NCBI RefSeq assembly: GCF_004135585.1
Contig: NZ_CP035501.1
Coordinates: forward strand, 3,295,501 to 3,359,500
DNA: 64,000 nt
Source of the DNA: Sphingosinicella sp. BN140058
GTDB lineage: Bacteria; Pseudomonadota; Alphaproteobacteria; Sphingomonadales; Sphingomonadaceae
Reading direction: 5' to 3'
Part shown: in pieces, positions 1 through 64,000 of the stretch
Numbering within the stretch: position 1 is the stretch's first letter
How the letters are laid out: every line of letters starts with the position of its first letter
Position numbers and translations under genes: made by a program
Notes under the pieces: generated by a model
Told to the model about the DNA's origin: nothing
Database searches by the model: none
What the model saw: only the letters and a program-made list of their open reading frames with translations

Positions 1-1611
1 GATCTCGAGTTCGGTGCGGGCCTCGGCGTGCTCACCGGCGAGACCGGGGCCGGCAAGTCGATCCTGCTCGATTCCCTCGGCCTCGCGCTTGGCGCCCGCG
101 CCGACAGCGGCCTGGTGCGTACCGGCCAGGCGCAGGCAGTGGTCAGCGTCAGCTTCGACCTGCCCGCCGACCACGCTGCGCGCGCTTTGCTGCGCGAGAA
201 TGGGCTCGACGGAGAGCCCGGCGAGCCGCTGGTGATCCGCCGCATCGTCAAAGCCGACGGCGGCAGCCGCGCGCTGATCAACGATCAGTCGGCCTCGGTT
301 GGCCTGCTCCGCGAACTCGGCGCGATGCTGGTCGAGATCCATGGCCAGCATGACGATCGCGGGCTGCTCAACGCCCGTGGCCACCGTGCCCTGCTCGACA
401 CGTTCGGCGGCATCGACACGCGCGAGACCGAACGTCTGTTCCGGGTCTGGGGTGAGGCGGAGACCGCGCTGACACGCGCCCGCGAAGAGCTCGAAGCCGC
501 CGCGCGCGATCGCGAATATCTCGAACATGCCGCCGCCGAACTCGGCAAGCTCGCACCGCAGCAGGGCGAGGAAGAGGAATTGGCCAACCTGCGCGCCAAC
601 ATGCAGAAGGGCGCGCGCCTGGCCGAGGACATTGCCGCGGTCGGTCAATATCTCGACGGCTCCGAAGGCGGGCTGTCGCTGCTGCGCCAAGCGGCACGCC
701 GGCTCGAGCGCATCGGCGACCAGCATGAGAAACTGGCGGACGCCCTGTCGGCGCTCGACCGGGCCTTGATCGAGGCGTCGGACGCCGAAGACCGTCTCGC
801 CGAAGCGGCCGACGCTCTGGCCTATGAGCCCGCGCGGCTGGAGGAAGCCGAAGCCCGCCTGTTCGAGATCCGCGCGGTTGCGCGCAAGCACCGGGTCGAG
901 CCCGACGCATTGCCGGCCCTGGCCGAGGAGCTCACCGCCAAGCTCTCCGCGCTGGAAGCGGGCACGCGCAGCCTTGCCATTCTCGAGCGCTCGGTGAGCG
1001 ATGGGCGCACCGCCTATGAGGAGTCGGCCGCGCGGCTGTCGGCGCTCCGCGCCGCGGCGGCCGAACGGCTCGACGCCTCGGTGGCGCGTGAGCTCGCACC
1101 GTTGAAGCTCGACGCCGCCCAGTTCCGCACCATCGTCGAGTTCCTGCCGGAGGGCCAATGGGGTCCGCGCGGGCGGGACCGGGTCGAATTTGAAGTGTCG
1201 ACCAATCCCGGCGCGCCGTTCGCGCCCTTGACCAAGATCGCCAGCGGCGGCGAATTGTCGCGTTTCATCCTCGCGCTCAAGGTGGCGCTTGCCGAACAGG
1301 GCGGGGCGGGGACGATGATCTTCGACGAAATCGATCGCGGCGTCGGCGGCGCGGTCGCCAGCGCGATCGGCGAGCGGCTCCACCGCCTGTCGGCCAATGC
1401 GCAATTGCTCGTCGTCACCCACAGCCCGCAGGTCGCGGCGCGCGGCAACCGCCACTTCTTCATCGAGAAGAGCCACGGCCTGGTCACCCGGACCAGCGTC
1501 CACCTGCTCGACGAGGGTCGCCGCCGTGAGGAGATTGCGCGGATGCTGTCGGGCGCCGAAGTCACCGACGAAGCACGGGCCCAGGCGGTGCGGCTGCTGG
1601 AAGCCGCATGA
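1..1611 (+). CDS. recN: DNA repair protein RecN (5' end cut by window)
   Basis: RecN is an SMC-like ATPase that helps recombinational repair of double-strand breaks in the cytoplasm. The frame is open from base 1, so the true start lies upstream and a few N-terminal residues are missing; 536 residues are visible. The Walker A motif GETGAGKS is near the beginning. A long Ala/Glu/Arg-rich coiled coil follows (about residues 150-370). The C-terminal half has the ABC signature region (ASGGELSRF) and Walker B (MIFDEIDRGVGG), then THSPQVAARG. The order and length match RecN. The stop overlaps the start of the next gene by four bases (ATGA), so the two are probably co-translated. Confidence 0.96.
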   Translation, partial: DLEFGAGLGVLTGETGAGKSILLDSLGLALGARADSGLVRTGQAQAVVSVSFDLPADHAARALLRENGLDGEPGEPLVIRRIVKADGGSRALINDQSASVGLLRELGAMLVEIHGQHDDRGLLNARGHRALLDTFGGIDTRETERLFRVWGEAETALTRAREELEAAARDREYLEHAAAELGKLAPQQGEEEELANLRANMQKGARLAEDIAAVGQYLDGSEGGLSLLRQAARRLERIGDQHEKLADALSALDRALIEASDAEDRLAEAADALAYEPARLEEAEARLFEIRAVARKHRVEPDALPALAEELTAKLSALEAGTRSLAILERSVSDGRTAYEESAARLSALRAAAAERLDASVARELAPLKLDAAQFRTIVEFLPEGQWGPRGRDRVEFEVSTNPGAPFAPLTKIASGGELSRFILALKVALAEQGGAGTMIFDEIDRGVGGAVASAIGERLHRLSANAQLLVVTHSPQVAARGNRHFFIEKSHGLVTRTSVHLLDEGRRREEIARMLSGAEVTDEARAQAVRLLEAA

Positions 1612-2321
1612 TCGAGAGACGGACGATCGACTACAGCCACGACGGCGATGCGCTCGAAGGCCTCTTCGTCTTCGATCCGCAGGCGGGGCCGCGGCCGACG
1701 GTGATCGTCGTGCACACGTTCGTCGGCCGTGGCCCGAACGAGGAAGCGGTCGCGGAGCGGCTTGCCGGGCTCGGCTACAATGCGTTCGCGGCCGATCTCT
1801 ACGGCAAGGGCGTGCTCGGCACGACCCGCGAGGAATGTTCGGCACTGATGCAGCCCTTCCTCGATGATCGTGCGCGGCTGCAGGCACGGATGCTGGCGGT
1901 GCTGGAGACGGTGCGCGGATTGGCGGAAGTGAATCCGGCCCGGATCGTCGCGATCGGCTATTGCTTTGGCGGCCTCTGCGTCCTCGATCTTGCCCGCACC
2001 GGCGCCGACCTCGCCGGCGTCGCCAGCGTCCACGGCCTGTTCGGCGCGCCCGGCAATTGCGAGGGCACCAAGATCACGGCGAAGGTCGTCGCCTTTCACG
2101 GCTGGGACGATCCGATGGTGCCGCCCGAAGCGGTCACCGCGCTCGGCAAGGAACTGACCGCCGCCGGCGCCGACTGGCAGATCCATGCTTATGGCGGAGT
2201 GATGCACGGCTTCACCAATCCCAAGGCCGCCGCGCCGGAGAACGGCGTGCTCTACGACGCCGCGGCGGATCGGCGTTCGTGGGCGAGCCTGCGGCTGTTC
2301 CTCGAGGAATGCTTCGCCTGA
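1608..2321 (+). CDS. Dienelactone hydrolase family protein
   Basis: This is a 237-residue alpha/beta hydrolase of the dienelactone hydrolase family, probably cytoplasmic because no signal peptide is visible. The nucleophile motif GYCFGG carries the family's cysteine nucleophile. The acid residue is likely in HGWDDPMVPP, and the histidine in the late motif MHGFTNP. The family hydrolyses lactones or esters. The true substrate cannot be read from sequence, and no aromatic-degradation genes are nearby. It overlaps recN by ATGA and is followed 40 bases later by ligA, so it sits in a housekeeping repair gene run. Confidence 0.9.
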   Translation: MIERRTIDYSHDGDALEGLFVFDPQAGPRPTVIVVHTFVGRGPNEEAVAERLAGLGYNAFAADLYGKGVLGTTREECSALMQPFLDDRARLQARMLAVLETVRGLAEVNPARIVAIGYCFGGLCVLDLARTGADLAGVASVHGLFGAPGNCEGTKITAKVVAFHGWDDPMVPPEAVTALGKELTAAGADWQIHAYGGVMHGFTNPKAAAPENGVLYDAAADRRSWASLRLFLEECFA

Positions 2322-2352
2322 AGCCCTTGGGCGGCGCTGCGCTTCTTGTTAA

Positions 2353-4503
<2,151 letters not shown>

Positions 4504-4550
4504 ACGGCATGGCTGGCTTCGCGACGGTGCGTTTAGGAGCGGCGGGTTTG

Positions 4551-5411
4551 ATGGTGCGGCGCTGCCTGCTCTTCGCCGCGCTCGTGCTCGGTCTATCCCT
4601 GCCGGCGTGGCGGGGCGCGGAAGCGGCCCCGCTCCGCGTGATGAGCTTCAATGTTCGGGTGCCGGTCGATCAGGACGGGCCCAATGCCTGGCCCCATCGC
4701 AAGGACATCCTCGTCGATCTCGTCGCAAACGCGAAGCCGGACGTCGTCGGCACACAAGAGCTGAAGCGGATCCAAGCCGATTATCTGCTCGCCCATCTGC
4801 CCGGCTATGCCTGGTTCGGCACGGATCGCCGGGGCGGGCGCGACGACGAATATATGGGTGTCTTCTACCGGCGCGACCGGCTGCGGCTGATCGAGCTCGG
4901 CAATTTCTGGCTGTCGGACACGCCCGATGTGGCGGGCAGCATCAGCTGGGGGCATCCGTTGCCGCGGATGGTCACCTGGGGTTTGTTCGAGACGGTCGCC
5001 GACGGGCGGCGATTCTATCTGTACAACACCCATTTCCCGTACCGCGCCGAGGACGAGGCCGCGCGTACCAAGGGCGCCGAGGCGATCGCGGCCCGGATCG
5101 CCGCTCTTCAGCGCGACGTGCCGGTGGTGCTGACCGGCGACTTCAACACGGCCCCGGACAGCCCGGCACATGGCGTGCTCAGCCGCGACCTGGTCGATGT
5201 CCGCACCGCCGCAGCCCGGGTCGAGGGCCCCGAACCGACCTTCCACGGCTTCACCGGCAAGGCCGATCGGCGCATTGACTGGATCTTCGCGCGCGGGTTC
5301 GTGCCGCTGCGGCTGCGCACCGAGGATATGAACCGCGCCGGCCGCTATCCCTCGGATCACTTCCCGATCATCGCCGACCTCGATTGGCCCGCCGCACCCG
5401 CGCGCCGCTGA
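4551..5411 (+). CDS. Exported endonuclease/exonuclease/phosphatase family protein
   Basis: This is a 286-residue member of the EEP superfamily (DNase I/sphingomyelinase fold). Family motifs are visible: RVMSFNVRV at the start of the mature part, GTQELKR, a metal/phosphate-binding GDFNTAPDSPAH, and a terminal SDHFPIIADL. The ATG at 4551 is chosen because TAGGAG lies about 11 bases upstream and the N-terminus becomes a clean signal peptide (MVRRCLLFAALVLG...AEAA). An in-frame ATG at 4509 would add 14 residues and bury it. Substrate is unknown; secreted members include nucleases, phosphodiesterases and sphingomyelinase-like enzymes. Confidence 0.88.
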   Translation: MVRRCLLFAALVLGLSLPAWRGAEAAPLRVMSFNVRVPVDQDGPNAWPHRKDILVDLVANAKPDVVGTQELKRIQADYLLAHLPGYAWFGTDRRGGRDDEYMGVFYRRDRLRLIELGNFWLSDTPDVAGSISWGHPLPRMVTWGLFETVADGRRFYLYNTHFPYRAEDEAARTKGAEAIAARIAALQRDVPVVLTGDFNTAPDSPAHGVLSRDLVDVRTAAARVEGPEPTFHGFTGKADRRIDWIFARGFVPLRLRTEDMNRAGRYPSDHFPIIADLDWPAAPARR

Positions 5412-5496
5412 GGCGGCACCGGCGCATTCGGGCAACGCTTCCCGCCTAATCGTGCACGAACACGAAGAAGAATCTTGATTTTGTGCGTGAGGATAG

Positions 5497-5512
5497 CTGT
5501 AACCGGTTACAG
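5497..5512. promoter_or_regulatory. LacI-family operator upstream of the TonB receptor operon
   Basis: A perfect 16-base palindrome, CTGTAACCGGTTACAG, lies 39 bases before the TonB receptor start. A central CG flanked by AACC/GGTT is typical of LacI-family operators. The 12-base core GTAACCGGTTAC occurs again at 16568-16579 beside the lacI-type gene, which makes that regulator the likely ligand. The position fits repression over or just downstream of the promoter, with induction by an imported sugar (inferred). Confidence 0.8.
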
Positions 5513-5550
5513 AAACACAAAGAACAGTCGGAATTGGGGAGTCAGGAGAG

Positions 5551-8500
5551 ATGGCGTTTCTGCGGAGCAATCGTCGCCCGGCGCGGCACGGCGGAATGAT
5601 GCGGCTGGCTGCAGCCTTGCTTGCGACCGGGGCGCTGACGGCGCTCGTCGCCACGCCGGCGCACGCGCAGGAGAATAATGCGTCGCTGCGCGGCCGGGTG
5701 ACCGTGGAGGGCACCGCCCGCGTCGAAGCGGTCGAGGTCAATACCGGCCTGCGCCGGTCCGCCGAAGTCGGACCCGATGGAAGCTACAATCTCGCCTCGC
5801 TGCGTCCGGGCACCTACCGGCTCGAGATCACGACGCCCACAGGCACGCGCAACACCGACGAATTCACCCTGAATGTCGGCCAGAATGCGGAGCTCGACTT
5901 CGATTTCTCCGCAGCGCCGGATCAGCCGGACGCGGTCGCCGAAGGCGAGGGGATCATCGTCACCGCGTCGCGCCTGCGGACGATGGAAGGCGGCGAGATC
6001 GGTACCACGATCACGCCGCGCCTGATCGAGCAGCTGCCGCAGAACAATCGCAACTTCCTCGCCTTCGCGGATCTTGCCCCGGGCGTGCAGTTCGTCACCG
6101 GTGCGAACGGCGAATCGCGCCTGCAGGGCGGTGCCCAGGACAGCCGTTCGGTGAATATCTTCATCGATGGCATCGGCCAGAAGGATTATGTCCTGAAGAG
6201 CGGGATCACCGGCCAGGATAGTTCGCAGGGCAACCCGTTCCCGCAATCCGCCATCGGCGAATATCGGGTGATCAGCTCCAACTACAAAGCCGAATTTGAT
6301 CAGGTCAGTTCGGTCGCGATCACCGCGATCACAAAATCCGGCACCAACGAATTTCATGGCGACGGCTTCATCGACTTCACCAACCAGAGCCTGCGCGAGA
6401 AGACGCCGATCGAGATCCGCAACGGCGCCGACAAGGTCAAGACCAAGGACATCCAGTTCGGCGCCTCGCTCGGCGGCCCGATCATCCGCGACGTCATGCA
6501 CTTCTTCGTCGCCTATGAGGGCAAGAGGCAGGAAGTGCCGGTCGAGATCACGCCCGGCAACGGCCGCACCGTGGAGAGCTTCCCGGCCGAATATCGGGAG
6601 CTGTTCGGCACCGTGAACCGGTCGTTCAACGAGGACCTGTTCTTCGGCAAGCTCGATTTCTCGCCCACGTCGAAGGACCTGATCGAGCTTTCAGGCAAGT
6701 ATCGCGACGAGACCTCGGTCGGCCTCAACAGCGGCCAGCAGGCGGTCAGCCGCGCCACCGACACGATCAACGAGGAAATCCGCATCCTCGGCCGCTGGGA
6801 GCATAGCGAGGAATCGTGGATCAACGATTTCAAGATCGCCTATGAGGACGTCAGCTGGGCGCCGACGCCGAGGGTGTTCGAGAACGGCACCATCCTGCAG
6901 GCGACCAACACCCGCGCCAGCCTGCTCGAGCTCGGCGGCAGCGGCAATTACCAGGACAAGGGCCAGAAGGGCTGGACCATCCAGGACGATTTCACCTTCA
7001 CCGGCTTCAAGGGCCACACCATCAAGGCCGGCGTGAAGGCGAAGTTCGTGAAGCTGAACTCGCTGCAGCTCAACAACACCAACGCGCAATATTTCTACAA
7101 CACCGATTTCAATCCGAACGGCGGCACGTTCAACGCCACCATTCCCTACCGGGTCCAGTTCGGCGCCAACACCGGAGTCGCCGATCCGATCGTCAAGTCC
7201 GACAACTTCCAGTTCGGTATCTACCTGCAGGACGATTGGGACGTCACGGAACGGCTGACGCTGAACCTCGGCCTGCGCTGGGATTATGAGAAGACGCCCG
7301 CCTTCCTGGATTTCGTGACGCCGGCGGATGCGGTGGCGGCGGTGTCGCCGGCCAACTATCCGAACCTCAACGGCGCCGATTACGACATTCGCGATTTCAT
7401 CTCGACCGGATCTGGGCGCGAGCCGTTCCTCGGCGCCTTCCAGCCGCGCATCGGCTTCAGCTACGATCTCGACGAGGAAGGCCGGTTCCAGGTGTTCGGC
7501 GGCTATGGCCGCTCCTACGACCGCAACCAGTTCGACTTCTTGCAGCAGGAGCTCACCCAGGGCGCCTTCACGACGCGAACGTTCAACTTCATCACCGGCG
7601 ATCCGCTCAACACCTGCGTGGCCGGCCCGACCTGCGTCGCGTTCAACCCGATTTACCTGACCGAGGAAGGACGGCAGCAATTGCTGGCGGGGACCGCGGG
7701 AGGCCGCGGCGGCGGCGAGCTCCGTTTCATCAACAACGATCTCAAGACGCCCTATTCGGACCAGTTCAGCCTCGGCGCGCGCGGCCGCTTCGACCTTGTC
7801 CAGCTCGAAGCGGGCTATTCGCACATCGAGAGCAAGGACGGCTTCGCCTATCTGCTCGGCAACCGCCGTCCGGACGGCAGCTTCTTCGCGCCGAACCAGC
7901 GGCCGGATTCGCCGTTCGGCTTCGCGCCGCCGGGCTTCGGATCGATCCTGATCGGCACCAACGGCATCGAGACCAGCGCCGACTCCGTCTATCTGAAGCT
8001 CACCAAATCCTACCGGCCCTCGTCGCCGTGGAGCCTGGATGCGACCTACACCTATACCGAGGCCGAGGAGAATCGTGCGTTCGGCGAGGTGTTCTCGCTC
8101 GATTACGCGTCGCTCGACGATTATCCGGTGCTGCGTTCCTCGGGTGTCCGCAAGCATCGCTTCGTCGCCGCCGGCAGCGTCGATCTGCCGATCGGGGTCA
8201 CCCTGTCTTCCAAGATCACTCTGGCCTCCCCGCCCTTCCTCAAGGGCTTCGTCAACCAGGCGACGGCGCCGTTCGAGCGTCTGGTGGTCGGCACCTGGGC
8301 GGACAGCAACGGCGATCGCTGGGGCTTGCGCCAGGTCGATCTGGCGGTGACCAAATATCTGCCGCTCAAGTTCCTGACCAAGGAATCGCAGCTGCGGCTG
8401 CGCGTCGACATCATCAACCTGTTCAACGATCGCAACTTCGTCGACTTCAACACCGATCCGAACGACACCACCAGCACGGTGGGATCGCCGAGCGTGTTCG

Positions 8501-8574
8501 GGGGGCGCAGCGCCTACGGCATCGGCGGCAATCCGACCCGGACGATCAAGCTTTCCGCCGGGTTCAGCTTCTGA
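5551..8574 (+). CDS. Oar-like TonB-dependent receptor (putative saccharide importer)
   Basis: This is a 1007-residue outer-membrane receptor. It has a signal peptide ending near APAHAQ (about residues 1-40), then a carboxypeptidase-regulatory-like beta-sandwich (about 42-105; GSYNLASLRPGTYRLEI). A Ton-box/plug follows (EGIIVTASRLRTMEGG onward), then a long beta-barrel ending in the aromatic terminus AGFSF. AGGAGAG sits immediately before the ATG. It is a receptor of the Oar/CarboxypepD_reg type common in sphingomonads. It is followed at once by a GH144-like glucanase and preceded by a LacI-type operator, so it probably imports glucan oligosaccharides. The substrate is inferred from neighbours only. 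Confidence 0.93.
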   Translation: MAFLRSNRRPARHGGMMRLAAALLATGALTALVATPAHAQENNASLRGRVTVEGTARVEAVEVNTGLRRSAEVGPDGSYNLASLRPGTYRLEITTPTGTRNTDEFTLNVGQNAELDFDFSAAPDQPDAVAEGEGIIVTASRLRTMEGGEIGTTITPRLIEQLPQNNRNFLAFADLAPGVQFVTGANGESRLQGGAQDSRSVNIFIDGIGQKDYVLKSGITGQDSSQGNPFPQSAIGEYRVISSNYKAEFDQVSSVAITAITKSGTNEFHGDGFIDFTNQSLREKTPIEIRNGADKVKTKDIQFGASLGGPIIRDVMHFFVAYEGKRQEVPVEITPGNGRTVESFPAEYRELFGTVNRSFNEDLFFGKLDFSPTSKDLIELSGKYRDETSVGLNSGQQAVSRATDTINEEIRILGRWEHSEESWINDFKIAYEDVSWAPTPRVFENGTILQATNTRASLLELGGSGNYQDKGQKGWTIQDDFTFTGFKGHTIKAGVKAKFVKLNSLQLNNTNAQYFYNTDFNPNGGTFNATIPYRVQFGANTGVADPIVKSDNFQFGIYLQDDWDVTERLTLNLGLRWDYEKTPAFLDFVTPADAVAAVSPANYPNLNGADYDIRDFISTGSGREPFLGAFQPRIGFSYDLDEEGRFQVFGGYGRSYDRNQFDFLQQELTQGAFTTRTFNFITGDPLNTCVAGPTCVAFNPIYLTEEGRQQLLAGTAGGRGGGELRFINNDLKTPYSDQFSLGARGRFDLVQLEAGYSHIESKDGFAYLLGNRRPDGSFFAPNQRPDSPFGFAPPGFGSILIGTNGIETSADSVYLKLTKSYRPSSPWSLDATYTYTEAEENRAFGEVFSLDYASLDDYPVLRSSGVRKHRFVAAGSVDLPIGVTLSSKITLASPPFLKGFVNQATAPFERLVVGTWADSNGDRWGLRQVDLAVTKYLPLKFLTKESQLRLRVDIINLFNDRNFVDFNTDPNDTTSTVGSPSVFGGRSAYGIGGNPTRTIKLSAGFSF

Positions 8575-8597
8575 TCGCCGTAGGCAATCCGAGGCGC

Positions 8598-10064
8598 GTG
8601 GCGGCGGCCGCCGGCGCGCTCCTCGCAGCGATGGCGCTTTCCGCCTGCCAGGCGGGGGGCGCCCGCGGCGGCGCGCCGGTCTTCGGTGTCGCGCCGCCGC
8701 AGGAACAGGAGGCGTTCGTCGAGGATCTGAGCCGACGGACCTTCCGCTATTTCTGGGACACGACCAGCGCGGACACCTGCCTGGCGCCCGATCGCTGGCC
8801 GTCCAATCCCTTTTCGAGCATCGCCGCGACCGGCTTCGCGCTTACCGCCTACCCCGTGGGGGTCGAGCGCGGCTATGTCAGCCGGGCGGAAGCGGCCGAG
8901 CGCACGCTCGCCTGCATGCGCTTCTACCACGATGCGCCGCAGGGACCGGAGGCTGCCGGCGTGAGCGGCTACAAGGGCTTCTTCTACCACTTCCTCCGCA
9001 ACGACAACGGCCAGCGCTTCGGCACCACCGAATTGTCGACCGTCGACACCAGTCTGCTGCTCGGCGGCATTCTGTTCGCACAATCCTATTTCGACCGCGA
9101 CGATCCCCGCGAGCGCGAGATCCGCGATCTGGCCGAGGCGATCTACCGCCGCGTCGACTGGACCTGGGCGCAGCGAAGCAACACCGGGACCAAGGCCGCC
9201 AACCTGCCGAACTCGCACGGGATCACGATGGGCTGGCGGCCGGAGCGCGGCTTCGAGACCCATGATTGGGTCGGCTACAACGAAGGCATGCTGGTCTACG
9301 TCCTCGCGGCGGGCTCACCGACCCACCCGATCGGCCGCGATGCCTGGGACAAGGGCTGGGCCGCGCGCCTGGAGGAGAGCTGGGGCACCTTTTACGGACA
9401 GCAGCATCTCGGCTTCGCGCCGCTGTTCGGCCACCAATATAGCCATGTCTGGGTCGATTTCCGCGGCATTCGTGACGATTTCATGCGCGGCAAGGGGATC
9501 GACTATTTCGAGAATAGTCGCCGCGCGACGCTCGCCCAGCGCGCTTACGGCCTCGACAATCCGAACGGCTGGCGCGGCTATGACGGCGACATCTGGGGGT
9601 GGACGGCGTCGGACGGGCCCGGCGACCATCAGCGCGCGGTCGGCGGTGCGATGCGCCGCTTCTTCGGCTATGCGGCGCGCGGCGTCGCGGCAACCGAGGT
9701 CAGGGACGACGGCACCGTCGTTCCGACCGCCGCCGGCGGCTCGATCCCGTTTGCGCCGGAGATCACGCTGCCGGCCCTGATGGCGATGAAGCGGACATAT
9801 GGCGCGCGTCTCTACACGCGCTACGGCTTCAAGGATTCGTTCAACCCAAGCTTCACCTTCGCCGATCTGCGCAGCCATGACGGACGTGTCGATCCGGAGC
9901 ATGGCTGGTTCGCCAACGATCATCTCGGCATCGATCAGGGGCCGATCCTGGCGATGCTCGAAAATCACCGCAGCGGCCTCGTCTGGAAGACGATGCGGAA
10001 GAACCCGCACATCCGGACCGGGCTGACCAGGCTCGGCTTCACCGGCGGCTGGCTGGATCGCTGA
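8598..10064 (+). CDS. Glucoamylase-like/GH144-type glucanase, putative lipoprotein
   Basis: The product (about 488 residues) matches the 'glucoamylase family' (glycoamylase-like domain, CAZy GH144 type), whose characterised members are endo-beta-1,2-glucanases. Recognisable family stretches include RRTFRYFWD, SSIAATGFALTAYPVG, GYKGFFYHFL, STVDTSLLLGG, GWRPERGFETHDWVGYNEGM and HQYSHVWVDFRG. The N-terminus has a lipobox-like LSAC, suggesting a lipid-anchored envelope enzyme. No ATG is available. GTG 8598 has GAGG three bases upstream but leaves out an arginine pair (NPRR) expected in the signal-peptide n-region, so initiation may be further upstream (for example CTG 8571, overlapping the receptor stop). 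It is in one operon with the receptor. Family assignment is fairly secure; beta-1,2 specificity is not. Confidence 0.85.
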   Translation: MAAAAGALLAAMALSACQAGGARGGAPVFGVAPPQEQEAFVEDLSRRTFRYFWDTTSADTCLAPDRWPSNPFSSIAATGFALTAYPVGVERGYVSRAEAAERTLACMRFYHDAPQGPEAAGVSGYKGFFYHFLRNDNGQRFGTTELSTVDTSLLLGGILFAQSYFDRDDPREREIRDLAEAIYRRVDWTWAQRSNTGTKAANLPNSHGITMGWRPERGFETHDWVGYNEGMLVYVLAAGSPTHPIGRDAWDKGWAARLEESWGTFYGQQHLGFAPLFGHQYSHVWVDFRGIRDDFMRGKGIDYFENSRRATLAQRAYGLDNPNGWRGYDGDIWGWTASDGPGDHQRAVGGAMRRFFGYAARGVAATEVRDDGTVVPTAAGGSIPFAPEITLPALMAMKRTYGARLYTRYGFKDSFNPSFTFADLRSHDGRVDPEHGWFANDHLGIDQGPILAMLENHRSGLVWKTMRKNPHIRTGLTRLGFTGGWLDR

Positions 10065-10068
10065 AGCC

Positions 10069-11895
10069 TCAGCCCTCGTCGAGGCTCTTCTGGAGCGCGG
10101 CGAGGTAGGCGGCTGCGCCGATCTTCGGTGAGGCCGGTGCCGCCGGACGGAAGGATTTCGGCCGGTCCGACGGAACGCCGGTGCGGAATCGGCCGGCTTC
10201 GGCCGTCAAGGCCTCCACCTCTTCGGTCAGGCTGTGGGCAGAGGCAGAGGTGTGCTCGACCCGCGCGGCATTCTGGCGTGTGGCCTCGTCCATCCGAGCG
10301 ACCGCGGCGCTGACCTGGCTGATCGCGGCCGACTGCGCCTGGTTGTCTCGGGCGACGCTGCCGATCAGATCGTGGACGGCGCCGACGTCGCGGCCGATAC
10401 CCTGCAGCGCGTCGCCGACCTTGCGAACGACCTGGACGCTGGTGCCGATGCCGTTCTGGGTCGCGGCGAGCTGCTGGCGGGCGCGCTTCGCCTCCTCTTC
10501 GGAGCGCATTGCCAAGGCGCTGACGAGATCGGCGACCACCGCAAAGCCGCGCCCGGCCTCGCCGGCACGGGCCGCTTCGACCGTGGCGTTCATCGCCAGC
10601 ACACGGGTCTGAAAGGCGATCTGGTCGAGCCCTTCGATCACCGAATCGATGTTCGCGGCATTGTCGCTGACCTCGCCCATCGCCCGCACTGCATCGGCGG
10701 CGAGCGCCTGGCCGGCCGCGAGGCTGGCCGCGGCCTCGTCGGCGCGCTTCACCGTTTCGGCGGCGGAACCCGCCGTATCCCTGAGCCTCTGGTCGATCCC
10801 CGAGAGGGCGGTCGCGGTCTCTTCGAGATTGGCTGCGGTGTCTGCCGTCCGGCGGGAAAGGTCCGCCGAGGCGTCGGCGATCTCGGCGGCACCGGCGCCG
10901 ATCCCTGCAGCGCTCGACGAGACCGCGCCGATCAGGCCGGCGAGGCTCGCCAGCGCCTCGTTGAAGTCGCGCCGCAGCGGTTCGCATTCGTTCGGGAAGG
11001 CGCGCTCGATCGGGCGGGTGAGGTCGCCTTGCGACAGCTTGCGGAGGGCACTGCCAAGGGTCGCGACGACGTCACGCAATTCCTCCTGCTGGCGGGCGGA
11101 GGCGGCTTCGAGCCGCGTTTTCTCGGTTCCCGCATCGCGGAACGCAATCAGTGCGCGCGCGACATCGCCGATCTCGTCCTTGCGCTGTTCGCCGGTTACG
11201 CGCACGGCGAGATCACCGGCCGACATCGACCGCATCGTTCCCGCCGCGTCGGCGAGCGGTGCCACCACCTTGCGCAGCATGATGCAGCAGAAGCCGAGCA
11301 CCGACAGCAGGATGAGCAGGGCGACGGTGCCGAGGATGAAGAGTGCGCGGCTCACCTCCGTCGCGGAGCGCTCGCGTAATTCTCCCTGGAAGCGGCTTGC
11401 CGTAGCGACGGCTTCATCGATCCGGCTACGATGCTCGTCATAGGCTGCGGTCAGCCGCGCATAGCTCGCGTCGGCATCCCCGATATTGCCGGCGCGGATC
11501 GCCGGCAGGAAGCGCTCGTTCAATTCCGTCCAGAAGGCTTCTGCCGGCGCGTGCGATCCGGTGAGGATCGGCGCGCGCACGTCGGCATCTAGCGCGGATT
11601 CCTGCCAATAAGCATGGCGCGTCTCATAATCTTCCTGAAGTTTCGCGAGGCGCGCGGCGCGGGCGGTATAATCCTGCGGGTTCTGGCGCAGGCGCGTCGC
11701 CTCGAGATAGCTTTCGATGATGAACTTGGGCGGCGGCAGGATGTCGGCGATCAGATCGGAGGCTTCCTGGTTCTTGCCCTGGATCGGCCCGCCCATCCGG
11801 ATCGTGTCGATGTTCCACCACGCCGCGGCGAGGCCGAAGGCCAGCAACAGCACCAGGATGCCGCCCCCCAGGCGGACCAGATGTTTGATCGTCAT
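10069..11895 (-). CDS. Methyl-accepting chemotaxis protein (transmembrane)
   Basis: This is a 608-residue inner-membrane chemoreceptor. TM1 is at about residues 10-28, followed by a roughly 160-residue mostly helical periplasmic sensor (four-helix-bundle-like). TM2 is at about 190-212, then a HAMP domain ([23 protein letters not shown]) and a coiled-coil signalling domain. The hairpin tip reads [20 protein letters not shown]. The usual asparagine of QTNLLALNA is replaced by Arg-Val here, a departure from consensus at the kinase-contact region. It converges with the glucanase gene (4-base gap). No che genes are in the window. It may sense ligands linked to the saccharide locus, but this is only positional. 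Confidence 0.93.
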
Positions 11896-11985
11896 GTCCC
11901 TCGCGCCCCTGTCCCGCGATTCAGCCGCTACGTGTTACTACGGCATGATAGAACGAAGACGCGCCCGTGACGGGCTTTGGCTGGG

Positions 11986-13428
11986 CTAAATCTCCGCTGG
12001 GCCGTGCCGATCCTCGACAGCCTGCGCCGACGGGGGAAGCGTCAGGAACGCGGCCATGCCCGCAAGGATCGCGAGCGCGGCCCCGATCAGGGCGGCGGCA
12101 TGAAAGGCGTCGACGAGGGCGGCGCCGGCCTCTGCAATGACGGCGCCTGCGAGGGCCGTCGCTACCAAGCCGCCGGTGCGGGCGATTGCGCTGTTGAAGC
12201 CCGACGCGGTGCCGGTGTGCGCACCGTCCACCGACGACAGCACGGCGGTGGTGAGCGGCGCCACCGCGCCGGCCATGCCGAGGGCGATCACGGCGATGCC
12301 CGGAAGCACGCTGGTCCAGTAGCTGCCCAGCGGATCGACGCGAAAGAGCAAGGCGAAGCCGAGCCCCGTCACCACCGGTCCGAGGCTCAGCGGCAGCCGC
12401 GGACCGACCCTGCCGGTGAGGCCGCCGATCAGGCGTGAGGCGCCGCCGATCAGGATCGAGAATGGAAGCAGGGCGAGTCCTGCCTCGAGCGGGGTGTAGC
12501 CGCCGCCGACGATCAGGATGTAGGGCAACAGCACCAGCAGTCCGCCCAGAGCCCCGTAGAGGAGGAAGGTGAGCAGGGTGAGACCGACGAACGGCCGCGA
12601 CGCGAAGAGCGAAAGCGGCATCATCGCCTGGTCGCCGCGGCGATGCTCGACGAAGACGAAGAGGCCGAGCAGGACGAGACCTGCGGCGGCTGCGATCGCC
12701 ACCGTGCCGGCGAAGGCGCTGCCGCCGGACCACAAGGTCAGCGCCCAGGTCAGCGCGCCGAGGCCGGCCGTGGCGAGCCCGGCGCCGGGCCAGTCCAGCG
12801 CCTGCCGGCTCTTGGCATGATCGGTGACGTACCTCCCTGCGATCAGCATGGCCGCCCCGGCGACCGGAAGGTTGAGCAGGAAGATCGCCTCCCAGCCGAC
12901 GCTCTCGACCAACCAGCCGCCGAGCGGCGGCCCGACCGCGGCCGCGATTGCGCCGGAGGCGGCCCAGGTGCCGATCGCGCGCCCCTTCGCTTCGCCTTCG
13001 AATGCATTGCCGAGGATGGCGAGGCTGTTCGGCATCAGCATCGCCGCGCCGACGCCCTGCACAGCACGCGCGGCAAGCAACATGTTCAGGCTCGCGGCGA
13101 ACGCGCACAGCAGGGATGCCACGGCGAACAGTAAGGTCCCTCCGATCAGCAGGCGCTTGCGGCCGAAATGGTCTCCCGCCGCGCCGCCGAACAGCAGCAA
13201 CGCGGAGAGCGGAAGCAGGTAGGCGTTGACCGTCCATTGCAGATCCGCCGCGCCGCCGCCGAGGCTGCGGCCGATTGCTGGCAGGGCGACGTTGACGACC
13301 GAGCCGTCGATGAAGGCGAGGCTGGAGGCGCAGATCGTGGCGACCAGGATCCAGCCGGAATGCCGCACGCTGCCGTCCGACTGGGAAAGCGCCGCGCCGC
13401 GGTCGCAGGATGGGAGCGGAGTGGCCAT
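11986..13428 (-). CDS. MFS transporter, DHA2 (14-TM, EmrB/QacA-type) family
   Basis: This is a 480-residue polytopic inner-membrane protein with about 14 hydrophobic segments. The first is SGWILVATICASSLAFIDG, followed by the DHA2-typical motif DGSVVNVALPAIGRSLG. MFS motif A appears as GAAGDHFGRKRLLI. Motif C-like glycine-rich stretches are also present. DHA2 members export drugs or other small molecules by proton antiport. No adjacent TetR/MarR regulator or membrane-fusion partner is visible, so the substrate is unknown. The start is ATG at 13428. Confidence 0.92.
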   Translation of the reverse strand: MATPLPSCDRGAALSQSDGSVRHSGWILVATICASSLAFIDGSVVNVALPAIGRSLGGGAADLQWTVNAYLLPLSALLLFGGAAGDHFGRKRLLIGGTLLFAVASLLCAFAASLNMLLAARAVQGVGAAMLMPNSLAILGNAFEGEAKGRAIGTWAASGAIAAAVGPPLGGWLVESVGWEAIFLLNLPVAGAAMLIAGRYVTDHAKSRQALDWPGAGLATAGLGALTWALTLWSGGSAFAGTVAIAAAAGLVLLGLFVFVEHRRGDQAMMPLSLFASRPFVGLTLLTFLLYGALGGLLVLLPYILIVGGGYTPLEAGLALLPFSILIGGASRLIGGLTGRVGPRLPLSLGPVVTGLGFALLFRVDPLGSYWTSVLPGIAVIALGMAGAVAPLTTAVLSSVDGAHTGTASGFNSAIARTGGLVATALAGAVIAEAGAALVDAFHAAALIGAALAILAGMAAFLTLPPSAQAVEDRHGPAEI

Positions 13429-13947
13429 GGTCTATCGCGTGCTCCGCCTCAGCATCGGCCAGGTTGCTCCGTTGCGTCGCGCGAACGCTAGAGCCGAGGC
13501 GCGGACGCAGCAATGCCCTGGCCCCGCCTTACCGACGAGAGTGACACGTCGCAGCTTCCCCGCCGGCAGGTCTTCATGGCCTTGCGAGGTAGTGGCTCAT
13601 TTCGGCACAGCAATAAAAACCGAGACTTTGTCGCGCTTTAGTGGCCCGTCTCCCCAATATTGGGGATGCGCTTCATGCGCTGCAAAGGTAAACGGGTGTT
13701 AACGGGTGCGGAGCTTTCGGCCGAGCGCTCGTGAAATGGGGGTCATCACTTTTTCTGTACTCGGGCGATGGCGGCGAAGCCGCTTTCGCGATTGCAGCGG
13801 CGCGTCCTGCGGCGCTGACGGGGCTCGGCCGGCGGGATTGCAGATCCGCGGCGGGGGAATTGAGGGCGTCTGACAAGCGGATCATGTTGCTTCAGGCGGG
13901 AAGGCCGCCGGGGCGCATGGTCATCATTCAATATGAGGGGAATGACG
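13429..13947. other. 519-base intergenic region upstream of the curlin-repeat gene
   Basis: This region lies between the divergent exporter and curlin-repeat genes and must hold both promoters. Short open frames on both strands lack ribosome-binding sites and family resemblance, and I do not call them genes. The stretch around 13600-13700 is less GC-rich than its surroundings (for example CAATAAAAACC) and contains the 16-base palindrome listed separately. The curlin gene therefore has an unusually long leader or regulatory region, as expected for a heavily regulated matrix gene. Confidence 0.6.
13651..13666. promoter_or_regulatory. Perfect 16-base palindrome upstream of the curlin-repeat gene
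   Basis: TCCCCAATATTGGGGA is a perfect 16-base inverted repeat with no loop. It lies about 280 bases before the curlin-repeat start and about 220 bases before the exporter start. Such a spacer-free palindrome is more likely a dimer-binding operator than a terminator, since no T-run follows. The binding protein is unknown. Confidence 0.4.
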
Positions 13948-15069
13948 ATGAAGGCCATTATCCACGTCACCGTATCCGCGCTCGCACTGGTCGCCGCGGC
14001 ACCGCTTCTCGCGCAGAACAATGACTCGACCGTCGTCCAGGCCGGCAGCGACAACGGTGCCAACGTCGCACAGAGCGGCTCCGATGCGGCGTCCGACGTC
14101 GACCAGAATGGCAGCAACCTGCGTGCCAAGGTGACCCAGAGCGGATCGGGTGCCGACGCAACCATCGATCAGGGCGTCGGCGCGGACGGCATCGCCAGCG
14201 GCGCCGAAGCGACGATCACCCAGCAGTCGGACGCCACCGCGAAGATCGACCAGACCGGTGTCGCCGGCGGTGCAAGCCGTGCGATCAAGGCGACGATCAC
14301 TCAGGACGCCAATGCGGAAGGATCGACCGCCAGCGTTCTTCAGCGCATCTCGACGACCACCGAGGCGACGATCCTGCAGAGCGGGACCGACAACAGCTCG
14401 ACGGTCGCCCAATATCAGGGGCATCACTCCGCCTATAACGAGCAGAGCGGCGCCGACAATGAATCGACGATCAGCCAGGGTGGCAGCAACACCGTCGCCG
14501 AGGTCCGCCAGTCCGGCAATTTCGGCAAATCGACCGTTACAATCTTCGGCAACAATGACGGCGCCTATGTCGATCAGCTCGGCGAGAGCAACACCTCCAC
14601 CATCTACCAGGGCGCAAGCAACGCGCTCGCCGACGTCTGGCAGGATGGCGCGGACAACGTCTCCGGCATTTCGCAGGGCGAGCAGAGCGATGCCTATGTG
14701 ACGCAGCTCGGCGAGAACGGCACCTCGTCGATCAGCCAGACCTTCGGCGAGTCGGCGCGCGTGACTCAGACCAGCCTCTCGGTGGGTGCGAGCTCGACGA
14801 TCACGCAGACCGGCAACTGGTCGTTCCACGACAATGCCGCCGAGGTGACGCAGAATGGCGAGGACGTGACCTCGACGATCACCCAGACCGGATCGGGCAT
14901 GCTCGCAACCGTCGAGCAGGAAGGCGTCGGCTCGGCGTCGACCATCCTGCAGACCGGCACCGGCCACAGCGCCGTCGTCAGCCAATATTCGGACGACAAC
15001 AGCTCGACCGTGACCCAGAGCGGCAGCGGCAACAGCGCGGTCGTGACCCAGGGCACCGGCGGCTTCTAA
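13948..15069 (+). CDS. Secreted curlin-repeat (amyloid-like) protein
   Basis: This 373-residue protein has a signal peptide (MKAIIHVTVSALALVAAAPLLAQ). The mature part consists almost entirely of short repeats. I count about 29 units of roughly 10-13 residues, most centred on Q-x-G or Q-x-x-G. Examples are STVVQAGSDNGANVAQSGSD near the start and STVTQSGSGNSAVVTQG at the end. This is the curlin (CsgA/CsgB) pattern S-x-V-x-Q-x-G-x-x-N-x-A, which forms stacked beta-strands in curli amyloid. CsgA is about 150 residues, so this is more than twice as long. It has no cysteine and is rich in Ser, Thr, Gly, Asp and Gln. ATG 13948 is chosen over in-frame ATGs at 13933 and 13942 because AGGGG lies seven bases before it. 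No csgEFG-like secretion genes are adjacent. A surface or matrix role is inferred. Confidence 0.85.
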   Translation: MKAIIHVTVSALALVAAAPLLAQNNDSTVVQAGSDNGANVAQSGSDAASDVDQNGSNLRAKVTQSGSGADATIDQGVGADGIASGAEATITQQSDATAKIDQTGVAGGASRAIKATITQDANAEGSTASVLQRISTTTEATILQSGTDNSSTVAQYQGHHSAYNEQSGADNESTISQGGSNTVAEVRQSGNFGKSTVTIFGNNDGAYVDQLGESNTSTIYQGASNALADVWQDGADNVSGISQGEQSDAYVTQLGENGTSSISQTFGESARVTQTSLSVGASSTITQTGNWSFHDNAAEVTQNGEDVTSTITQTGSGMLATVEQEGVGSASTILQTGTGHSAVVSQYSDDNSSTVTQSGSGNSAVVTQGTGGF

Positions 15070-15094
15070 CCGGTCAACACGTGGGGGAACGAAG

Positions 15095-15129
15095 GAGCCG
15101 GCGCCGCAACACGGGGCGCCGGCTCTTCC
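15095..15129 (+). terminator. Hairpin terminator after the curlin-repeat gene
   Basis: An 11-base perfect stem (GAGCCGGCGCC, 15095-15105, with GGCGCCGGCTC, 15115-15125) and a 9-base loop begin 26 bases after the stop. Only a weak T-rich tail (TTCCATTCC) follows, so termination may be partial. Confidence 0.65.
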
Positions 15130-15183
15130 ATTCCAATGCCGCCTCCGCCGTTCGGCGGTCCGAGCTCTCGATCCGGAGCAAGC

Positions 15184-15426
15184 ATGATGACAAACTTGGC
15201 CGTGGAAGTCCCAGGCGATGCGGCGCGTGGCAGAATGATAGCCGACATCCTCGAGAGCGGGATTTCAAGATCGACGGACGGGATCTTGGCGGATCCGGGT
15301 TCTCGGACGGCGTGGGTCGAGGACCGTTCTGCCGCACGATGGGCTTTCAACTTGTTCCGCAGCTGGTGGCTTGCTGCCGCGACGCCGACGACCGTCGAAG
15401 AGAAGCAATTTCTGATCGAGATCTAG
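15184..15426 (+). CDS. Small hypothetical protein (80 aa)
   Basis: This is an 80-residue open frame with GGAG (15175-15178) suitably placed before ATG 15184 or 15187. The product (MMTNLAVEVPGDAARG...EKQFLIEI) has no recognised motif, signal peptide or cysteine. It has one Trp-rich hydrophobic stretch (FNLFRSWWLAAATPTTVEEKQF). An FRSWW-type segment followed by a short acidic tail recalls small uncharacterised sphingomonad proteins, but I cannot name a family. It lies between the curlin terminator and the convergent lacI-type gene. It could be a real small gene or a chance frame. Confidence 0.45.
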   Translation: MMTNLAVEVPGDAARGRMIADILESGISRSTDGILADPGSRTAWVEDRSAARWAFNLFRSWWLAAATPTTVEEKQFLIEI

Positions 15427-15461
15427 GACGGTCGATCGGCCCGCGACGTCACCGGTAGCCT

Positions 15462-16484
15462 TCAGAGCCCGTGTTCGGCCATCTCGTCGCTGTTCGCCCC
15501 CGCGGTGGTGCCGCGTACCACCAGTTCGGGGAGGTGGCGCTCGTTCAGCACGCGCTCGATCTTGCCTTCGAGCCGATCGATCAAGCGGGTCACGGCACGC
15601 TCGCCGATCTCGGCGATGCGGACCCGGCAGGTGGTGAGCGACAGATAGCGCGCCATTGGCACGTCGTCGAACCCGGCGATGGCGACTTCGTCCGGCACCT
15701 GCACTCCCGCGGCGCGGAGCGTCTGCAAGCAGCCGATCGCCATCATGTCGTTGGCCGCGAAGACGCCGTCGACGCCCCGCCGATCGGCCAGCATCTCGCG
15801 GGCCGCGGCTTCGCCCGCATCCTCTTCGAAATTGCCGGCGAAGATCAGGGGCTCGATGCCGGGGGCGTAGCGGGCCATCGCCTTGAAATAGCCCCTGGCA
15901 CGTTCCCGCGCGTCGATATTCTCCTCGGGACCGGCAATGTGGAGGATGCGGCGGCAGCCGATACCGACGAGGTGGCGGATCGCCGCCTGCGCCCCGGCTT
16001 CATTGTCGATGCGCACCGAGGGGCGCGTCGCCACGTCCACGGGCGCGTTGATCAGCAAGGCGGGAAGGGTCGCGGGCAGGGCCTGCTCGAGCATTTCCGG
16101 AGGCACGTGCGGCGCCATGACGAGGATGCCGTCGACGCGGCCGTGCATCGCCCGCAGCGCGGTCGGCGCCTGATCGCCCTCCGCATGCATGTTGGACAGC
16201 AACAGGAAGAATCCCCGCCGGCTCGCCGCCCGGTCCATGCCGCGCACCAGTTCGGAAAAGAACTCGCCGTGAAGATCGGGGAGCACCACGCCCAGGGCAT
16301 TTGCGCGCGCGAGGCTGAGGCTGCGGGCGCCGGCATGGGGTACGTAGCCCAATTCGTTGGCGGCGGCGATAACCCGATCGCGGGTCGCCTGGCGAACGTT
16401 GTTGAGGCCGTTCAGCGCACGCGAGACGGAGGCGACGGACACTTTGGCCCGCCGGGCAACGTCTCGTATCGTGGCTTCAGCCAT
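15462..16484 (-). CDS. LacI-family transcriptional regulator of the saccharide locus
   Basis: This is a 340-residue LacI/GalR-type repressor. The N-terminal helix-turn-helix is TIRDVARRAKVSVASVSRAL, followed by a hinge helix (GARSLSLARANALGVVLPDL). A periplasmic-binding-protein-like sugar-binding domain follows (about residues 60-335; DGVFAANDMMAIGCLQTL and VAIAGFDDVPMARYLSLTT are diagnostic). The ATG at 16484 is preferred because GGAGGGG lies just upstream; a longer frame to 16547 lacks support. It is divergent from the GH3 gene, with an operator core at 16568-16579 between them. The same palindrome sits before the TonB receptor. It is therefore the probable regulator of both transcription units and of itself, with a sugar or oligosaccharide inducer. 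Confidence 0.93.
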   Translation of the reverse strand: MAEATIRDVARRAKVSVASVSRALNGLNNVRQATRDRVIAAANELGYVPHAGARSLSLARANALGVVLPDLHGEFFSELVRGMDRAASRRGFFLLLSNMHAEGDQAPTALRAMHGRVDGILVMAPHVPPEMLEQALPATLPALLINAPVDVATRPSVRIDNEAGAQAAIRHLVGIGCRRILHIAGPEENIDARERARGYFKAMARYAPGIEPLIFAGNFEEDAGEAAAREMLADRRGVDGVFAANDMMAIGCLQTLRAAGVQVPDEVAIAGFDDVPMARYLSLTTCRVRIAEIGERAVTRLIDRLEGKIERVLNERHLPELVVRGTTAGANSDEMAEHGL

Positions 16485-16567
16485 CGGATCCCCTCCGCAG
16501 CGAACCCGTCCGTCCCCCACGCCTTCGGGTTCTAACGGTGATTGCATTTACCGCCAAGTGCAGTCAT

Positions 16568-16579
16568 GTAACCGGTTAC
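16568..16579. promoter_or_regulatory. LacI-family operator in the lacI/GH3 divergent intergenic region
   Basis: The perfect 12-base palindrome GTAACCGGTTAC is identical to the core of the site at 5497-5512. It lies 84 bases before the regulator's start and 104 bases before the GH3 start, so one bound repressor could control both promoters. Confidence 0.78.
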
Positions 16580-16682
16580 GGGCGGCTTGCACAAGCATCA
16601 ATGCGCCGACCCGAACACAGGTGCAAGGACGGCGAGACCTGGATTGCCGTTCCGACGTCGCACCCGTCGAGGAGAGGCTTGA

Positions 16683-18971
16683 ATGATCGACAGCAGGATT
16701 TCGAGGCGCGCGGCGCTGATGGGCGCCGGTGCGGTTGCAATGTGGCTGCACAGCCCGGCGCGCGCTTTCCTCCAGTCGATGGCGAAACTGCCGGTGCCGG
16801 CGCTCGTCGACGGGTTGATCGCCCGCATGACGGTGGAAGAAAAAGCCGGTCAGCTGACCTTGAACCCGAGTGCGTGGGGCGGCGGAGTCGCCACTCAGCT
16901 CAATCCGCCGACCTCGGGTCCGAGCTGGGAGGCGCAGCTCGACGAGGTCCGCCGCATGCAGCTGACCGGCGTGTTCAACAGCAACGGCGCCGAAGCGGCA
17001 CGGCGGATGCAGACGGTTGCGATGACCGAGAGCCGCCTCAAGATCCCGCTGCTGTTCGCCGCGGACATCATCCATGGCCACCGCACGATCTTCCCCGTCG
17101 GCGTAGGGGAAGCGGCAAGCTTCGAGCCCGATCTCGCCGAACGGACCGCGCGCATGGCCGCCTACGAGGCGGCGGCCTCGGGCATCGACTGGACCTTCGC
17201 GCCGATGGTCGACATCGCCCGCGACCAGCGCTGGGGCCGCACGATGGAAGGTGCGGGCGAGGATGTTCTGCTCGGCGAGCTGATGGGCGCTGCGCGCGTG
17301 CGCGGCTTTCAGGGCAAGGACCTCAAGGCCACTGATGCGATGCTCGCCTGCGCGAAGCATTTCGCGGCCTATGGTGCGGCAGAAGCGGGGCTGGACTATA
17401 ACAGCGTCGACATTTCCGAGCGGACGTTGCGCGAAGTCTACCTGCCGCCGTTCAAGGCCGCGTTCGAAGCCGGCGCGTTGTCGGCCATGGCCTCGTTCAA
17501 CGAGATTTCCGGCATTCCGTCGACCGGCAATCCCTGGCTGATGCAGGATCTGCTGCGCGGCGAATGGGGCTTCGAAGGCTTCGTCGTGTCGGATTATACC
17601 GGCGACGAGGAGATGATCGCGCACGGCTTTGCCAAGGACGCGCGTGAGGCGGCCAAGCTCGCCTTCCTCGCCGGTGTCGACATGAGCATGACGAGCAACT
17701 TCTACCGCAATCACCTGCCCGATCTGGTGCGGAGCGGCGACGTGCCGGTCGCGCGGCTCGACGCCTCGGTGCGGCGCGTGCTGGCGATGAAGGCGGCGCT
17801 CGGCCTGTTCGATGATCCGTTCCGCCGGATCGATCCCAAGCGGGAAAAGGCGCGCTCCCGCACCAAGGCGGCGACGGCGCTGTCGCGGGAGGCCGGCCGC
17901 AAGTCGATCGTGCTGCTGAAGAATGACGGCGACCTGCTGCCGTTACCCAGATCCCGACGCAAGATCGCGATCATCGGCCCCTTTGCCGCAGGGCAGCACG
18001 ATCTGAATGGGCCGTGGGTGATCTACGGCGACAATGCCGAGGCGGTCGATCTCGCCACCGGAGTCCGCAACGCCGTCGCCGACAAGGCCTCGATTCAAGT
18101 CGTCCAGGGCTCCGGGGTCGAGGAACCGCTCGCCGGCGGAATCGACGCGGCGGTGGCGGCGGCACGGGACGCCGATGTCGTCCTGCTCGCGATCGGCGAG
18201 AACGAAGGCATGTCGGGTGAAGCGCAGTCGCGACCGGAGATCGTCGTGCCGGCACCGCAGCAGGCTTTGGCCGAGGCGGTCGCGACGGTCGGCAAGCCTA
18301 TGGTGGTGGTGCTCAAGAACGGGCGCGCCCTCGCCCTCGAAGGCGCCGTCGCGAATGCACCCGCCATTCTCGTCACCTGGTTCCTCGGTACCGAAACCGG
18401 CAATGCCATCGCCGACATCCTGTTCGGCGCCCACAGCCCCGGCGGACGCCTTCCCTGCAGCTTCCCCCGGTCGCCCGGACAGCAACCTTATTATTACGCC
18501 CACAAGCCGACGGGCCGTCCCAATCCCGGCGAGAAGCTCGAGCCGTACAAGGCGCATTATCGCGGCATTCCGAACTCAGCGCTGTATCCGTTCGGCCACG
18601 GCCTCACCTATGGCAAGATCGACTATGCCGGGCTCAGCGTGTCGCCCACCCTGCCATGGGCCGGAACGCTGACCGTCTCCGCGCGAATCAGCAACCGCGG
18701 CACCCGCGCCGCCGAAGAGGTCGTGCAGCTTTACGTGCGCGATCGCGCCGCGAGTATCACCCGGCCGGTGCGCGAGCTCAAGGCATTCCGCAAGATCGCG
18801 CTGGCACCGGGCGAGAGCGAGACGGTGCGGTTCACCCTGACGCGCGACAATCTGATGTTCATCGGGCGCGACAACAAGCCGGTGGTCGAGCCCGGCCAGT
18901 TCGACCTTTGGATCGCGCCGTCCGCGGAAGCCGAGGGCCTGCACGGTACGTTCGAGCTGACCGCCGGCTGA
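16683..18971 (+). CDS. GH3 family beta-glucosidase (BglX-like), Tat-exported
   Basis: This 762-residue glycoside hydrolase family 3 enzyme releases glucose from the ends of beta-glucan oligosaccharides. The N-terminus SRISRRAALMGAGAVAMWL has a twin-arginine signal, suggesting folded export to the periplasm. The TIM-barrel domain carries KHFAAYG and the nucleophile motif GFVVSDYTG, with D304 as the predicted nucleophile. The C-terminal alpha/beta sandwich has the acid/base loop ENEGMSGEAQSR. A fibronectin-III-like domain ends the protein (EEVVQLYVRDRAASITRPVRELKAF). Domain order and length match BglX-type periplasmic enzymes. It is divergent from the LacI-type regulator and convergent with the GPH symporter. 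Confidence 0.95.
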   Translation: MIDSRISRRAALMGAGAVAMWLHSPARAFLQSMAKLPVPALVDGLIARMTVEEKAGQLTLNPSAWGGGVATQLNPPTSGPSWEAQLDEVRRMQLTGVFNSNGAEAARRMQTVAMTESRLKIPLLFAADIIHGHRTIFPVGVGEAASFEPDLAERTARMAAYEAAASGIDWTFAPMVDIARDQRWGRTMEGAGEDVLLGELMGAARVRGFQGKDLKATDAMLACAKHFAAYGAAEAGLDYNSVDISERTLREVYLPPFKAAFEAGALSAMASFNEISGIPSTGNPWLMQDLLRGEWGFEGFVVSDYTGDEEMIAHGFAKDAREAAKLAFLAGVDMSMTSNFYRNHLPDLVRSGDVPVARLDASVRRVLAMKAALGLFDDPFRRIDPKREKARSRTKAATALSREAGRKSIVLLKNDGDLLPLPRSRRKIAIIGPFAAGQHDLNGPWVIYGDNAEAVDLATGVRNAVADKASIQVVQGSGVEEPLAGGIDAAVAAARDADVVLLAIGENEGMSGEAQSRPEIVVPAPQQALAEAVATVGKPMVVVLKNGRALALEGAVANAPAILVTWFLGTETGNAIADILFGAHSPGGRLPCSFPRSPGQQPYYYAHKPTGRPNPGEKLEPYKAHYRGIPNSALYPFGHGLTYGKIDYAGLSVSPTLPWAGTLTVSARISNRGTRAAEEVVQLYVRDRAASITRPVRELKAFRKIALAPGESETVRFTLTRDNLMFIGRDNKPVVEPGQFDLWIAPSAEAEGLHGTFELTAG

Positions 18972-18978
18972 CGATCCG

Positions 18979-20388
18979 TCAGCGTTCGTCTTCGAGCGCG
19001 CGCACGATACGCGCATGCGCACCGCGGGTGAGCGGGTTGAACGCCATGAGCGCGCAGGAGACGATCAGGAAGCCGAGCGGGACCAGCGCGATCGTCCAGC
19101 GCATCGCCGCAAGGGTCGAGGTCGCCTGGGCTTCATTTGCGACGTAGCCGGCGGACTCGAAGCTCCAGCCCAGGATCGCGGTCGCCAGTCCGATGGCGAT
19201 CCGCTGCAGCAGAGCGGCGAGGCCGAACACCGTTCCCTCGACTCGCAGGCCGGTGGTGCGCTCGCCATATTCGATCGTATTGGGCAGCATCGCCCAGAAG
19301 GCGAAGTTGAGGCCGACGATCGCGACCTGCATGCCGATCAGGTAGATCTGCATCGCTCCGGCGCCGTGAATATCGAGCGCGGCGAACATTGCGAGGCCGG
19401 CGACGGCGAGTGAAGCGGCGAGAAACCAGAGACTGCGGAGGCCCACCGCCCGCGCCAGCAGCATCCAGGCCGGTACCGCGATCGCGCTGACCAGGCTCAT
19501 CGATGCGAGCGCAAGCTGGGCTTTGTTCTCCGCGCCGATATAATATTTGAAGTAATAGAGGATCGATTTGTTGAGCACGGTGATGGCGACGATCATCGCC
19601 ATCATCGCCAGGTTCAGCGTCACGAACGCACGATTGCCGGCCAGGCTGCGCAATGCGGCGCCGATCGAGACCGGAGGGTGTGCGGGCGGCGCTTCGCCCT
19701 CACGGTACGAGCGGCCGACGATCAGCAGGATTGCCGTTCCGAGCAGTGCGAACAGCAGGGCGCTGCCGAGATAGGCATCGGCCGCGACCGCGCTCCCGGT
19801 CAGCCATGTCCCGATCGGCACCGTCACGAGCGCCACCACCACCGCTGCGGAGGTGCCGAACAGCATCCGCATGCCCGCGACGAAGGCCCGGTCCCGGCTG
19901 TCGATGCTGATCCGCGACGACATGGCGAGATAGGGCACGTTGACCAAGCCGTAAAAGGTGCGGAACAGGAGATGGCTGCCGAAGACGAACGCGATCGCCC
20001 AGCCGCCGCTCGCCGGCGGCGGCGTGTAGGCGAGGGCGAAGGTCAGCCCAAGCGGGATGCTGCCCAAGGTCAGCACCATGCCGTAGCCCCGCGTGGAACC
20101 CCGGCGGTCGGCGACGATCCCTGCCAGGAAGTTCGCCACACCATCCCAGATCGAGGCCAGCATGAAGGTGGTCGCCGCGATCCGCATCGGCAGCCCCAAT
20201 GCGTCCGTATAGTAGAAGAGCAGGAAGAGCATGACGCTCTGCCAGTAGAGATTGAAGGCGAAGTCCCCGAATGCGAACAGCAGCAGCCGCAGCTTGCCCA
20301 CGGAGGCGGCGTGCGCCCGGTTCACGATTTCGGCCAATGCCTTGCGTCCTCTCGAACCCGCCATCCCAACCCCGGGCGCGAGCGTCAA
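18979..20388 (-). CDS. GPH-family (MelB-like) sugar:cation symporter
   Basis: This is a roughly 469-residue inner-membrane transporter with about 12 hydrophobic segments. Motifs typical of the glycoside-pentoside-hexuronide family are visible: GDFAFNLYWQSVMLFLLFYY in the first helix, IWDGVANFLAGIVADRRGS (MelB-like helix II and loop), and the late motif GERTTGLRVEG. It probably brings mono- or disaccharides released by the glucanase and GH3 enzyme into the cytoplasm. Start choice is uncertain. TTG 20388 has GGAGG ten bases upstream; ATG 20364 lacks an obvious site and would shorten the protein by eight residues. No LacI-type palindrome is visible in front of it. Confidence 0.9.
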   Translation of the reverse strand: MTLAPGVGMAGSRGRKALAEIVNRAHAASVGKLRLLLFAFGDFAFNLYWQSVMLFLLFYYTDALGLPMRIAATTFMLASIWDGVANFLAGIVADRRGSTRGYGMVLTLGSIPLGLTFALAYTPPPASGGWAIAFVFGSHLLFRTFYGLVNVPYLAMSSRISIDSRDRAFVAGMRMLFGTSAAVVVALVTVPIGTWLTGSAVAADAYLGSALLFALLGTAILLIVGRSYREGEAPPAHPPVSIGAALRSLAGNRAFVTLNLAMMAMIVAITVLNKSILYYFKYYIGAENKAQLALASMSLVSAIAVPAWMLLARAVGLRSLWFLAASLAVAGLAMFAALDIHGAGAMQIYLIGMQVAIVGLNFAFWAMLPNTIEYGERTTGLRVEGTVFGLAALLQRIAIGLATAILGWSFESAGYVANEAQATSTLAAMRWTIALVPLGFLIVSCALMAFNPLTRGAHARIVRALEDER

Positions 20389-20467
20389 TCCGCAACCGCC
20401 TCCATGAGGTGCATTGCTTCGCTAAGACACCTCGCTTATGCTGAGCCGAAAATCAGGGAGCGGAGCG

Positions 20468-20926
20468 ATGCGGTCGGATCTGGTCGAAACCAAGGAGCGT
20501 GTTTCCGCCGTCCTGGTCGGGACGGAAATCGTCGACGGGCAGGCAGAATCGCCGGTGCTGGAGCGGCTGCACGCTCTCGTCCGCAAAGGGTATAGAGCCG
20601 AAATCGGGCTCGGCGCCGACACCGATCTGGTCGTGCTTCGCCATGTCGGCCGGACTCCCGACCTGGTCCTGCACAGCGATGGCGTCGTCGAACCCTATCC
20701 GGGCCGCTGGCCGCGCCACAAGAGATCGATCGAGCCGCCTCAGCCGTTTCGCGCCGGGGACGTGGCCGAGCAATTGCGCTTCATGCGCTTTCTCGACACG
20801 ATCCCGAAGCCGTCGCTGCGCGATCGTACCCGCCGCTTCCGGCACAAATATATCTATCTGCCGCTCGTCGTCGCGATCCTGCTCGGCGTCCATCTCGCCT
20901 TCACGGCCATGCTGGTCGCCGACTAG
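20468..20926 (+). CDS. Hypothetical tail-anchored protein (152 aa)
   Basis: The family is not recognised. The protein has a mostly hydrophilic N-terminal part of about 125 residues (ETKERVSAVLVGTEIVDGQ, then EIGLGADTDLVVLRHVG). A basic stretch (RTRRFRHKYIYL) leads into one C-terminal hydrophobic segment (PLVVAILLGVHLAFTAMLVA), so it looks like a single-pass, tail-anchored inner-membrane protein. GGGAG seven bases before ATG 20468 supports that start over an ATG at 20438. It is divergent from the GPH symporter gene and convergent with prmA. Confidence 0.72.
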   Translation: MRSDLVETKERVSAVLVGTEIVDGQAESPVLERLHALVRKGYRAEIGLGADTDLVVLRHVGRTPDLVLHSDGVVEPYPGRWPRHKRSIEPPQPFRAGDVAEQLRFMRFLDTIPKPSLRDRTRRFRHKYIYLPLVVAILLGVHLAFTAMLVAD

Positions 20927-20929
20927 CCA

Positions 20930-21898
20930 CTAACGCCAGCCGAGCGACCTGCGCTTGCGCATCACCAGAGTCGGCCACTCGCCATGCTCGACCCGGAAGC
21001 TTTGCATCAGTCCGTGCCGCCGGTAGGCCGCGGCGACCGCATCCGCCTGGCTGTCGAGCAGTCCGGCGAGGATGAGGCGGCCGCCGGCCTCAAGCGCCTT
21101 GGACACGCTTGGCGCCAGTTCGATCAAGGGACCTGCCAGGATATTGGCGATGATCAGGTCGTAAGGGGCACGCTGGCGCAGCCGGGGATGTTCGAGCCCC
21201 GCCGCCACCGCAAGCTCGAGCTGCCCGCGAATGCGACCGAGCCTGACCGCATTGATACCGGCATTCTCCTCGGTGACCTCGATCGAGACCGGATCGATGT
21301 CCGATGCGGCCGCACGCGCAGCAGGCCACAACCGCATCGCGGCGAATGCGAGGAGGCCGGTACCGGTGCCGAGATCGATCAGGTTCGAGACGCTGATCCC
21401 CTGGTCCTTGAGCTTGCTCAGAGCCACCAGACAGCCACTGGTGGTCTCATGCTGGCCGGTTCCGAACGCGCGGCCGGCATCGATCTCGAACGCGATCGAA
21501 TCGGCGGGAACGCTGTCGCGGTGCGCCGGCGTGTGGACGAAGAAGCGGCCGGCGCGAATCGGCTCCAGACCTTGCTGGCTGAGCGTCACCCAGTCGCGTT
21601 CCTCGACCTGCTCGACCAGCGGCTCCTGGCCCGCGGCGCTCGGCGCCAGGCTCTTCAGCATGGCGAGCATCTCGGCGCTCGGAGGCCCGGCGAAATAGGC
21701 ATCGAGCCGCCACACGTCCGGCTGCGCCGGATCGGGCTCGCTGGTCATCAGCACGGGCGGTTCGTCGAGCAGAGCGAGCGCCCCGATCTCCTCCTGCAAT
21801 TGCTCGGCCTCGGCCTTGTTGCAGGGGAGGGTCGCCTTCCAGCTGCCGGTCTCGCCGTTTGCGGCCGGGGCTGCGGCAGCGCGCTTTCTAGCGGACAT
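20930..21898 (-). CDS. prmA: Ribosomal protein L11 methyltransferase PrmA
   Basis: This is a 322-residue class I SAM-dependent methyltransferase. It has the PrmA-type SAM motif LIDLGTGTGLLAFAAMRLWP followed by ASDIDPVSIEVTEENAGINAV. The substrate-side motif is DLIIANILAGPLIELAPSV (NPPY-like position NILA, as in PrmA). Upstream, FGTGQHETTSGC is also characteristic. PrmA trimethylates ribosomal protein L11. Its start overlaps the stop of the SDR gene by 11 bases, so the two are translationally linked. Confidence 0.95.
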   Translation of the reverse strand: MSARKRAAAAPAANGETGSWKATLPCNKAEAEQLQEEIGALALLDEPPVLMTSEPDPAQPDVWRLDAYFAGPPSAEMLAMLKSLAPSAAGQEPLVEQVEERDWVTLSQQGLEPIRAGRFFVHTPAHRDSVPADSIAFEIDAGRAFGTGQHETTSGCLVALSKLKDQGISVSNLIDLGTGTGLLAFAAMRLWPAARAAASDIDPVSIEVTEENAGINAVRLGRIRGQLELAVAAGLEHPRLRQRAPYDLIIANILAGPLIELAPSVSKALEAGGRLILAGLLDSQADAVAAAYRRHGLMQSFRVEHGEWPTLVMRKRRSLGWR

Positions 21899-22595
21899 AG
21901 GACGCGCCGTTGACGTCGATCACGGCCCCGGTGGAGGAGGCCGGCGCGTCCAAAGCGAACCAGCGCACCGTCTCGGCGACTTCGTCGACTCCGGCGACAC
22001 GGCCGAGCGGGATGTCGGCGAGCAGTTTCTCTCCGCCGCGGCTGGCGAGATAATCCTCGGCCATGCCGGTCATGGTGAAGCCGGGGCAGACGGCGAAGGC
22101 GAGCACGTTTTCGGCGGCGAAACCGCGCGCGATCGATTTGGTCATCCCCATCATCCCGGCCTTGGAGGCGGCATAGTGCCAATGCTGGGGCGAATCGCCG
22201 CGATAAGCAGCGCGGCTGGCGACGTTGACGATTCGCCCGCCGTCTTCACGTTCGCGGAAGTGGCGCACCGCCAGGCGGCAGAGCTCCGCCGAGGCGGTGA
22301 GGTTGACCCGCATCGTGCGCTCCCAGACGCCAACCCATTCGTCATGATCGAGATCGATCGACGCCGCCTCGAAGATGCCGGCATTGTTGACGAGCACGTC
22401 GATGCGGCCGCCGAGCCGGTCGAGCGCGGCGTTCCACAGCGCCTGGGCGGCGCCTGGCCGGTCGAGATCGGCGGCAATCTCGCCGTCGCCGCCGCGAGTC
22501 GAATGGCCGACCACATTGTGGCCGCCGAGGGCGTCGAAGATCGCCCTGCCGATGCCCCGGCTGGTGCCGGTGACGAGGATGTTGCGCTGGGTCAT
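21888..22595 (-). CDS. SDR-family NAD(P)-dependent oxidoreductase (FabG-like)
   Basis: This is a 235-residue short-chain dehydrogenase. The nucleotide-binding motif TGTSRGIGRAI is near the N-terminus, NNAG is in VLVNNAGIFEA, and the catalytic Tyr-x3-Lys is in HYAASKAGMMGMTKSIA, preceded by the serine region NVASRAAYRG. The late motif is VCPGFTMTGM. It resembles 3-oxoacyl-ACP reductases, but many such proteins act on other substrates. ATG 22595 gives the usual start a few residues before the Rossmann strand; a longer frame to 22631 is not supported. It is co-transcribed with prmA. Confidence 0.92.
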   Translation of the reverse strand: MTQRNILVTGTSRGIGRAIFDALGGHNVVGHSTRGGDGEIAADLDRPGAAQALWNAALDRLGGRIDVLVNNAGIFEAASIDLDHDEWVGVWERTMRVNLTASAELCRLAVRHFREREDGGRIVNVASRAAYRGDSPQHWHYAASKAGMMGMTKSIARGFAAENVLAFAVCPGFTMTGMAEDYLASRGGEKLLADIPLGRVAGVDEVAETVRWFALDAPASSTGAVIDVNGASYVR

Positions 22596-22674
22596 GGGCC
22601 GCGAACTAGCGGCGCAACCAAGAGGTTGCAAAGGAAGAGCACGTCTCGCGGATCGAACGACGAGGCTCGGCCTT

Positions 22675-22858
22675 CACCCTCCCACGCCTTCGGCGCGGGC
22701 CCCTCCCTCTCCCCAAGTGGGAGAGGGGTTATCCGCCCCGGTCGCAAAACTGCCCCTCTCCCGTTTCAGGGAGAGGGAGGGGCCCGCCGCGAAGCGGTGG
22801 GAGGGTGAGGGCAGTTTTGCTCCCGCTGCGAAGCGGCGAAAGGGTGAGGGCGCTTACG
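22675..22858. repeat. Large GC-rich inverted intergenic repeat
   Basis: Two arms of about 39 bases (22675-22713 and 22769-22807) are near-perfect reverse complements, beginning CACCCTCCCA and containing GGGCCCCTCCCTCTCCC. Shorter internal repeats also occur, for example GCAAAACTGCCC, recurring inverted at about 22809-22820. The element fills the gap between the SDR and chemoreceptor genes and reaches into the latter's 3' end. It resembles other intergenic elements here at 27005-27150, 29866-29945 and 50906-51056. It could fold strongly as RNA and act as a terminator or mRNA stabiliser. Confidence 0.75.
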
Positions 22859-24188
22859 CCGCGAAGCCTTTCACGAAGCTGGTCGTGGCGGTCTTGAACC
22901 GGGTCATCTGCTCGTCGACGTGGCTGAAGCTCTTGGTCAGGCCGTCGATCTCGCTCGCGACCGTTTCCGTGTCCTGGCGGATCGCGGCGATGGTCGAGGA
23001 CATCGAATCGGCGGCGAGGGCGGTTTCGTCGACGGCGGCGGTGATCATCGTCACCGTCTGCGCCTGCACTTCCATCGCCTCGCGGATCCGGTCGGCGCTG
23101 TGCTGGACTTCTTCCACGGTGCGCTGGATCGAGCCGTTCGCCGTCAGGGTCGACTTGGTTGCCTGCTGGATGGCGGAGATCTTGCCGGCGATGTCGTCGG
23201 TGGCCCGGGCGGTCTGGCTGGCGAGCGATTTCACTTCCTGCGCGACGACGGCGAAGCCGCGGCCGGCATCGCCGGCGCGGGCGGCCTCGATGGTCGCGTT
23301 CAAGGCAAGCAGGTTGGTCTGTCCGGCGATGTCGCGGATCAGGCCGAGGATCGATTCGATCGCACCGACATGGCTGGACAGGGCCTGGCTGACCTGAACC
23401 GCCTGCGAGGCCTGATCGCCGGCGCGGGTCGCGACGCCCGCGGCGACCTCGACTTCGTTGCGGGCATCCTCGATCGCACGGATCAGGCCGGCGGCGGTCT
23501 GCGCCGCTTCGCGCATCGCGAGCGCCGACTGTTCGGCGGCGGCGGCGACTTCGCTGGTCTTGCCGAGCATCCCGCGCGCTGCGGCGGAGGCATCGGAGGC
23601 CTGGGCGCGCAGCAACTGGCTGTCGGACGCGGTGCGCTCGGCAACGCTGACCACTTCGTTGTTGAACTGGGCGCCGCGTGCGGCCCGGGTCTCTCGCTCG
23701 GCACGGCTATGGATGAGGTCGAACTGGGCGGCGAACACGTCCGCTTCGAGCAGCGACGAGATTGCGAGACAGCGTCCGAGTCGGGCGATCCGCTCCGGCT
23801 GCTCGGCACATTCGGTGGCAACCAGGGTGTAGCAGCAGTCGACAGCCGCCGCGACGGACGAGAACAGGACGCTGAGCGGAATGCCCCGGGCATTCGCATC
23901 CTGAAGGAAGCCCTGGGCCAGATCGGCCCACTTCTGATCGCCGATCGCGCCATGCTTGATGATCATATAGGGGACGATCTTGCCGGTCAGCGCCTCGATG
24001 TCCGCCTCGCCGAACCGAGTGCCGGCGTCGTGCGCGGAGGAGAGATGCTCGCAAAAGGCACGGCCGACCGGCGCACCCTTTTCCTTGAGGAACTCGGCGA
24101 GTTCCCTGCAGCCCTGGGCAAGGCTTCCGTCCGGATCGTATCGCCCGATCCGTGCCTCCAGCCGCACTGCGCCCTGTTCCGTCCCCAT
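22854..24188 (-). CDS. Soluble methyl-accepting chemotaxis protein with globin-like N-terminus
   Basis: This 444-residue chemoreceptor has no transmembrane segment. Residues 1 to about 165 form an all-helical domain (for example [51 protein letters not shown]) whose size and helical make-up resemble protoglobin/HemAT sensors. A haem-ligand histidine cannot be fixed from sequence; H in MIIKHG is one candidate. The C-terminal signalling domain is canonical, with tip [20 protein letters not shown] and [18 protein letters not shown] 24188 with GAGGA just upstream is preferred to TTG 24203. It likely senses oxygen or another cytoplasmic signal; there are no che genes nearby. Confidence 0.88.
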
Positions 24189-24367
24189 GAAAGTCCTCGT
24201 CAATGTGACATTAAGCCAGGGGGCCGTTGTGGCGCGAAAGCTTTAAGATCGCGTTAGCCATGGAGGGCATCTTCTGTCCTAAATGCCGGGTGGCTTGGAG
24301 TGTCACGCCGCTTGTCTCCGGGCGCGTGCTTTCCTAAGAGCGGCGCGTACTTAGGGAGCCCCGCCTC

Positions 24368-24760
24368 ATGCACCGCAATCCATCGCGCCCGCTCTCGCCG
24401 CATCTGACGATCTGGCGATGGGGGCCGCACATGTTCGTCTCGATCGCCAACCGGGTGACCGGCGCGGGCCTTGCCACGGTCGGCGCGGCAGCCCTGGTGT
24501 GGTGGCTGGCGGCGGCCGCCAGCGGCGCCAAGGCTTATGAGACGTTCCTGTCGTGGGCGACGAGCTGGGTCGGCATCGTGATCGGCGTCGGCCTGAGCTG
24601 GGCGTTCTTTTTTCACCTGCTCGGCGGCATCCGCCATCTGGTGATGGACATCGGTGCGGGCTTCGAGCTCTCGGTCAACAAATTCTGGGCCAACATGACG
24701 ATCCTCGGCTCGGTGCTGCTCACCGCGCTGTTCTGGTTCGCCATCCTGGGGATGAAGTGA
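24368..24760 (+). CDS. sdhC: Succinate dehydrogenase cytochrome b556 subunit SdhC
   Basis: This is the 130-residue membrane-anchor subunit of complex II. The N-terminal signature RPLSPHLTIWR is present, with Trp where Tyr is usual. SIANRVTG replaces the common SI-HR-TG pattern. The haem-ligand region HLLGGIRHLVMD is intact. There are three transmembrane helices. Its stop overlaps the start of sdhD (TGATG arrangement), and it heads the sdhCDA operon. The 180-base gap upstream presumably holds the promoter. Confidence 0.96.
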   Translation: MHRNPSRPLSPHLTIWRWGPHMFVSIANRVTGAGLATVGAAALVWWLAAAASGAKAYETFLSWATSWVGIVIGVGLSWAFFFHLLGGIRHLVMDIGAGFELSVNKFWANMTILGSVLLTALFWFAILGMK

Positions 24761-25155
24761 TGCGGATGGAAACTCCCCTCGGCCGCGTCCGCGGCCTCGG
24801 CTCGGCGCGCACCGGTGCACATCATTGGTGGCTCGAGCGGCTGACCTCGATCGCCGCTCTGGTCCTGTTCGTCTGGTTCATCGCCTCGATCCTGCGGCTG
24901 CCGTCGCTTTCCTACGGCGATGTCGTCGGCTGGCTGCGCGAGCCGCTCGCCGCAGTGCCGATGCTGCTGCTGATCGTTACGACCTTCTGGCACCTCAAGC
25001 TCGGCCTGCAGGTGATCCTCGAAGATTACGTGCACGAGGAGGGCATGAAATTGTTCTCGATCGTGCTGCTCAACTTCTTCGTGATCGCCGGCGCCGCGCT
25101 CGCTTTCTTCTCTGTTCTCAAGATCGCCTTCGGCGGGGACGCATCCCATGGCTGA
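24760..25155 (+). CDS. sdhD: Succinate dehydrogenase membrane anchor subunit SdhD
   Basis: This 131-residue protein has three hydrophobic segments. The complex II anchor motif [15 protein letters not shown] contains the conserved His and the quinone-site Asp-Tyr. It starts at the ATG that overlaps the sdhC stop and ends eight bases inside the start of sdhA. This gives tight translational coupling across the operon. With SdhC it binds haem b and the quinone. Confidence 0.95.
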
Positions 25156-26935
25156 CGCCTACAAGATCATCGACCATGCTTACGACGTCGTCGTCGTCGG
25201 AGCCGGCGGCTCCGGCCTCCGCGCGACGATGGGGGCCGCGGAGAAGGGGCTGAAGACGGCCTGCATCACCAAGGTCTTTCCGACCCGCAGCCACACCGTC
25301 GCGGCGCAGGGCGGCATCGCCGCATCGCTCGGCAACATGGGCGCAGACCACTGGACCTGGCACATGTACGACACCGTCAAGGGCTCCGACTGGCTCGGCG
25401 ACCAGGACGCGATCGAATATCTCTGCCGCGAGGCGCCCGCCGCGGTCTACGAGCTCGAGCATTTCGGGGTTCCGTTCAGCCGCACCCAGGAAGGCCGCAT
25501 CTACCAGCGTGCCTTCGGCGGCATGATGCAGAATATGGGCGCCGGTCCGCCCGCGCAGCGCACCTGCGCCGCCGCCGACCGGACCGGCCACGCCATGCTC
25601 CACGCGCTCTACCAGCAGAGCCTGAAGTATGACGCCGACTTCTTCATCGAATATTTCGCGATCGATCTGATCATGGAAAATGGCGAATGCCGGGGCGTGA
25701 TCGCCTTGTGCATGGAAGACGGCACCATCCACCGCTTCCGCAGCCATGCCGTGGTGCTCGCCACCGGCGGCTACGGCCGTGCCTATTTCTCGGCGACTTC
25801 GGCCCACACCTGCACCGGCGACGGCAATGCGATGGTGCTCCGCGCCGGCCTGCCGCTGCAGGACATGGAGTTCGTCCAGTTCCATCCGACCGGCATCTAC
25901 GGTGCCGGCGTGCTGATCACGGAGGGTGCGCGCGGGGAAGGCGGCTATCTCACCAATTCCGAGGGCGAGCGCTTCATGGAGCGCTACGCACCGTCGGCCA
26001 AGGATCTCGCCAGCCGCGACGTCGTCTCGCGATCGATGGCGATGGAAATCCGCGAGGGTCGCGGTGTCGGCAAGGAGAAGGATCATATCTTCCTCCATCT
26101 CGATCATATCGACGCAAAGATCCTGGCCGAGCGCCTGCCCGGCATCACCGAAACCGGCAAGGTCTTTGCCGGCGTCGACCTGACGCGGCAGCCGCTGCCG
26201 GTGGTGCCGACCGTCCATTACAACATGGGCGGCATCCCGACCAATTATCATGGTGAGGTCGTTACCCTGCGCGACGGCAATCCCGACAGCGTCGTCCCCG
26301 GCCTGTTCGCCGTCGGCGAAGCGGCCTGCGTGTCGGTTCACGGCGCCAACCGCCTCGGCTCCAACAGCCTGATCGATCTCGTCGTATTCGGCCGTGCGAC
26401 GGGCCTGCGCCTCGGCGAGATCGTCAAGCCGGGCACGGCGCTGCCGCCGCTGCCCAAGGGCTCGGAAGAGATGGCGATCGGCCGCCTCGATCATTTCCGC
26501 TATGCCAAGGGCGGCAGCCCGACCTCGGTCATCCGCAACCGCATGCAGCGCACGATGCAGGCCGATTGCGCGGTGTTCCGCACGGAGGCGACGCTGGACG
26601 AAGGCAAGGGCCGCATCGACGAGGTCTACAAGCAGATGGCCGACATCGACGTCACCGACCGCAGCCTGGTCTGGAACACCGATCTGGTCGAATCGATGGA
26701 GCTCGACAATTTGATCGGCCAGGCCGTGGTCACCATGCACAGCGCCGCCAATCGCAAGGAAAGCCGCGGCGCCCATATGCACGAGGACTATCCGAACCGG
26801 GACGACGTCAACTGGCTGAAGCACACGGTGACCTGGTTCAACGAGGGTAAGGTGACGATCGATTACCGCCCGGTGCACGAATATACGCTCACCGACGAGA
26901 TCGAGTATATCAAGCCCAAGGCCCGGGTGTACTGA
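25148..26935 (+). CDS. sdhA: Succinate dehydrogenase flavoprotein subunit SdhA
   Basis: This 595-residue catalytic subunit oxidises succinate to fumarate. The FAD-binding motif [20 protein letters not shown] is near the N-terminus. The covalent-FAD histidine lies in [18 protein letters not shown]. The catalytic arginine/histidine regions include [18 protein letters not shown] and [20 protein letters not shown]. The length is standard. A strong terminator follows directly. The iron-sulfur subunit gene, which usually comes next, is instead at 51067-51852. Confidence 0.98.
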
Positions 26936-26960
26936 TCCCTGGGTTCAGGCGCTGAAAACG

Positions 26961-27000
26961 AAAAGGCCGTCGCAGCGAGTGCTGCGGCGGCCTTTTGTTG
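26961..27000 (+). terminator. Rho-independent terminator after sdhCDA
   Basis: A 16-base stem (26961-26976 with 26981-26996, one G-T pair) with a GAGT loop is followed by TTTTGTTG. It begins 25 bases after the sdhA stop. The A-rich 5' side means it could also work in the opposite direction. Confidence 0.9.
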
Positions 27001-27004
27001 TGTC

Positions 27005-27150
27005 ATCCCCTCCCTGGAAGGGAGGGGTTAGGGGTGGGTGCGCGGCGCAGCCGCGCCTGCAGCTTGAGCGAAAATCCCTGGCGCTTTCAGCCCCATCGAG
27101 GGGCCGAAAGCGCACCCACCCCCGGCCCCTCCCTTGGCAGGTAGGGGAGG
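27005..27150. repeat. Intergenic inverted repeat (CCCTCCCTGGAAGGGAGGGG type)
   Basis: The arms at about 27007-27042 and 27110-27148 are imperfect reverse complements. Each contains the small palindrome TCCCTGGAAGGGA or TCCCTTGGCAGGTAGGGG next to GGGGTGGGTGCG or its complement. The same arm type recurs at 50906-51056. It lies between the convergent sdhA and metH genes. Confidence 0.75.
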
Positions 27151-27175
27151 ATGGGGTGTCATGCGAGAGGCGTGC

Positions 27176-29830
27176 TCAGTCCAAATTCGGCCGCAGCCAG
27201 CGTTCCGCTTCCTCGACGCTGACTTCGCGGCGGGCGGCATAATCTTCGAGCTGGTCGCGGCCGATCCGGGCGACGCCGAAATACTGGCTGTCGCGATGGC
27301 CGAAATAGAAGCCGGAGACGGCCGAGGTCGGCCACATCGCGAAGCTCTCGGTGAGCGTGACCCCGGCCGGATCGCCGCCGAGCATGTCGAACAATACCGG
27401 CTTCAGGCTGTGATCCGGGCAGGCGGGATAGCCGGGCGCCGGGCGGATGCCCTGATAGGTTTCGCGGATCAGATCGGCATTGGTGAGATGCTCTTCCGCA
27501 TAGCCCCAGATGCTGTTGCGGACGTGGCCGTGGAGGGTTTCGGCAAAGCTCTCGGCGAGACGATCGGCCAGAGCCTTCAACAGAATGTCCGAATAATCGT
27601 CATTCTCGGCCTTGAAGCGCGCCAAATGCGCGTCGAGCCCGTGAATGCCGACGGCGAAGCCGCCGATCCAGTCCTCGCCGGCCGGATCGATGAAGTCGGC
27701 CAGGCACATGTTCGGCCGTCCCTCGCGCTTCTTCACCTGCTGGCGCAGCATCGGCAGCCGGGTCTCGTCATTGCCGGCAAGCACGAAGATGTCGTCGCCT
27801 TCGCGGCGGCAGCGCCACAGGCCGACGGTCCCCTTGGCGATCAGCCAATGCTCCGCGATGATCCTGTCGAGCATCGCCTGCGCGTCGTTGAACAGCGAGG
27901 TCGCACTCTCGCCGACGATCGGATCCTCGAGGATCGCGGGATAATTGCCGGCGAGCTCCCAGGCCCGGAAGAACGGTGTCCAGTCAATCGATGCGCGCAG
28001 ATCCCGGATCGGCCATTCGCCGAAATGCTGAACGCCCGGGCGCTGCGGCGCCGGCGGCTTGCCCGCCGGATCGTAGGGGAAGGAATTGGCCCGGGCCTCG
28101 TCGATCGTGGCGAGCTCGCTATGGCCGCGGCCGGCGCGGGTCTCGCGGACCGTGTGGTAATCCTCCGCGGTCTTGGCGACGAGCGGATCGCGCTGCGTCT
28201 CGGAGACGAGCGACGAGGCGACGCCGACCGCGCGGCTGGCGTCGAGCACGTGGAGCACCGGGCCTTCATAAGCGGTGTCGATCTTGAGCGCGGTGTGGAC
28301 CTTGCTGGTCGTCGCGCCGCCGATCAGCAGCGGCAGGGTCATGCCCTCGCGTTGCATCTCGGCCGCAACCGTGACCATCTCGTCCAAAGACGGGGTGATC
28401 AGACCCGACAGGCCGATCATGTCGGCATTGTTCTCGTTCGCCGCCTGAAGGATGTTCTGCCACGGCACCATCACGCCGAGATCGATCACCTCGAAGCCGT
28501 TGCACTGCAGGACGACGCCGACGATGTTCTTGCCGATGTCGTGAACGTCGCCCTTGACGGTGGCCATCACGACCTTGCCCTTGCCGGCGGTGGCACCGCT
28601 CTTCTCTTTCTCCTCCTCGATGAAGGGGATGAGATGGGCGACGGCCTTCTTCATCACGCGGGCCGACTTGACCACCTGGGGCAGGAACATCTTGCCGGAT
28701 CCGAACAGGTCTCCGACCACGTTCATGCCGTCCATCAGCGGACCTTCGATGACGTGGATCGGACGGTCGGCCCGCTGCCGCATCTCCTCGGTATCCTCGA
28801 CCACGTAGGCGTCGATGCCCTTGACGAGGGCGTGTTCCAGCCGCTTTTCGACGCTCCAGCCGCGCCATTCCGCCTCGGCTTTCTCCTTGACCGGATCGGA
28901 GCCGAGATACTTTTCGGCGAGCGTGACCAGGCGCTCCGTCGCATCGTCGCGGCGGTCGAGAATGACGTCCTCGCACGCTTCGCGCAGCTCGGGATCGATC
29001 GCGTCGTAGACGTCGAGCTGACCCGCATTCACGATCGCCATGTCGAGCCCGGCCGGGATCGCATGGTAGAGGAAGATCGAGTGCATCGCGCGGCGCACAG
29101 GCTCGTTGCCGCGGAACGAGAAGCTGAGATTCGAAAGGCCGCCGGAGATGTGCGCGTGGGGGCAGCGGACCTTGATCTCCTTGCACGCTTCGATGAAGTC
29201 GACGGCATAGGTGCGATGCTCGTCGATGCCGGTCGCGACAGCGAACACGTTGGGATCGAAGATGATGTCCTCGGGCGGGAAGCCTTCGCGCACCAGCAGA
29301 TCATAGGCACGCGAGCAGATCTCGACCTTGCGCGCCTTGGTGTCGGCCTGGCCGGTCTCGTCGAAGGCCATCACGACCACGGCGGCACCGTAATTACGTA
29401 CCTTGCGGGCGAGGCGGAGGAATTCGGCTTCGCCTTCCTTCAAGCTGATCGAATTGACGATCGGCTTGCCGGAGACGCATTTGAGGCCGGCCTCGATCAC
29501 GCTCCATTTCGAGCTGTCGATCATGAACGGCACGCGGGCGATGTCGGGCTCGGCGGCGATCAGCTTGAGGAAGGTCGTCATCGCCACTTCGGCGTCGAGC
29601 AGGCCCTCGTCCATGTTGATGTCGATGACCTGGGCGCCATTCTCGACCTGTTGGCGCGCGACCTCGACCGCGGCGGCATAATCGCCGGCCATGACCAGCT
29701 TCTTGAAACGTGCCGATCCGGTGACGTTGGTACGCTCGCCGATGTTGACGAAGGTGGAGGAGGCGGCGGGCCCGACGTCGGCATCGGCGTCGGCGTCTAG
29801 AGGTGCAATTGGAAGGGCAGTGGCGGTCAT
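27176..29830 (-). CDS. metH: Methionine synthase, C-terminal module (pterin-, cobalamin- and SAM-binding)
   Basis: This 884-residue protein is the second part of a split cobalamin-dependent methionine synthase. It starts with the pterin-binding domain ([32 protein letters not shown]). The B12-binding domain follows, with the cobalt-ligand motif DVHDIGKNI and [13 protein letters not shown]. The C-terminal reactivation domain has [15 protein letters not shown]. The homocysteine-binding module is a separate upstream gene (29946-30992). Together they transfer methyl groups from methyl-THF to homocysteine. It is last in the ArsR-metF-metH operon, 115 bases after the N-module. Confidence 0.96.
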
Positions 29831-29865
29831 AATGATGGACTACTCGTAATCGGTACGGAGGGGAC

Positions 29866-29945
29866 GACTTCCCCTCTCCCTGCCCTCTCCCCACAGAATT
29901 CCCATCAAACGACTACTTTGATGGGCCCCGATGGGGAGAGAGATG
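29866..29945. repeat. Intergenic repeat with hairpin between the two metH modules
   Basis: The region contains CCCCTCTCCC/GGGGAGAG-type arms like the repeat at 22675. It also holds a perfect 9-base hairpin (CCCATCAAA, 29901-29909, with TTTGATGGG, 29917-29925; 7-base loop). On the minus-strand transcript it lies between the two metH coding regions, where it could tune relative expression or mRNA stability. Confidence 0.6.
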
Positions 29946-30992
29946 CTAAGCGGCGATGGTCATCGGCTCGAGGCCGGCGAGGCGGGTGACGGTGCGGACC
30001 TTCGGCAGGCTGCGCGGGGTCACGCCCTGCACTGCCTTGGCGATCGCCGCGATATGGGCGGGGGTCGATCCACAGCAGCCGCCGAGGATGTTGACCAGGC
30101 CCTGTTCCGCCCAGCCGCGGACGAAGGCGGCGGTCTGCTCGGGCAGCTCGTCATAGGCGCCGAGCTCGTTGGGCAGGCCGGCATTGGGATAGGCCATGAT
30201 CAAGGTGTCGGCATTCTGGGCCAGCGTCTGCACGTGCGGGCGGAGCTGCTGGGCGCCGAACGAGCAATTGAGGCCGATGGTCAGCGGCCGGGCATGACGC
30301 ACCGCATACCAGAAGGCCTCCACCGTGTGGCCCGACAGATTGCGGCCCGAAAGATCGGTGATCGTCATCGAGATCATCAGCGGCACGTCGCGGCCGAGCC
30401 GTTCGCCGGCTTCCATCGCCGCGACGATCCCCGCCTTGGCGTTGAGCGTGTCGAAGATCGTCTCGATCAGGATGAAATCGGCGCCGCCCTCGAGCAAGGC
30501 TTCCGTCTGCTGCAGATAGACGTCCTTGAGGCCGTCGAAATCGATCTCGCGATAGCCGGGATCGTTGACGTTGGGCGACAGCGACAAAGTCTTGTTGGTC
30601 GGCCCGATCGCGCCGGCGACGAAGCGCGGCCTGCCATCGGCCGCTTCGGCCGCGTCGGCAGCCTTGCGGGCGATGCTCGCGGAAGCGCGATTGATGTCGC
30701 CGACAAGATGCTCGGCACCGTAATCGGCCTGGCTGATCGTGTTGGCGCTGAACGTGTTGGTGGACACGATGTCGGAGCCGGCAGCCAGATAGTCTCTGGT
30801 GATCGCCTCGACGACGTCGGGCCGGGTGAGGGCGAGAATGTCGTTATTGCCCTTCTGATCGCGGCTGAGGCGGAGATCGCCGCGATAGTCGGCCTCGGTC
30901 AGCTTGCGGTTCTGGATCTCGGTGCCGAAGGCGCCGTCGGTGAGCAGGATACGCTCCCGGGCGGCTTCGATCAGTCTCTCGCGCGCGCTCAT
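29946..30992 (-). CDS. metH: Methionine synthase, N-terminal homocysteine-binding module
   Basis: This is a 348-residue homocysteine S-methyltransferase domain protein. DGAFGTEIQ is near the start. The zinc-binding cysteines are in GLNCSFGA and [12 protein letters not shown], as in the first domain of MetH. It lacks pterin and B12 domains, which are encoded by the next gene. ATG 30992 overlaps the metF stop (ATGA), and the open frame above this start is only the opposite reading of metF. A split MetH is known in alphaproteobacteria. Confidence 0.94.
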
Positions 30993-31918
30993 GCCGCTTG
31001 CTCCTGCTGGTCTGGTGTCGGGCGAAGGCCGAGAAGGTGGCTGATCGCATAAGCGAGCTCGGCCCGATTGAGGGTGTAGAAGTGGAAGTGGCGAACGCCG
31101 CCGGCATAAAGCTGGCCGCACAATTCGGCCGCCACGGTGGCGGCGACGAGCTGGCGCGCCGCCGGCAGATTGTCGAGCCCTTCGAACAGGCGGTCCATCC
31201 ACGGCGGAATGCCGGCACCGCACATTGCGGCGAACTTGCGGGTCTGTGCGACATTGGAAACCGGCAGGATCCCGGGCACGATCTCGGCATCGATCCCCGC
31301 CGCGGCAGCTTCGTCGCGAAAGCGGAAGAAGCAATCCGGCGAGAAGAAGAATTGGGTGATCGCCCGATCGGCCCCGGCATCGATCTTGCGCTTCAGATTG
31401 TCGATGTCGGCCTGACGGCTGACCGCATCCGGGTGCATTTCGGGATAAGCGGCCACCGAAATCTCGAACGGCGCGATCCGCTTCAGGCCCTGGACGAGAT
31501 CGGCGGCGCCCGCATAGCCGTTCGGATGCGGCGCGAACTTCTTGCCGGCTTCGGGCGGATCGCCGCGCAGCGCGACGATGTGGCGAACGCCTGCTTCCCA
31601 ATAGGCGCGGGCGACCTCGTCGATCTCCTCCCGGCTGGCTTCGACGCAAGTGAGATGCGCGGCGGCGGCGAGCGTCGTTTCCCTGGCGATCCGCGCCACC
31701 GTATTGTGGGTCCGCTCGCGGGTCGAGCCGCCGGCGCCGTAGGTAACCGAGACGAATCGGGGGGCCAGCGGCTCCAATGTCTTCACCGACTCCCAGAGCG
31801 TCTGCTCCATCTTCTCGGTCTTGGGCGGGAAGAATTCGAACGACACGTCGATGTCGCCGGCGACATCTTCGAACAGGGGTTTCCGCCAACTGGCGATGCC
31901 AGGCGCGAGCGTGCTCAT
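30989..31918 (-). CDS. metF: Methylenetetrahydrofolate reductase MetF
   Basis: This 309-residue TIM-barrel flavoprotein makes 5-methyl-THF, the methyl donor for MetH. Motifs are VSFEFFPPKTEKMEQTLW at the N-terminus, VSVTYGAGGST, AHLTCVEASREEI, ALRGDPPE and QFFFSPDCFFRF. It overlaps both neighbours by ATGA, so the regulator, metF and metH N-module are one tightly coupled translation unit. Confidence 0.97.
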   Translation of the reverse strand: MSTLAPGIASWRKPLFEDVAGDIDVSFEFFPPKTEKMEQTLWESVKTLEPLAPRFVSVTYGAGGSTRERTHNTVARIARETTLAAAAHLTCVEASREEIDEVARAYWEAGVRHIVALRGDPPEAGKKFAPHPNGYAGAADLVQGLKRIAPFEISVAAYPEMHPDAVSRQADIDNLKRKIDAGADRAITQFFFSPDCFFRFRDEAAAAGIDAEIVPGILPVSNVAQTRKFAAMCGAGIPPWMDRLFEGLDNLPAARQLVAATVAAELCGQLYAGGVRHFHFYTLNRAELAYAISHLLGLRPTPDQQEQAA

Positions 31919-32871
31919 GCGACGACCTTCAATTTAGCTTCGGGCCGCTCTCCGGCCCAGATGGTGACGGTGAGCTCACCGCCTTCGAGATGCTCGATCA
32001 CGCAGGCTTCCAGGCCCGCGCTCTCGATATATTTGATTACGGCGTCGTCGGCGAAGCCGAGCCGGGCATGGGCGTCGCGGATCCTCAGTTCCTCGCGCTC
32101 GTGCGCGGCGAAATCGACTACGAGCAATCGCCCCCCGGGCGCGAGCAGACGGGCCGCCTCGGCGACCGCCGCCGCGGGCTGCTGGGCGAAGTGCAGCACC
32201 TGGTGGAGGATTACGGTGTCGGCGCTGCCCGCGGGAAGCGGGAGGGCGTACATGTCGCCCTGGCGCAGTTCGGCGGCGGTGAGGCCGGCCTCGGCAAGCT
32301 TGACCCGCGCAAGACGCAGCATCTCGGGCGAGCGATCGACGCCCAAGGCATGCTGCGCCTCGCGCCCGAACAAGGAGATCATCCGGCCGGTGCCGGTGCC
32401 GACATCGACGAGGCGTCCGACCGGCCGGTCCGCGAGCGCGCGCCCGATCGCCGCTTCGACCTCGCTCTCGGCGATGTGGAGCGATCGGATCTCGTCCCAG
32501 TGATTGGCGTGCTGGGCGAAATAGCGCTCGGCGGCGGCCGCACGATCGGCGCGAACCGCGGCAAGGCGCGCGGCATCGGCAAGCATCCATGGATCCTCGC
32601 CGTCGATCTCGGCCCAGCGATCGAGCATTGCGAACAGCGGATCGACCCGCGCGCCATCGCCGAGGCTGAGGAAGACCCAGCTGCCTTCCTTGCGCCGCTC
32701 GGCAAGGCCGGCATCGATCAGGATCTTGACGTGGCGCGAGACGCGGGGCTGGCTTTGCCCGAGCACTTGCGCCAATTCGCCGACCGACAGCTCCATCGCC
32801 CGCAGCAGCGCGAGAATCCGCAGCCGCGTCGGATCGGCAAGGGAGCGAAAGAGGTCAGTCACATCGGCCAT
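31915..32871 (-). CDS. ArsR-type regulator fused to a SAM-dependent methyltransferase
   Basis: This 318-residue two-domain protein has an ArsR winged helix at residues 1 to about 90 (LADPTRLRILALL, GQSQPRVSRHVKILIDAGL). A class I methyltransferase fold occupies about 145-290 (LVDVGTGTGRMISLFG, ADTVILHQVLHFAQQP, LLAPGGRLLVVDFAAHE). The HTH half contains no cysteine, so metal sensing is unlikely. It is first in the metF-metH operon and has a 20-base palindrome eight bases before its start. It probably senses SAM or S-adenosylhomocysteine through the methyltransferase-like domain and represses methionine-cycle genes (inferred; SahR-like regulators of the ArsR family are known for this pathway). 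Whether it still methylates anything is unknown. Confidence 0.9.
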   Translation of the reverse strand: MADVTDLFRSLADPTRLRILALLRAMELSVGELAQVLGQSQPRVSRHVKILIDAGLAERRKEGSWVFLSLGDGARVDPLFAMLDRWAEIDGEDPWMLADAARLAAVRADRAAAAERYFAQHANHWDEIRSLHIAESEVEAAIGRALADRPVGRLVDVGTGTGRMISLFGREAQHALGVDRSPEMLRLARVKLAEAGLTAAELRQGDMYALPLPAGSADTVILHQVLHFAQQPAAAVAEAARLLAPGGRLLVVDFAAHEREELRIRDAHARLGFADDAVIKYIESAGLEACVIEHLEGGELTVTIWAGERPEAKLKVVA

Positions 32872-33174
32872 AGATAAGGATATAAAGATATCTTTATATG
32901 CGGGTCAAGTGACGACACGCCTTTCACGCCCTTTGGTTCCGTTCGCACGAGGGATTTGCGCGCCCGAAAGCCGTTCAAGGCGCTGATAAGAGCGTCCAAC
33001 GTCGGATTGTGACGGAAGAATGACCGGAAAAAACGCTTTACCGCAATTGCTTACCGAATAGGTAGACATACTGCTGCGCCTTTTGTACAGCATGCAGCGC
33101 TGGAGAGCCGATGGGCTACGCCACGGCACCTCGCCCAGCGGATCATCAGTTGCTCCAAACGGAGGGAAGTTTTC
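32872..33174. other. Divergent intergenic region between the met operon and a small lipoprotein gene
   Basis: This 303-base stretch holds the met operator at its left edge and the leader of the lipoprotein gene, with a good ribosome-binding site (GGAGGGA) just before 33175. The open frames across it do not resemble proteins. No riboswitch-like or small-RNA structure was convincing by eye. Confidence 0.55.
32880..32899. promoter_or_regulatory. Perfect 20-base palindromic operator before the ArsR-methyltransferase/met operon
   Basis: ATATAAAGATATCTTTATAT is a perfect, very AT-rich palindrome in a GC-rich genome, ending eight bases before the start codon at 32871. ArsR-family regulators bind such AT-rich dyads. 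Binding here would block the promoter and ribosome access, so autoregulation by the first gene is the simplest reading. Confidence 0.85.
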
Positions 33175-33453
33175 ATGAAGAAGATTGGTCTGACCCTGGC
33201 TGCCGTCGCAGCCCTCGGCGTGTCTGCGTGCAACAACACCAGCAACGATGCCGGCAACAACACCGCAACCGATCTCAACGTCACCGAGACCGAAGCCGTC
33301 AGCGACGTCAACGCCTCGGCGAACGACGCGAGCGCGGTCGACGCGACCAACAACGCTCTCGACAATGCCAGCAACAGCCTCGAAGCTGCCGGCAACTCCG
33401 TCGAGAACGCGTCGGACGCGGTCGCCAACGCGACCTCGAACGCCGCGCACTAA
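33175..33453 (+). CDS. Small Asn/Ala-rich lipoprotein (92 aa)
   Basis: The lipoprotein signal is MKKIGLTLAAVAALGVSAC (lipobox GVSAC). A low-complexity mature part follows, rich in Asn, Ala, Asp and Ser, built from loose NxxxNA-type repeats (NALDNASNSLEAAGNSVENA). This suggests an extended helical or coiled-coil stalk rather than an enzyme. GGAGGGA is well placed before the ATG and a strong terminator follows. No function is assigned. The next gene encodes another small lipoprotein of similar make-up. Confidence 0.85.
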   Translation: MKKIGLTLAAVAALGVSACNNTSNDAGNNTATDLNVTETEAVSDVNASANDASAVDATNNALDNASNSLEAAGNSVENASDAVANATSNAAH

Positions 33454-33475
33454 GTTCTCGCGAACTTATGCGACG

Positions 33476-33515
33476 AAAAGGGTCGCGCACCACCGGGTGC
33501 GCGGCCCTTTTTATT
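33476..33515 (+). terminator. Rho-independent terminator
   Basis: The stem AAAAGGGTCGCGCAC (33476-33490) pairs with GTGCGCGGCCCTTTT (about 33497-33511, one G-T pair). It is followed by TTATTT and lies 22 bases after the stop of the small lipoprotein. A shorter TAAGTTC/GAACTTA hairpin overlaps the stop codon itself. Confidence 0.88.
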
Positions 33516-33569
33516 TGCCCGGCAATGCGGCAGACAGCGGCCGACATGCCATCTTCGGAGTGATCATTC

Positions 33570-33875
33570 ATGCGCTCGATCATCGCCACCGGCCTGACGG
33601 CCGCCGCACTCGCCCTCCTGGCCGGATGCGGAGACAAGGAAAGCACCGGCCCCACCGCCGAGGAGAATGCCCAGCTCGACGAGGCGGCGAACATGCTCGA
33701 TACGTCGCCGGACAGCCTGACCGTGGAAAATCCGGAGCTCGGCAACGGCGATGCGCCGACACCCGAGGCGGGTGACGTCGCGGTGGCCGAGGGCGCGGCC
33801 GGGAACGATGCCGCTGGGAACGATGCCGGCACCGCAAACGATGCGGCTGCAGCGACGGCGACCAACGCGCAGTAA
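33570..33875 (+). CDS. Small acidic lipoprotein (101 aa)
   Basis: The signal peptide ends in the lipobox LAGC (MRSIIATGLTAAALALLAGC). The mature chain is acidic and low-complexity (EENAQLDEAANMLDTS, then AGNDAAGNDAGTANDAAAAT). A short EENAQLDEAANMLD segment looks helical and is the only patch likely to be conserved; sphingomonads carry many such uncharacterised small lipoproteins. It has its own terminator downstream, separate from the preceding lipoprotein gene. Function unknown. Confidence 0.82.
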   Translation: MRSIIATGLTAAALALLAGCGDKESTGPTAEENAQLDEAANMLDTSPDSLTVENPELGNGDAPTPEAGDVAVAEGAAGNDAAGNDAGTANDAAAATATNAQ

Positions 33876-33894
33876 GGCGGATCGAAGGCACAGA

Positions 33895-33935
33895 AAAAGG
33901 GGCCGGAGGAGAGATCCTCCGACCCCTTTTCTTTT
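33895..33935 (+). terminator. Rho-independent terminator
   Basis: A 16-base stem (33895-33910 with 33915-33930, one G-T pair) and a GAGA loop are followed by CTTTT, 20 bases after the stop. The A-run on the left could make it work in both directions. Confidence 0.9.
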
Positions 33936-34025
33936 GGGCCTCGGCAGAAGGCGGGCAAGCCCGCCTTGGACGTCGAACGCGATCCGCAGCTCCGCGGCGG
34001 ACGCGCCGGCCGGGCTAAGGCGAAT

Positions 34026-34057
34026 CCTTCGGCAGCGACGAGCGCCGCTGCCGAAGG
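34026..34057 (-). terminator. Hairpin downstream of groL
   Basis: A perfect 12-base stem (CCTTCGGCAGCG, 34026-34037, with CGCTGCCGAAGG, 34046-34057) and an 8-base loop lie 13 bases after the groL stop on the minus strand. No T-run follows, so it may protect the 3' end rather than terminate. A second hairpin (AAGGCGGGC/GCCCGCCTT, 33948-33967) lies beyond. Confidence 0.6.
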
Positions 34058-34069
34058 CCGCCTTACGCC

Positions 34070-35734
<1,665 letters not shown>

Positions 35735-35764
35735 TCAATTCAACGTGGATGGATGTGCGATGAG

Positions 35765-36052
35765 TCAGCCGACGATTCCGAGGATGTCGGATTCCTTCAT
35801 GATCAGCAGGTCTTCGCCGTTGAGGCGGACCTCGGTGCCCGACCACTTGCCGAACAGGATGCGGTCGCCGGCCTTGACGTCGAGCGGGGTCACCGAGCCG
35901 TCTTCGGCCTTGGTGCCGGAGCCGACCGAGATCACTTCGCCTTCCTGCGGCTTTTCCTTGGCGGTGTCGGGGATGATGATGCCACCGGCCGTCTTCTCTT
36001 CGGCCTCGACGCGGCGCACGAGCACCCGATCATGGAGCGGACGAAAAGTCAT
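35765..36052 (-). CDS. groS: Co-chaperonin GroES
   Basis: This is the 95-residue GroES subunit, the lid of the GroEL chamber. [27 protein letters not shown] (mobile loop) and the end motif [15 protein letters not shown] are typical. ATG 36052 has GAGGTG upstream; a longer open frame extends to 36343 but lacks family similarity and crosses the CIRCE element. Confidence 0.98.
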
Positions 36053-36128
36053 GCACGTCACCTCTTCTAGTAATGCGGCTGCTCTCCCCCCTTTTGGCGA
36101 GGTGCGGCAGTCGCTGGGTTCAACCTTG

Positions 36129-36155
36129 TTAGCACTCACCCCCAGTGAGTGCCAG
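36129..36155 (-). promoter_or_regulatory. CIRCE element (HrcA operator) of groESL
   Basis: On the minus strand the site reads CTGGCACTC-N9-GAGTGCTAA, a near-consensus CIRCE inverted repeat, about 77 bases before the groES start. HrcA binding here represses groESL until heat shock. hrcA itself is not in the window. Confidence 0.93.
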
Positions 36156-36342
36156 CGCTGCCGATGTAGTTGCTGTTCATCTGCGGTCAAGCGCCCGGCG
36201 ACAGGAAAATTCATCCGTTTCGACCCGACCGGCCGCATCCATTTACAGGGCCGCGGCGGTGGATTAGCCCTCGTCCAAAGGGTCCGGTCCGGATCCACGG
36301 CCCAACCCTGCGCTAGGCCGAAGCTGTTACGGGAATGCGACA

Positions 36343-38217
36343 ATGCGATTCGTCGGCAAGGTTTGGAGACTGCTCGTCGGGATCAAGGACGGGCTGGTGC
36401 TCCTGTTCATGCTCCTCTTCTTCGGATTTCTCTATGCGGCGATGACGTCGCGGCCTGCGGTCGGCAGCGGCGACAAGGGCGCGCTGGTGCTGGACCTGTC
36501 GGGCCCGATCGTCGAGCAGCCGGCACAGGCAAGCGCGAGCGAAGTGCTGAGCGGGAGTGCGGGCGGCCGCGAATACCGGCTCCGCGACATCGTCCACGGG
36601 CTGCGCAAGGCGGCGGGCGACGACCGCGTGCAGGCCGTGGTGCTGGATCTCGACATCTTCTCGGGCGGCGGACAGGCCACGCTCGTCCAGGCGGCGGAAG
36701 CGCTCGATGCGGTCAAGAAGGCCGGCAAGCCGGTGCTCGCCTACGCCACCGCCTATGATGACGATTCCTACCTTCTCGCGTCCCACGCCAGCGAAATCTG
36801 GCTCAATCCGATGGGCGGGGTGCTGGTCGCCGGGCCTGGCGGCAACAATCTCTATTTCAAGGGGCTGATGGACCGGCTCGGTATCACCGCCAACGTCTAC
36901 CGGGTCGGCACCTACAAGTCGGCGGTCGAGCCGTTCACCCGCAGCGACATGTCGCCGGAAGCGCGGGAGAATGCCCAGGCGCTTTACGGCGCAATGTGGG
37001 AAAGCTGGCAGCAATCGGTCCGGCAGGCGCGGCCGAAAGCCCAGATCGCGGCCTATGCTGCCGATGCCCCGGGCCGAATCCAGGCGGCGGGCGGCGACAT
37101 GGCCAAGGCGGCGCTTGCCGCGGGGCTGGTCGATCAGATCGGCGACCGCCAGGCCTTCGGGGCGCGCATCGCCAAGATCACGGGCGCGCTTCATGCCGAC
37201 GTCCCGGGGAGCTTCCGCAGGATCGCGTTCGACAAGTGGGCGTCGACCTATCCGGCCACGGAGGAGGCCGGTGAGATCGGCATCGTCACCGTCGCGGGCA
37301 ACATCGTCGACGGCGAGGCCAATGCCGGCACTGCGGGCGCCGAGACGATCGTCAGGGCGCTGGAGCGCGGCATGCGCGACCGCGACCTGAAGGCGATCGT
37401 GCTCAGGGTCGATTCGCCGGGCGGCTCGGCCTTGGCGTCCGAGCGCATTCGCCAAGCGCTGCTTGCGGCCAAGGCGAAGGGGCTGCCGGTGGTGGTGTCG
37501 ATGGGCAGCCTGGCCGCCTCGGGCGGTTACTGGGTGTCGATGGCCGGCGACAAGATCTACGCCGAACCCTCGACGATCACGGGATCGATCGGCGTGTTCG
37601 GCATCCTGCCGAGCTTCGAGAATGCGCTCGCAAAGATCGGCGTCGGCGCGGACGGCATCAAGACGACGCCGCTCTCGGGCGAGCCCGATCTGCTTCATGG
37701 CCCTGCGCCGGAAGCGGACCGGCTGCTCCAGATGGGTGTCGAGAATACCTATGGCCGCTTCCTCTCCCTCGTCTCCGAGCGGCGCAAGCTTCCGGTCGCG
37801 CGGGTGGACCAGATTGCGCAAGGCCGCGTCTGGGACGGCGGCACCGCGCGTCAGCTCGGTTTGGTCGATGCCTTCGGCGGCCTCGACGACGCCGTCGCCG
37901 AGGCTGCGCGGATGGCCAAGGTTGATGCGGACGACGCCAGGCCGGTATGGCTGGAGCAGGAGCCTGGCTTCTTCGATTCGCTGCTGCTCGCGTTCGCGAC
38001 CGGCGGAGAGGAAGAGGAGCAAGCTTCGGCCGATGCGTTCGGCCGGATCGGCATGAAGCAGCGCCAGATGATGCTGCGTGCGGCAGCCGATGCCGAGTTG
38101 CTGATGACCGGCGCCTCGGTCCAGGCGCGCTGCCTCTCCTGCCCCGGCGCCGAAGTCACGGCAAAGCCGCGGCCCGGAGGCTTCACCGCCCTGCTGCTGA
38201 AGCTGATCGGCGCGTGA
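36343..38217 (+). CDS. sppA: Signal peptide peptidase SppA (67K type)
   Basis: This 624-residue membrane-anchored S49 protease degrades cleaved signal peptides. There is one N-terminal transmembrane helix (about residues 15-36), then tandem S49 domains. The general-base lysine is in [14 protein letters not shown] (K192). The serine-nucleophile motif is [14 protein letters not shown] (residues 386-399), followed by [18 protein letters not shown]. The length and K-then-S arrangement match the E. coli long form. The C-terminus has a CLSC pair, which is unusual. It overlaps the GNAT gene by GTGA. Confidence 0.96.
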
Positions 38218-38750
38218 AGGTCAGGCCCGCGTGCATCGGCGATGCCGCAGCCATCGCCGATATCTACCGCCCGTACGTTGCCGAGACGGTGATCACCTTC
38301 GAGGATGAGGCACCCGAGTCCGCTGCGATCGAAGCACGGATGGAGGCCGCCGGCGCTATGTATCCCTGGCTGGTCGCGGAGGGAGCGGACGGCACGATCG
38401 CGGGCTATGCCTATGCCTGCGCCTTTCGCGCGCGGACGGCCTACCGGTTCAGCGTCGAGACCACGGTCTACGTGCGGCAGGGCGGTGGCCGCCGCGGCGT
38501 CGGCAGCCTGCTCTATCGGCCGTTGCTCGCCGCGCTCGAAGCGCAGGGCTTCACCCAGGCGATCGCCGCGATCAGCCTGCCCAATTCGGACAGCGTCGGC
38601 TTCCACGAACGATTCGGCTTCGTCCAGACCGGCACCTATGCCCAAGTCGGCTGGAAGCTCGGCCGCTGGATCGACGTCGGCCTGTGGCAGCGACCGCTCG
38701 CACGCGCCGCGACTCCGCCGCGCGAGCCGCGCCCGCTGGCGAATGTGTAA
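38214..38750 (+). CDS. GNAT N-acetyltransferase, phosphinothricin-acetyltransferase-like
   Basis: This is a 178-residue GNAT enzyme. The acetyl-CoA-binding motif A is in GGGRRGVGSLLYRPLLAALE, and the N-terminal IADIYRPYVAETVITFEDEAP is typical of the Pat/Bar/YwnH group. The late motif is HERFGFVQTGTYAQVGWKLGRW. These enzymes acetylate amino-acid analogues such as phosphinothricin or methionine sulfoximine. The GTG start at 38214 overlaps the sppA stop. A longer open frame to 37947 is only the other reading of sppA. Confidence 0.92.
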   Translation: MKVRPACIGDAAAIADIYRPYVAETVITFEDEAPESAAIEARMEAAGAMYPWLVAEGADGTIAGYAYACAFRARTAYRFSVETTVYVRQGGGRRGVGSLLYRPLLAALEAQGFTQAIAAISLPNSDSVGFHERFGFVQTGTYAQVGWKLGRWIDVGLWQRPLARAATPPREPRPLANV

Positions 38751-38862
38751 CGATCACCGCTATTTGAATTTCGTCCAGCCGAGCGTGTCGGAGCCCTCAC
38801 TTCTCCTGCCTGGACGAAAGAAGGGAAGGGCTTCGACAGGCTCAGCCCGAACGGTGTTCTGC
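38746..38862. repeat. Tandem duplication unit 1, with CTCAGCCCGAACGG-type repeat (degenerate)
   Basis: It begins at the GNAT stop (TGTAACGATCACCGCT). It has GAGCGTGTCGGAGCCCTCACTT, then GGGCTTCGACAGGCTCAGCC and CGAACGG. It aligns along its length with 38985-39092, which begins TGTAACCACCACCCGCTT. This is the older-looking, more degenerate of two copies. Confidence 0.7.
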
Positions 38863-38985
38863 GTATGAAGAGGCTTGCTCTAAGCGCTTGCAGACGGTGA
38901 GCGACTGCGCGCAGGGCTAAGCCGGCCGCGGCGGTAATCCGTCGGCAACCGGCCGAGCGATCCGGGTCCGATCCCGCATATGTAA
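38863..38985 (-). pseudogene. Decayed fragment of the TRIC-type channel gene 3' end
   Basis: The stretch aligns with the 3' end of the downstream channel gene and its flank (about 39093-39230). For example, GGGCTAAGCCGGCCGCGGCGG here matches GGGCAAAGCCGGCCACGGCGG there, and AAGCGCTTGCAGACGGTGAGCGAC matches CAGCGCTCATAGGCGGGAAGCGAC. It has small deletions and no open frame. It is a relic of a tandem duplication covering the intergenic repeat and the last roughly 40 codons. Boundaries are approximate. Confidence 0.6.
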
Positions 38986-39092
38986 CCACCACCCGCTTCT
39001 TGTTCCCGTTCGGGCTGAGCGTGTCGAAGCCCTCACTTGTCCCGCCTGAGAGAAAGAAGGAGAGGGCTTCGACAAGCTCAGCCCGAACGGCG
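38985..39092. repeat. Tandem duplication unit 2, with inverted GTTCGGGCTGAGC repeat
   Basis: The arms CCCGTTCGGGCTGAGC-GTGTCGAAGCCCTC (39005-39034) and GAGGGCTTCGACAAGCTCAGCCCGAACGG (39062-39090) are almost perfect reverse complements, giving a long hairpin. It is the intact partner of the unit at 38746. Elements of this GCTTCGACAAGCTCAGCCC kind are frequent in sphingomonad intergenic DNA. Confidence 0.75.
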
Positions 39093-39117
39093 TTCTTTCG
39101 TGGCAGAAGATCGGCTG

Positions 39118-39747
39118 TCAGCGCTCATAGGCGGGAAGCGACCATTTCCGGGCGATGGCAAGGGCCCGCAGGGCAAAGCCGGCCACGGCGGCGATCAATG
39201 CGGCGACCCCGCCATGCACTCCGATCGTGACCAGCCCCACGACGAGGGCGGCCGAGAGGGCCGCTGCGGTGACGTAGAGTTCGGGCCGCATCAGGATCGA
39301 GGGCTCGCCGGCGAGCACGTCGCGGACGATGCCGCCGAGGCAGCCGGTTAGCACCCCCATGCCGATCGCGGGGATCGGCGCGACGCCGAAGGCGAGCCCC
39401 TTCGCGGCGCCGTAGGTCGCATAGGCGGCAAGCCCTACCGCATCGAGCCACAGCAAAGTGGTTCCACGCCAGATCCGGGCCGGCAGCAGCCAGACGAGAG
39501 AGGCGGCGACCACGCAGATCAGGATCGTCGCATTCTGATGGATCCAGAAGACGGGAGCACCGATCAGCAGGTCGCGGACCGTACCGCCGCCGACGCCGGT
39601 GATCACTCCGAAGAAGATGAAGGTGACCAGGGTCTGGCGATGGGCCGCGGCGACCAGTGCGCCCGAAAGTGCGAACACCGCAACTCCGCCCCAGTCCAAC
39701 CAGGCGAGCAGAGGGTCGATGACCGGGGGCAGCGGGAGCGGCGGCAT
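39118..39747 (-). CDS. Trimeric intracellular cation channel (TRIC/UPF0126) family protein
   Basis: This 209-residue inner-membrane protein has about seven hydrophobic helices in two similar halves. The family repeats FFGVITGVGGGTVRDLLIGAP and GMGVLTGCLGGIVRDVLAGEPS each carry the glycine-rich kink and Arg-Asp pair. Bacterial TRIC homologues conduct K+ or Na+. ATG 39747 has AGGA about ten bases upstream and follows the PepSY gene by 14 bases, so the two are probably co-transcribed. The 3' end is partly duplicated in decayed form at 38863-38985. Confidence 0.93.
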   Translation of the reverse strand: MPPLPLPPVIDPLLAWLDWGGVAVFALSGALVAAAHRQTLVTFIFFGVITGVGGGTVRDLLIGAPVFWIHQNATILICVVAASLVWLLPARIWRGTTLLWLDAVGLAAYATYGAAKGLAFGVAPIPAIGMGVLTGCLGGIVRDVLAGEPSILMRPELYVTAAALSAALVVGLVTIGVHGGVAALIAAVAGFALRALAIARKWSLPAYER

Positions 39748-39761
39748 GCGGCCGGTTCCTA

Positions 39762-40469
39762 TCACGAACGCATTGTCGCGGCGTCGCCATTCTTGCGGCT
39801 GCGACGGCGCAAGGTGAGCGGCAGCATGATGAGCGCCATAATCGTGGTCAGCAGGACGACGATGCCGAAGCCGATGACCAGCGGGTTGTGGCTGTCCTCG
39901 CGGGTTTCGAGATCCATGATGTGGAGGCCCCACATCCAGTCGTAGAAGCGCCACCAGCGGGTACGCCGGGCGACGATCTCGCCGGTCGCCGCGTCGACGT
40001 AGAAACGGGTACCGTCGGCCAGGCTCACTCGCCACGCCTCGATCGGGCGACGAAGATCGATCGGCGGCGCGGCGCGGTCGGTGCGATCGACGACCGTGAT
40101 CGGGGATGTGCCCGTGTAGCGCGCGGCAACCTCGCGCGCTGCGTCGGCGGCGGTGAGTGGCGGAAGCAGGCGTCCGCTCGCCGGATCGGCCACCCGCGAC
40201 TCGCCGTCCGCATAAGTGACGATCCAGCGCGGCCCAAAGCTGCGCTGCTCGAGCCTGAGGGAGCGCACCGGACGCGGCCCGATCGCCGGCGGCGCCGGGA
40301 CGAGGCCCGATGGAAGGACCGGCGCATCCGTCAGCAGATCGGCGCCGCGAACCTCGTCGATCGGCTTGGCGACCATCACCAGCCCGCTCGTGGTCCAGGC
40401 AAGCAGCGGCAGGCCGACGATCCAGCCGAGCCAGATATGCCAGCGGCGGAGCTGTTGACGGACGTTCAT
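39762..40469 (-). CDS. PepSY domain membrane protein
   Basis: This 235-residue protein has an N-terminal transmembrane helix (HIWLGWIVGLPLLAWTTSGL). The periplasmic region is PepSY-like (AAREVAARYTGTSPITVVDR, then GTRFYVDAATGEIVARRTRWWRFYDWMWGLHIMD). A C-terminal helix (LVIGFGIVVLLTTIMALIMLPL) follows. DAATGEIVxRR and the W-rich WGLHIMD motif mark the PepSY_TM family, often linked to metal or siderophore reduction. Two helices rather than four make it a short member. The substrate is unknown. Confidence 0.88.
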   Translation of the reverse strand: MNVRQQLRRWHIWLGWIVGLPLLAWTTSGLVMVAKPIDEVRGADLLTDAPVLPSGLVPAPPAIGPRPVRSLRLEQRSFGPRWIVTYADGESRVADPASGRLLPPLTAADAAREVAARYTGTSPITVVDRTDRAAPPIDLRRPIEAWRVSLADGTRFYVDAATGEIVARRTRWWRFYDWMWGLHIMDLETREDSHNPLVIGFGIVVLLTTIMALIMLPLTLRRRSRKNGDAATMRS

Positions 40470-40539
40470 GCGGTGCCCCCGAAGTGGAGCGGGAGCTTAG
40501 GCAGGCGCGGAACGAACTGCCAGTCAGATCCTATCCGCG

Positions 40540-40685
40540 AACGGAGAGGAGAACCGCCGCCGCAGGCGGTGGTGGAGGGGTGCGGAGACCCACGCTGCGT
40601 CAAGAAATCGGGGTGCCGGGTGGGTCTCGGAACCCCCTCCACCGCCTTGGGCGGTCCCCTCCCCGCGGGCGGGGAGGATCTGAGA
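40540..40685. repeat. Intergenic inverted repeat (CCGCC...GGTGGAGGGG type)
   Basis: The arms at about 40550-40590 and 40621-40661 pair: AACCGCC-GCAGGCGGT-GGTGGAGGGG and GAGACCCA against TGGGTCTCGGAACCCCCTCCACCGCC. It ends in CCCCTCCCCGCGGGCGGGGAGG. It fills the gap between lpdA and the PepSY gene and could end the TCA-cluster transcript. Confidence 0.7.
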
Positions 40686-40688
40686 GCA

Positions 40689-42086
<1,398 letters not shown>

Positions 42087-42174
42087 GTCTCGCTTCCTTC
42101 TGTCGCGATGCGAGGCCGGCACTCCGTCCGACCTCGCCGCGTCCGGTTCATGCCGGATATATGGTGTGTTCTTC

Positions 42175-43473
42175 TCAGAGATCGATGAGGAGGCGCGTCG
42201 GATCCTCGAGCGCTTCCTTCATGCGTACGAGGAAGGTGACTGCCTCGCGGCCGTCGATCAGCCGGTGATCGTAGCTGAGCGCCAGGTACATCATCGGACG
42301 GGCGACGATCTGGCCGTTCCGGACCACCGGGCGTTCCTCGATGCGGTGCATGCCGAGCACGGCCGATTGCGGTGGGTTGATGATCGGTGTCGACAGCAGG
42401 GATCCGAACACCCCGCCGTTCGAAATGGTGAACGTGCCGCCCTGCATGTCGGCCATGGTCAGCGTGCCGTCCTTGGCGCGCTTGCCGAAATCGGCGATCG
42501 TCTTCTCGATCTCGGCAAACCCCATCGCATGGGCGTTGCGGATCACCGGGACGACGAGGCCGTTCGGCGCCGACACGGCGACCGAAACGTCGAGATAGTC
42601 GCGGTAGACGATCTCGTCGCCTTCGATCGAGGCATTGACCGAGGGCACGTCGCGCGCGGCAAGCGCCGCGGCCTTCACGAAGAAGCCCATGAAGCCGAGG
42701 CGGATCGAATGCTTCTTCTCGAACAGATCCTTGTAGCGCGCGCGCGCCTCCATCACCGCCGTCATGTCGACGTCGTTGAAGGTGGTCAGCATCGCCGCGG
42801 TGTTCTGCGCTTCCTTGAGGCGGCGGGCGACCGTCTGGCGGAGACGAGTCATGCGGACCCGTTCCTCGCGCCGCTCGGTGCCGCCGGCGGTCGGGGCAGG
42901 GGCAGGGGCGCTCTGCGACGGTGCCGCCGCAGCATTCTGCGCCTGGGCGGGCGCGCTCTTGGCGGCGGCGAGCACGTCGTCCTTGGTCAGCCGGCCATCC
43001 TTGCCGCTGCCCTTGATCTTCGAGGGATCGAGGCCGAATTCGAGCACCAGCCGGCGCACCGAGGGCGACAGGGTGAGCGGCCCGCCGTCATGCGACTCGT
43101 CCTCGCGCGCGGCGATGTTCTCACCGGGACCGGAGGCAGGGGCGGCGGTGGGAGCCGCGGCCGGAACGGGCGCGGGCGCAGCCGACGCTGCGGCTGCCGG
43201 CGCAGCAGCGGCCGGCGCCGCGGCAGCGCCGCCCGAGCCTGCCTCGATGCGGGCGATCAGCGCACCGACCGCGACTGTGTCGCCCTCGGCGACGACCTGC
43301 TGACCCATCACGCCGTCGACGGGCGAGGGAACTTCGACGGCGACCTTGTCGGTCTCCAGGCTGGCGATCGGCTCGTCGGCCTTCACCGGCTCGCCGGGCT
43401 TCTTCAGCCACTGGCCAAGCGTCGCTTCGGTGATCGATTCTCCGAGCGTCGGGACGGTAACTTCGGTGGCCAT
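42175..43473 (-). CDS. sucB: 2-oxoglutarate dehydrogenase E2, dihydrolipoamide succinyltransferase
   Basis: This 432-residue core subunit has an N-terminal lipoyl domain with the lipoyl-lysine K43 in [10 protein letters not shown] long Ala/Pro linker (about residues 80-130) follows. A peripheral-subunit-binding domain comes next ([20 protein letters not shown]). The catalytic domain ends with [11 protein letters not shown], the active-site His-Asp motif. The start is 12 bases after the sucA stop. Confidence 0.97.
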
Positions 43474-43485
43474 TCTACTCCCTTT

Positions 43486-46287
43486 TTATCCGGCTTTGCG
43501 CTGCGAGACGGCATCGCCGCCATGACCGAGTGCATCCGCGATCAGCGCCGCCTGCTCGGCGGCGTGGCGCTTGGCGAGACCCGTCGCCGGCGAGGCCGAG
43601 GCGGCGCGTCCCGCGTAACGGGCGCGCTTCGGCTTGACGCCGGCCTCGACCAGGCATTGCTCGATGAACGGCTCGACGAAGGTCCAATAGCCATTGTTCT
43701 TCGGCTCTTCCTGGGCCCAGACCACCTCTTCCAGATTGGTCATCGCCTTGAGGCGCTTGACCAGCGGCTCGGACGGGAAGGGGTAGATCTGCTCGACGCG
43801 GACAATCGACACATTGGTGTCGCCAGCCTTGTCGCGAGCTTCCATCAGCTCGTAGGCGACCTTGCCGGTGCACAGCACCAGCCGCTTGACGTTTTGTTCG
43901 CTCGGCCCATTCGGATCCGAGAGCAGGCGCCGGAAGTGGCTGTCGCCGGTGAAGTCCTCCGCGCTCGACACCGCCAGCTTGTGGCGGAGCAGCGACTTCG
44001 GGCTCATGATGATCAGCGGCTTTCGGAAATCGCGGTGCATCTGCCGGCGCAGGATGTGGAAATAATTGGCCGGCGTGGTGATGTTGGCGAACTGCATATT
44101 ATCTTCGGCGCAGAGCTGCAGATAGCGCTCCGGCCGCGCCGAGCTGTGCTCGGGGCCCTGACCCTCATAGCCGTGGGGAAGCAACATCACGAGGCCGTTG
44201 GCGCGCAGCCACTTGGCCTCGCCGCTGGCGATGAACTGATCGATCATCACCTGGGCGCCGTTGGCGAAATCGCCGAACTGCGCCTCCCAAAGCACCAGAG
44301 TGTGTGGATCCGACAGCGCATAGCCATATTCGAAGCCGAGCACGCCATATTCGGACAGCGGACTGTCGCGAACCTCGAAGCGGCCGGATCCAACCTGGGT
44401 CAGCGGGACATATTTGTGGCCGTCCGTCTGATCGACCCAGACCGAATGGCGGTGGCTGAAGGTGCCGCGGCCGCTGTCCTGGCCGGACAGGCGAACCTGA
44501 TAGCCTTCGCGGACCAGCGTGCCGAAGGCGAGCGCCTCGCCGGTCGCCCAGTCGAAGCCCTGGCCGGTCTCGAACATCTGGCGGCGGCCGTCGATGATCC
44601 GCTGCAGCGTCTTGTGAACGGTCAGACCTTCAGGAACGGTGGTCAGCACCTTGCCGACTTCGGCGACGACGTCCGCCTCGATCCCGGTCTCGGCGTTGCG
44701 GCGCTCCGTCTCGGGGCCTTCCGGTCGACCGATGCCGCTCCAGCGACCTTCGAACCAGTCGGCCTTGTTGGGCAGATAGGATTTCGCCGCCTCGAACTCG
44801 TTCTCAAGCACGCCGGTGAATTCCGCAACCCGGCCCTCCACCCACTTGTCGTCGATCACGCCCTCTGCGACCAGACGGGCGCCGTAGAGCTCCGAGACCG
44901 GCGGGTGCTTGCGGATCTCGGCATACATGAGCGGCTGGGTGAAGCTCGGTTCGTCGCCTTCATTGTGGCCGAACCGGCGATAGCACCACATGTCGATGAC
45001 GATGTCGCGCTTGAACTCCTGGCGGTATTCGATCGCCAGCTTGCAGGCGAAGGTGACCGCCTCCGGATCGTCGCCATTGACGTGCAGGATCGGCGCTTGG
45101 ACCATCTTGGCGACGTCCGACGGGTAGGGCGACGAACGCGCGAATTGCGGCGACGTGGTGAAGCCGACCTGGTTGTTGATGACGAAGTGGATGGTCCCGC
45201 CTGAACCGTAACCGGGGAGGCCCGAGAAAGCGAGGCACTCGGCGACGATGCCCTGGCCGGCGAAGGCGGCATCGCCGTGCAGCAGCACCGGCAGTACCTT
45301 GGTGCCCTCGTTGTCGCCGCGCGCCACCTGGCGGGCGCGCGCCTTGCCGAGCACGACCGGATTGACCGCTTCGAGGTGGCTTGGGTTGGGCAGCAGCGAC
45401 ATGTGGACGCGCACGCCCTCGAACTCGCGGTCGGACGAGGTGCCGAGATGATATTTGACGTCGCCCGATCCACCGACGTCGGCCGGATTGGACGCACCGC
45501 CGGCAAACTCGCTGAAGATGGCGCGATAAGGTTTGCCCATCACGTTCGAGAGGACGTTGAGGCGGCCGCGATGGGCCATGCCGACGACGATCTCCTCGAC
45601 GCCGCGCTGGCCGCCATATTTGATCACCGCCTCGAGCGCCGGGATCATCGATTCGCCGCCATCGAGGCCGAAACGCTTGGTGCCGACATATTTCTTGGCG
45701 AGGAAGCGTTCCCACTGCTCGCCTTCGATCACCTTGGTGAGGATCGCCTGCTTGCCTTCCGGCGTGAAGCGGATCTCGGCGTCGCGGCCTTCCATCCGAT
45801 CCTGAAGGAAGCGGCGTTCCTCCAGATCGTTGATGTGCATGTATTCCAAGCCGATCTTGCCGCAATAATTGGCGCGCAGGACATCGACCAGCTCGCGCAC
45901 CGTGGCCCATTCGAGACCCAGGACGCCGCCGACGAAGACCTTGCGATCGAGTGCGGCGCCGGTGAAGCCGTGGAACTCCGGGGTGAGATCGGCGGGAAGA
46001 TCACGCTGCGCGAGGCCCAGCGGATCGAGATCGGAGGCGAGGTGGCCCCGTACCCGGTAGGTGCGGATGAGCGTCATCGCCTGGATCGAGTCGCGCGCCG
46101 CCTGCTCGACCTCGGCATCGGATTTTCCGGCGGCGACAGCGGCGGCTTTCGCCTTCGATGCGACCTTCTCGATCGTCATCAAGGTTGGATCGAGCCCGGC
46201 ATTGACCGGATCGAGATCCGTGACCGGCCAATTGTCGCGCGCCCAGCTGGGGCCTTGTTCCCGTTCGCCGCCGCCGAAATTATCCAC
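43486..46287 (-). CDS. sucA: 2-oxoglutarate dehydrogenase E1 component
   Basis: This 933-residue thiamine-diphosphate enzyme decarboxylates 2-oxoglutarate. Typical segments are YRVRGHLASDLDPLG, GMAHRGRLNVLSNVMGKPY, HGDAAFAGQGIVAECL, the TPP-binding GDDPEAVTFACKLAIEYRQ, and the late HRHSVWVDQTDGHKYVPL and LLPHGYEGQGPEHSSARPER. The length is normal. It forms a complex with SucB and Lpd encoded just downstream. Confidence 0.98.
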   Translation of the reverse strand: MDNFGGGEREQGPSWARDNWPVTDLDPVNAGLDPTLMTIEKVASKAKAAAVAAGKSDAEVEQAARDSIQAMTLIRTYRVRGHLASDLDPLGLAQRDLPADLTPEFHGFTGAALDRKVFVGGVLGLEWATVRELVDVLRANYCGKIGLEYMHINDLEERRFLQDRMEGRDAEIRFTPEGKQAILTKVIEGEQWERFLAKKYVGTKRFGLDGGESMIPALEAVIKYGGQRGVEEIVVGMAHRGRLNVLSNVMGKPYRAIFSEFAGGASNPADVGGSGDVKYHLGTSSDREFEGVRVHMSLLPNPSHLEAVNPVVLGKARARQVARGDNEGTKVLPVLLHGDAAFAGQGIVAECLAFSGLPGYGSGGTIHFVINNQVGFTTSPQFARSSPYPSDVAKMVQAPILHVNGDDPEAVTFACKLAIEYRQEFKRDIVIDMWCYRRFGHNEGDEPSFTQPLMYAEIRKHPPVSELYGARLVAEGVIDDKWVEGRVAEFTGVLENEFEAAKSYLPNKADWFEGRWSGIGRPEGPETERRNAETGIEADVVAEVGKVLTTVPEGLTVHKTLQRIIDGRRQMFETGQGFDWATGEALAFGTLVREGYQVRLSGQDSGRGTFSHRHSVWVDQTDGHKYVPLTQVGSGRFEVRDSPLSEYGVLGFEYGYALSDPHTLVLWEAQFGDFANGAQVMIDQFIASGEAKWLRANGLVMLLPHGYEGQGPEHSSARPERYLQLCAEDNMQFANITTPANYFHILRRQMHRDFRKPLIIMSPKSLLRHKLAVSSAEDFTGDSHFRRLLSDPNGPSEQNVKRLVLCTGKVAYELMEARDKAGDTNVSIVRVEQIYPFPSEPLVKRLKAMTNLEEVVWAQEEPKNNGYWTFVEPFIEQCLVEAGVKPKRARYAGRAASASPATGLAKRHAAEQAALIADALGHGGDAVSQRKAG

Positions 46288-46348
46288 GATTACCGCCTTC
46301 TTGAGAATGTCTCTTGGGGAACGCCCGTGCGCCCCGCTCTATCCCTCT

Positions 46349-47233
46349 TTAGACGCCAAGCAGCCCAACGAGGGTCTTTCCGAGCTCAGATGGGCTCGGC
46401 GAGACGCGAATTCCAGCCTCTTCCATGGCCGCGATCTTGTCCTCGGCGCCGCCCTTGCCGCCGGAAACGATCGCGCCGGCATGACCCATGCGGCGTCCCG
46501 GAGGGGCGGTGCGGCCGGCGATGAAGCCCACGGTCGGCTTGGAGCGGCCGCGCTTTGCCTCGTCCTTGAGGAATTGTGCCGCTTCCTCTTCGGCCGAGCC
46601 GCCGATCTCGCCGATCATGATGATCGACTGGGTCGCCTCGTCGGCAAGGAACAGCTCGAGTACGTCGATGAAATTGGTGCCGTTGACCGGATCGCCGCCG
46701 ATTCCGACTGCGGTGGTCTGGCCGAGGCCGGCGTTCGACGTCTGGAAGACCGCCTCGTAGGTGAGGGTGCCGGAGCGGCTGACGACGCCGACCGAGCCCT
46801 TCTTGAAGATGTTGCCCGGCATGATGCCGATCTTGCACTCTCCCGGCGTCAGCACGCCCGGGCAGTTCGGGCCGATAAGCCGCGATGCTGAGCCGTCGAG
46901 GGCGCGCTTGACGCGGACCATGTCGAGCACCGGAATGCCTTCGGTGATGCAGACGATCAGCGGGATTTCGGCGTCGATCGCCTCCAGGATCGCGTCGGCG
47001 GCGCCTGCGGGCGGCACGTAGATCACGCTGGCGTCGGCACCGGTCTTCTCGCGCGCTTCGAGCACGGTGTCGAAGACGGGCAGGCCGAGATGGGTCTGGC
47101 CGCCCTTGCCGGGCGAGGTGCCGCCGACGACCTTGGTGCCGTAGGCGATCGCCTGTTCGGTGTGGAAGGTCCCCTGCTTGCCGGTGAAGCCCTGGGTGAT
47201 GACCTTGGTATCAGCGTTGACGAGAATGGACAT
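46349..47233 (-). CDS. sucD: Succinyl-CoA synthetase alpha subunit SucD
   Basis: This 294-residue subunit binds CoA ([24 protein letters not shown]) and carries the phospho-histidine in [16 protein letters not shown]. It makes succinyl-CoA/succinate interconversion coupled to nucleotide phosphorylation with the beta subunit SucC. sucC, which normally precedes sucD, is absent here: the upstream gene is mdh after a 139-base gap with no open frame for SucC. It lies 61 bases before sucA. Confidence 0.97.
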
Positions 47234-47372
47234 TAGTGTGCGGCTCCAACGAAGTCGGCCTTGAGAGAAATCGCGCCGTCCGGCGCGGGGACCGTCCCCA
47301 ATGCCGAAGCAGCCGGGCGGGGTGACTCCGTGGAGCCCCGACCGGCTGCGACAGGCATGAGGGCAGAAAGGA

Positions 47373-48356
<984 letters not shown>

Positions 48357-48580
48357 TCAAAAGTCGGGATCCGGCTGCAGATCGCAGCCGCAAATGTGGC
48401 GCCCGCTTAGACCCGTGACGCGCGAGGGGCAACCGCCTCGCTGGGGAAAAATTGGATCCTCGGGATTCCCCCGGGAGACGCGGCGAACCCGAAATTCCGA
48501 CGCGCTTCGGCGACGGGATCGACAGCATGGATCGGCTGACGTAGCTTCGTGCATTCTATTGGGTGCCGGGGGGACGTCCG

Positions 48581-49342
48581 ATGTCAAACAGCCTTTTGTC
48601 CAATGCCGCTGCTGCCGTGCCGACTGGCGGTGACGGCGAGATGATCGCGGTCGCAACCGTGGTCGCCCTCATCCTCGTCGGCGGCCTGGTCGGGGGCTAT
48701 GCGGCCTTCCTTGCCGAGGATCGCAAATCGTCGGAGCTTGGAGACTATGGCGGGCCGCGCAAATCGCGCTTCCTCGTGCTCGGGTTGGTCGCCTCCGCCT
48801 GCGTCCCCTTGTTCCTCAGCCTGGTTCGCAGCGACATCCTGGGCGTGATCTTCACCAACGCACGTGGCGAACGGCTCGAATCCTATCTCGTCTTCGTCGG
48901 GCTGTGCCTGATCGCCGCATTCTCCGCCCGTGCCTTCATCGGCTCGATCTCGCAGCGCATCCTTCAGCAGGTGGAGCAGGCCGGCGCACAGGCAGAGCAG
49001 GCAGCGCGAAAGGCCGAGGAGGCGCAGGAGACCGCCTTGGAAGTGGCCGACGAGCGCTCCGCTGAGCCTGCGCCGGCGCGCGAGCTGCCCGAGAGCGGGA
49101 TCGTTTTCGAGAATGCGCCGGCCTTGGACGAGACCGAGCAACGCGCCTTGGAAGCGCTTACCAAGATGACGTTCCGCACCGCGACCGGGATCGCCGCCGA
49201 CGTCGGCGTGCCGCGCAACCGGATCGGCGAGATTCTGGACACGATGGCGGCGAAAGGGCTAGTCGCCCCGACCCAGTCGCCGACCACCAAAGGCATGCGG
49301 TGGAAGATCACGGCGCGCGGGATTGGCGCGCTTCCACGTTAG
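48581..49342 (+). CDS. Membrane protein with C-terminal winged-helix-like domain
   Basis: This 253-residue protein has three hydrophobic N-terminal segments (MIAVATVVALILVGGLVGGY, FLVLGLVASACVPLFLSLV, YLVFVGLCLIAAFSARAF). A coiled coil follows (ILQQVEQAGAQAEQAARKAEEAQE). The soluble tail reads like a MarR-type winged helix (LDETEQRALEALTKMTFRT, ATGIAADVGVPRNRIGEIL, MAAKGLVAPTQSP). It may belong to the bacterial 'YEATS-associated' membrane protein group, but I cannot confirm that. GGGGGGA precedes ATG 48581. Its stop overlaps the convergent zapE stop by four bases. Function unknown; a membrane-bound sensor or regulator is one possibility. Confidence 0.82.
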   Translation: MSNSLLSNAAAAVPTGGDGEMIAVATVVALILVGGLVGGYAAFLAEDRKSSELGDYGGPRKSRFLVLGLVASACVPLFLSLVRSDILGVIFTNARGERLESYLVFVGLCLIAAFSARAFIGSISQRILQQVEQAGAQAEQAARKAEEAQETALEVADERSAEPAPARELPESGIVFENAPALDETEQRALEALTKMTFRTATGIAADVGVPRNRIGEILDTMAAKGLVAPTQSPTTKGMRWKITARGIGALPR

Positions 49343-50448
49343 CTTTCGCCGTGGCCGGCGGCGAGATAGTCCTCGCTCTGCATCTCCTCGAGACGGGAGG
49401 CGGTCCGTTCGAATTCGAACGCCCCGTCGCCGGCGACGTACAGATCGGCCGGGGCTGCGTCGGCGGCGGCGAGCAGCTTCACCTTATGCTCGTAGAGCGC
49501 GTCGATCAGCGTGACGAATCGTGCCGCTTCGTTTCGGTTCTCGGGACCCATCCTGGGAATGCCGACGACAATCACGGTGTGGAAGCGGCGGGCGATGGCG
49601 AGATAGTCGGCGGCACCGCGCGGTTCGCCGCACAGCCGCTTGAACGAGAAGACGGCAACGCCCTTCAGGCATTTGGGAACGTGCAGGCTGCGGCCGCCGC
49701 CGAGCGCCAGATCGGTCGAAGGAACATGCTCCCGGTCTTCGGGCGGATAATCGGTCATGCGGAAGAAGGCGGCGCTGAGCGCTTCGGTCGCTTCCTTGCC
49801 GTTGGGCACGTACCAGGTCGGGAAGCCGCCGAGCCGCTGGCGTCGATAGTCGGTGGGGCCGTTCAGCGAAACCACGTCGAGATCACGCTCGAGCAGATCG
49901 ATGAAGGGCAGGAACAGTTCGCGATTGAGCCCGCCGAGATAGAGGTCGCGCGGTGGCCGGTTCGAAGTGGTGATCACCGTCACCCCCGCGGCGAGCAGTT
50001 GGGAGAACAGCCGCGACAGGATCATCGCATCGGCGCTGTTGTTGATCACCATCTCGTCGAAGGCGAGCAAGCGCGCTTCCTCGGCGATCGCCTGGGCGAC
50101 CGGTGGGATCGGATCCCCTTCCTCCCGCTGCCGCGCTTCCCGCAGCCGCTCGTGCACCTCGAGCATGAATTCGTGGAAGTGGACCCGGCGCTTGCGCCGA
50201 ACATCGATCGAGTCGAATGCGAGATCCATCAGCATCGATTTGCCGCGGCCGACACCGCCCCACAGGTAGACGCCGCGCGGCGCGGCCGGTCCCTTGCCGG
50301 CGAGGCGGGCGAACAGGCCGACCTTCGGTCGTCGCGAGAGTTCGCGCGCGACCCGGTCGAGGGTGGCGGCTGCGGTGCGCTGATCGCGATCCTCGCGAAG
50401 CTCGCCGGCGGCTATCAGCGCCTGATAGGCGGCAAGGACGCCGCTCAT
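49339..50448 (-). CDS. zapE: Cell division protein ZapE (AFG1-like ATPase)
   Basis: This is a 369-residue AFG1/LACE1-type P-loop ATPase. Walker A is GGVGRGKSMLMDLAFD, followed by KRRVHFHEFMLEVHERL. Walker B is RLLAFDEMVINNSADAMIL, and VITTSNRPPRDLYLGGLNRELFLPFI is diagnostic. ZapE acts at the constricting Z-ring in E. coli. ATG 50448 overlaps the thioesterase stop by ATGA; the longer frame to 50610 is only the opposite reading of that gene. Confidence 0.95.
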   Translation of the reverse strand: MSGVLAAYQALIAAGELREDRDQRTAAATLDRVARELSRRPKVGLFARLAGKGPAAPRGVYLWGGVGRGKSMLMDLAFDSIDVRRKRRVHFHEFMLEVHERLREARQREEGDPIPPVAQAIAEEARLLAFDEMVINNSADAMILSRLFSQLLAAGVTVITTSNRPPRDLYLGGLNRELFLPFIDLLERDLDVVSLNGPTDYRRQRLGGFPTWYVPNGKEATEALSAAFFRMTDYPPEDREHVPSTDLALGGGRSLHVPKCLKGVAVFSFKRLCGEPRGAADYLAIARRFHTVIVVGIPRMGPENRNEAARFVTLIDALYEHKVKLLAAADAAPADLYVAGDGAFEFERTASRLEEMQSEDYLAAGHGES

Positions 50449-50891
50449 GCCTTGGCCTTGCGCAAGGTGCCCGAAAAGGCGGCGACGATGCCGCCTTCCT
50501 GCACGACGAGGCCCCGGAGAAAAACCAGCCGGCCGGTTTCGCGCAGCACCTCGATCTCGGCGTCGAGCGGCACGCCGAGGCGACCGGGGGCGAGGAACCG
50601 GGTTTCGCAATCGAGCGTCACCGCATAGGCGACGTCAGCGCCGGCGAGCGCGCCGCCGGCGAAGAAGGCCATGTCGATGAAGGTCATCACCGCGCCGCCG
50701 TGCATCACGTTCGAAAGGTTGCTCTGCGCATGCTGCGGAAACATCCGGACCCGGGCACGGCCGGGGCCATCGGCGCGCACCAGCAGCTTGCCGATCGCCT
50801 CGGCGAACCGCCCGTCCTCGGGCACGTCCCACGTGTGCCAGCCGGGATGATCCGGATCGGGCGCATGGCGGATGAGCGGGTGGATGGGCAT
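50445..50891 (-). CDS. PaaI-type hotdog thioesterase
   Basis: This 148-residue single hotdog-fold protein carries the motif SNVMHGGAVMTFIDMAFFAGG (HGG-x6-D variant of the PaaI/YdiI family), where an acidic residue activates water. It likely hydrolyses an acyl-CoA; the substrate is unknown. ATG 50891 is chosen; GTG at 50900 would add three residues. It overlaps zapE, with which it is co-transcribed. Confidence 0.9.
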   Translation of the reverse strand: MPIHPLIRHAPDPDHPGWHTWDVPEDGRFAEAIGKLLVRADGPGRARVRMFPQHAQSNLSNVMHGGAVMTFIDMAFFAGGALAGADVAYAVTLDCETRFLAPGRLGVPLDAEIEVLRETGRLVFLRGLVVQEGGIVAAFSGTLRKAKA

Positions 50892-50905
50892 TGGTTTCAC
50901 TCGTC

Positions 50906-51056
50906 AACATCCCCCTCCCTGGAAGGGAGGGGCGAGGGGTGAGTAGCGGTGAGGCAGCTCGATGCTGCCGAAGCGCTGAGTGGCGCCCTAGCGGGCATCG
51001 AGCCCGCTCGGACGCGACCCACCCCCATACCCTTCCCTGAAAGGGAGGGGAGCTTA
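50906..51056. repeat. Intergenic inverted repeat (CCCTCCCTGGAAGGGAGGGG type)
   Basis: Arms CCCCTCCCTGGAAGGGAGGGG-CGAGGGGTGAGT and ACCCACCCCCATACCCTTCCC-TGAAAGGGAGGGGA bracket a 60-base centre with its own dyads (GCAGCTCGATGCTGC; GCGGGCATCGAGCCCGC). It is the same family as 27005-27150. It separates sdhB from the thioesterase gene. Confidence 0.78.
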
Positions 51057-51066
51057 TTCCGGAAAA

Positions 51067-51852
51067 CTACACCGCGCGTTCGACGAGCATCTTCTTGGTT
51101 TCGGCGATCGCCTTGGCCGGGTTAAGCCCTTTCGGGCAGACGTTGGCGCAGTTCATGATCGTGTGGCAGCGGTAGAGGCGGAACGGATCCTCGAGTTCGT
51201 CGAGCCGCTCCCCGGTCATCTCGTCGCGACTGTCGGCGAGCCAGCGGAAGGCCTGAAGCAGGATGGCAGGGCCGAGGAAGCGATCCGAATTCCACCAATA
51301 ACTCGGGCAGGACGAGGAGCAGCAGGCGCACAGGATGCATTCGTAGAGGCCGTCGAGCTTGGCGCGATCCTCCGGCGATTGCAGGCGCTCCTTGCCGGAC
51401 GGATCGGGCGTCTTGGTCTTCAACCACGGCTCGATCGAGGCATATTGCGCGAAGAAGTGGGTGAAATCGGGGACGAGATCCTTGACCACGTCCATGTGGG
51501 GCAGCGGCGTGATCCGGACCTCGCCCTTGTAATCCTCGATCGCCGTTGTGCAGGCGAGGCCGTTGCGGCCGTTCATGTTCATCGAGCAGGAACCGCAAAT
51601 GCCTTCGCGGCACGAGCGGCGGAAGGTCAGGGTCGGGTCGACCTCGTTCTTGATCTTGAGCAGGGCATCGAGCACCATCGGGCCGGTTTCGTCGAGATCG
51701 AGCTCGAACGTGTCGTAGCGCGGATTCTCGCCCGTCTCCGGATCGTAGCGGTAGATCTTGAACTTCTTGATGCGCTTGGCGCCGACGGGCGCGGCGTGGT
51801 TCTTGCCCCGCGACGAGATCCGGCTGTTCTTGGGAAGGGCGAATTCGGCCAT
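51067..51852 (-). CDS. sdhB: Succinate dehydrogenase iron-sulfur subunit SdhB
   Basis: This is the 261-residue electron-transfer subunit of complex II. The [2Fe-2S] cysteines lie in [21 protein letters not shown]. The second-domain clusters are in [16 protein letters not shown] and [17 protein letters not shown]. All cluster ligands are present. ATG 51852 starts [12 protein letters not shown]; the long open frame upstream is the antisense of the next gene. It is encoded about 24 kb from sdhCDA on the opposite strand, between a repeat and an ATP-grasp gene. Confidence 0.97.
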
Positions 51853-51905
51853 GTCTGTCGATCCTTGATGCTCGCGGGGGGCGATAGCCAATCCGGCGCG
51901 CCGGC

Positions 51906-52916
51906 TCAACGCTCCAGGAGATGATGACGACGCAGGCTTTCGTACAGGATGGTCTCGATCAGTTGCGATTGGCTGAGGCCGGCGAGGGCAGCCGATCGGC
52001 CGTAGACCTTCTGCGACCACAGATTCGCCTGAAGGTTGACCTCCAGAAAGCGGACGACGCCGCGCTCGCGATCGAGCCGGAATTCGAATCGGCCATAATC
52101 GAATGGGCGGAATTCCTCCGCAATCGCACGGACATACGCGGTGATGATCGGGACCCATTCCGAATCGTCGAACGGCACCAGCCGATATTTTTGCGCGCGG
52201 TCGACGAGATCCCTTTTCTCGTAATAGGTGCGAAGGTGGGTCGGATCCGCCTGTTCGAACAGCATCATCGGCATGATCACGGGCTCGCCGTCGACGGTGA
52301 TCACCGGCACTTCGACGTCGCTGCCGTCGAGGAACGGCTCGACGATGGCATCGTGACCTTCGCCGTGGATGCGGGCGACGGCCGCTGCGGCGCCGGACCA
52401 ATCGTGCGCGTCCTGCACGCCCCAGCTCGCCGACGAGGCATTGGGTTTGACCACCAGCCGGCTGCCGTCGGGGCAGCGCGCCGGATCGACGGGGGCACCG
52501 CGCCGGTAGATCGCCCAGGCCGCGGTCGGCACCCCGCGCGCTCGCACCGCCAACTTGGTCAGGTGTTTGTCGTCGGCCAAGCCGCGCAGGATCGGCGATG
52601 CGCCGAGGAAAGGGAGGCCGGCGCGGGTGCACAGCAACGGCAGCATCATTTCGCTGTTGAGGAAGCCGCCCCGGTTGAGCAGCGGAAAGACGAAATCGAC
52701 ATCGGGCCGGTCGAACAGAGCATCGTAGCGATCGGCGAGACTGAGGTTGAGACCGAGCCCGGTCAAAATTTCGCGCGTTTCCAGATGATAGAGAGCGTGA
52801 TTGCCGTCGTCGGGGTGCAGTCCGCCGTCCCAGAGCGCATGCTTGGCGATGAACAGGATGCGCAGCCGCTCCTTCGCCTCCTGCGGAATGGCACGGGGTT
52901 CGATCGGCTGGGGCAC
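51906..52916 (-). CDS. Divergent D-Ala-D-Ala ligase-like ATP-grasp protein
   Basis: This roughly 336-residue ATP-grasp enzyme resembles Ddl. The N-terminal Rossmann part is [20 protein letters not shown] and [12 protein letters not shown]. An [23 protein letters not shown] segment (substrate/helix region) follows, then the ATP lobe [13 protein letters not shown] and the metal-binding end [15 protein letters not shown]. It differs from housekeeping Ddl, whose typical phosphate loop and PGxT end motif are not evident, so it may ligate other amino acids. No ATG fits. The open frame runs to 53108, through the start of the divergent dsbD-like gene; GTG 52916, placed just before the first strand, is the best guess. 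The start is uncertain. Confidence 0.75.
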
Positions 52917-53032
52917 AAGCAGAGCACCTTTGGCAAGGAAGCCGTTGTGGGGCGACGGCTCATAGGCCGAGCGTGCGGCGACGCCAAGCGGATCGGGGGA
53001 GCGACGTTCGCAGAGGCTGCTATAGCGCCCGC

Positions 53033-55063
53033 ATGACTCGGCTCGTCCTCTTCTTCCTGCTGCTCCTCGCCACTTTGGCGTGGCCGGCGGAGGCGCAGAT
53101 GCTCGCACCCGGGCAAAGAGCGGTCTCGACCCGCTTGATCGCCGAGCATGACGCGCCTGTCGCCGGCGGTCGTGTGACGGTCGCGCTGGTGATGACGCCG
53201 CGGCCGGGCTGGCATGGCTATTGGAAGAATCCGGGTGATGCGGGCGTCGAAACCCGGATCGCCTGGCAGCTGCCGAGCGGAGTCGTGGCGGGCGCGGTTC
53301 ACTATCCGGTGCCGCAGCGTCTGATCGTGGCCGGGCTGATGAACTATGTCTATGAAGGCGAACATGCGCTGCTGATCGATTTCACGGTGCCGGCCGGGCG
53401 GGCGCCCGGGACCGTGCTGCCGATCCGCGGCAAGGCCGATTATCTCGTCTGCACCGACGAGATCTGCGTGCCCGAGAGTGCCGACTTGTCGCTCGACCTC
53501 CGCGTCGGCCGTGCCGCTGCCTCCAATCCCATATTCGATCGGTGGCGCGAAGCTTTGCCGAAGCCTCTCGGCAGCGCCGCGGCCTTTGCCCGGGACGGCA
53601 ATCGGTTGCGCATCGGCATTCCGCTGCCCGCCGCGATCGGGGTGGAGGATCCCTATTTTTTTCCGCTCACCGATGGCGCGTTGGCGTATTCCGCGCCGCA
53701 GGCGGTCTCCCGCGCCGGCGACATGCTGATCGTCGACACCAAAGCGGGCGATCTTGCTCCGACTGCGCTTCAGGGCGTGCTCAGCTTAGGCGGCGGGCAG
53801 GGGCTGCTCGTCGACGGGCGGCCGGGCACGGTTCCGGCGTCCGGCATCCCGATCGAAGCGGCCGGGCCGGCGGCCGCGCCGGCCGGGACGCGCGCTATTC
53901 TGCTTGCGCTCGGAGGGGCGTTGCTGGGCGGATTGCTGCTCAACGTCATGCCCTGCGTGTTCCCTATTCTCAGCCTGAAGGCGCTGAGTCTCGCCCGCGC
54001 CGGCGGAGAGGAACGGGCGGTCCGTCGAGAGGCGGTCGCATACGCGCTCGGCGTAATCGGCATCTGCGTCGGCCTCGGCGCGGTCTTGCTCGGTTTGCGC
54101 GCGGGCGGCACCGCGATCGGGTGGGCCTTCCAGCTCCAGGATCCGCGCGTGATCCTGTTGCTGCTGCTGCTGGTGCTCGCGATCGCACTCAATCTTGCCG
54201 GGCTGTTCGAATTGCCCTCGGTCTCCGCCGGATCGGGGCTGGCCGACCGCGGCGGCGTTGCCGGGGCTTTCTGGACCGGTGCGCTGGCGGCGTTCGTTGC
54301 GACTCCGTGCACCGGCCCGTTCATGGGCGCTGCACTCGGTGCCGCTCTCGTCCTGCCGCATGCGGCCGCGCTCGCGATCTTTGCCGGTCTCGGCCTCGGC
54401 CTCGCGCTGCCGTTCCTGTTGCTCGGCTTCGTTCCTGCGCTGCGCCGTCGCTTGCCGCGCCCGGGGCCCTGGATGGGCCGTATGCGCCGCATCCTGTCGG
54501 TGCCGATGTTCCTGACCGCGCTTGGCCTTGCGTGGATCCTCGAACGGCAGACCGGCACGCACGGAGTCCTTATCGGGGTCGCAGCGGCGTCGATCACCGC
54601 CGCACTCTTATGGTGGGCGGGCCGGCGGCGTCGCTGGGCCGCGCTGGCTCCGGCGCTGCTTTCGGTGCTTGCGGCAATCATCTTGCTGCCCGAAGCGGCG
54701 AATCCGGTGGAGGCCCGCGGCGGTGGCCTGCTCCGCGCCGAGCCGTTCAGCGAGGCGCGGCTGGCTGCCCTTCGCGCCGAGGGGAGGCCGGTGTTCGTCT
54801 ACTTCACCGCGGACTGGTGCGTCACCTGCAAGGTCAACGAGCAGGCGGTGTTGAACAGGCAGGAGGTCGCCGACGCTCTGGTCCGCGGCAAGGTCGCGGT
54901 GCTCGTCGGCGACTGGACTCGCGGCGACGCGGAGATCGGCCGCTTCCTGGAGAAGAATGGACGCTCCGGCGTGCCGCTCTATCTCCATTATGCGCCGGGC
55001 AAGGCGCCTCAGGCGCTGCCGCAGATCCTCACCGTTGGAACCGTCACGCGACTGGTTGCCTGA
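53033..55063 (+). CDS. DsbD-like thiol:disulfide interchange protein
   Basis: This 676-residue inner-membrane reductant shuttle has a signal peptide (MTRLVLFFLLLLATLAWPAEA). A periplasmic DsbD-alpha-like domain with YLVCTDEICVPES follows. The multi-helix core has the paired cysteines C308 (NVMPCVFPI) and C426 (VATPCTGPF) that pass electrons across the membrane. The C-terminal thioredoxin domain has the active site C596-V-T-C599 (ADWCVTCKVNE). All three redox pairs are intact. It carries reducing power from cytoplasmic thioredoxin to periplasmic partners. It is divergent from the ATP-grasp gene. Confidence 0.94.
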   Translation: MTRLVLFFLLLLATLAWPAEAQMLAPGQRAVSTRLIAEHDAPVAGGRVTVALVMTPRPGWHGYWKNPGDAGVETRIAWQLPSGVVAGAVHYPVPQRLIVAGLMNYVYEGEHALLIDFTVPAGRAPGTVLPIRGKADYLVCTDEICVPESADLSLDLRVGRAAASNPIFDRWREALPKPLGSAAAFARDGNRLRIGIPLPAAIGVEDPYFFPLTDGALAYSAPQAVSRAGDMLIVDTKAGDLAPTALQGVLSLGGGQGLLVDGRPGTVPASGIPIEAAGPAAAPAGTRAILLALGGALLGGLLLNVMPCVFPILSLKALSLARAGGEERAVRREAVAYALGVIGICVGLGAVLLGLRAGGTAIGWAFQLQDPRVILLLLLLVLAIALNLAGLFELPSVSAGSGLADRGGVAGAFWTGALAAFVATPCTGPFMGAALGAALVLPHAAALAIFAGLGLGLALPFLLLGFVPALRRRLPRPGPWMGRMRRILSVPMFLTALGLAWILERQTGTHGVLIGVAAASITAALLWWAGRRRRWAALAPALLSVLAAIILLPEAANPVEARGGGLLRAEPFSEARLAALRAEGRPVFVYFTADWCVTCKVNEQAVLNRQEVADALVRGKVAVLVGDWTRGDAEIGRFLEKNGRSGVPLYLHYAPGKAPQALPQILTVGTVTRLVA

Positions 55064-55066
55064 TCC

Positions 55067-56710
55067 TCATTGCGGCCAGGCACGGGTGCCTGCAACCCAG
55101 GTTTCGATCACCTTGGTGTCGCGTATCTGCTCCGGTGCGGCATTGGCGAAGATATCGCGGTCGATCAGCACGAAGTCCGCGAACTTGCCTTTCTCCAGGC
55201 TGCCGATTCGATCCTCGGCAAAGCCGGCATAAGCGGCGCCCTGCGTAAAGGCGCGCAACGCCTGCTCCAGGCTCAAACGCTGCTCCGGCATCCAGCCGCC
55301 TGGCGGCTGTCCCTGCGCGTCCTGACGGCTGATCGCCACGGCAAGGCCGTGAAAGGGATTGGGGCTTTCGACCGGGAAATCGGATCCGAAGGCGAGCGGC
55401 ACATTGTTGGCGAGCATCGTCTTCCACGCATACGCGCCGCCGAGCCGATCCATTCCGAGGCGGGCTTCCGCCATCCGCCAGTCGGAAGCTTCGTGCACGG
55501 GCTGCATCGAAGCGATCGTGCCGAACCTGGCGAAGCGGGGCAGATCGACCGGATCGATGATCTGGGCATGTTCGATGCGCCAGCGGCGATCACCCTTGTA
55601 GGTCTCCCCGAGCTCCTCGATCGCCCCGAGCAATTGCGCGTTCGCGGCATCGCCGATCGCGTGAACCGCGACCTGGAAATTGTCCATCGCCGCACGGCTC
55701 ATCAGGTTGCGGAGCTCGGCATCGCTGAGGAAGGTGAGTCCGCGCTCCTTGGGAGAATCCTTGTAAGGCTGCTTTAGCCAGGCGCCGCGGGAGCCGAGCG
55801 CGCCGTCGCTGTAGAGCTTGACGCCGCCCATCCGCAGCCGCCCGTCGTACAGCCAGGGTGTCGGGCCGGTGCCGGCAATTGCGAGCAGGGCATCAATGCC
55901 GCCCGCATACGACATGATCCTGACCTTCAGTCGGCCGGCGTCTCCGGCGCGGCGCATCGTCAGCCAGTCCTCCGGGCTGGTACCCATGTCGGCGCTGGCG
56001 GTGAGACCGTTGGCGAGCATCAGTTCCTGGGCCTTGGCGAAGGCGCGGTCGCGCACCAGCGGAACTGGCGCAGGCACGATCCTGTCGATGAGCCCGGTGG
56101 CGGCATCGACGAAGATCCCGTTCGGCTGGGTGCCCGTCTTCTCGATCTTGCCGCCGGCGGGGGCGGCTGTCTTGGCGGTGATCCCCGCCTCCTTCATCGC
56201 CAGGCTGTTCGCCCAGCCGGCATGACCATCGACCCGCTCCAGCCAGACCGGACGACCGGGCACGATCGAGTCGATGTCGGCCGCCGTCGGAAAGCGGCCG
56301 AGGCCCCATTTCTCCTGGTTCCAGCCGCGGCCGACGATCCATCGCGGGCTCGGGTTGGCGGCGGCGTAGGCGGCGATCTTCGCCTGCGCTTCCTGCAGCG
56401 AAGCGGTGTCGGAAAGATCGAGCTGGAGAGCGCCGAGGCCGAGCCCCATGACATGGCCATGGCCATCGATCAGGCCGGGAATCAGGGTCTTGCCCTTGCC
56501 GTCGAAGCGGAAACGGGTTCGATCCGGCTTCTTGTCGCCGCGCTCGTAGAGTCGCTCGACCTTGCCGTCGTCGCCGACCAGCATCGCCGCGAAGCGAACC
56601 AGGCGACCTTCGGCGGTGAGCGTATAGCCGTTGACGTTGTCGACAAGGACGTCGGCCGAAGCCGTGGAGGCGCAGAGCAGGACAGCGATCGCCGCCAGGA
56701 TCTTCTTCAT
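55067..56710 (-). CDS. Exported amidohydrolase (YtcJ-like)
   Basis: This is a 547-residue metal-dependent amidohydrolase of the YtcJ/amidohydrolase-3 type. A signal peptide (MKKILAAIAVLLCASTASA) points to the periplasm. The metal site motif is PGLIDGHGHVMGLG; further ligands lie in ERVDGHAGWAN, HAIGDAANAQLLG and the late GSDFPVESPNPFHGLAVA. Substrates of this family are mostly unknown. It converges with the dsbD-like gene (3-base gap) and diverges from ilvA. Confidence 0.92.
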   Translation of the reverse strand: MKKILAAIAVLLCASTASADVLVDNVNGYTLTAEGRLVRFAAMLVGDDGKVERLYERGDKKPDRTRFRFDGKGKTLIPGLIDGHGHVMGLGLGALQLDLSDTASLQEAQAKIAAYAAANPSPRWIVGRGWNQEKWGLGRFPTAADIDSIVPGRPVWLERVDGHAGWANSLAMKEAGITAKTAAPAGGKIEKTGTQPNGIFVDAATGLIDRIVPAPVPLVRDRAFAKAQELMLANGLTASADMGTSPEDWLTMRRAGDAGRLKVRIMSYAGGIDALLAIAGTGPTPWLYDGRLRMGGVKLYSDGALGSRGAWLKQPYKDSPKERGLTFLSDAELRNLMSRAAMDNFQVAVHAIGDAANAQLLGAIEELGETYKGDRRWRIEHAQIIDPVDLPRFARFGTIASMQPVHEASDWRMAEARLGMDRLGGAYAWKTMLANNVPLAFGSDFPVESPNPFHGLAVAISRQDAQGQPPGGWMPEQRLSLEQALRAFTQGAAYAGFAEDRIGSLEKGKFADFVLIDRDIFANAAPEQIRDTKVIETWVAGTRAWPQ

Positions 56711-56831
56711 CTATCGGCCTTTTCGGCAAGGGGACGGCGGCCGGCATAAGCGGTAGCGGCCGAACGCGCCAGATGGCGAGGCGAGACGAAGGGAATCGCG
56801 AAACCCACCCCCAAGACATTGGGTGGAACGC

Positions 56832-58088
56832 ATGTTAGAGCCGCGCGCGATGGCCAGTCCCGCTTCCCGCTCCACCCCGATCGTCACCCTCGAAGAGATC
56901 CAGGCTGCCGCGCGCCGGATCGAAGGGGCGGTGATGCATACGCCGACTTTGCTCAGCCGTACCTTGAGCCAGGTGACCGGCGCGACCGTCTACGTAAAAT
57001 TCGAAAATCTCCAGTTCACCGCCGCCTACAAGGAGCGCGGCGCACTCAACAAATTGCTGCTGATGGATGAGGGCACGCGCTCGCGCGGCGTGATCGCGGC
57101 GTCGGCGGGCAACCATGCCCAGGCGGTCGCCTATCACGGCCGCCGGCTCGGCGTACCGGTCACGATCGTGATGCCGACCGCGACTCCGAGCATCAAGGTC
57201 ATGCAGACCGAAGGCCACGGCGCGCACATCGTTCTCCATGGCGACAGCTTCGACGACGCCAATGCGGAGGCCCGGCGTCTGGAAGCCGAACGGGGCCTGA
57301 CCTTCCTGCATCCCTTCGACGATCCGGACGTCATCGCTGGACAGGGCACCGTCGCGCTGGAAATGCTCGCCGACGCGCCCGAGATCGAGACTCTGGTCGT
57401 GCCGATCGGCGGCGGCGGCCTGCTCTCCGGCGTCGGCACGGCGACCCGGGCGCTCCGGCCGGACATCGAGATCGTCGGCGTCCAGGCGCATTTCTATCCC
57501 AGCATGTATTGCCGCATCGGCGGCCACGATCTGCCGTCGGCAGGCACGACGATCGCCGAAGGGATCGCGGTCAAGCAGCCCGGGGAGACCACGGCGGCGA
57601 TCATCCGGGAGGTCGTCGACGACATCCTGCTCGTGCCCGAGCGCGACATCGAGACTGCGGTCAGCCTCTACCTCCAGATCGAGAAAACGGTAGCCGAAGG
57701 CGCAGGCGCGACGCCGCTCGGCGCATTGCTCAGTCACCCCGAGCGTTTCACGGGCAAGACGGTCGGCCTGATCCTGAGCGGCGGCAATATCGATACGCGC
57801 CTGCTCGCCACCGTGCTGCTGCGCGATCTCGCCCGCTCGGGCCGGATGGCGCGCCTGCGCATCCAGCTGCAGGACGTTCCCGGTGCGCTGTTCGCCGTGG
57901 TCCGCTTGTTCGACAAGCACCGTGTCAACATCATCGAAGTCTATCATCAGCGCGTCTTCACCAGCCTGCCGGCCAAGGACACGTCGATCGAAGTGGAATG
58001 CGAGGCGCGCGATCCCGAGCAGCTGCAGGCGCTGGTCGACGGGCTTGGTCAGGCAGGGTTCAACGTTCAGCCGGTAGGGATCGAGTAG
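56832..58088 (+). CDS. ilvA: Threonine ammonia-lyase
   Basis: This 418-residue PLP enzyme deaminates threonine to 2-oxobutanoate for isoleucine synthesis. The PLP-lysine is in FTAAYKERGALNKLL. The phosphate-binding glycine loop is VPIGGGGLLSG. A single C-terminal ACT domain (RLRIQLQDVPGALFAVVRLF, to the end) gives allosteric control. The length fits the short, one-ACT form. ATG 56832 (GGTGG five bases before) is preferred; GTG 56823 and ATG 56850 are alternatives. Confidence 0.95.
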   Translation: MLEPRAMASPASRSTPIVTLEEIQAAARRIEGAVMHTPTLLSRTLSQVTGATVYVKFENLQFTAAYKERGALNKLLLMDEGTRSRGVIAASAGNHAQAVAYHGRRLGVPVTIVMPTATPSIKVMQTEGHGAHIVLHGDSFDDANAEARRLEAERGLTFLHPFDDPDVIAGQGTVALEMLADAPEIETLVVPIGGGGLLSGVGTATRALRPDIEIVGVQAHFYPSMYCRIGGHDLPSAGTTIAEGIAVKQPGETTAAIIREVVDDILLVPERDIETAVSLYLQIEKTVAEGAGATPLGALLSHPERFTGKTVGLILSGGNIDTRLLATVLLRDLARSGRMARLRIQLQDVPGALFAVVRLFDKHRVNIIEVYHQRVFTSLPAKDTSIEVECEARDPEQLQALVDGLGQAGFNVQPVGIE

Positions 58089-58213
58089 AAGATCGTCCCG
58101 TGCTGGAACGGCTTGCCCGAAGCAGTGTTTTCCGAGTGCGTCGATCTTCCCAAACGCGCCTGGACGCCGCATAACCGACCCAGCATCCAGGCCCTTTCAC
58201 ATGCGGAGCCACG

Positions 58214-58993
58214 TTGAGCGCACCGTTCCGATTTCCCCGATTCTTCGTCACCAGCCCTGCCCCTTGCCCGTATCTTCCGGGAAAGACCGAGCGAAAGGTG
58301 TTCACGGAACTGGCGGGGCACCATGCGGGCGAGCTGAACGACGCGCTCGGCCGGATCGGCTTCCGGCGCAGCCAGGCCGTTGCCTATCGTCCGAGCTGCC
58401 TCGATTGCAGCGCCTGCGTCTCTGTCCGCGTGGTGACCGGCGAATTTCAGCCGAACGGAACGCAGAAGCGGATGCTGAAGCGGCATTCCGATCTGGAGGT
58501 GACGGCCTGCAAGCCGTGGGCGACCGAGGAGCAATATGAGCTGCTCCGCCGCTATCTGAAGCGGCGCCATCCCGATGGCGGAATGGTCGGCATGGACGAG
58601 AGCGACTTCGCCGACATGATCGAGCAGAGCCCGGTCAAGACCTATGTCATCGAATATCGGGAGCCTGCGGTCGACGGCAAGCAGGGCCGCCTGGTCGGCG
58701 CGTGCCTGACCGATCAGCAGGGCGACGGGCTGTCGATGATCTACAGCTTCTTCGAGCCGGACGATGCCGGCCGCCCGGGGCTCGGCACCTATATCATCCT
58801 CGATCATATCGTTCGGGCCGGGCGCGCCGGTCTGCCGTACGTCTATCTGGGTTATTGGGTGGAGAGCTCGCGCCGGATGGCGTATAAGAGCCGCTTCCGT
58901 CCGCTCGAGAAATTGGGTCCGAACGGCTGGGCCCGCTTCGAGCCTGAGGAGCCCGAGCTGCCGCTGGTCCAGAAGGCGCGGATTCAGTCGTAA
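58214..58993 (+). CDS. bpt: Aspartate/glutamate leucyltransferase Bpt (N-end rule)
   Basis: This 259-residue leucyl-tRNA-protein transferase adds leucine to N-terminal Asp or Glu, marking proteins for ClpS/ClpAP. The diagnostic N-terminal cysteine cluster is [15 protein letters not shown]. The C-terminal half has [22 protein letters not shown] and [23 protein letters not shown] 58214 is the start, with GGAG five bases before it; no in-frame ATG fits. Confidence 0.95.
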
Positions 58994-59157
58994 GCCGGCT
59001 CAGCGTCCAAACCGTAAGAGCGAACCGGAACACTGCTGAGATCGATGGCGGACAGCGGCTGATCTTTCCTTGGTTCCCGCTGGGCGGCCTTTTGCTATAC
59101 GGCCGCCGCATGTCCAGTACCGCCCTTGTATCGCTTCTCTGAATTGCGGCCCCGATC

Positions 59158-60195
59158 ATGACGTTGCGTTCAGATGACGACACGAATGAGGGACGCAGCG
59201 CGCCTGCCGCTCCGACGACCTCCCGAACGCCCGTGATCGAAGTCGCGCTGGCCACCTGGCAGGGCGAGCGCTTCCTTGCGGAACAGCTCGATTCCCTGTT
59301 CGCGCAGACCGACCAGAATTTCACTCTGCTCGTGGCCGACGACGGCTCGCGCGACGCGACGGTGGCGATTCTCGAAGACTATTCCGCCCGTTATCCGAAC
59401 CGCATCCGGGTGGTGGAACGCGCGAAACAGAGTTCGGGCGCGCTCGGCAACTTCGCCAGGCTGATCGATCGGGCGTCTGCCGACTATCTGATGTTCTGCG
59501 ACCATGACGACATTTGGTTGCCCAACAAGATTGCGCTCACCCGTCAGCGGATGTCGGAACTGGAAGATCTCCACGGCAAGGCGACGCCGCTCCTCGTCCA
59601 CACCGACCTCGCCGTTGTCGACGAGCACCTTCAGGTGATCGGTCCGTCCTTCTTCCGATACTCCAGGATCGATCCATCGCGAAACGGCGTGGTCGGATTG
59701 CTCACCGCCAATGTCGCCACAGGATGCACGATCCTTGCGAACCGCGCACTTTACGAGAAGGCGCGTCCGATCGCGCCAGAAGCGATGATGCACGATCATT
59801 GGCTTGCGCTCGTCGCCGCGAACTTCGGCGTGATTTCGTGGGTCGACGAGCCCACGATCCTCTATCGCCAGCATGGCCGGAATGCGATCGGGGCAAAGAG
59901 CGGCGGAACCGCGTCGCTGATCCACCGCGTGACCCAGACTTTGTTCAGTGACGATCGGGAGCGGGTGATGCGCCGCTATTCCGGGCAGGCGGCGGCGTTT
60001 CTGGCTCGCTATGGAGACGAGATGACGCCAGCGGCACGTCGCGCCACGGAAGCGCTCGCCACGATCTGGTCCACCAGTCGGTGGCGCCGCTTCGGCCGCC
60101 TGCGGCGCAATGGACTCGGCCTTTCCGGTTTCGTCCGCAACGCCGCGCTGTTCGTCGTCGTCACGCGGTCGAAGGGCGATCGCGGCTACGCCTGA
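59158..60195 (+). CDS. Family 2 glycosyltransferase (rhamnosyltransferase-like)
   Basis: This 345-residue GT-A fold enzyme has a nucleotide-sugar-binding start (VIEVALATWQGERFLAEQLDSL), then LVADDGSRDATVAIL, with the metal-binding DxD as CDHDDIWLPNK. A further stretch, VHTDLAVVDEHLQVI, and MHDHWLALVAANFG match dTDP-rhamnosyl/RfbF-like transferases of surface polysaccharide synthesis. There is no transmembrane segment. It heads the putative glycan gene group. Confidence 0.9.
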   Translation: MTLRSDDDTNEGRSAPAAPTTSRTPVIEVALATWQGERFLAEQLDSLFAQTDQNFTLLVADDGSRDATVAILEDYSARYPNRIRVVERAKQSSGALGNFARLIDRASADYLMFCDHDDIWLPNKIALTRQRMSELEDLHGKATPLLVHTDLAVVDEHLQVIGPSFFRYSRIDPSRNGVVGLLTANVATGCTILANRALYEKARPIAPEAMMHDHWLALVAANFGVISWVDEPTILYRQHGRNAIGAKSGGTASLIHRVTQTLFSDDRERVMRRYSGQAAAFLARYGDEMTPAARRATEALATIWSTSRWRRFGRLRRNGLGLSGFVRNAALFVVVTRSKGDRGYA

Positions 60196-60357
60196 TCGGG
60201 GTAATCGGGGCTGTCGGCAGGGTTCTTGGCAAGCCCCGGACCCCAGTGCACTATCCGTAGGCGAGGGAGTGCACGATTCGAGCCTCCGGGTTCGTGGGGA
60301 GGATCAGGTCGGGTGATGAACGTGTTACGTGGCCGATCACGGGCGGGCGCCTGAGCC

Positions 60358-61059
60358 ATGCCGTGGATCCGCGCGATCGTGCCGCTTTCCATCGCGTGCG
60401 CCGCAGTCGCGGCATCGCCCCTGGCCGCGCAGCTGCGCCCGGTGCCGGGACCGGGCGACCCGCACATCCAGTTCGTCGATTACGTGTCCGACCAGGTCAT
60501 CGTGCTTGAGGCGACTCCGGGCTATCAGATGATGATCGAACTCGCGCCGGACGAGCGGGTCGAGAATGTCGCGGTGGGCGACAGCGCCGCCTGGCAGGTG
60601 AGCGCCAATCGCAACGGTAATGCCCTCTTCGTCAAGGCGCTCACCGGCGGCGTGTCGACGAACATGACGGCGATCACCAATGTGCGGGTCTACAGCTTCG
60701 AGCTGTCGCCGGTGACCACCACCGGCAACCTCGCTTACACCATTCGCTTCCGGTATCCGCAGACCGGGGCCGAGAGCGAGGCGCGCAACGCCGAAGGGGA
60801 GGGACGATACCGGCTCCGCGGCAAGAAGGCGCTGCTGCCGAGCGAGATGAGCGACGACGGCGTCCTGACCTATATAAGATGGCCGCGCGAACGGTCGCTC
60901 CCGGCCGTCTACGCGGTGAGCGACACCGGCAAGGAGATGCTGGTCAACGGCATGATGCGCGAAGACGACGTGTTCGTGATCGATGGCGTATCAGGCAAAC
61001 TCGTCTTCCGCATCGACAAGGAGGTCGCCACCGCAACCCGTCAGCGGATGGCGAAATAG
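60358..61059 (+). CDS. Orphan TrbG/VirB9-family exported protein
   Basis: This 233-residue protein has a signal peptide (to about SPLAAQ) and two VirB9/TrbG/CagX-like halves. The N-terminal beta domain includes PHIQFVDYVSDQVIVLEATPG and NLAYTIRFRYP. The C-terminal domain includes DGVLTYIRWPRERSLPAVYAV and NGMMREDDVFVIDGVSGKLVFRI. In type IV secretion VirB9 is an outer-membrane core subunit. Here no other virB or trb gene is nearby and the protein is shorter than usual VirB9. It may have another envelope role. The flanking genes are glycan-related. Confidence 0.88.
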   Translation: MPWIRAIVPLSIACAAVAASPLAAQLRPVPGPGDPHIQFVDYVSDQVIVLEATPGYQMMIELAPDERVENVAVGDSAAWQVSANRNGNALFVKALTGGVSTNMTAITNVRVYSFELSPVTTTGNLAYTIRFRYPQTGAESEARNAEGEGRYRLRGKKALLPSEMSDDGVLTYIRWPRERSLPAVYAVSDTGKEMLVNGMMREDDVFVIDGVSGKLVFRIDKEVATATRQRMAK

Positions 61060-61093
61060 CGGCGAAGCTCATGGCCGCGAGAGCGGTCGCCGT

Positions 61094-62110
61094 TCACGTC
61101 AGCGGCGTCGACGCGATCATCGTCAGCGACTCGGCGACCAGGGGATCACGCCTCCCACGGCGATTGGCAGCGACGGCAAGGCTGCGCACATCCTCCCATC
61201 CGGGCGGGTCCGCCTCGTCATTGGGATCCGTGCCGCTTGCGATCGCCTGGCTCTGGCGAAAGTAGAACAGGGCGGCCTCTTCGGCAGGCAACAATTCGAT
61301 GCGCTGGAAGCCAAGCTCGCCAAGCAGCGCGGCGAGGCGCGGCGCATCGAAGAGCGCAAGATGGCGAGGAGGCTCCAGTCCACGCCATCGTGGGCCGAAG
61401 CGCCGGAGCCCGATCGCCCCCAGATTGGGGAGCGATATCCAGAGTCTGCCACCGGGGACGAGCAATGCTCGAGCCTCTCGGAGTGCCGCGACCGGATCAT
61501 GGAAATGCTCGAGGACGTGATTCATGAACACATGGTCGAAGCTTGCGGGTTGAACACCGCTTCCGGGAAGGCTCGCGCAGCGGACGTCGTGGCCGCGCGC
61601 GCGCGCCACCGCGACGGCTTCGGGATCCGGATCCAGTCCGCATGCGCGGTAGCCAAGATCCTCGGCGACCGCGAGGAAATCACCATTGCCGCAGCCGACG
61701 TCGAGGATCGTGCACACGGGGCGCGGTGGGCTCGGCAAGTGGCGGATCATGAAGTCGAGATTTTTCACCGCGCCACGGCGGAGGCGCCAGGTCAGCGCAC
61801 CCAGCAGCGAAGCATCGGCGAAGCTGTAGCCGTAGCGGGCGTTGAGATAACCGCGTCGGATTGCTCCCCGCCAGCCGTCATCACGCCAGCGCAGCGGCGG
61901 TCCCGAACTGGCATGCGTATAGTAAAGGGCGTACGCCTCTCCGATCGACGCCTCGGTCGGCCGTGGATCCAGATAAAGGATGCCGCACCCGCATGACCAG
62001 AAATCCCAGTTGCCGGGCGTTCCGAAAACGCCGTCGGCGACTCCGTCGAAGCGGAGCGTACGGTCGGTGCTGCCGCAAACCGGGCAGCGGCCAAGAGATT
62101 CGAGCTCCAT
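61094..62110 (-). CDS. Class I SAM-dependent methyltransferase with N-terminal zinc-ribbon-like motif
   Basis: This 338-residue protein begins with a Cys cluster (CPVCGS, then FWSCGCGILYLDPRP). The SAM motif follows (ILDVGCGNGDFLAVAEDLGY), with VFMNHVLEHFHDPVAALRE and LLVPGGRLWISLPN. The layout matches methyltransferases of polysaccharide and natural-product loci. Its target is unknown. The start overlaps the sulfotransferase stop (ATGA), so the two form an operon. Confidence 0.9.
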   Translation of the reverse strand: MELESLGRCPVCGSTDRTLRFDGVADGVFGTPGNWDFWSCGCGILYLDPRPTEASIGEAYALYYTHASSGPPLRWRDDGWRGAIRRGYLNARYGYSFADASLLGALTWRLRRGAVKNLDFMIRHLPSPPRPVCTILDVGCGNGDFLAVAEDLGYRACGLDPDPEAVAVARARGHDVRCASLPGSGVQPASFDHVFMNHVLEHFHDPVAALREARALLVPGGRLWISLPNLGAIGLRRFGPRWRGLEPPRHLALFDAPRLAALLGELGFQRIELLPAEEAALFYFRQSQAIASGTDPNDEADPPGWEDVRSLAVAANRRGRRDPLVAESLTMIASTPLT

Positions 62111-62970
62111 CAGGTCTCGGCCGGCAGCGGGGGCAGGTTCCAGAGGCCGCGCCGTTCGTTGATGACCCGCTCGACGTAAATGGAACCATGTTTGGCATCG
62201 ATCGCAGGCGAGGCCTGGAGATCCCAGTCCGCTCCGGAATAATAACGATCGAGATAGGCCTGAAAGAGCGGCCGCAACTCCGCAACGTCTTCCGGCGTGA
62301 ACCAGTTGCGCCAGGCTCCATAGCCTTTGGTGCGAACCACCCGCTGCAGCGAGTCCGGCACCTTGGCTGCGCCGCCGAGCGACAGACCGAGCATTTCCTC
62401 GAGCGGTCCGAATTGCGAGTCGACGAGTTGCTCGTAGCGAAACACCGGCAGGTGCGGGCGTTCGTCGTGGAAGCGGAGCGGCAGCGTGACGCCGCGGTGG
62501 TGGTAGCGATCCATCCAGGAGGATTGCGCCCCTGCAGCCTCCTCGAGCGCGTCGAAGGTGCGAAGCAGGCGCAGCATCGTCACGGCGCCTGGGTTCGCTT
62601 CCTTCCGTCTCACCAGATCCAGGAAATCGGCGGCGGCCGACGCATCCCGTACGAAGCTCGCATTATAGGTCTTGTAGAGCAAGGCGCTGACCAAGCGATC
62701 GCGAGGATCGCGAACGAGCAGGATCTGTCGATCGAAATCGTCGAAATCGCCGAGACGAACGGGTCGCCAGTCCCAGGGCAGCAATTTGGCCAGAACATCA
62801 GGCGCGAAGTGCCCGCGGCGCGCAGCACGCAGCCGCTCCAGCAAACGCTCCCGCCGAGTGTAGGTCGACGGTTCGAACAGCGATATCGTGCCGGCCGGAA
62901 GCGAATTCCGGATCTTGTAGAACAGGGCCGAGGTGCCGCTCTTGGCCAGCCCGTAGATCACAATCTTCAC
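62110..62970 (-). CDS. Sulfotransferase family protein
   Basis: This is a roughly 286-residue sulfotransferase. The PAPS 5'-phosphosulfate loop IVIYGLAKSGTSALFYKIRN is at the very N-terminus. The 3'-phosphate-binding region contains QILLVRDPRDRLVSALL. Such enzymes sulfate carbohydrates or lipids. GTG 62970 with GGGAG upstream is preferred over ATG 63015. It is in one operon with the methyltransferase and near a GT2 gene, suggesting a modified surface glycan or lipid. No PAPS synthesis genes are here. Confidence 0.88.
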   Translation of the reverse strand: MKIVIYGLAKSGTSALFYKIRNSLPAGTISLFEPSTYTRRERLLERLRAARRGHFAPDVLAKLLPWDWRPVRLGDFDDFDRQILLVRDPRDRLVSALLYKTYNASFVRDASAAADFLDLVRRKEANPGAVTMLRLLRTFDALEEAAGAQSSWMDRYHHRGVTLPLRFHDERPHLPVFRYEQLVDSQFGPLEEMLGLSLGGAAKVPDSLQRVVRTKGYGAWRNWFTPEDVAELRPLFQAYLDRYYSGADWDLQASPAIDAKHGSIYVERVINERRGLWNLPPLPAET

Positions 62971-63092
62971 GACAACTCCCGCGCCGAGCGCTTCAACCTC
63001 GCCCTCTACTGGCATCGCCAGCGAGGCGGAGGCGGCTTGTCCGTCGGATCGGCAGCGATTGCAAGGCAGCGATAGCCAGGTTAGACAATGGA

Positions 63093-63551
63093 ATGATGAA
63101 CATCGACCGGCTCGTCATACCGCTCGCGGCGGCTGTTCTTCTGGGTTGCCTTCCTGTGCGCGCGCTTGCACAGGGCGACGGCCTCGCTCCCGCTGTGGTC
63201 CGCAAGCCCTCATCGCAGCGAGATCCAGTGCCACCCGCGCAAGTGACGCCCGTGCCGAACGGGTCCGCCGCCCCTCAAACGAGTGCTCCGCCAAGCCCGT
63301 GCGGCACTGCTTCCGCGGCGGCGTGCCGTGCCGACACGAAGGGGAGCGGCGGCAATCCGGAGCAGTTGTTCGCATTGCTTGCTGCAGCCAATGCGGAATC
63401 GGGGGGCGACCAGGCTCTCGATCGAGGATTGATGACGACGATGAGCCGCTTGATGGCCGCCGGCCGCTGCCCGGACGCAGCGCTGCTCGCGACCCGCAGC
63501 GACCGGGCTGCACTCGCCGCACGCGCCCAGACGATCTGCCAGCGGCAGTAA
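63093..63551 (+). CDS. Exported Pro/Ala-rich hypothetical protein (152 aa)
   Basis: No family is recognised. It has a signal peptide (MNIDRLVIPLAAAVLLGCLPVRALAQ), with a cysteine inside the hydrophobic part but no clear lipobox at the cut site. A proline-rich linker (VPPAQVTPVPNGSAAPQTSAPP) follows, then a C-terminal helical part with four cysteines in the mature region (PCGTASAAACRAD, GRCPDAALL, AQTICQRQ), consistent with disulfides. The start is ATG 63093 or 63096. Confidence 0.7.
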   Translation: MMNIDRLVIPLAAAVLLGCLPVRALAQGDGLAPAVVRKPSSQRDPVPPAQVTPVPNGSAAPQTSAPPSPCGTASAAACRADTKGSGGNPEQLFALLAAANAESGGDQALDRGLMTTMSRLMAAGRCPDAALLATRSDRAALAARAQTICQRQ

Positions 63552-63907
63552 CCTCCTGCCGTCCTGACGGCTTCGGCCGTTGATTTGCGGAACTGCGTCG
63601 GTAGCTCCACCAGAGTCGTCAAGGCGCGGGCTAAGGCACTGCGATTTTGTCCGGCCCTGTCCGGACTGTGTCCGAGACTGGCGGAATTTAACGCGTGCAC
63701 AAGCCAGGCTGCGCGGCTAGTGGCGGTGACGGCGCGATTGGGGGGACACTTTCGCAGCCATTTTATGGACATGATGTACGCCCGCAAAAGCCAGCCGGCA
63801 CGTCGTGCGCAGGAGGCGATCTCCGCCACGAACACCGTCTTCCCCGTTCGGCATGCGCCAACGGCACGGCTCCAGGTCGCGGTGCATGCAAGGGGGGAAT
63901 TGAAGAG
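63552..63907. other. 356-base intergenic region before the last gene
   Basis: It contains threefold TGTCCGG/TGTCCGA direct repeats around 63648-63680 and otherwise no recognised element. An open frame from 63585 ends overlapping the next start (ATGA), but its product looks like no known protein and it lacks a ribosome-binding site, so I do not call it. Confidence 0.5.
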
Positions 63908-64000
63908 ATGAAGAAGTTCGTGCTCAAGGGCACCGCCGCCGCTTTGGTGACGCTGGCGCTCGCCGGTCCGTCGCTCGCCCAGGATACGCCGATTACGGGA
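63908..64000 (+). CDS. Exported protein, 3' end beyond window
   Basis: Only 31 residues are visible: a signal peptide (MKKFVLKGTAAALVTLALAG, then PSLAQ) and the first mature residues DTPITG. GGGGGGAA precedes the ATG by eight bases. It is an exported protein of unknown family; the gene continues past the window. Confidence 0.75.
   Translation, partial: MKKFVLKGTAAALVTLALAGPSLAQDTPITG

Follow-up and report, generated by a model that had tools for sequence, protein, structure and literature searches.

A putative LacI-family regulon for foreign beta-1,2-glucan in Sphingosinicella sp. BN140058, linked by a shared palindromic operator

Introduction

Osmoregulated glucans are made by many alphaproteobacteria. 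Many bacteria, symbionts and pathogens among them, produce beta-1,2-glucans, and little is known about the organisms that consume them or about how the genes for consumption are switched. XcSGL (XCC2207) of Xanthomonas campestris pv. campestris, classed as GH144 (PMC12102758), cleaves beta-1,2-glucan but showed no activity toward any other polysaccharide with which it was assayed. XCC2208, by its number presumably a neighbor of XCC2207, is described in the relevant passages of PMC1790865 as a receptor without a canonical plug domain; these passages describe no operator or regulator for XCC2207/XCC2208. Among GH3 enzymes, Lin1840 is a sophorose enzyme whose +1-subsite arginine is Arg572.

Here, we analyze a 64,000-nucleotide stretch of the Sphingosinicella sp. 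BN140058 genome (the window), in which a first-pass annotation had proposed a LacI-controlled glucan regulon consisting of two halves.

Results

The earlier gene calls for the receptor, glucanase, LacI, GH3, and GPH symporter were borne out by Pfam/NCBIfam (Table 1). The glucanase probably starts at the GTG at 8598, in an open frame that runs from 8028. Its best match was XcSGL/8xul (563 bits), a GH144 endo-beta-1,2-glucanase, followed by CpSGL (157 bits) and BDI_3064 (147 bits); apart from these and PgSGL3 (see below), the 13 matches contained no characterized clan member. In alignments read by eye, E238, F286, and Y367 of the glucanase (P0001 numbering) aligned with the clan-defining E239, F286, and Y367 of XcSGL, and D159 placed an acid at the position of CpSGL E142. 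The proposed GH144 membership is thus upheld by the best match and by the retained clan residues. Assignment to the newer families GH192-194 was rejected, because XcSGL is a GH144 enzyme (PMC12102758) and the GH194 structure (PgSGL3, Group 3) scored only 29.9 bits.

Table 1. Features of the candidate regulon and of the region between its halves (window coordinates)
Feature	Position	Strand	Remarks
Operator 1	5497..5512	.	CTGTAACCGGTTACAG, perfect 16-bp palindrome; 38 bases 5' of receptor start codon
TonB-dependent-type outer-membrane receptor, presumed glucan importer	5551..8574	+	PF25183, PF00593, CarboxypepD_reg
GH144 endo-beta-1,2-glucanase (predicted)	8598..10064	+	PF10091, 288 bits; lipoprotein-type box LSAC
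Methyl-accepting chemotaxis protein	10069..11895	-	Between halves; same place in G001 (82%)
DHA2-type MFS efflux transporter	11986..13428	-	Between halves; not tied to regulon
Curlin-repeat protein	13933..15069	+	Between halves
LacI/GalR-family repressor	15462..16547	-	HTH and periplasmic-binding-protein domain
Operator 2	16568..16579	.	Core of ATGTAACCGGTTACGG; in the intergenic region of the divergent lacI and GH3 genes
GH3 beta-glucosidase (predicted)	16683..18971	+	Tat-type signal SRRAALM; Pfam/NCBIfam
GPH-family sugar:cation symporter	18979..20388	-	Convergent with GH3; Pfam/NCBIfam

The receptor gave no Plug match in Pfam/NCBIfam, in which it resembles XCC2208 as the latter is portrayed in the passages of PMC1790865 on that receptor. 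Among the loci of the best 80 GH144 relatives (out of at least 569), receptors encoded just 5' of GH144 were 56 to 69% identical to it in most Sphingomonadales loci and 35 to 37% identical in three. Solved relatives of the GH3 protein include JMB19063, 5xxl, and Lin1840, and its Arg612 and Tyr622 align with JMB19063 Arg587/Phe598, which correspond to Lin1840 Arg572/Tyr583. Close GH3 homologs of other reported use also carry the +1 arginine, so that this residue is no proof of substrate.

Both palindromes reported by the first-pass annotation were found where it had placed them, with GTAACCGGTTAC at 5499-5510 and 16568-16579. The two operators are 11.1 kb apart; the halves, said to lie about 7 kb from each other, are separated by 5.4 kb between the glucanase and lacI. 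The genome-wide search proposed at that time showed that the sequence is not common: the exact palindrome occurred at three places in the 6.07-Mb genome (the pattern read backwards, at none), each with sugar-uptake genes downstream. The third site (G000:C1:3876590) lies outside the window, 565 kb away, 5' of a receptor/DUF6445/GH43 operon. With up to two mismatches, the window held no matches beyond the two known ones (shuffle mean, 0.34; 6 of 100 shuffles also reached two matches). Genome-wide, the palindrome was rarer than the control at this setting (81 versus 135 sites), so that only exact and near-exact sites are informative; the two-mismatch sites were left unused, the control pattern being more common.

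Of 26 genomes of the genus, seven have this LacI; the exact operator was present in precisely these seven and in none of the remaining 19. Twelve of the 13 exact sites lay beside regulon genes, the lone exception (in G006) being located between an AAA ATPase gene and a LysR gene. Operator 2 was kept in the aligned lacI/GH3 intergenic regions of G001, G006, and G019. G025 possesses a receptor-GH144 pair without this LacI or the site. In the sister genome, G001, the receptor/DUF6445/GH43 genes, GH144, lacI, GH3, and GPH form a single locus with operators. The identical 16 bases of operator 1 precede, at the corresponding genomic position in G001, the third-type receptor operon (receptor/DUF6445/GH43). 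The GH144 tree (31 chosen loci, 30 of which contributed a GH144 row longer than 380 residues, for a total of 31 rows including that of the window) placed the receptor-GH144 pair of the window in a different GH144 clade from that of the sister, yet it lies behind the same 16-bp operator. We regard the arrangement in the window as probably derived.

We also examined the upstream regions of these loci, which come from the best 80 relatives out of at least 569, retaining 125 (65 receptor and 60 LacI upstreams) after those shorter than 200 bases or with an incomplete 5' end were dropped. Among these best 80, sites with at most one mismatch of 14 were present in 43 of the 65 receptor upstreams and 21 of the 60 LacI upstreams (maxima over 200 shuffled palindromes, 0 and 1, respectively), the genomes compared being related and the counts therefore not independent. 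At three mismatches, 47 receptor upstreams were positive, versus 43 of 65 with one control palindrome. Within the same best 80, 22 of the 60 LacI upstreams had no site within three mismatches, most gammaproteobacterial, Gemmatimonadota, and Acidobacteriota loci had a receptor without a site of its own, and Spirosoma-type loci had neither LacI nor this receptor. An operator-like sequence, GTGTAATCGGTTAC, inside the GH3 genes of Sphingopyxis and Erythrobacteraceae loci was rejected, its opposite strand encoding the GH3 nucleophile motif V-T-D-Y-T (read by eye).

The recognition residues of the window LacI are V-A..R (positions 17/18/22), and the G001 counterpart is 95% identical. In the loci of the best 80 GH144 relatives (of at least 569), V/I-A..R was found in 58 of 61 LacI rows. 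The pattern did not parse the remaining three: a partial row, the second LacI (33% identity) of locus L066, and a row from locus L063.

The first-pass annotation had included the GPH symporter in a full uptake route. This gene adjoins GH3 in all six LacI-bearing relatives, and its place in the locus is therefore supported by synteny. Operator control of it was looked for in six upstreams, including that of the window, and was not supported: none contained an operator-like site, and even the best candidates differed at 5 to 7 of the 14 positions (the GPH gene of G019, which is cut off, was excluded). The receptor, GH144, GH3, and LacI are linked by operators, and the transporter by synteny only.

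Discussion

Given the operators observed, their conservation, the protein families, the retained residues, and the synteny, we consider it very probable that one LacI/GalR-family repressor and TGTAACCGGTTACA-type operators constitute a regulon for foreign beta-1,2-glucan. The idea of a regulon in two halves gained strength from the 26 genus genomes and the loci of the best 80 GH144 relatives (of at least 569) as far as the shared operator is concerned, and it had to be enlarged by a third operator. The binding, the inducer, the substrate, and the location of each step are what we infer from these data. The repressor would bind before the receptor-GH144 operon, between lacI and the divergently oriented GH3, and before the receptor-DUF6445-GH43 operon 565 kb off, and it would be released once beta-1,2-gluco-oligosaccharides, or a product (sophorose, for example), reach the cytoplasm. 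The GH144 lipoprotein, at the surface or in the periplasm, would cleave beta-1,2-glucan; the TonB-type receptor would carry the fragments into the periplasm, where the Tat-exported GH3 may trim them to glucose; transport of sugar over the inner membrane is probably the task of the GPH symporter. Neighboring bacteria would be the source of the glucan, cyclic or linear and osmoregulated.

A serious but less probable reading is that this LacI is a broader glycan regulator, serving beta-1,2-glucan, the GH43 substrate, and perhaps alpha-galactoside operons through one operator type. It would account for the third exact operator and for the pairing, in G019, of the third-type receptor with a GH3 paralog. 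However, the GH43 gene shares the GH144/lacI/GH3 locus in G001 and G019, directly adjoining GH144 in the latter, and GH43 may therefore act on the same glucan. Seven places in the genome match with one mismatch, of which three (L005, L009, and L011) were looked up in Pfam: one lies 88 bp 5' of a receptor/Trp-halogenase/GH27 alpha-galactosidase operon, another within a GH31 open frame close to its start, and another within an alpha/beta-hydrolase frame. The site before the GH27 operon suggests that operators of this type may also be used for other glycans or by other repressors, and a near-match also stands beside a GH97 gene in one Erythrobacteraceae locus; the GH27 and GH97 sites are imperfect, though, and could belong to other LacI paralogs, of which the genome has 10 more.

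It is improbable that the operator is a general LacI-family motif common to several paralogs, so that the halves in the window answer to different regulators. The even palindrome with a central CG found 5' of lacI itself is indeed of a type common in the LacI family (PMC4052901), and one of the 11 LacI-family genes of the genome besides this one, L019, has Ala at position 18 as well. In a tree of LacIs from 21 chosen loci, the 10 paralogs, and the window, paralogs L027 and L028 were placed among the GH144-linked LacIs, on a long branch. Against this, V-A at positions 17/18 occurs in this LacI alone among the 11 HTHs, and the presence of the site tracks this LacI across the genus. The 10 paralogs are 28 to 33% identical to it, versus 43 to 95% for the LacIs of GH144 loci among the best 80 of at least 569 relatives, extra second copies in loci L066 and L075 (31 to 33%) aside. 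In a tree of LacIs from 21 chosen loci, the 10 paralogs, and the window, paralogs L027 and L028 were placed among the GH144-linked LacIs, on a long branch.

Recycling of the bacterium's own osmoregulated glucan from the periplasm, the second source named by the first-pass annotation, is very unlikely. GH144 and GH3 both carry predicted export signals, but the genome contains no MdoG, no GH94 domain, and, besides the glucanase, no PF10091 protein (for example, a cyclic glucan synthase), which leaves this source unsupported, and such recycling needs no outer-membrane receptor. Chance palindromes beside ordinary sugar genes can practically be dismissed: the two-mismatch pattern is no more common than its control and shuffles of the window can equal it, but the exact sites and the footprint in relatives are far above controls.

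We favor the following history by a modest margin. In Sphingomonadales, Xanthomonadales, Gemmatimonadota, and Acidobacteriota alike, pairs of a TonB receptor and GH144 would have been accompanied by a repressor devoted to beta-1,2-glucan, with an operator of the GalR-like kind; here, an incoming receptor-GH144 pair of another clade would have replaced the resident GH144 behind the 16-bp operator of the sister's different receptor operon, which is now 565 kb away with an operator of its own, leaving the regulon whole and its genes exchanged and scattered. It looks as if the regulon outlived this exchange and scattering because its operators kept or gained the same sequence. A repressor and operator marking GH144 loci in several phyla would provide a simple sequence flag for consumers of beta-1,2-glucan, and they offer a ready test of the inducer.

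As LacI-family control of glucoside or glucose genes in alphaproteobacteria, the BglR/GluR regulons of Caulobacterales (PMC4052901, main text) are comparable to the present system; a word-start search of that main text for glucan, Sphingo-, and sophor- returned nothing. The beta-1,2-glucan clusters of Listeria innocua, Bacteroides thetaiotaomicron, and Ignavibacterium album, in the parts of PMC8861115 and PMC4757417 that treat them, combine a GH3 acting on beta-1,2-gluco-oligosaccharides with GH144 or GH94 and transporters; according to the same parts, those of Listeria and Ignavibacterium use ABC transport and GH94 phosphorylase-type enzymes, whereas the present genome has no GH94. XcSGL and XCC2208 come from another class of Proteobacteria. 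The Xanthomonas sux locus, a carbohydrate utilization locus with a TonB receptor (PMC1790865), unites a LacI-family repressor, a TonB receptor, an inner-membrane transporter, and an enzyme for one sugar, as the present set probably does; it serves sucrose, while the set described here presumably serves beta-1,2-glucan and consists of operons that lie far apart and are connected through their operators. The candidate regulon is well supported but of a conventional kind for sugars; what is new is the proposed link between regulator and substrate.

Operator sites and the genes behind them

The first-pass annotation had proposed a LacI-controlled glucan regulon split into two halves, each with the same palindrome, and GTAACCGGTTAC is confirmed at both places, the first site being a perfect 16-base palindrome (CTGTAACCGGTTACAG). 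No further copy was found within the window, even with 2 mismatches allowed, a setting at which two matches were also reached in 6 of 100 window shuffles. Genome-wide (6,069,985 bases; 2 contigs), the palindrome occurs at three places only, and the control pattern read backwards has zero occurrences. The third place, separated from operators 2 and 1 by 565 and 576 kb, respectively, lies 25 bases upstream of a 978-aa receptor gene (34% identity to the window receptor over 999 aligned columns), with DUF6445 and GH43 genes 3' of the receptor; a tryptophan-halogenase gene flanks the site opposite the receptor. This GH43 protein matched solved GH43 structures only weakly. A one-mismatch site, CTGTAACCGGTTTCTG, is located 88 bases 5' of an operon that encodes a TonB receptor, two Trp halogenases, and an alpha-galactosidase of GH27 and that the window LacI or one of its relatives may also control. 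Given this site and the GH43 gene of the third operon, the reach of the regulon may be wider than beta-1,2-glucan.

Coordinates of the regulon, its operators, and related features (bare numbers are window positions)
Feature	Position	Strand
Operator 1, CTGTAACCGGTTACAG	5497-5512	
GTAACCGGTTAC within operator 1	5499-5510	
Receptor	5551-8574	+
GH144	8598-10064	+
Chemoreceptor	10069-11895	
Curlin-repeat protein	13933-15069	
LacI	15462-16547	-
Operator 2, GTAACCGGTTAC	16568-16579	
GH3	16683-18971	+
GPH symporter	18979-20388	-
Third site	G000:C1:3876590	
One-mismatch site, CTGTAACCGGTTTCTG	G000:C1:335110-335121 (L158:1111)	
G019 operator and genes behind it	G019:C149 (L157:638-5890)	
Qipengyuania near-operator and GH97	L043:567 and 633-2690	
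Novosphingopyxis F5/8C protein	L105:11401-14538	

Gene families were assigned with Pfam and NCBIfam models. The receptor matched PF25183, PF00593, and an N-terminal CarboxypepD_reg domain, with no match to the Plug domain. The glucanase matched PF10091 and has a lipoprotein-type box; its probable start is a GTG codon 23 bases past the receptor stop codon. LacI was assigned in the same way. The GH3 protein, whose N terminus (MIDSRISRRAALMG) is a Tat-type signal, exceeded the cutoff of the BglX model PRK15098, and the GPH symporter exceeded that of TIGR00792. Genes for a chemoreceptor, a DHA2 efflux transporter, and a curlin-repeat protein separate the halves. The chemoreceptor, which could sense the same sugar, keeps its place between them in the sister genome, G001 (82%). 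The curlin-repeat protein (378 aa) is longer than the NCBIfam curli-subunit models that it matched (about 150 aa).

Repressor and operator across genomes

According to PMC2978694, LacI-numbered residues 17 and 18 govern which bases occupy operator positions 5 and 4, and Arg at position 22 favors G at operator position 6. At 17/18 and 22, the window LacI has V-A and R. Among the 11 LacI-family HTHs of the genome V-A is unique to it (the paralogue L019 has T-A), and its identity to its 10 paralogues is 28 to 33%. GalR likewise has V-A and binds a TGTAA half-site.

Across the genus set (26 genomes, own included; E limits, 1e-30 for GH144, 1e-200 for GH3, and 1e-60 for LacI), GH144 was present in 8, GH3 in 8, and LacI in 7 genomes. 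All three occur together in seven (the window's own G000, G001, G006, G009, G015, G018, and G019). The distribution of the exact operator is the same: each of those seven has it, and none of the other 19 does. Because of their relatedness, the 26 genomes do not amount to independent draws. G025 encodes the receptor, GH144, and a GH3 (48%) and has neither a window-type LacI nor the site. Twelve of the 13 exact sites lie beside regulon genes, and the other, in G006, is flanked by genes for an AAA ATPase and a LysR protein. GPH adjoins GH3 in 6/6 LacI-bearing relatives, with no operator in the 6 GPH upstreams tested. The G019 contig C149 carries an exact operator followed by a receptor of the third-site type with a GH3 paralogue (55%) and DUF6445.

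We fetched the best 80 of at least 569 related GH144 loci. In this set, most Sphingomonadales loci have GH3, receptor, and GH144 in this order, with LacI some kilobases further; Novosphingopyxis has GH3, operator, LacI, receptor, and GH144 consecutively. Many gammaproteobacterial, Gemmatimonadota, and Acidobacteriota loci among the 80 are ordered LacI, receptor, GH144, some gapped before GH144, and Spirosoma-type loci and several others have neither LacI nor a window-type receptor. The 61 LacI rows from these loci comprised 53 with V-A..R, 5 with I-A..R, and 3 not parsed.

A 14-base pattern was searched in 65 receptor and 60 LacI upstreams, with 200 shuffled palindromes as controls. With at most 1 mismatch, the operator was detected in 43/65 receptor and 21/60 LacI upstreams (highest controls, 0 and 1); allowing 2 mismatches raised these counts to 45 and 31, against control maxima of 1 and 5. 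Three mismatches (47 and 38) proved too loose, as the control maxima rose to 43 and 16, at control means of 0.7 and 0.8. Of 15 LacI upstreams from outside Sphingomonadales, 14 carry a TGTAAACGNTTACA-like site that differs from the pattern by 1 to 4 mismatches, the exception being L093.

Near its GH144 locus, Qipengyuania has a near-operator, GTGTAACCGGTTGCAT, upstream of a GH97 gene, and several related loci contain close variants of it (TGTAACCGGTTGCA). Directly 3' of GH144, Novosphingopyxis encodes a 1,045-aa protein that has an F5/8C domain, matches no other Pfam family firmly, and is a candidate for acting on or binding beta-1,2-glucan.

Substrate and source of the glucan

The best solved relative of the window glucanase is 8xul, XCC2207 (563 bits; E, 4.5e-168). 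In PMC12102758, this enzyme is named XcSGL and assigned to GH144; of the polysaccharides it was tested on, a set that excluded xylan, beta-1,2-glucan was the only substrate. E239, F286, and Y367 are named there as clan-defining. E238, F286, and Y367 of the window glucanase pair with these residues (alignment read by eye; residues confirmed). The structures nearest to the window GH3 include JMB19063 (616 bits), 6r5i (599), 5xxl (594; BT_3567 of Bacteroides), and Lin1840 (535). Arg572 of Lin1840 (Arg587 of JMB19063) favors sophorose and laminaribiose over cellobiose, as shown in PMC4757417. The window GH3 has Arg612 at this position, which would fit sophorose as its substrate and is not proof of it.

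The initial observation is real and its reading largely right. It had left open whether neighbors' or own glucans are scavenged, and those of other bacteria are the better reading. The bacterium is unlikely to make cyclic or Opg-type beta-1,2-glucan itself, since a genome search for three families gave no match to MdoG or GH94 and a single copy of PF10091.

History of the locus

On C11 of G001, the order is endonuclease-type gene, Trp halogenase, operator CTGTAACCGGTTACAG, third-type receptor (70% identity to the third-site receptor of the window's genome), DUF6445 (63%), GH43 (79%), chemoreceptor (82%), DHA2 (79%), curlin, GH144 (56 to 58%), CTGGAACCGGTTACAC, LacI (95%), ATGTAACCGGTTACGG, GH3 (90%), GPH (83%), and PrmA (86%). 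The DNA alignment with the window is interrupted from close to where the endonuclease-type gene ends up to the chemoreceptor; thus, the window receptor-GH144 pair stands where the sister has Trp halogenase, receptor, DUF6445, and GH43. The sole window match across the break is the sister's GH144 (72%, inverted). The operators before the window pair and before the sister's receptor/DUF6445/GH43 are identical in 16 bases. The window's genome retains receptor-DUF6445-GH43, with its own operator, at the third site and, having only one PF10091, lacks the G001-type GH144.

In the GH144 tree, the window enzyme belongs to a group of 13 rows that also holds G025 and 11 further Sphingomonadales (100/100), and the G001, G006, and G019 enzymes form a separate clade (100/100). 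In the LacI tree, the window and G001 proteins are paired (100/100), followed by G006 and G019 (99/96); two paralogues from the window's genome, L027 and L028, sit within the group of GH144-linked LacIs, on a long branch of unsure placement. The likeliest history is that an incoming receptor-GH144 pair replaced a resident GH144 under the resident repressor, a direction and donor that we infer.

Comparison with known systems

No LacI regulator of GH144 or Sphingomonad beta-1,2-glucan regulon was found among the open-licence PMC titles and abstracts listed, and PMC7142613, a paper on Sphingomonad receptors, gave no hit in a word-start search for glucan, LacI, and GH144. For an Ignavibacterium GH144 cluster, a TonB transporter has been proposed, by that paper's own account without biochemical evidence (PMC8861115). 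The kind of system is ordinary; the new parts are the probable regulator-substrate link, its reach, and the likely gene exchange behind a constant operator.
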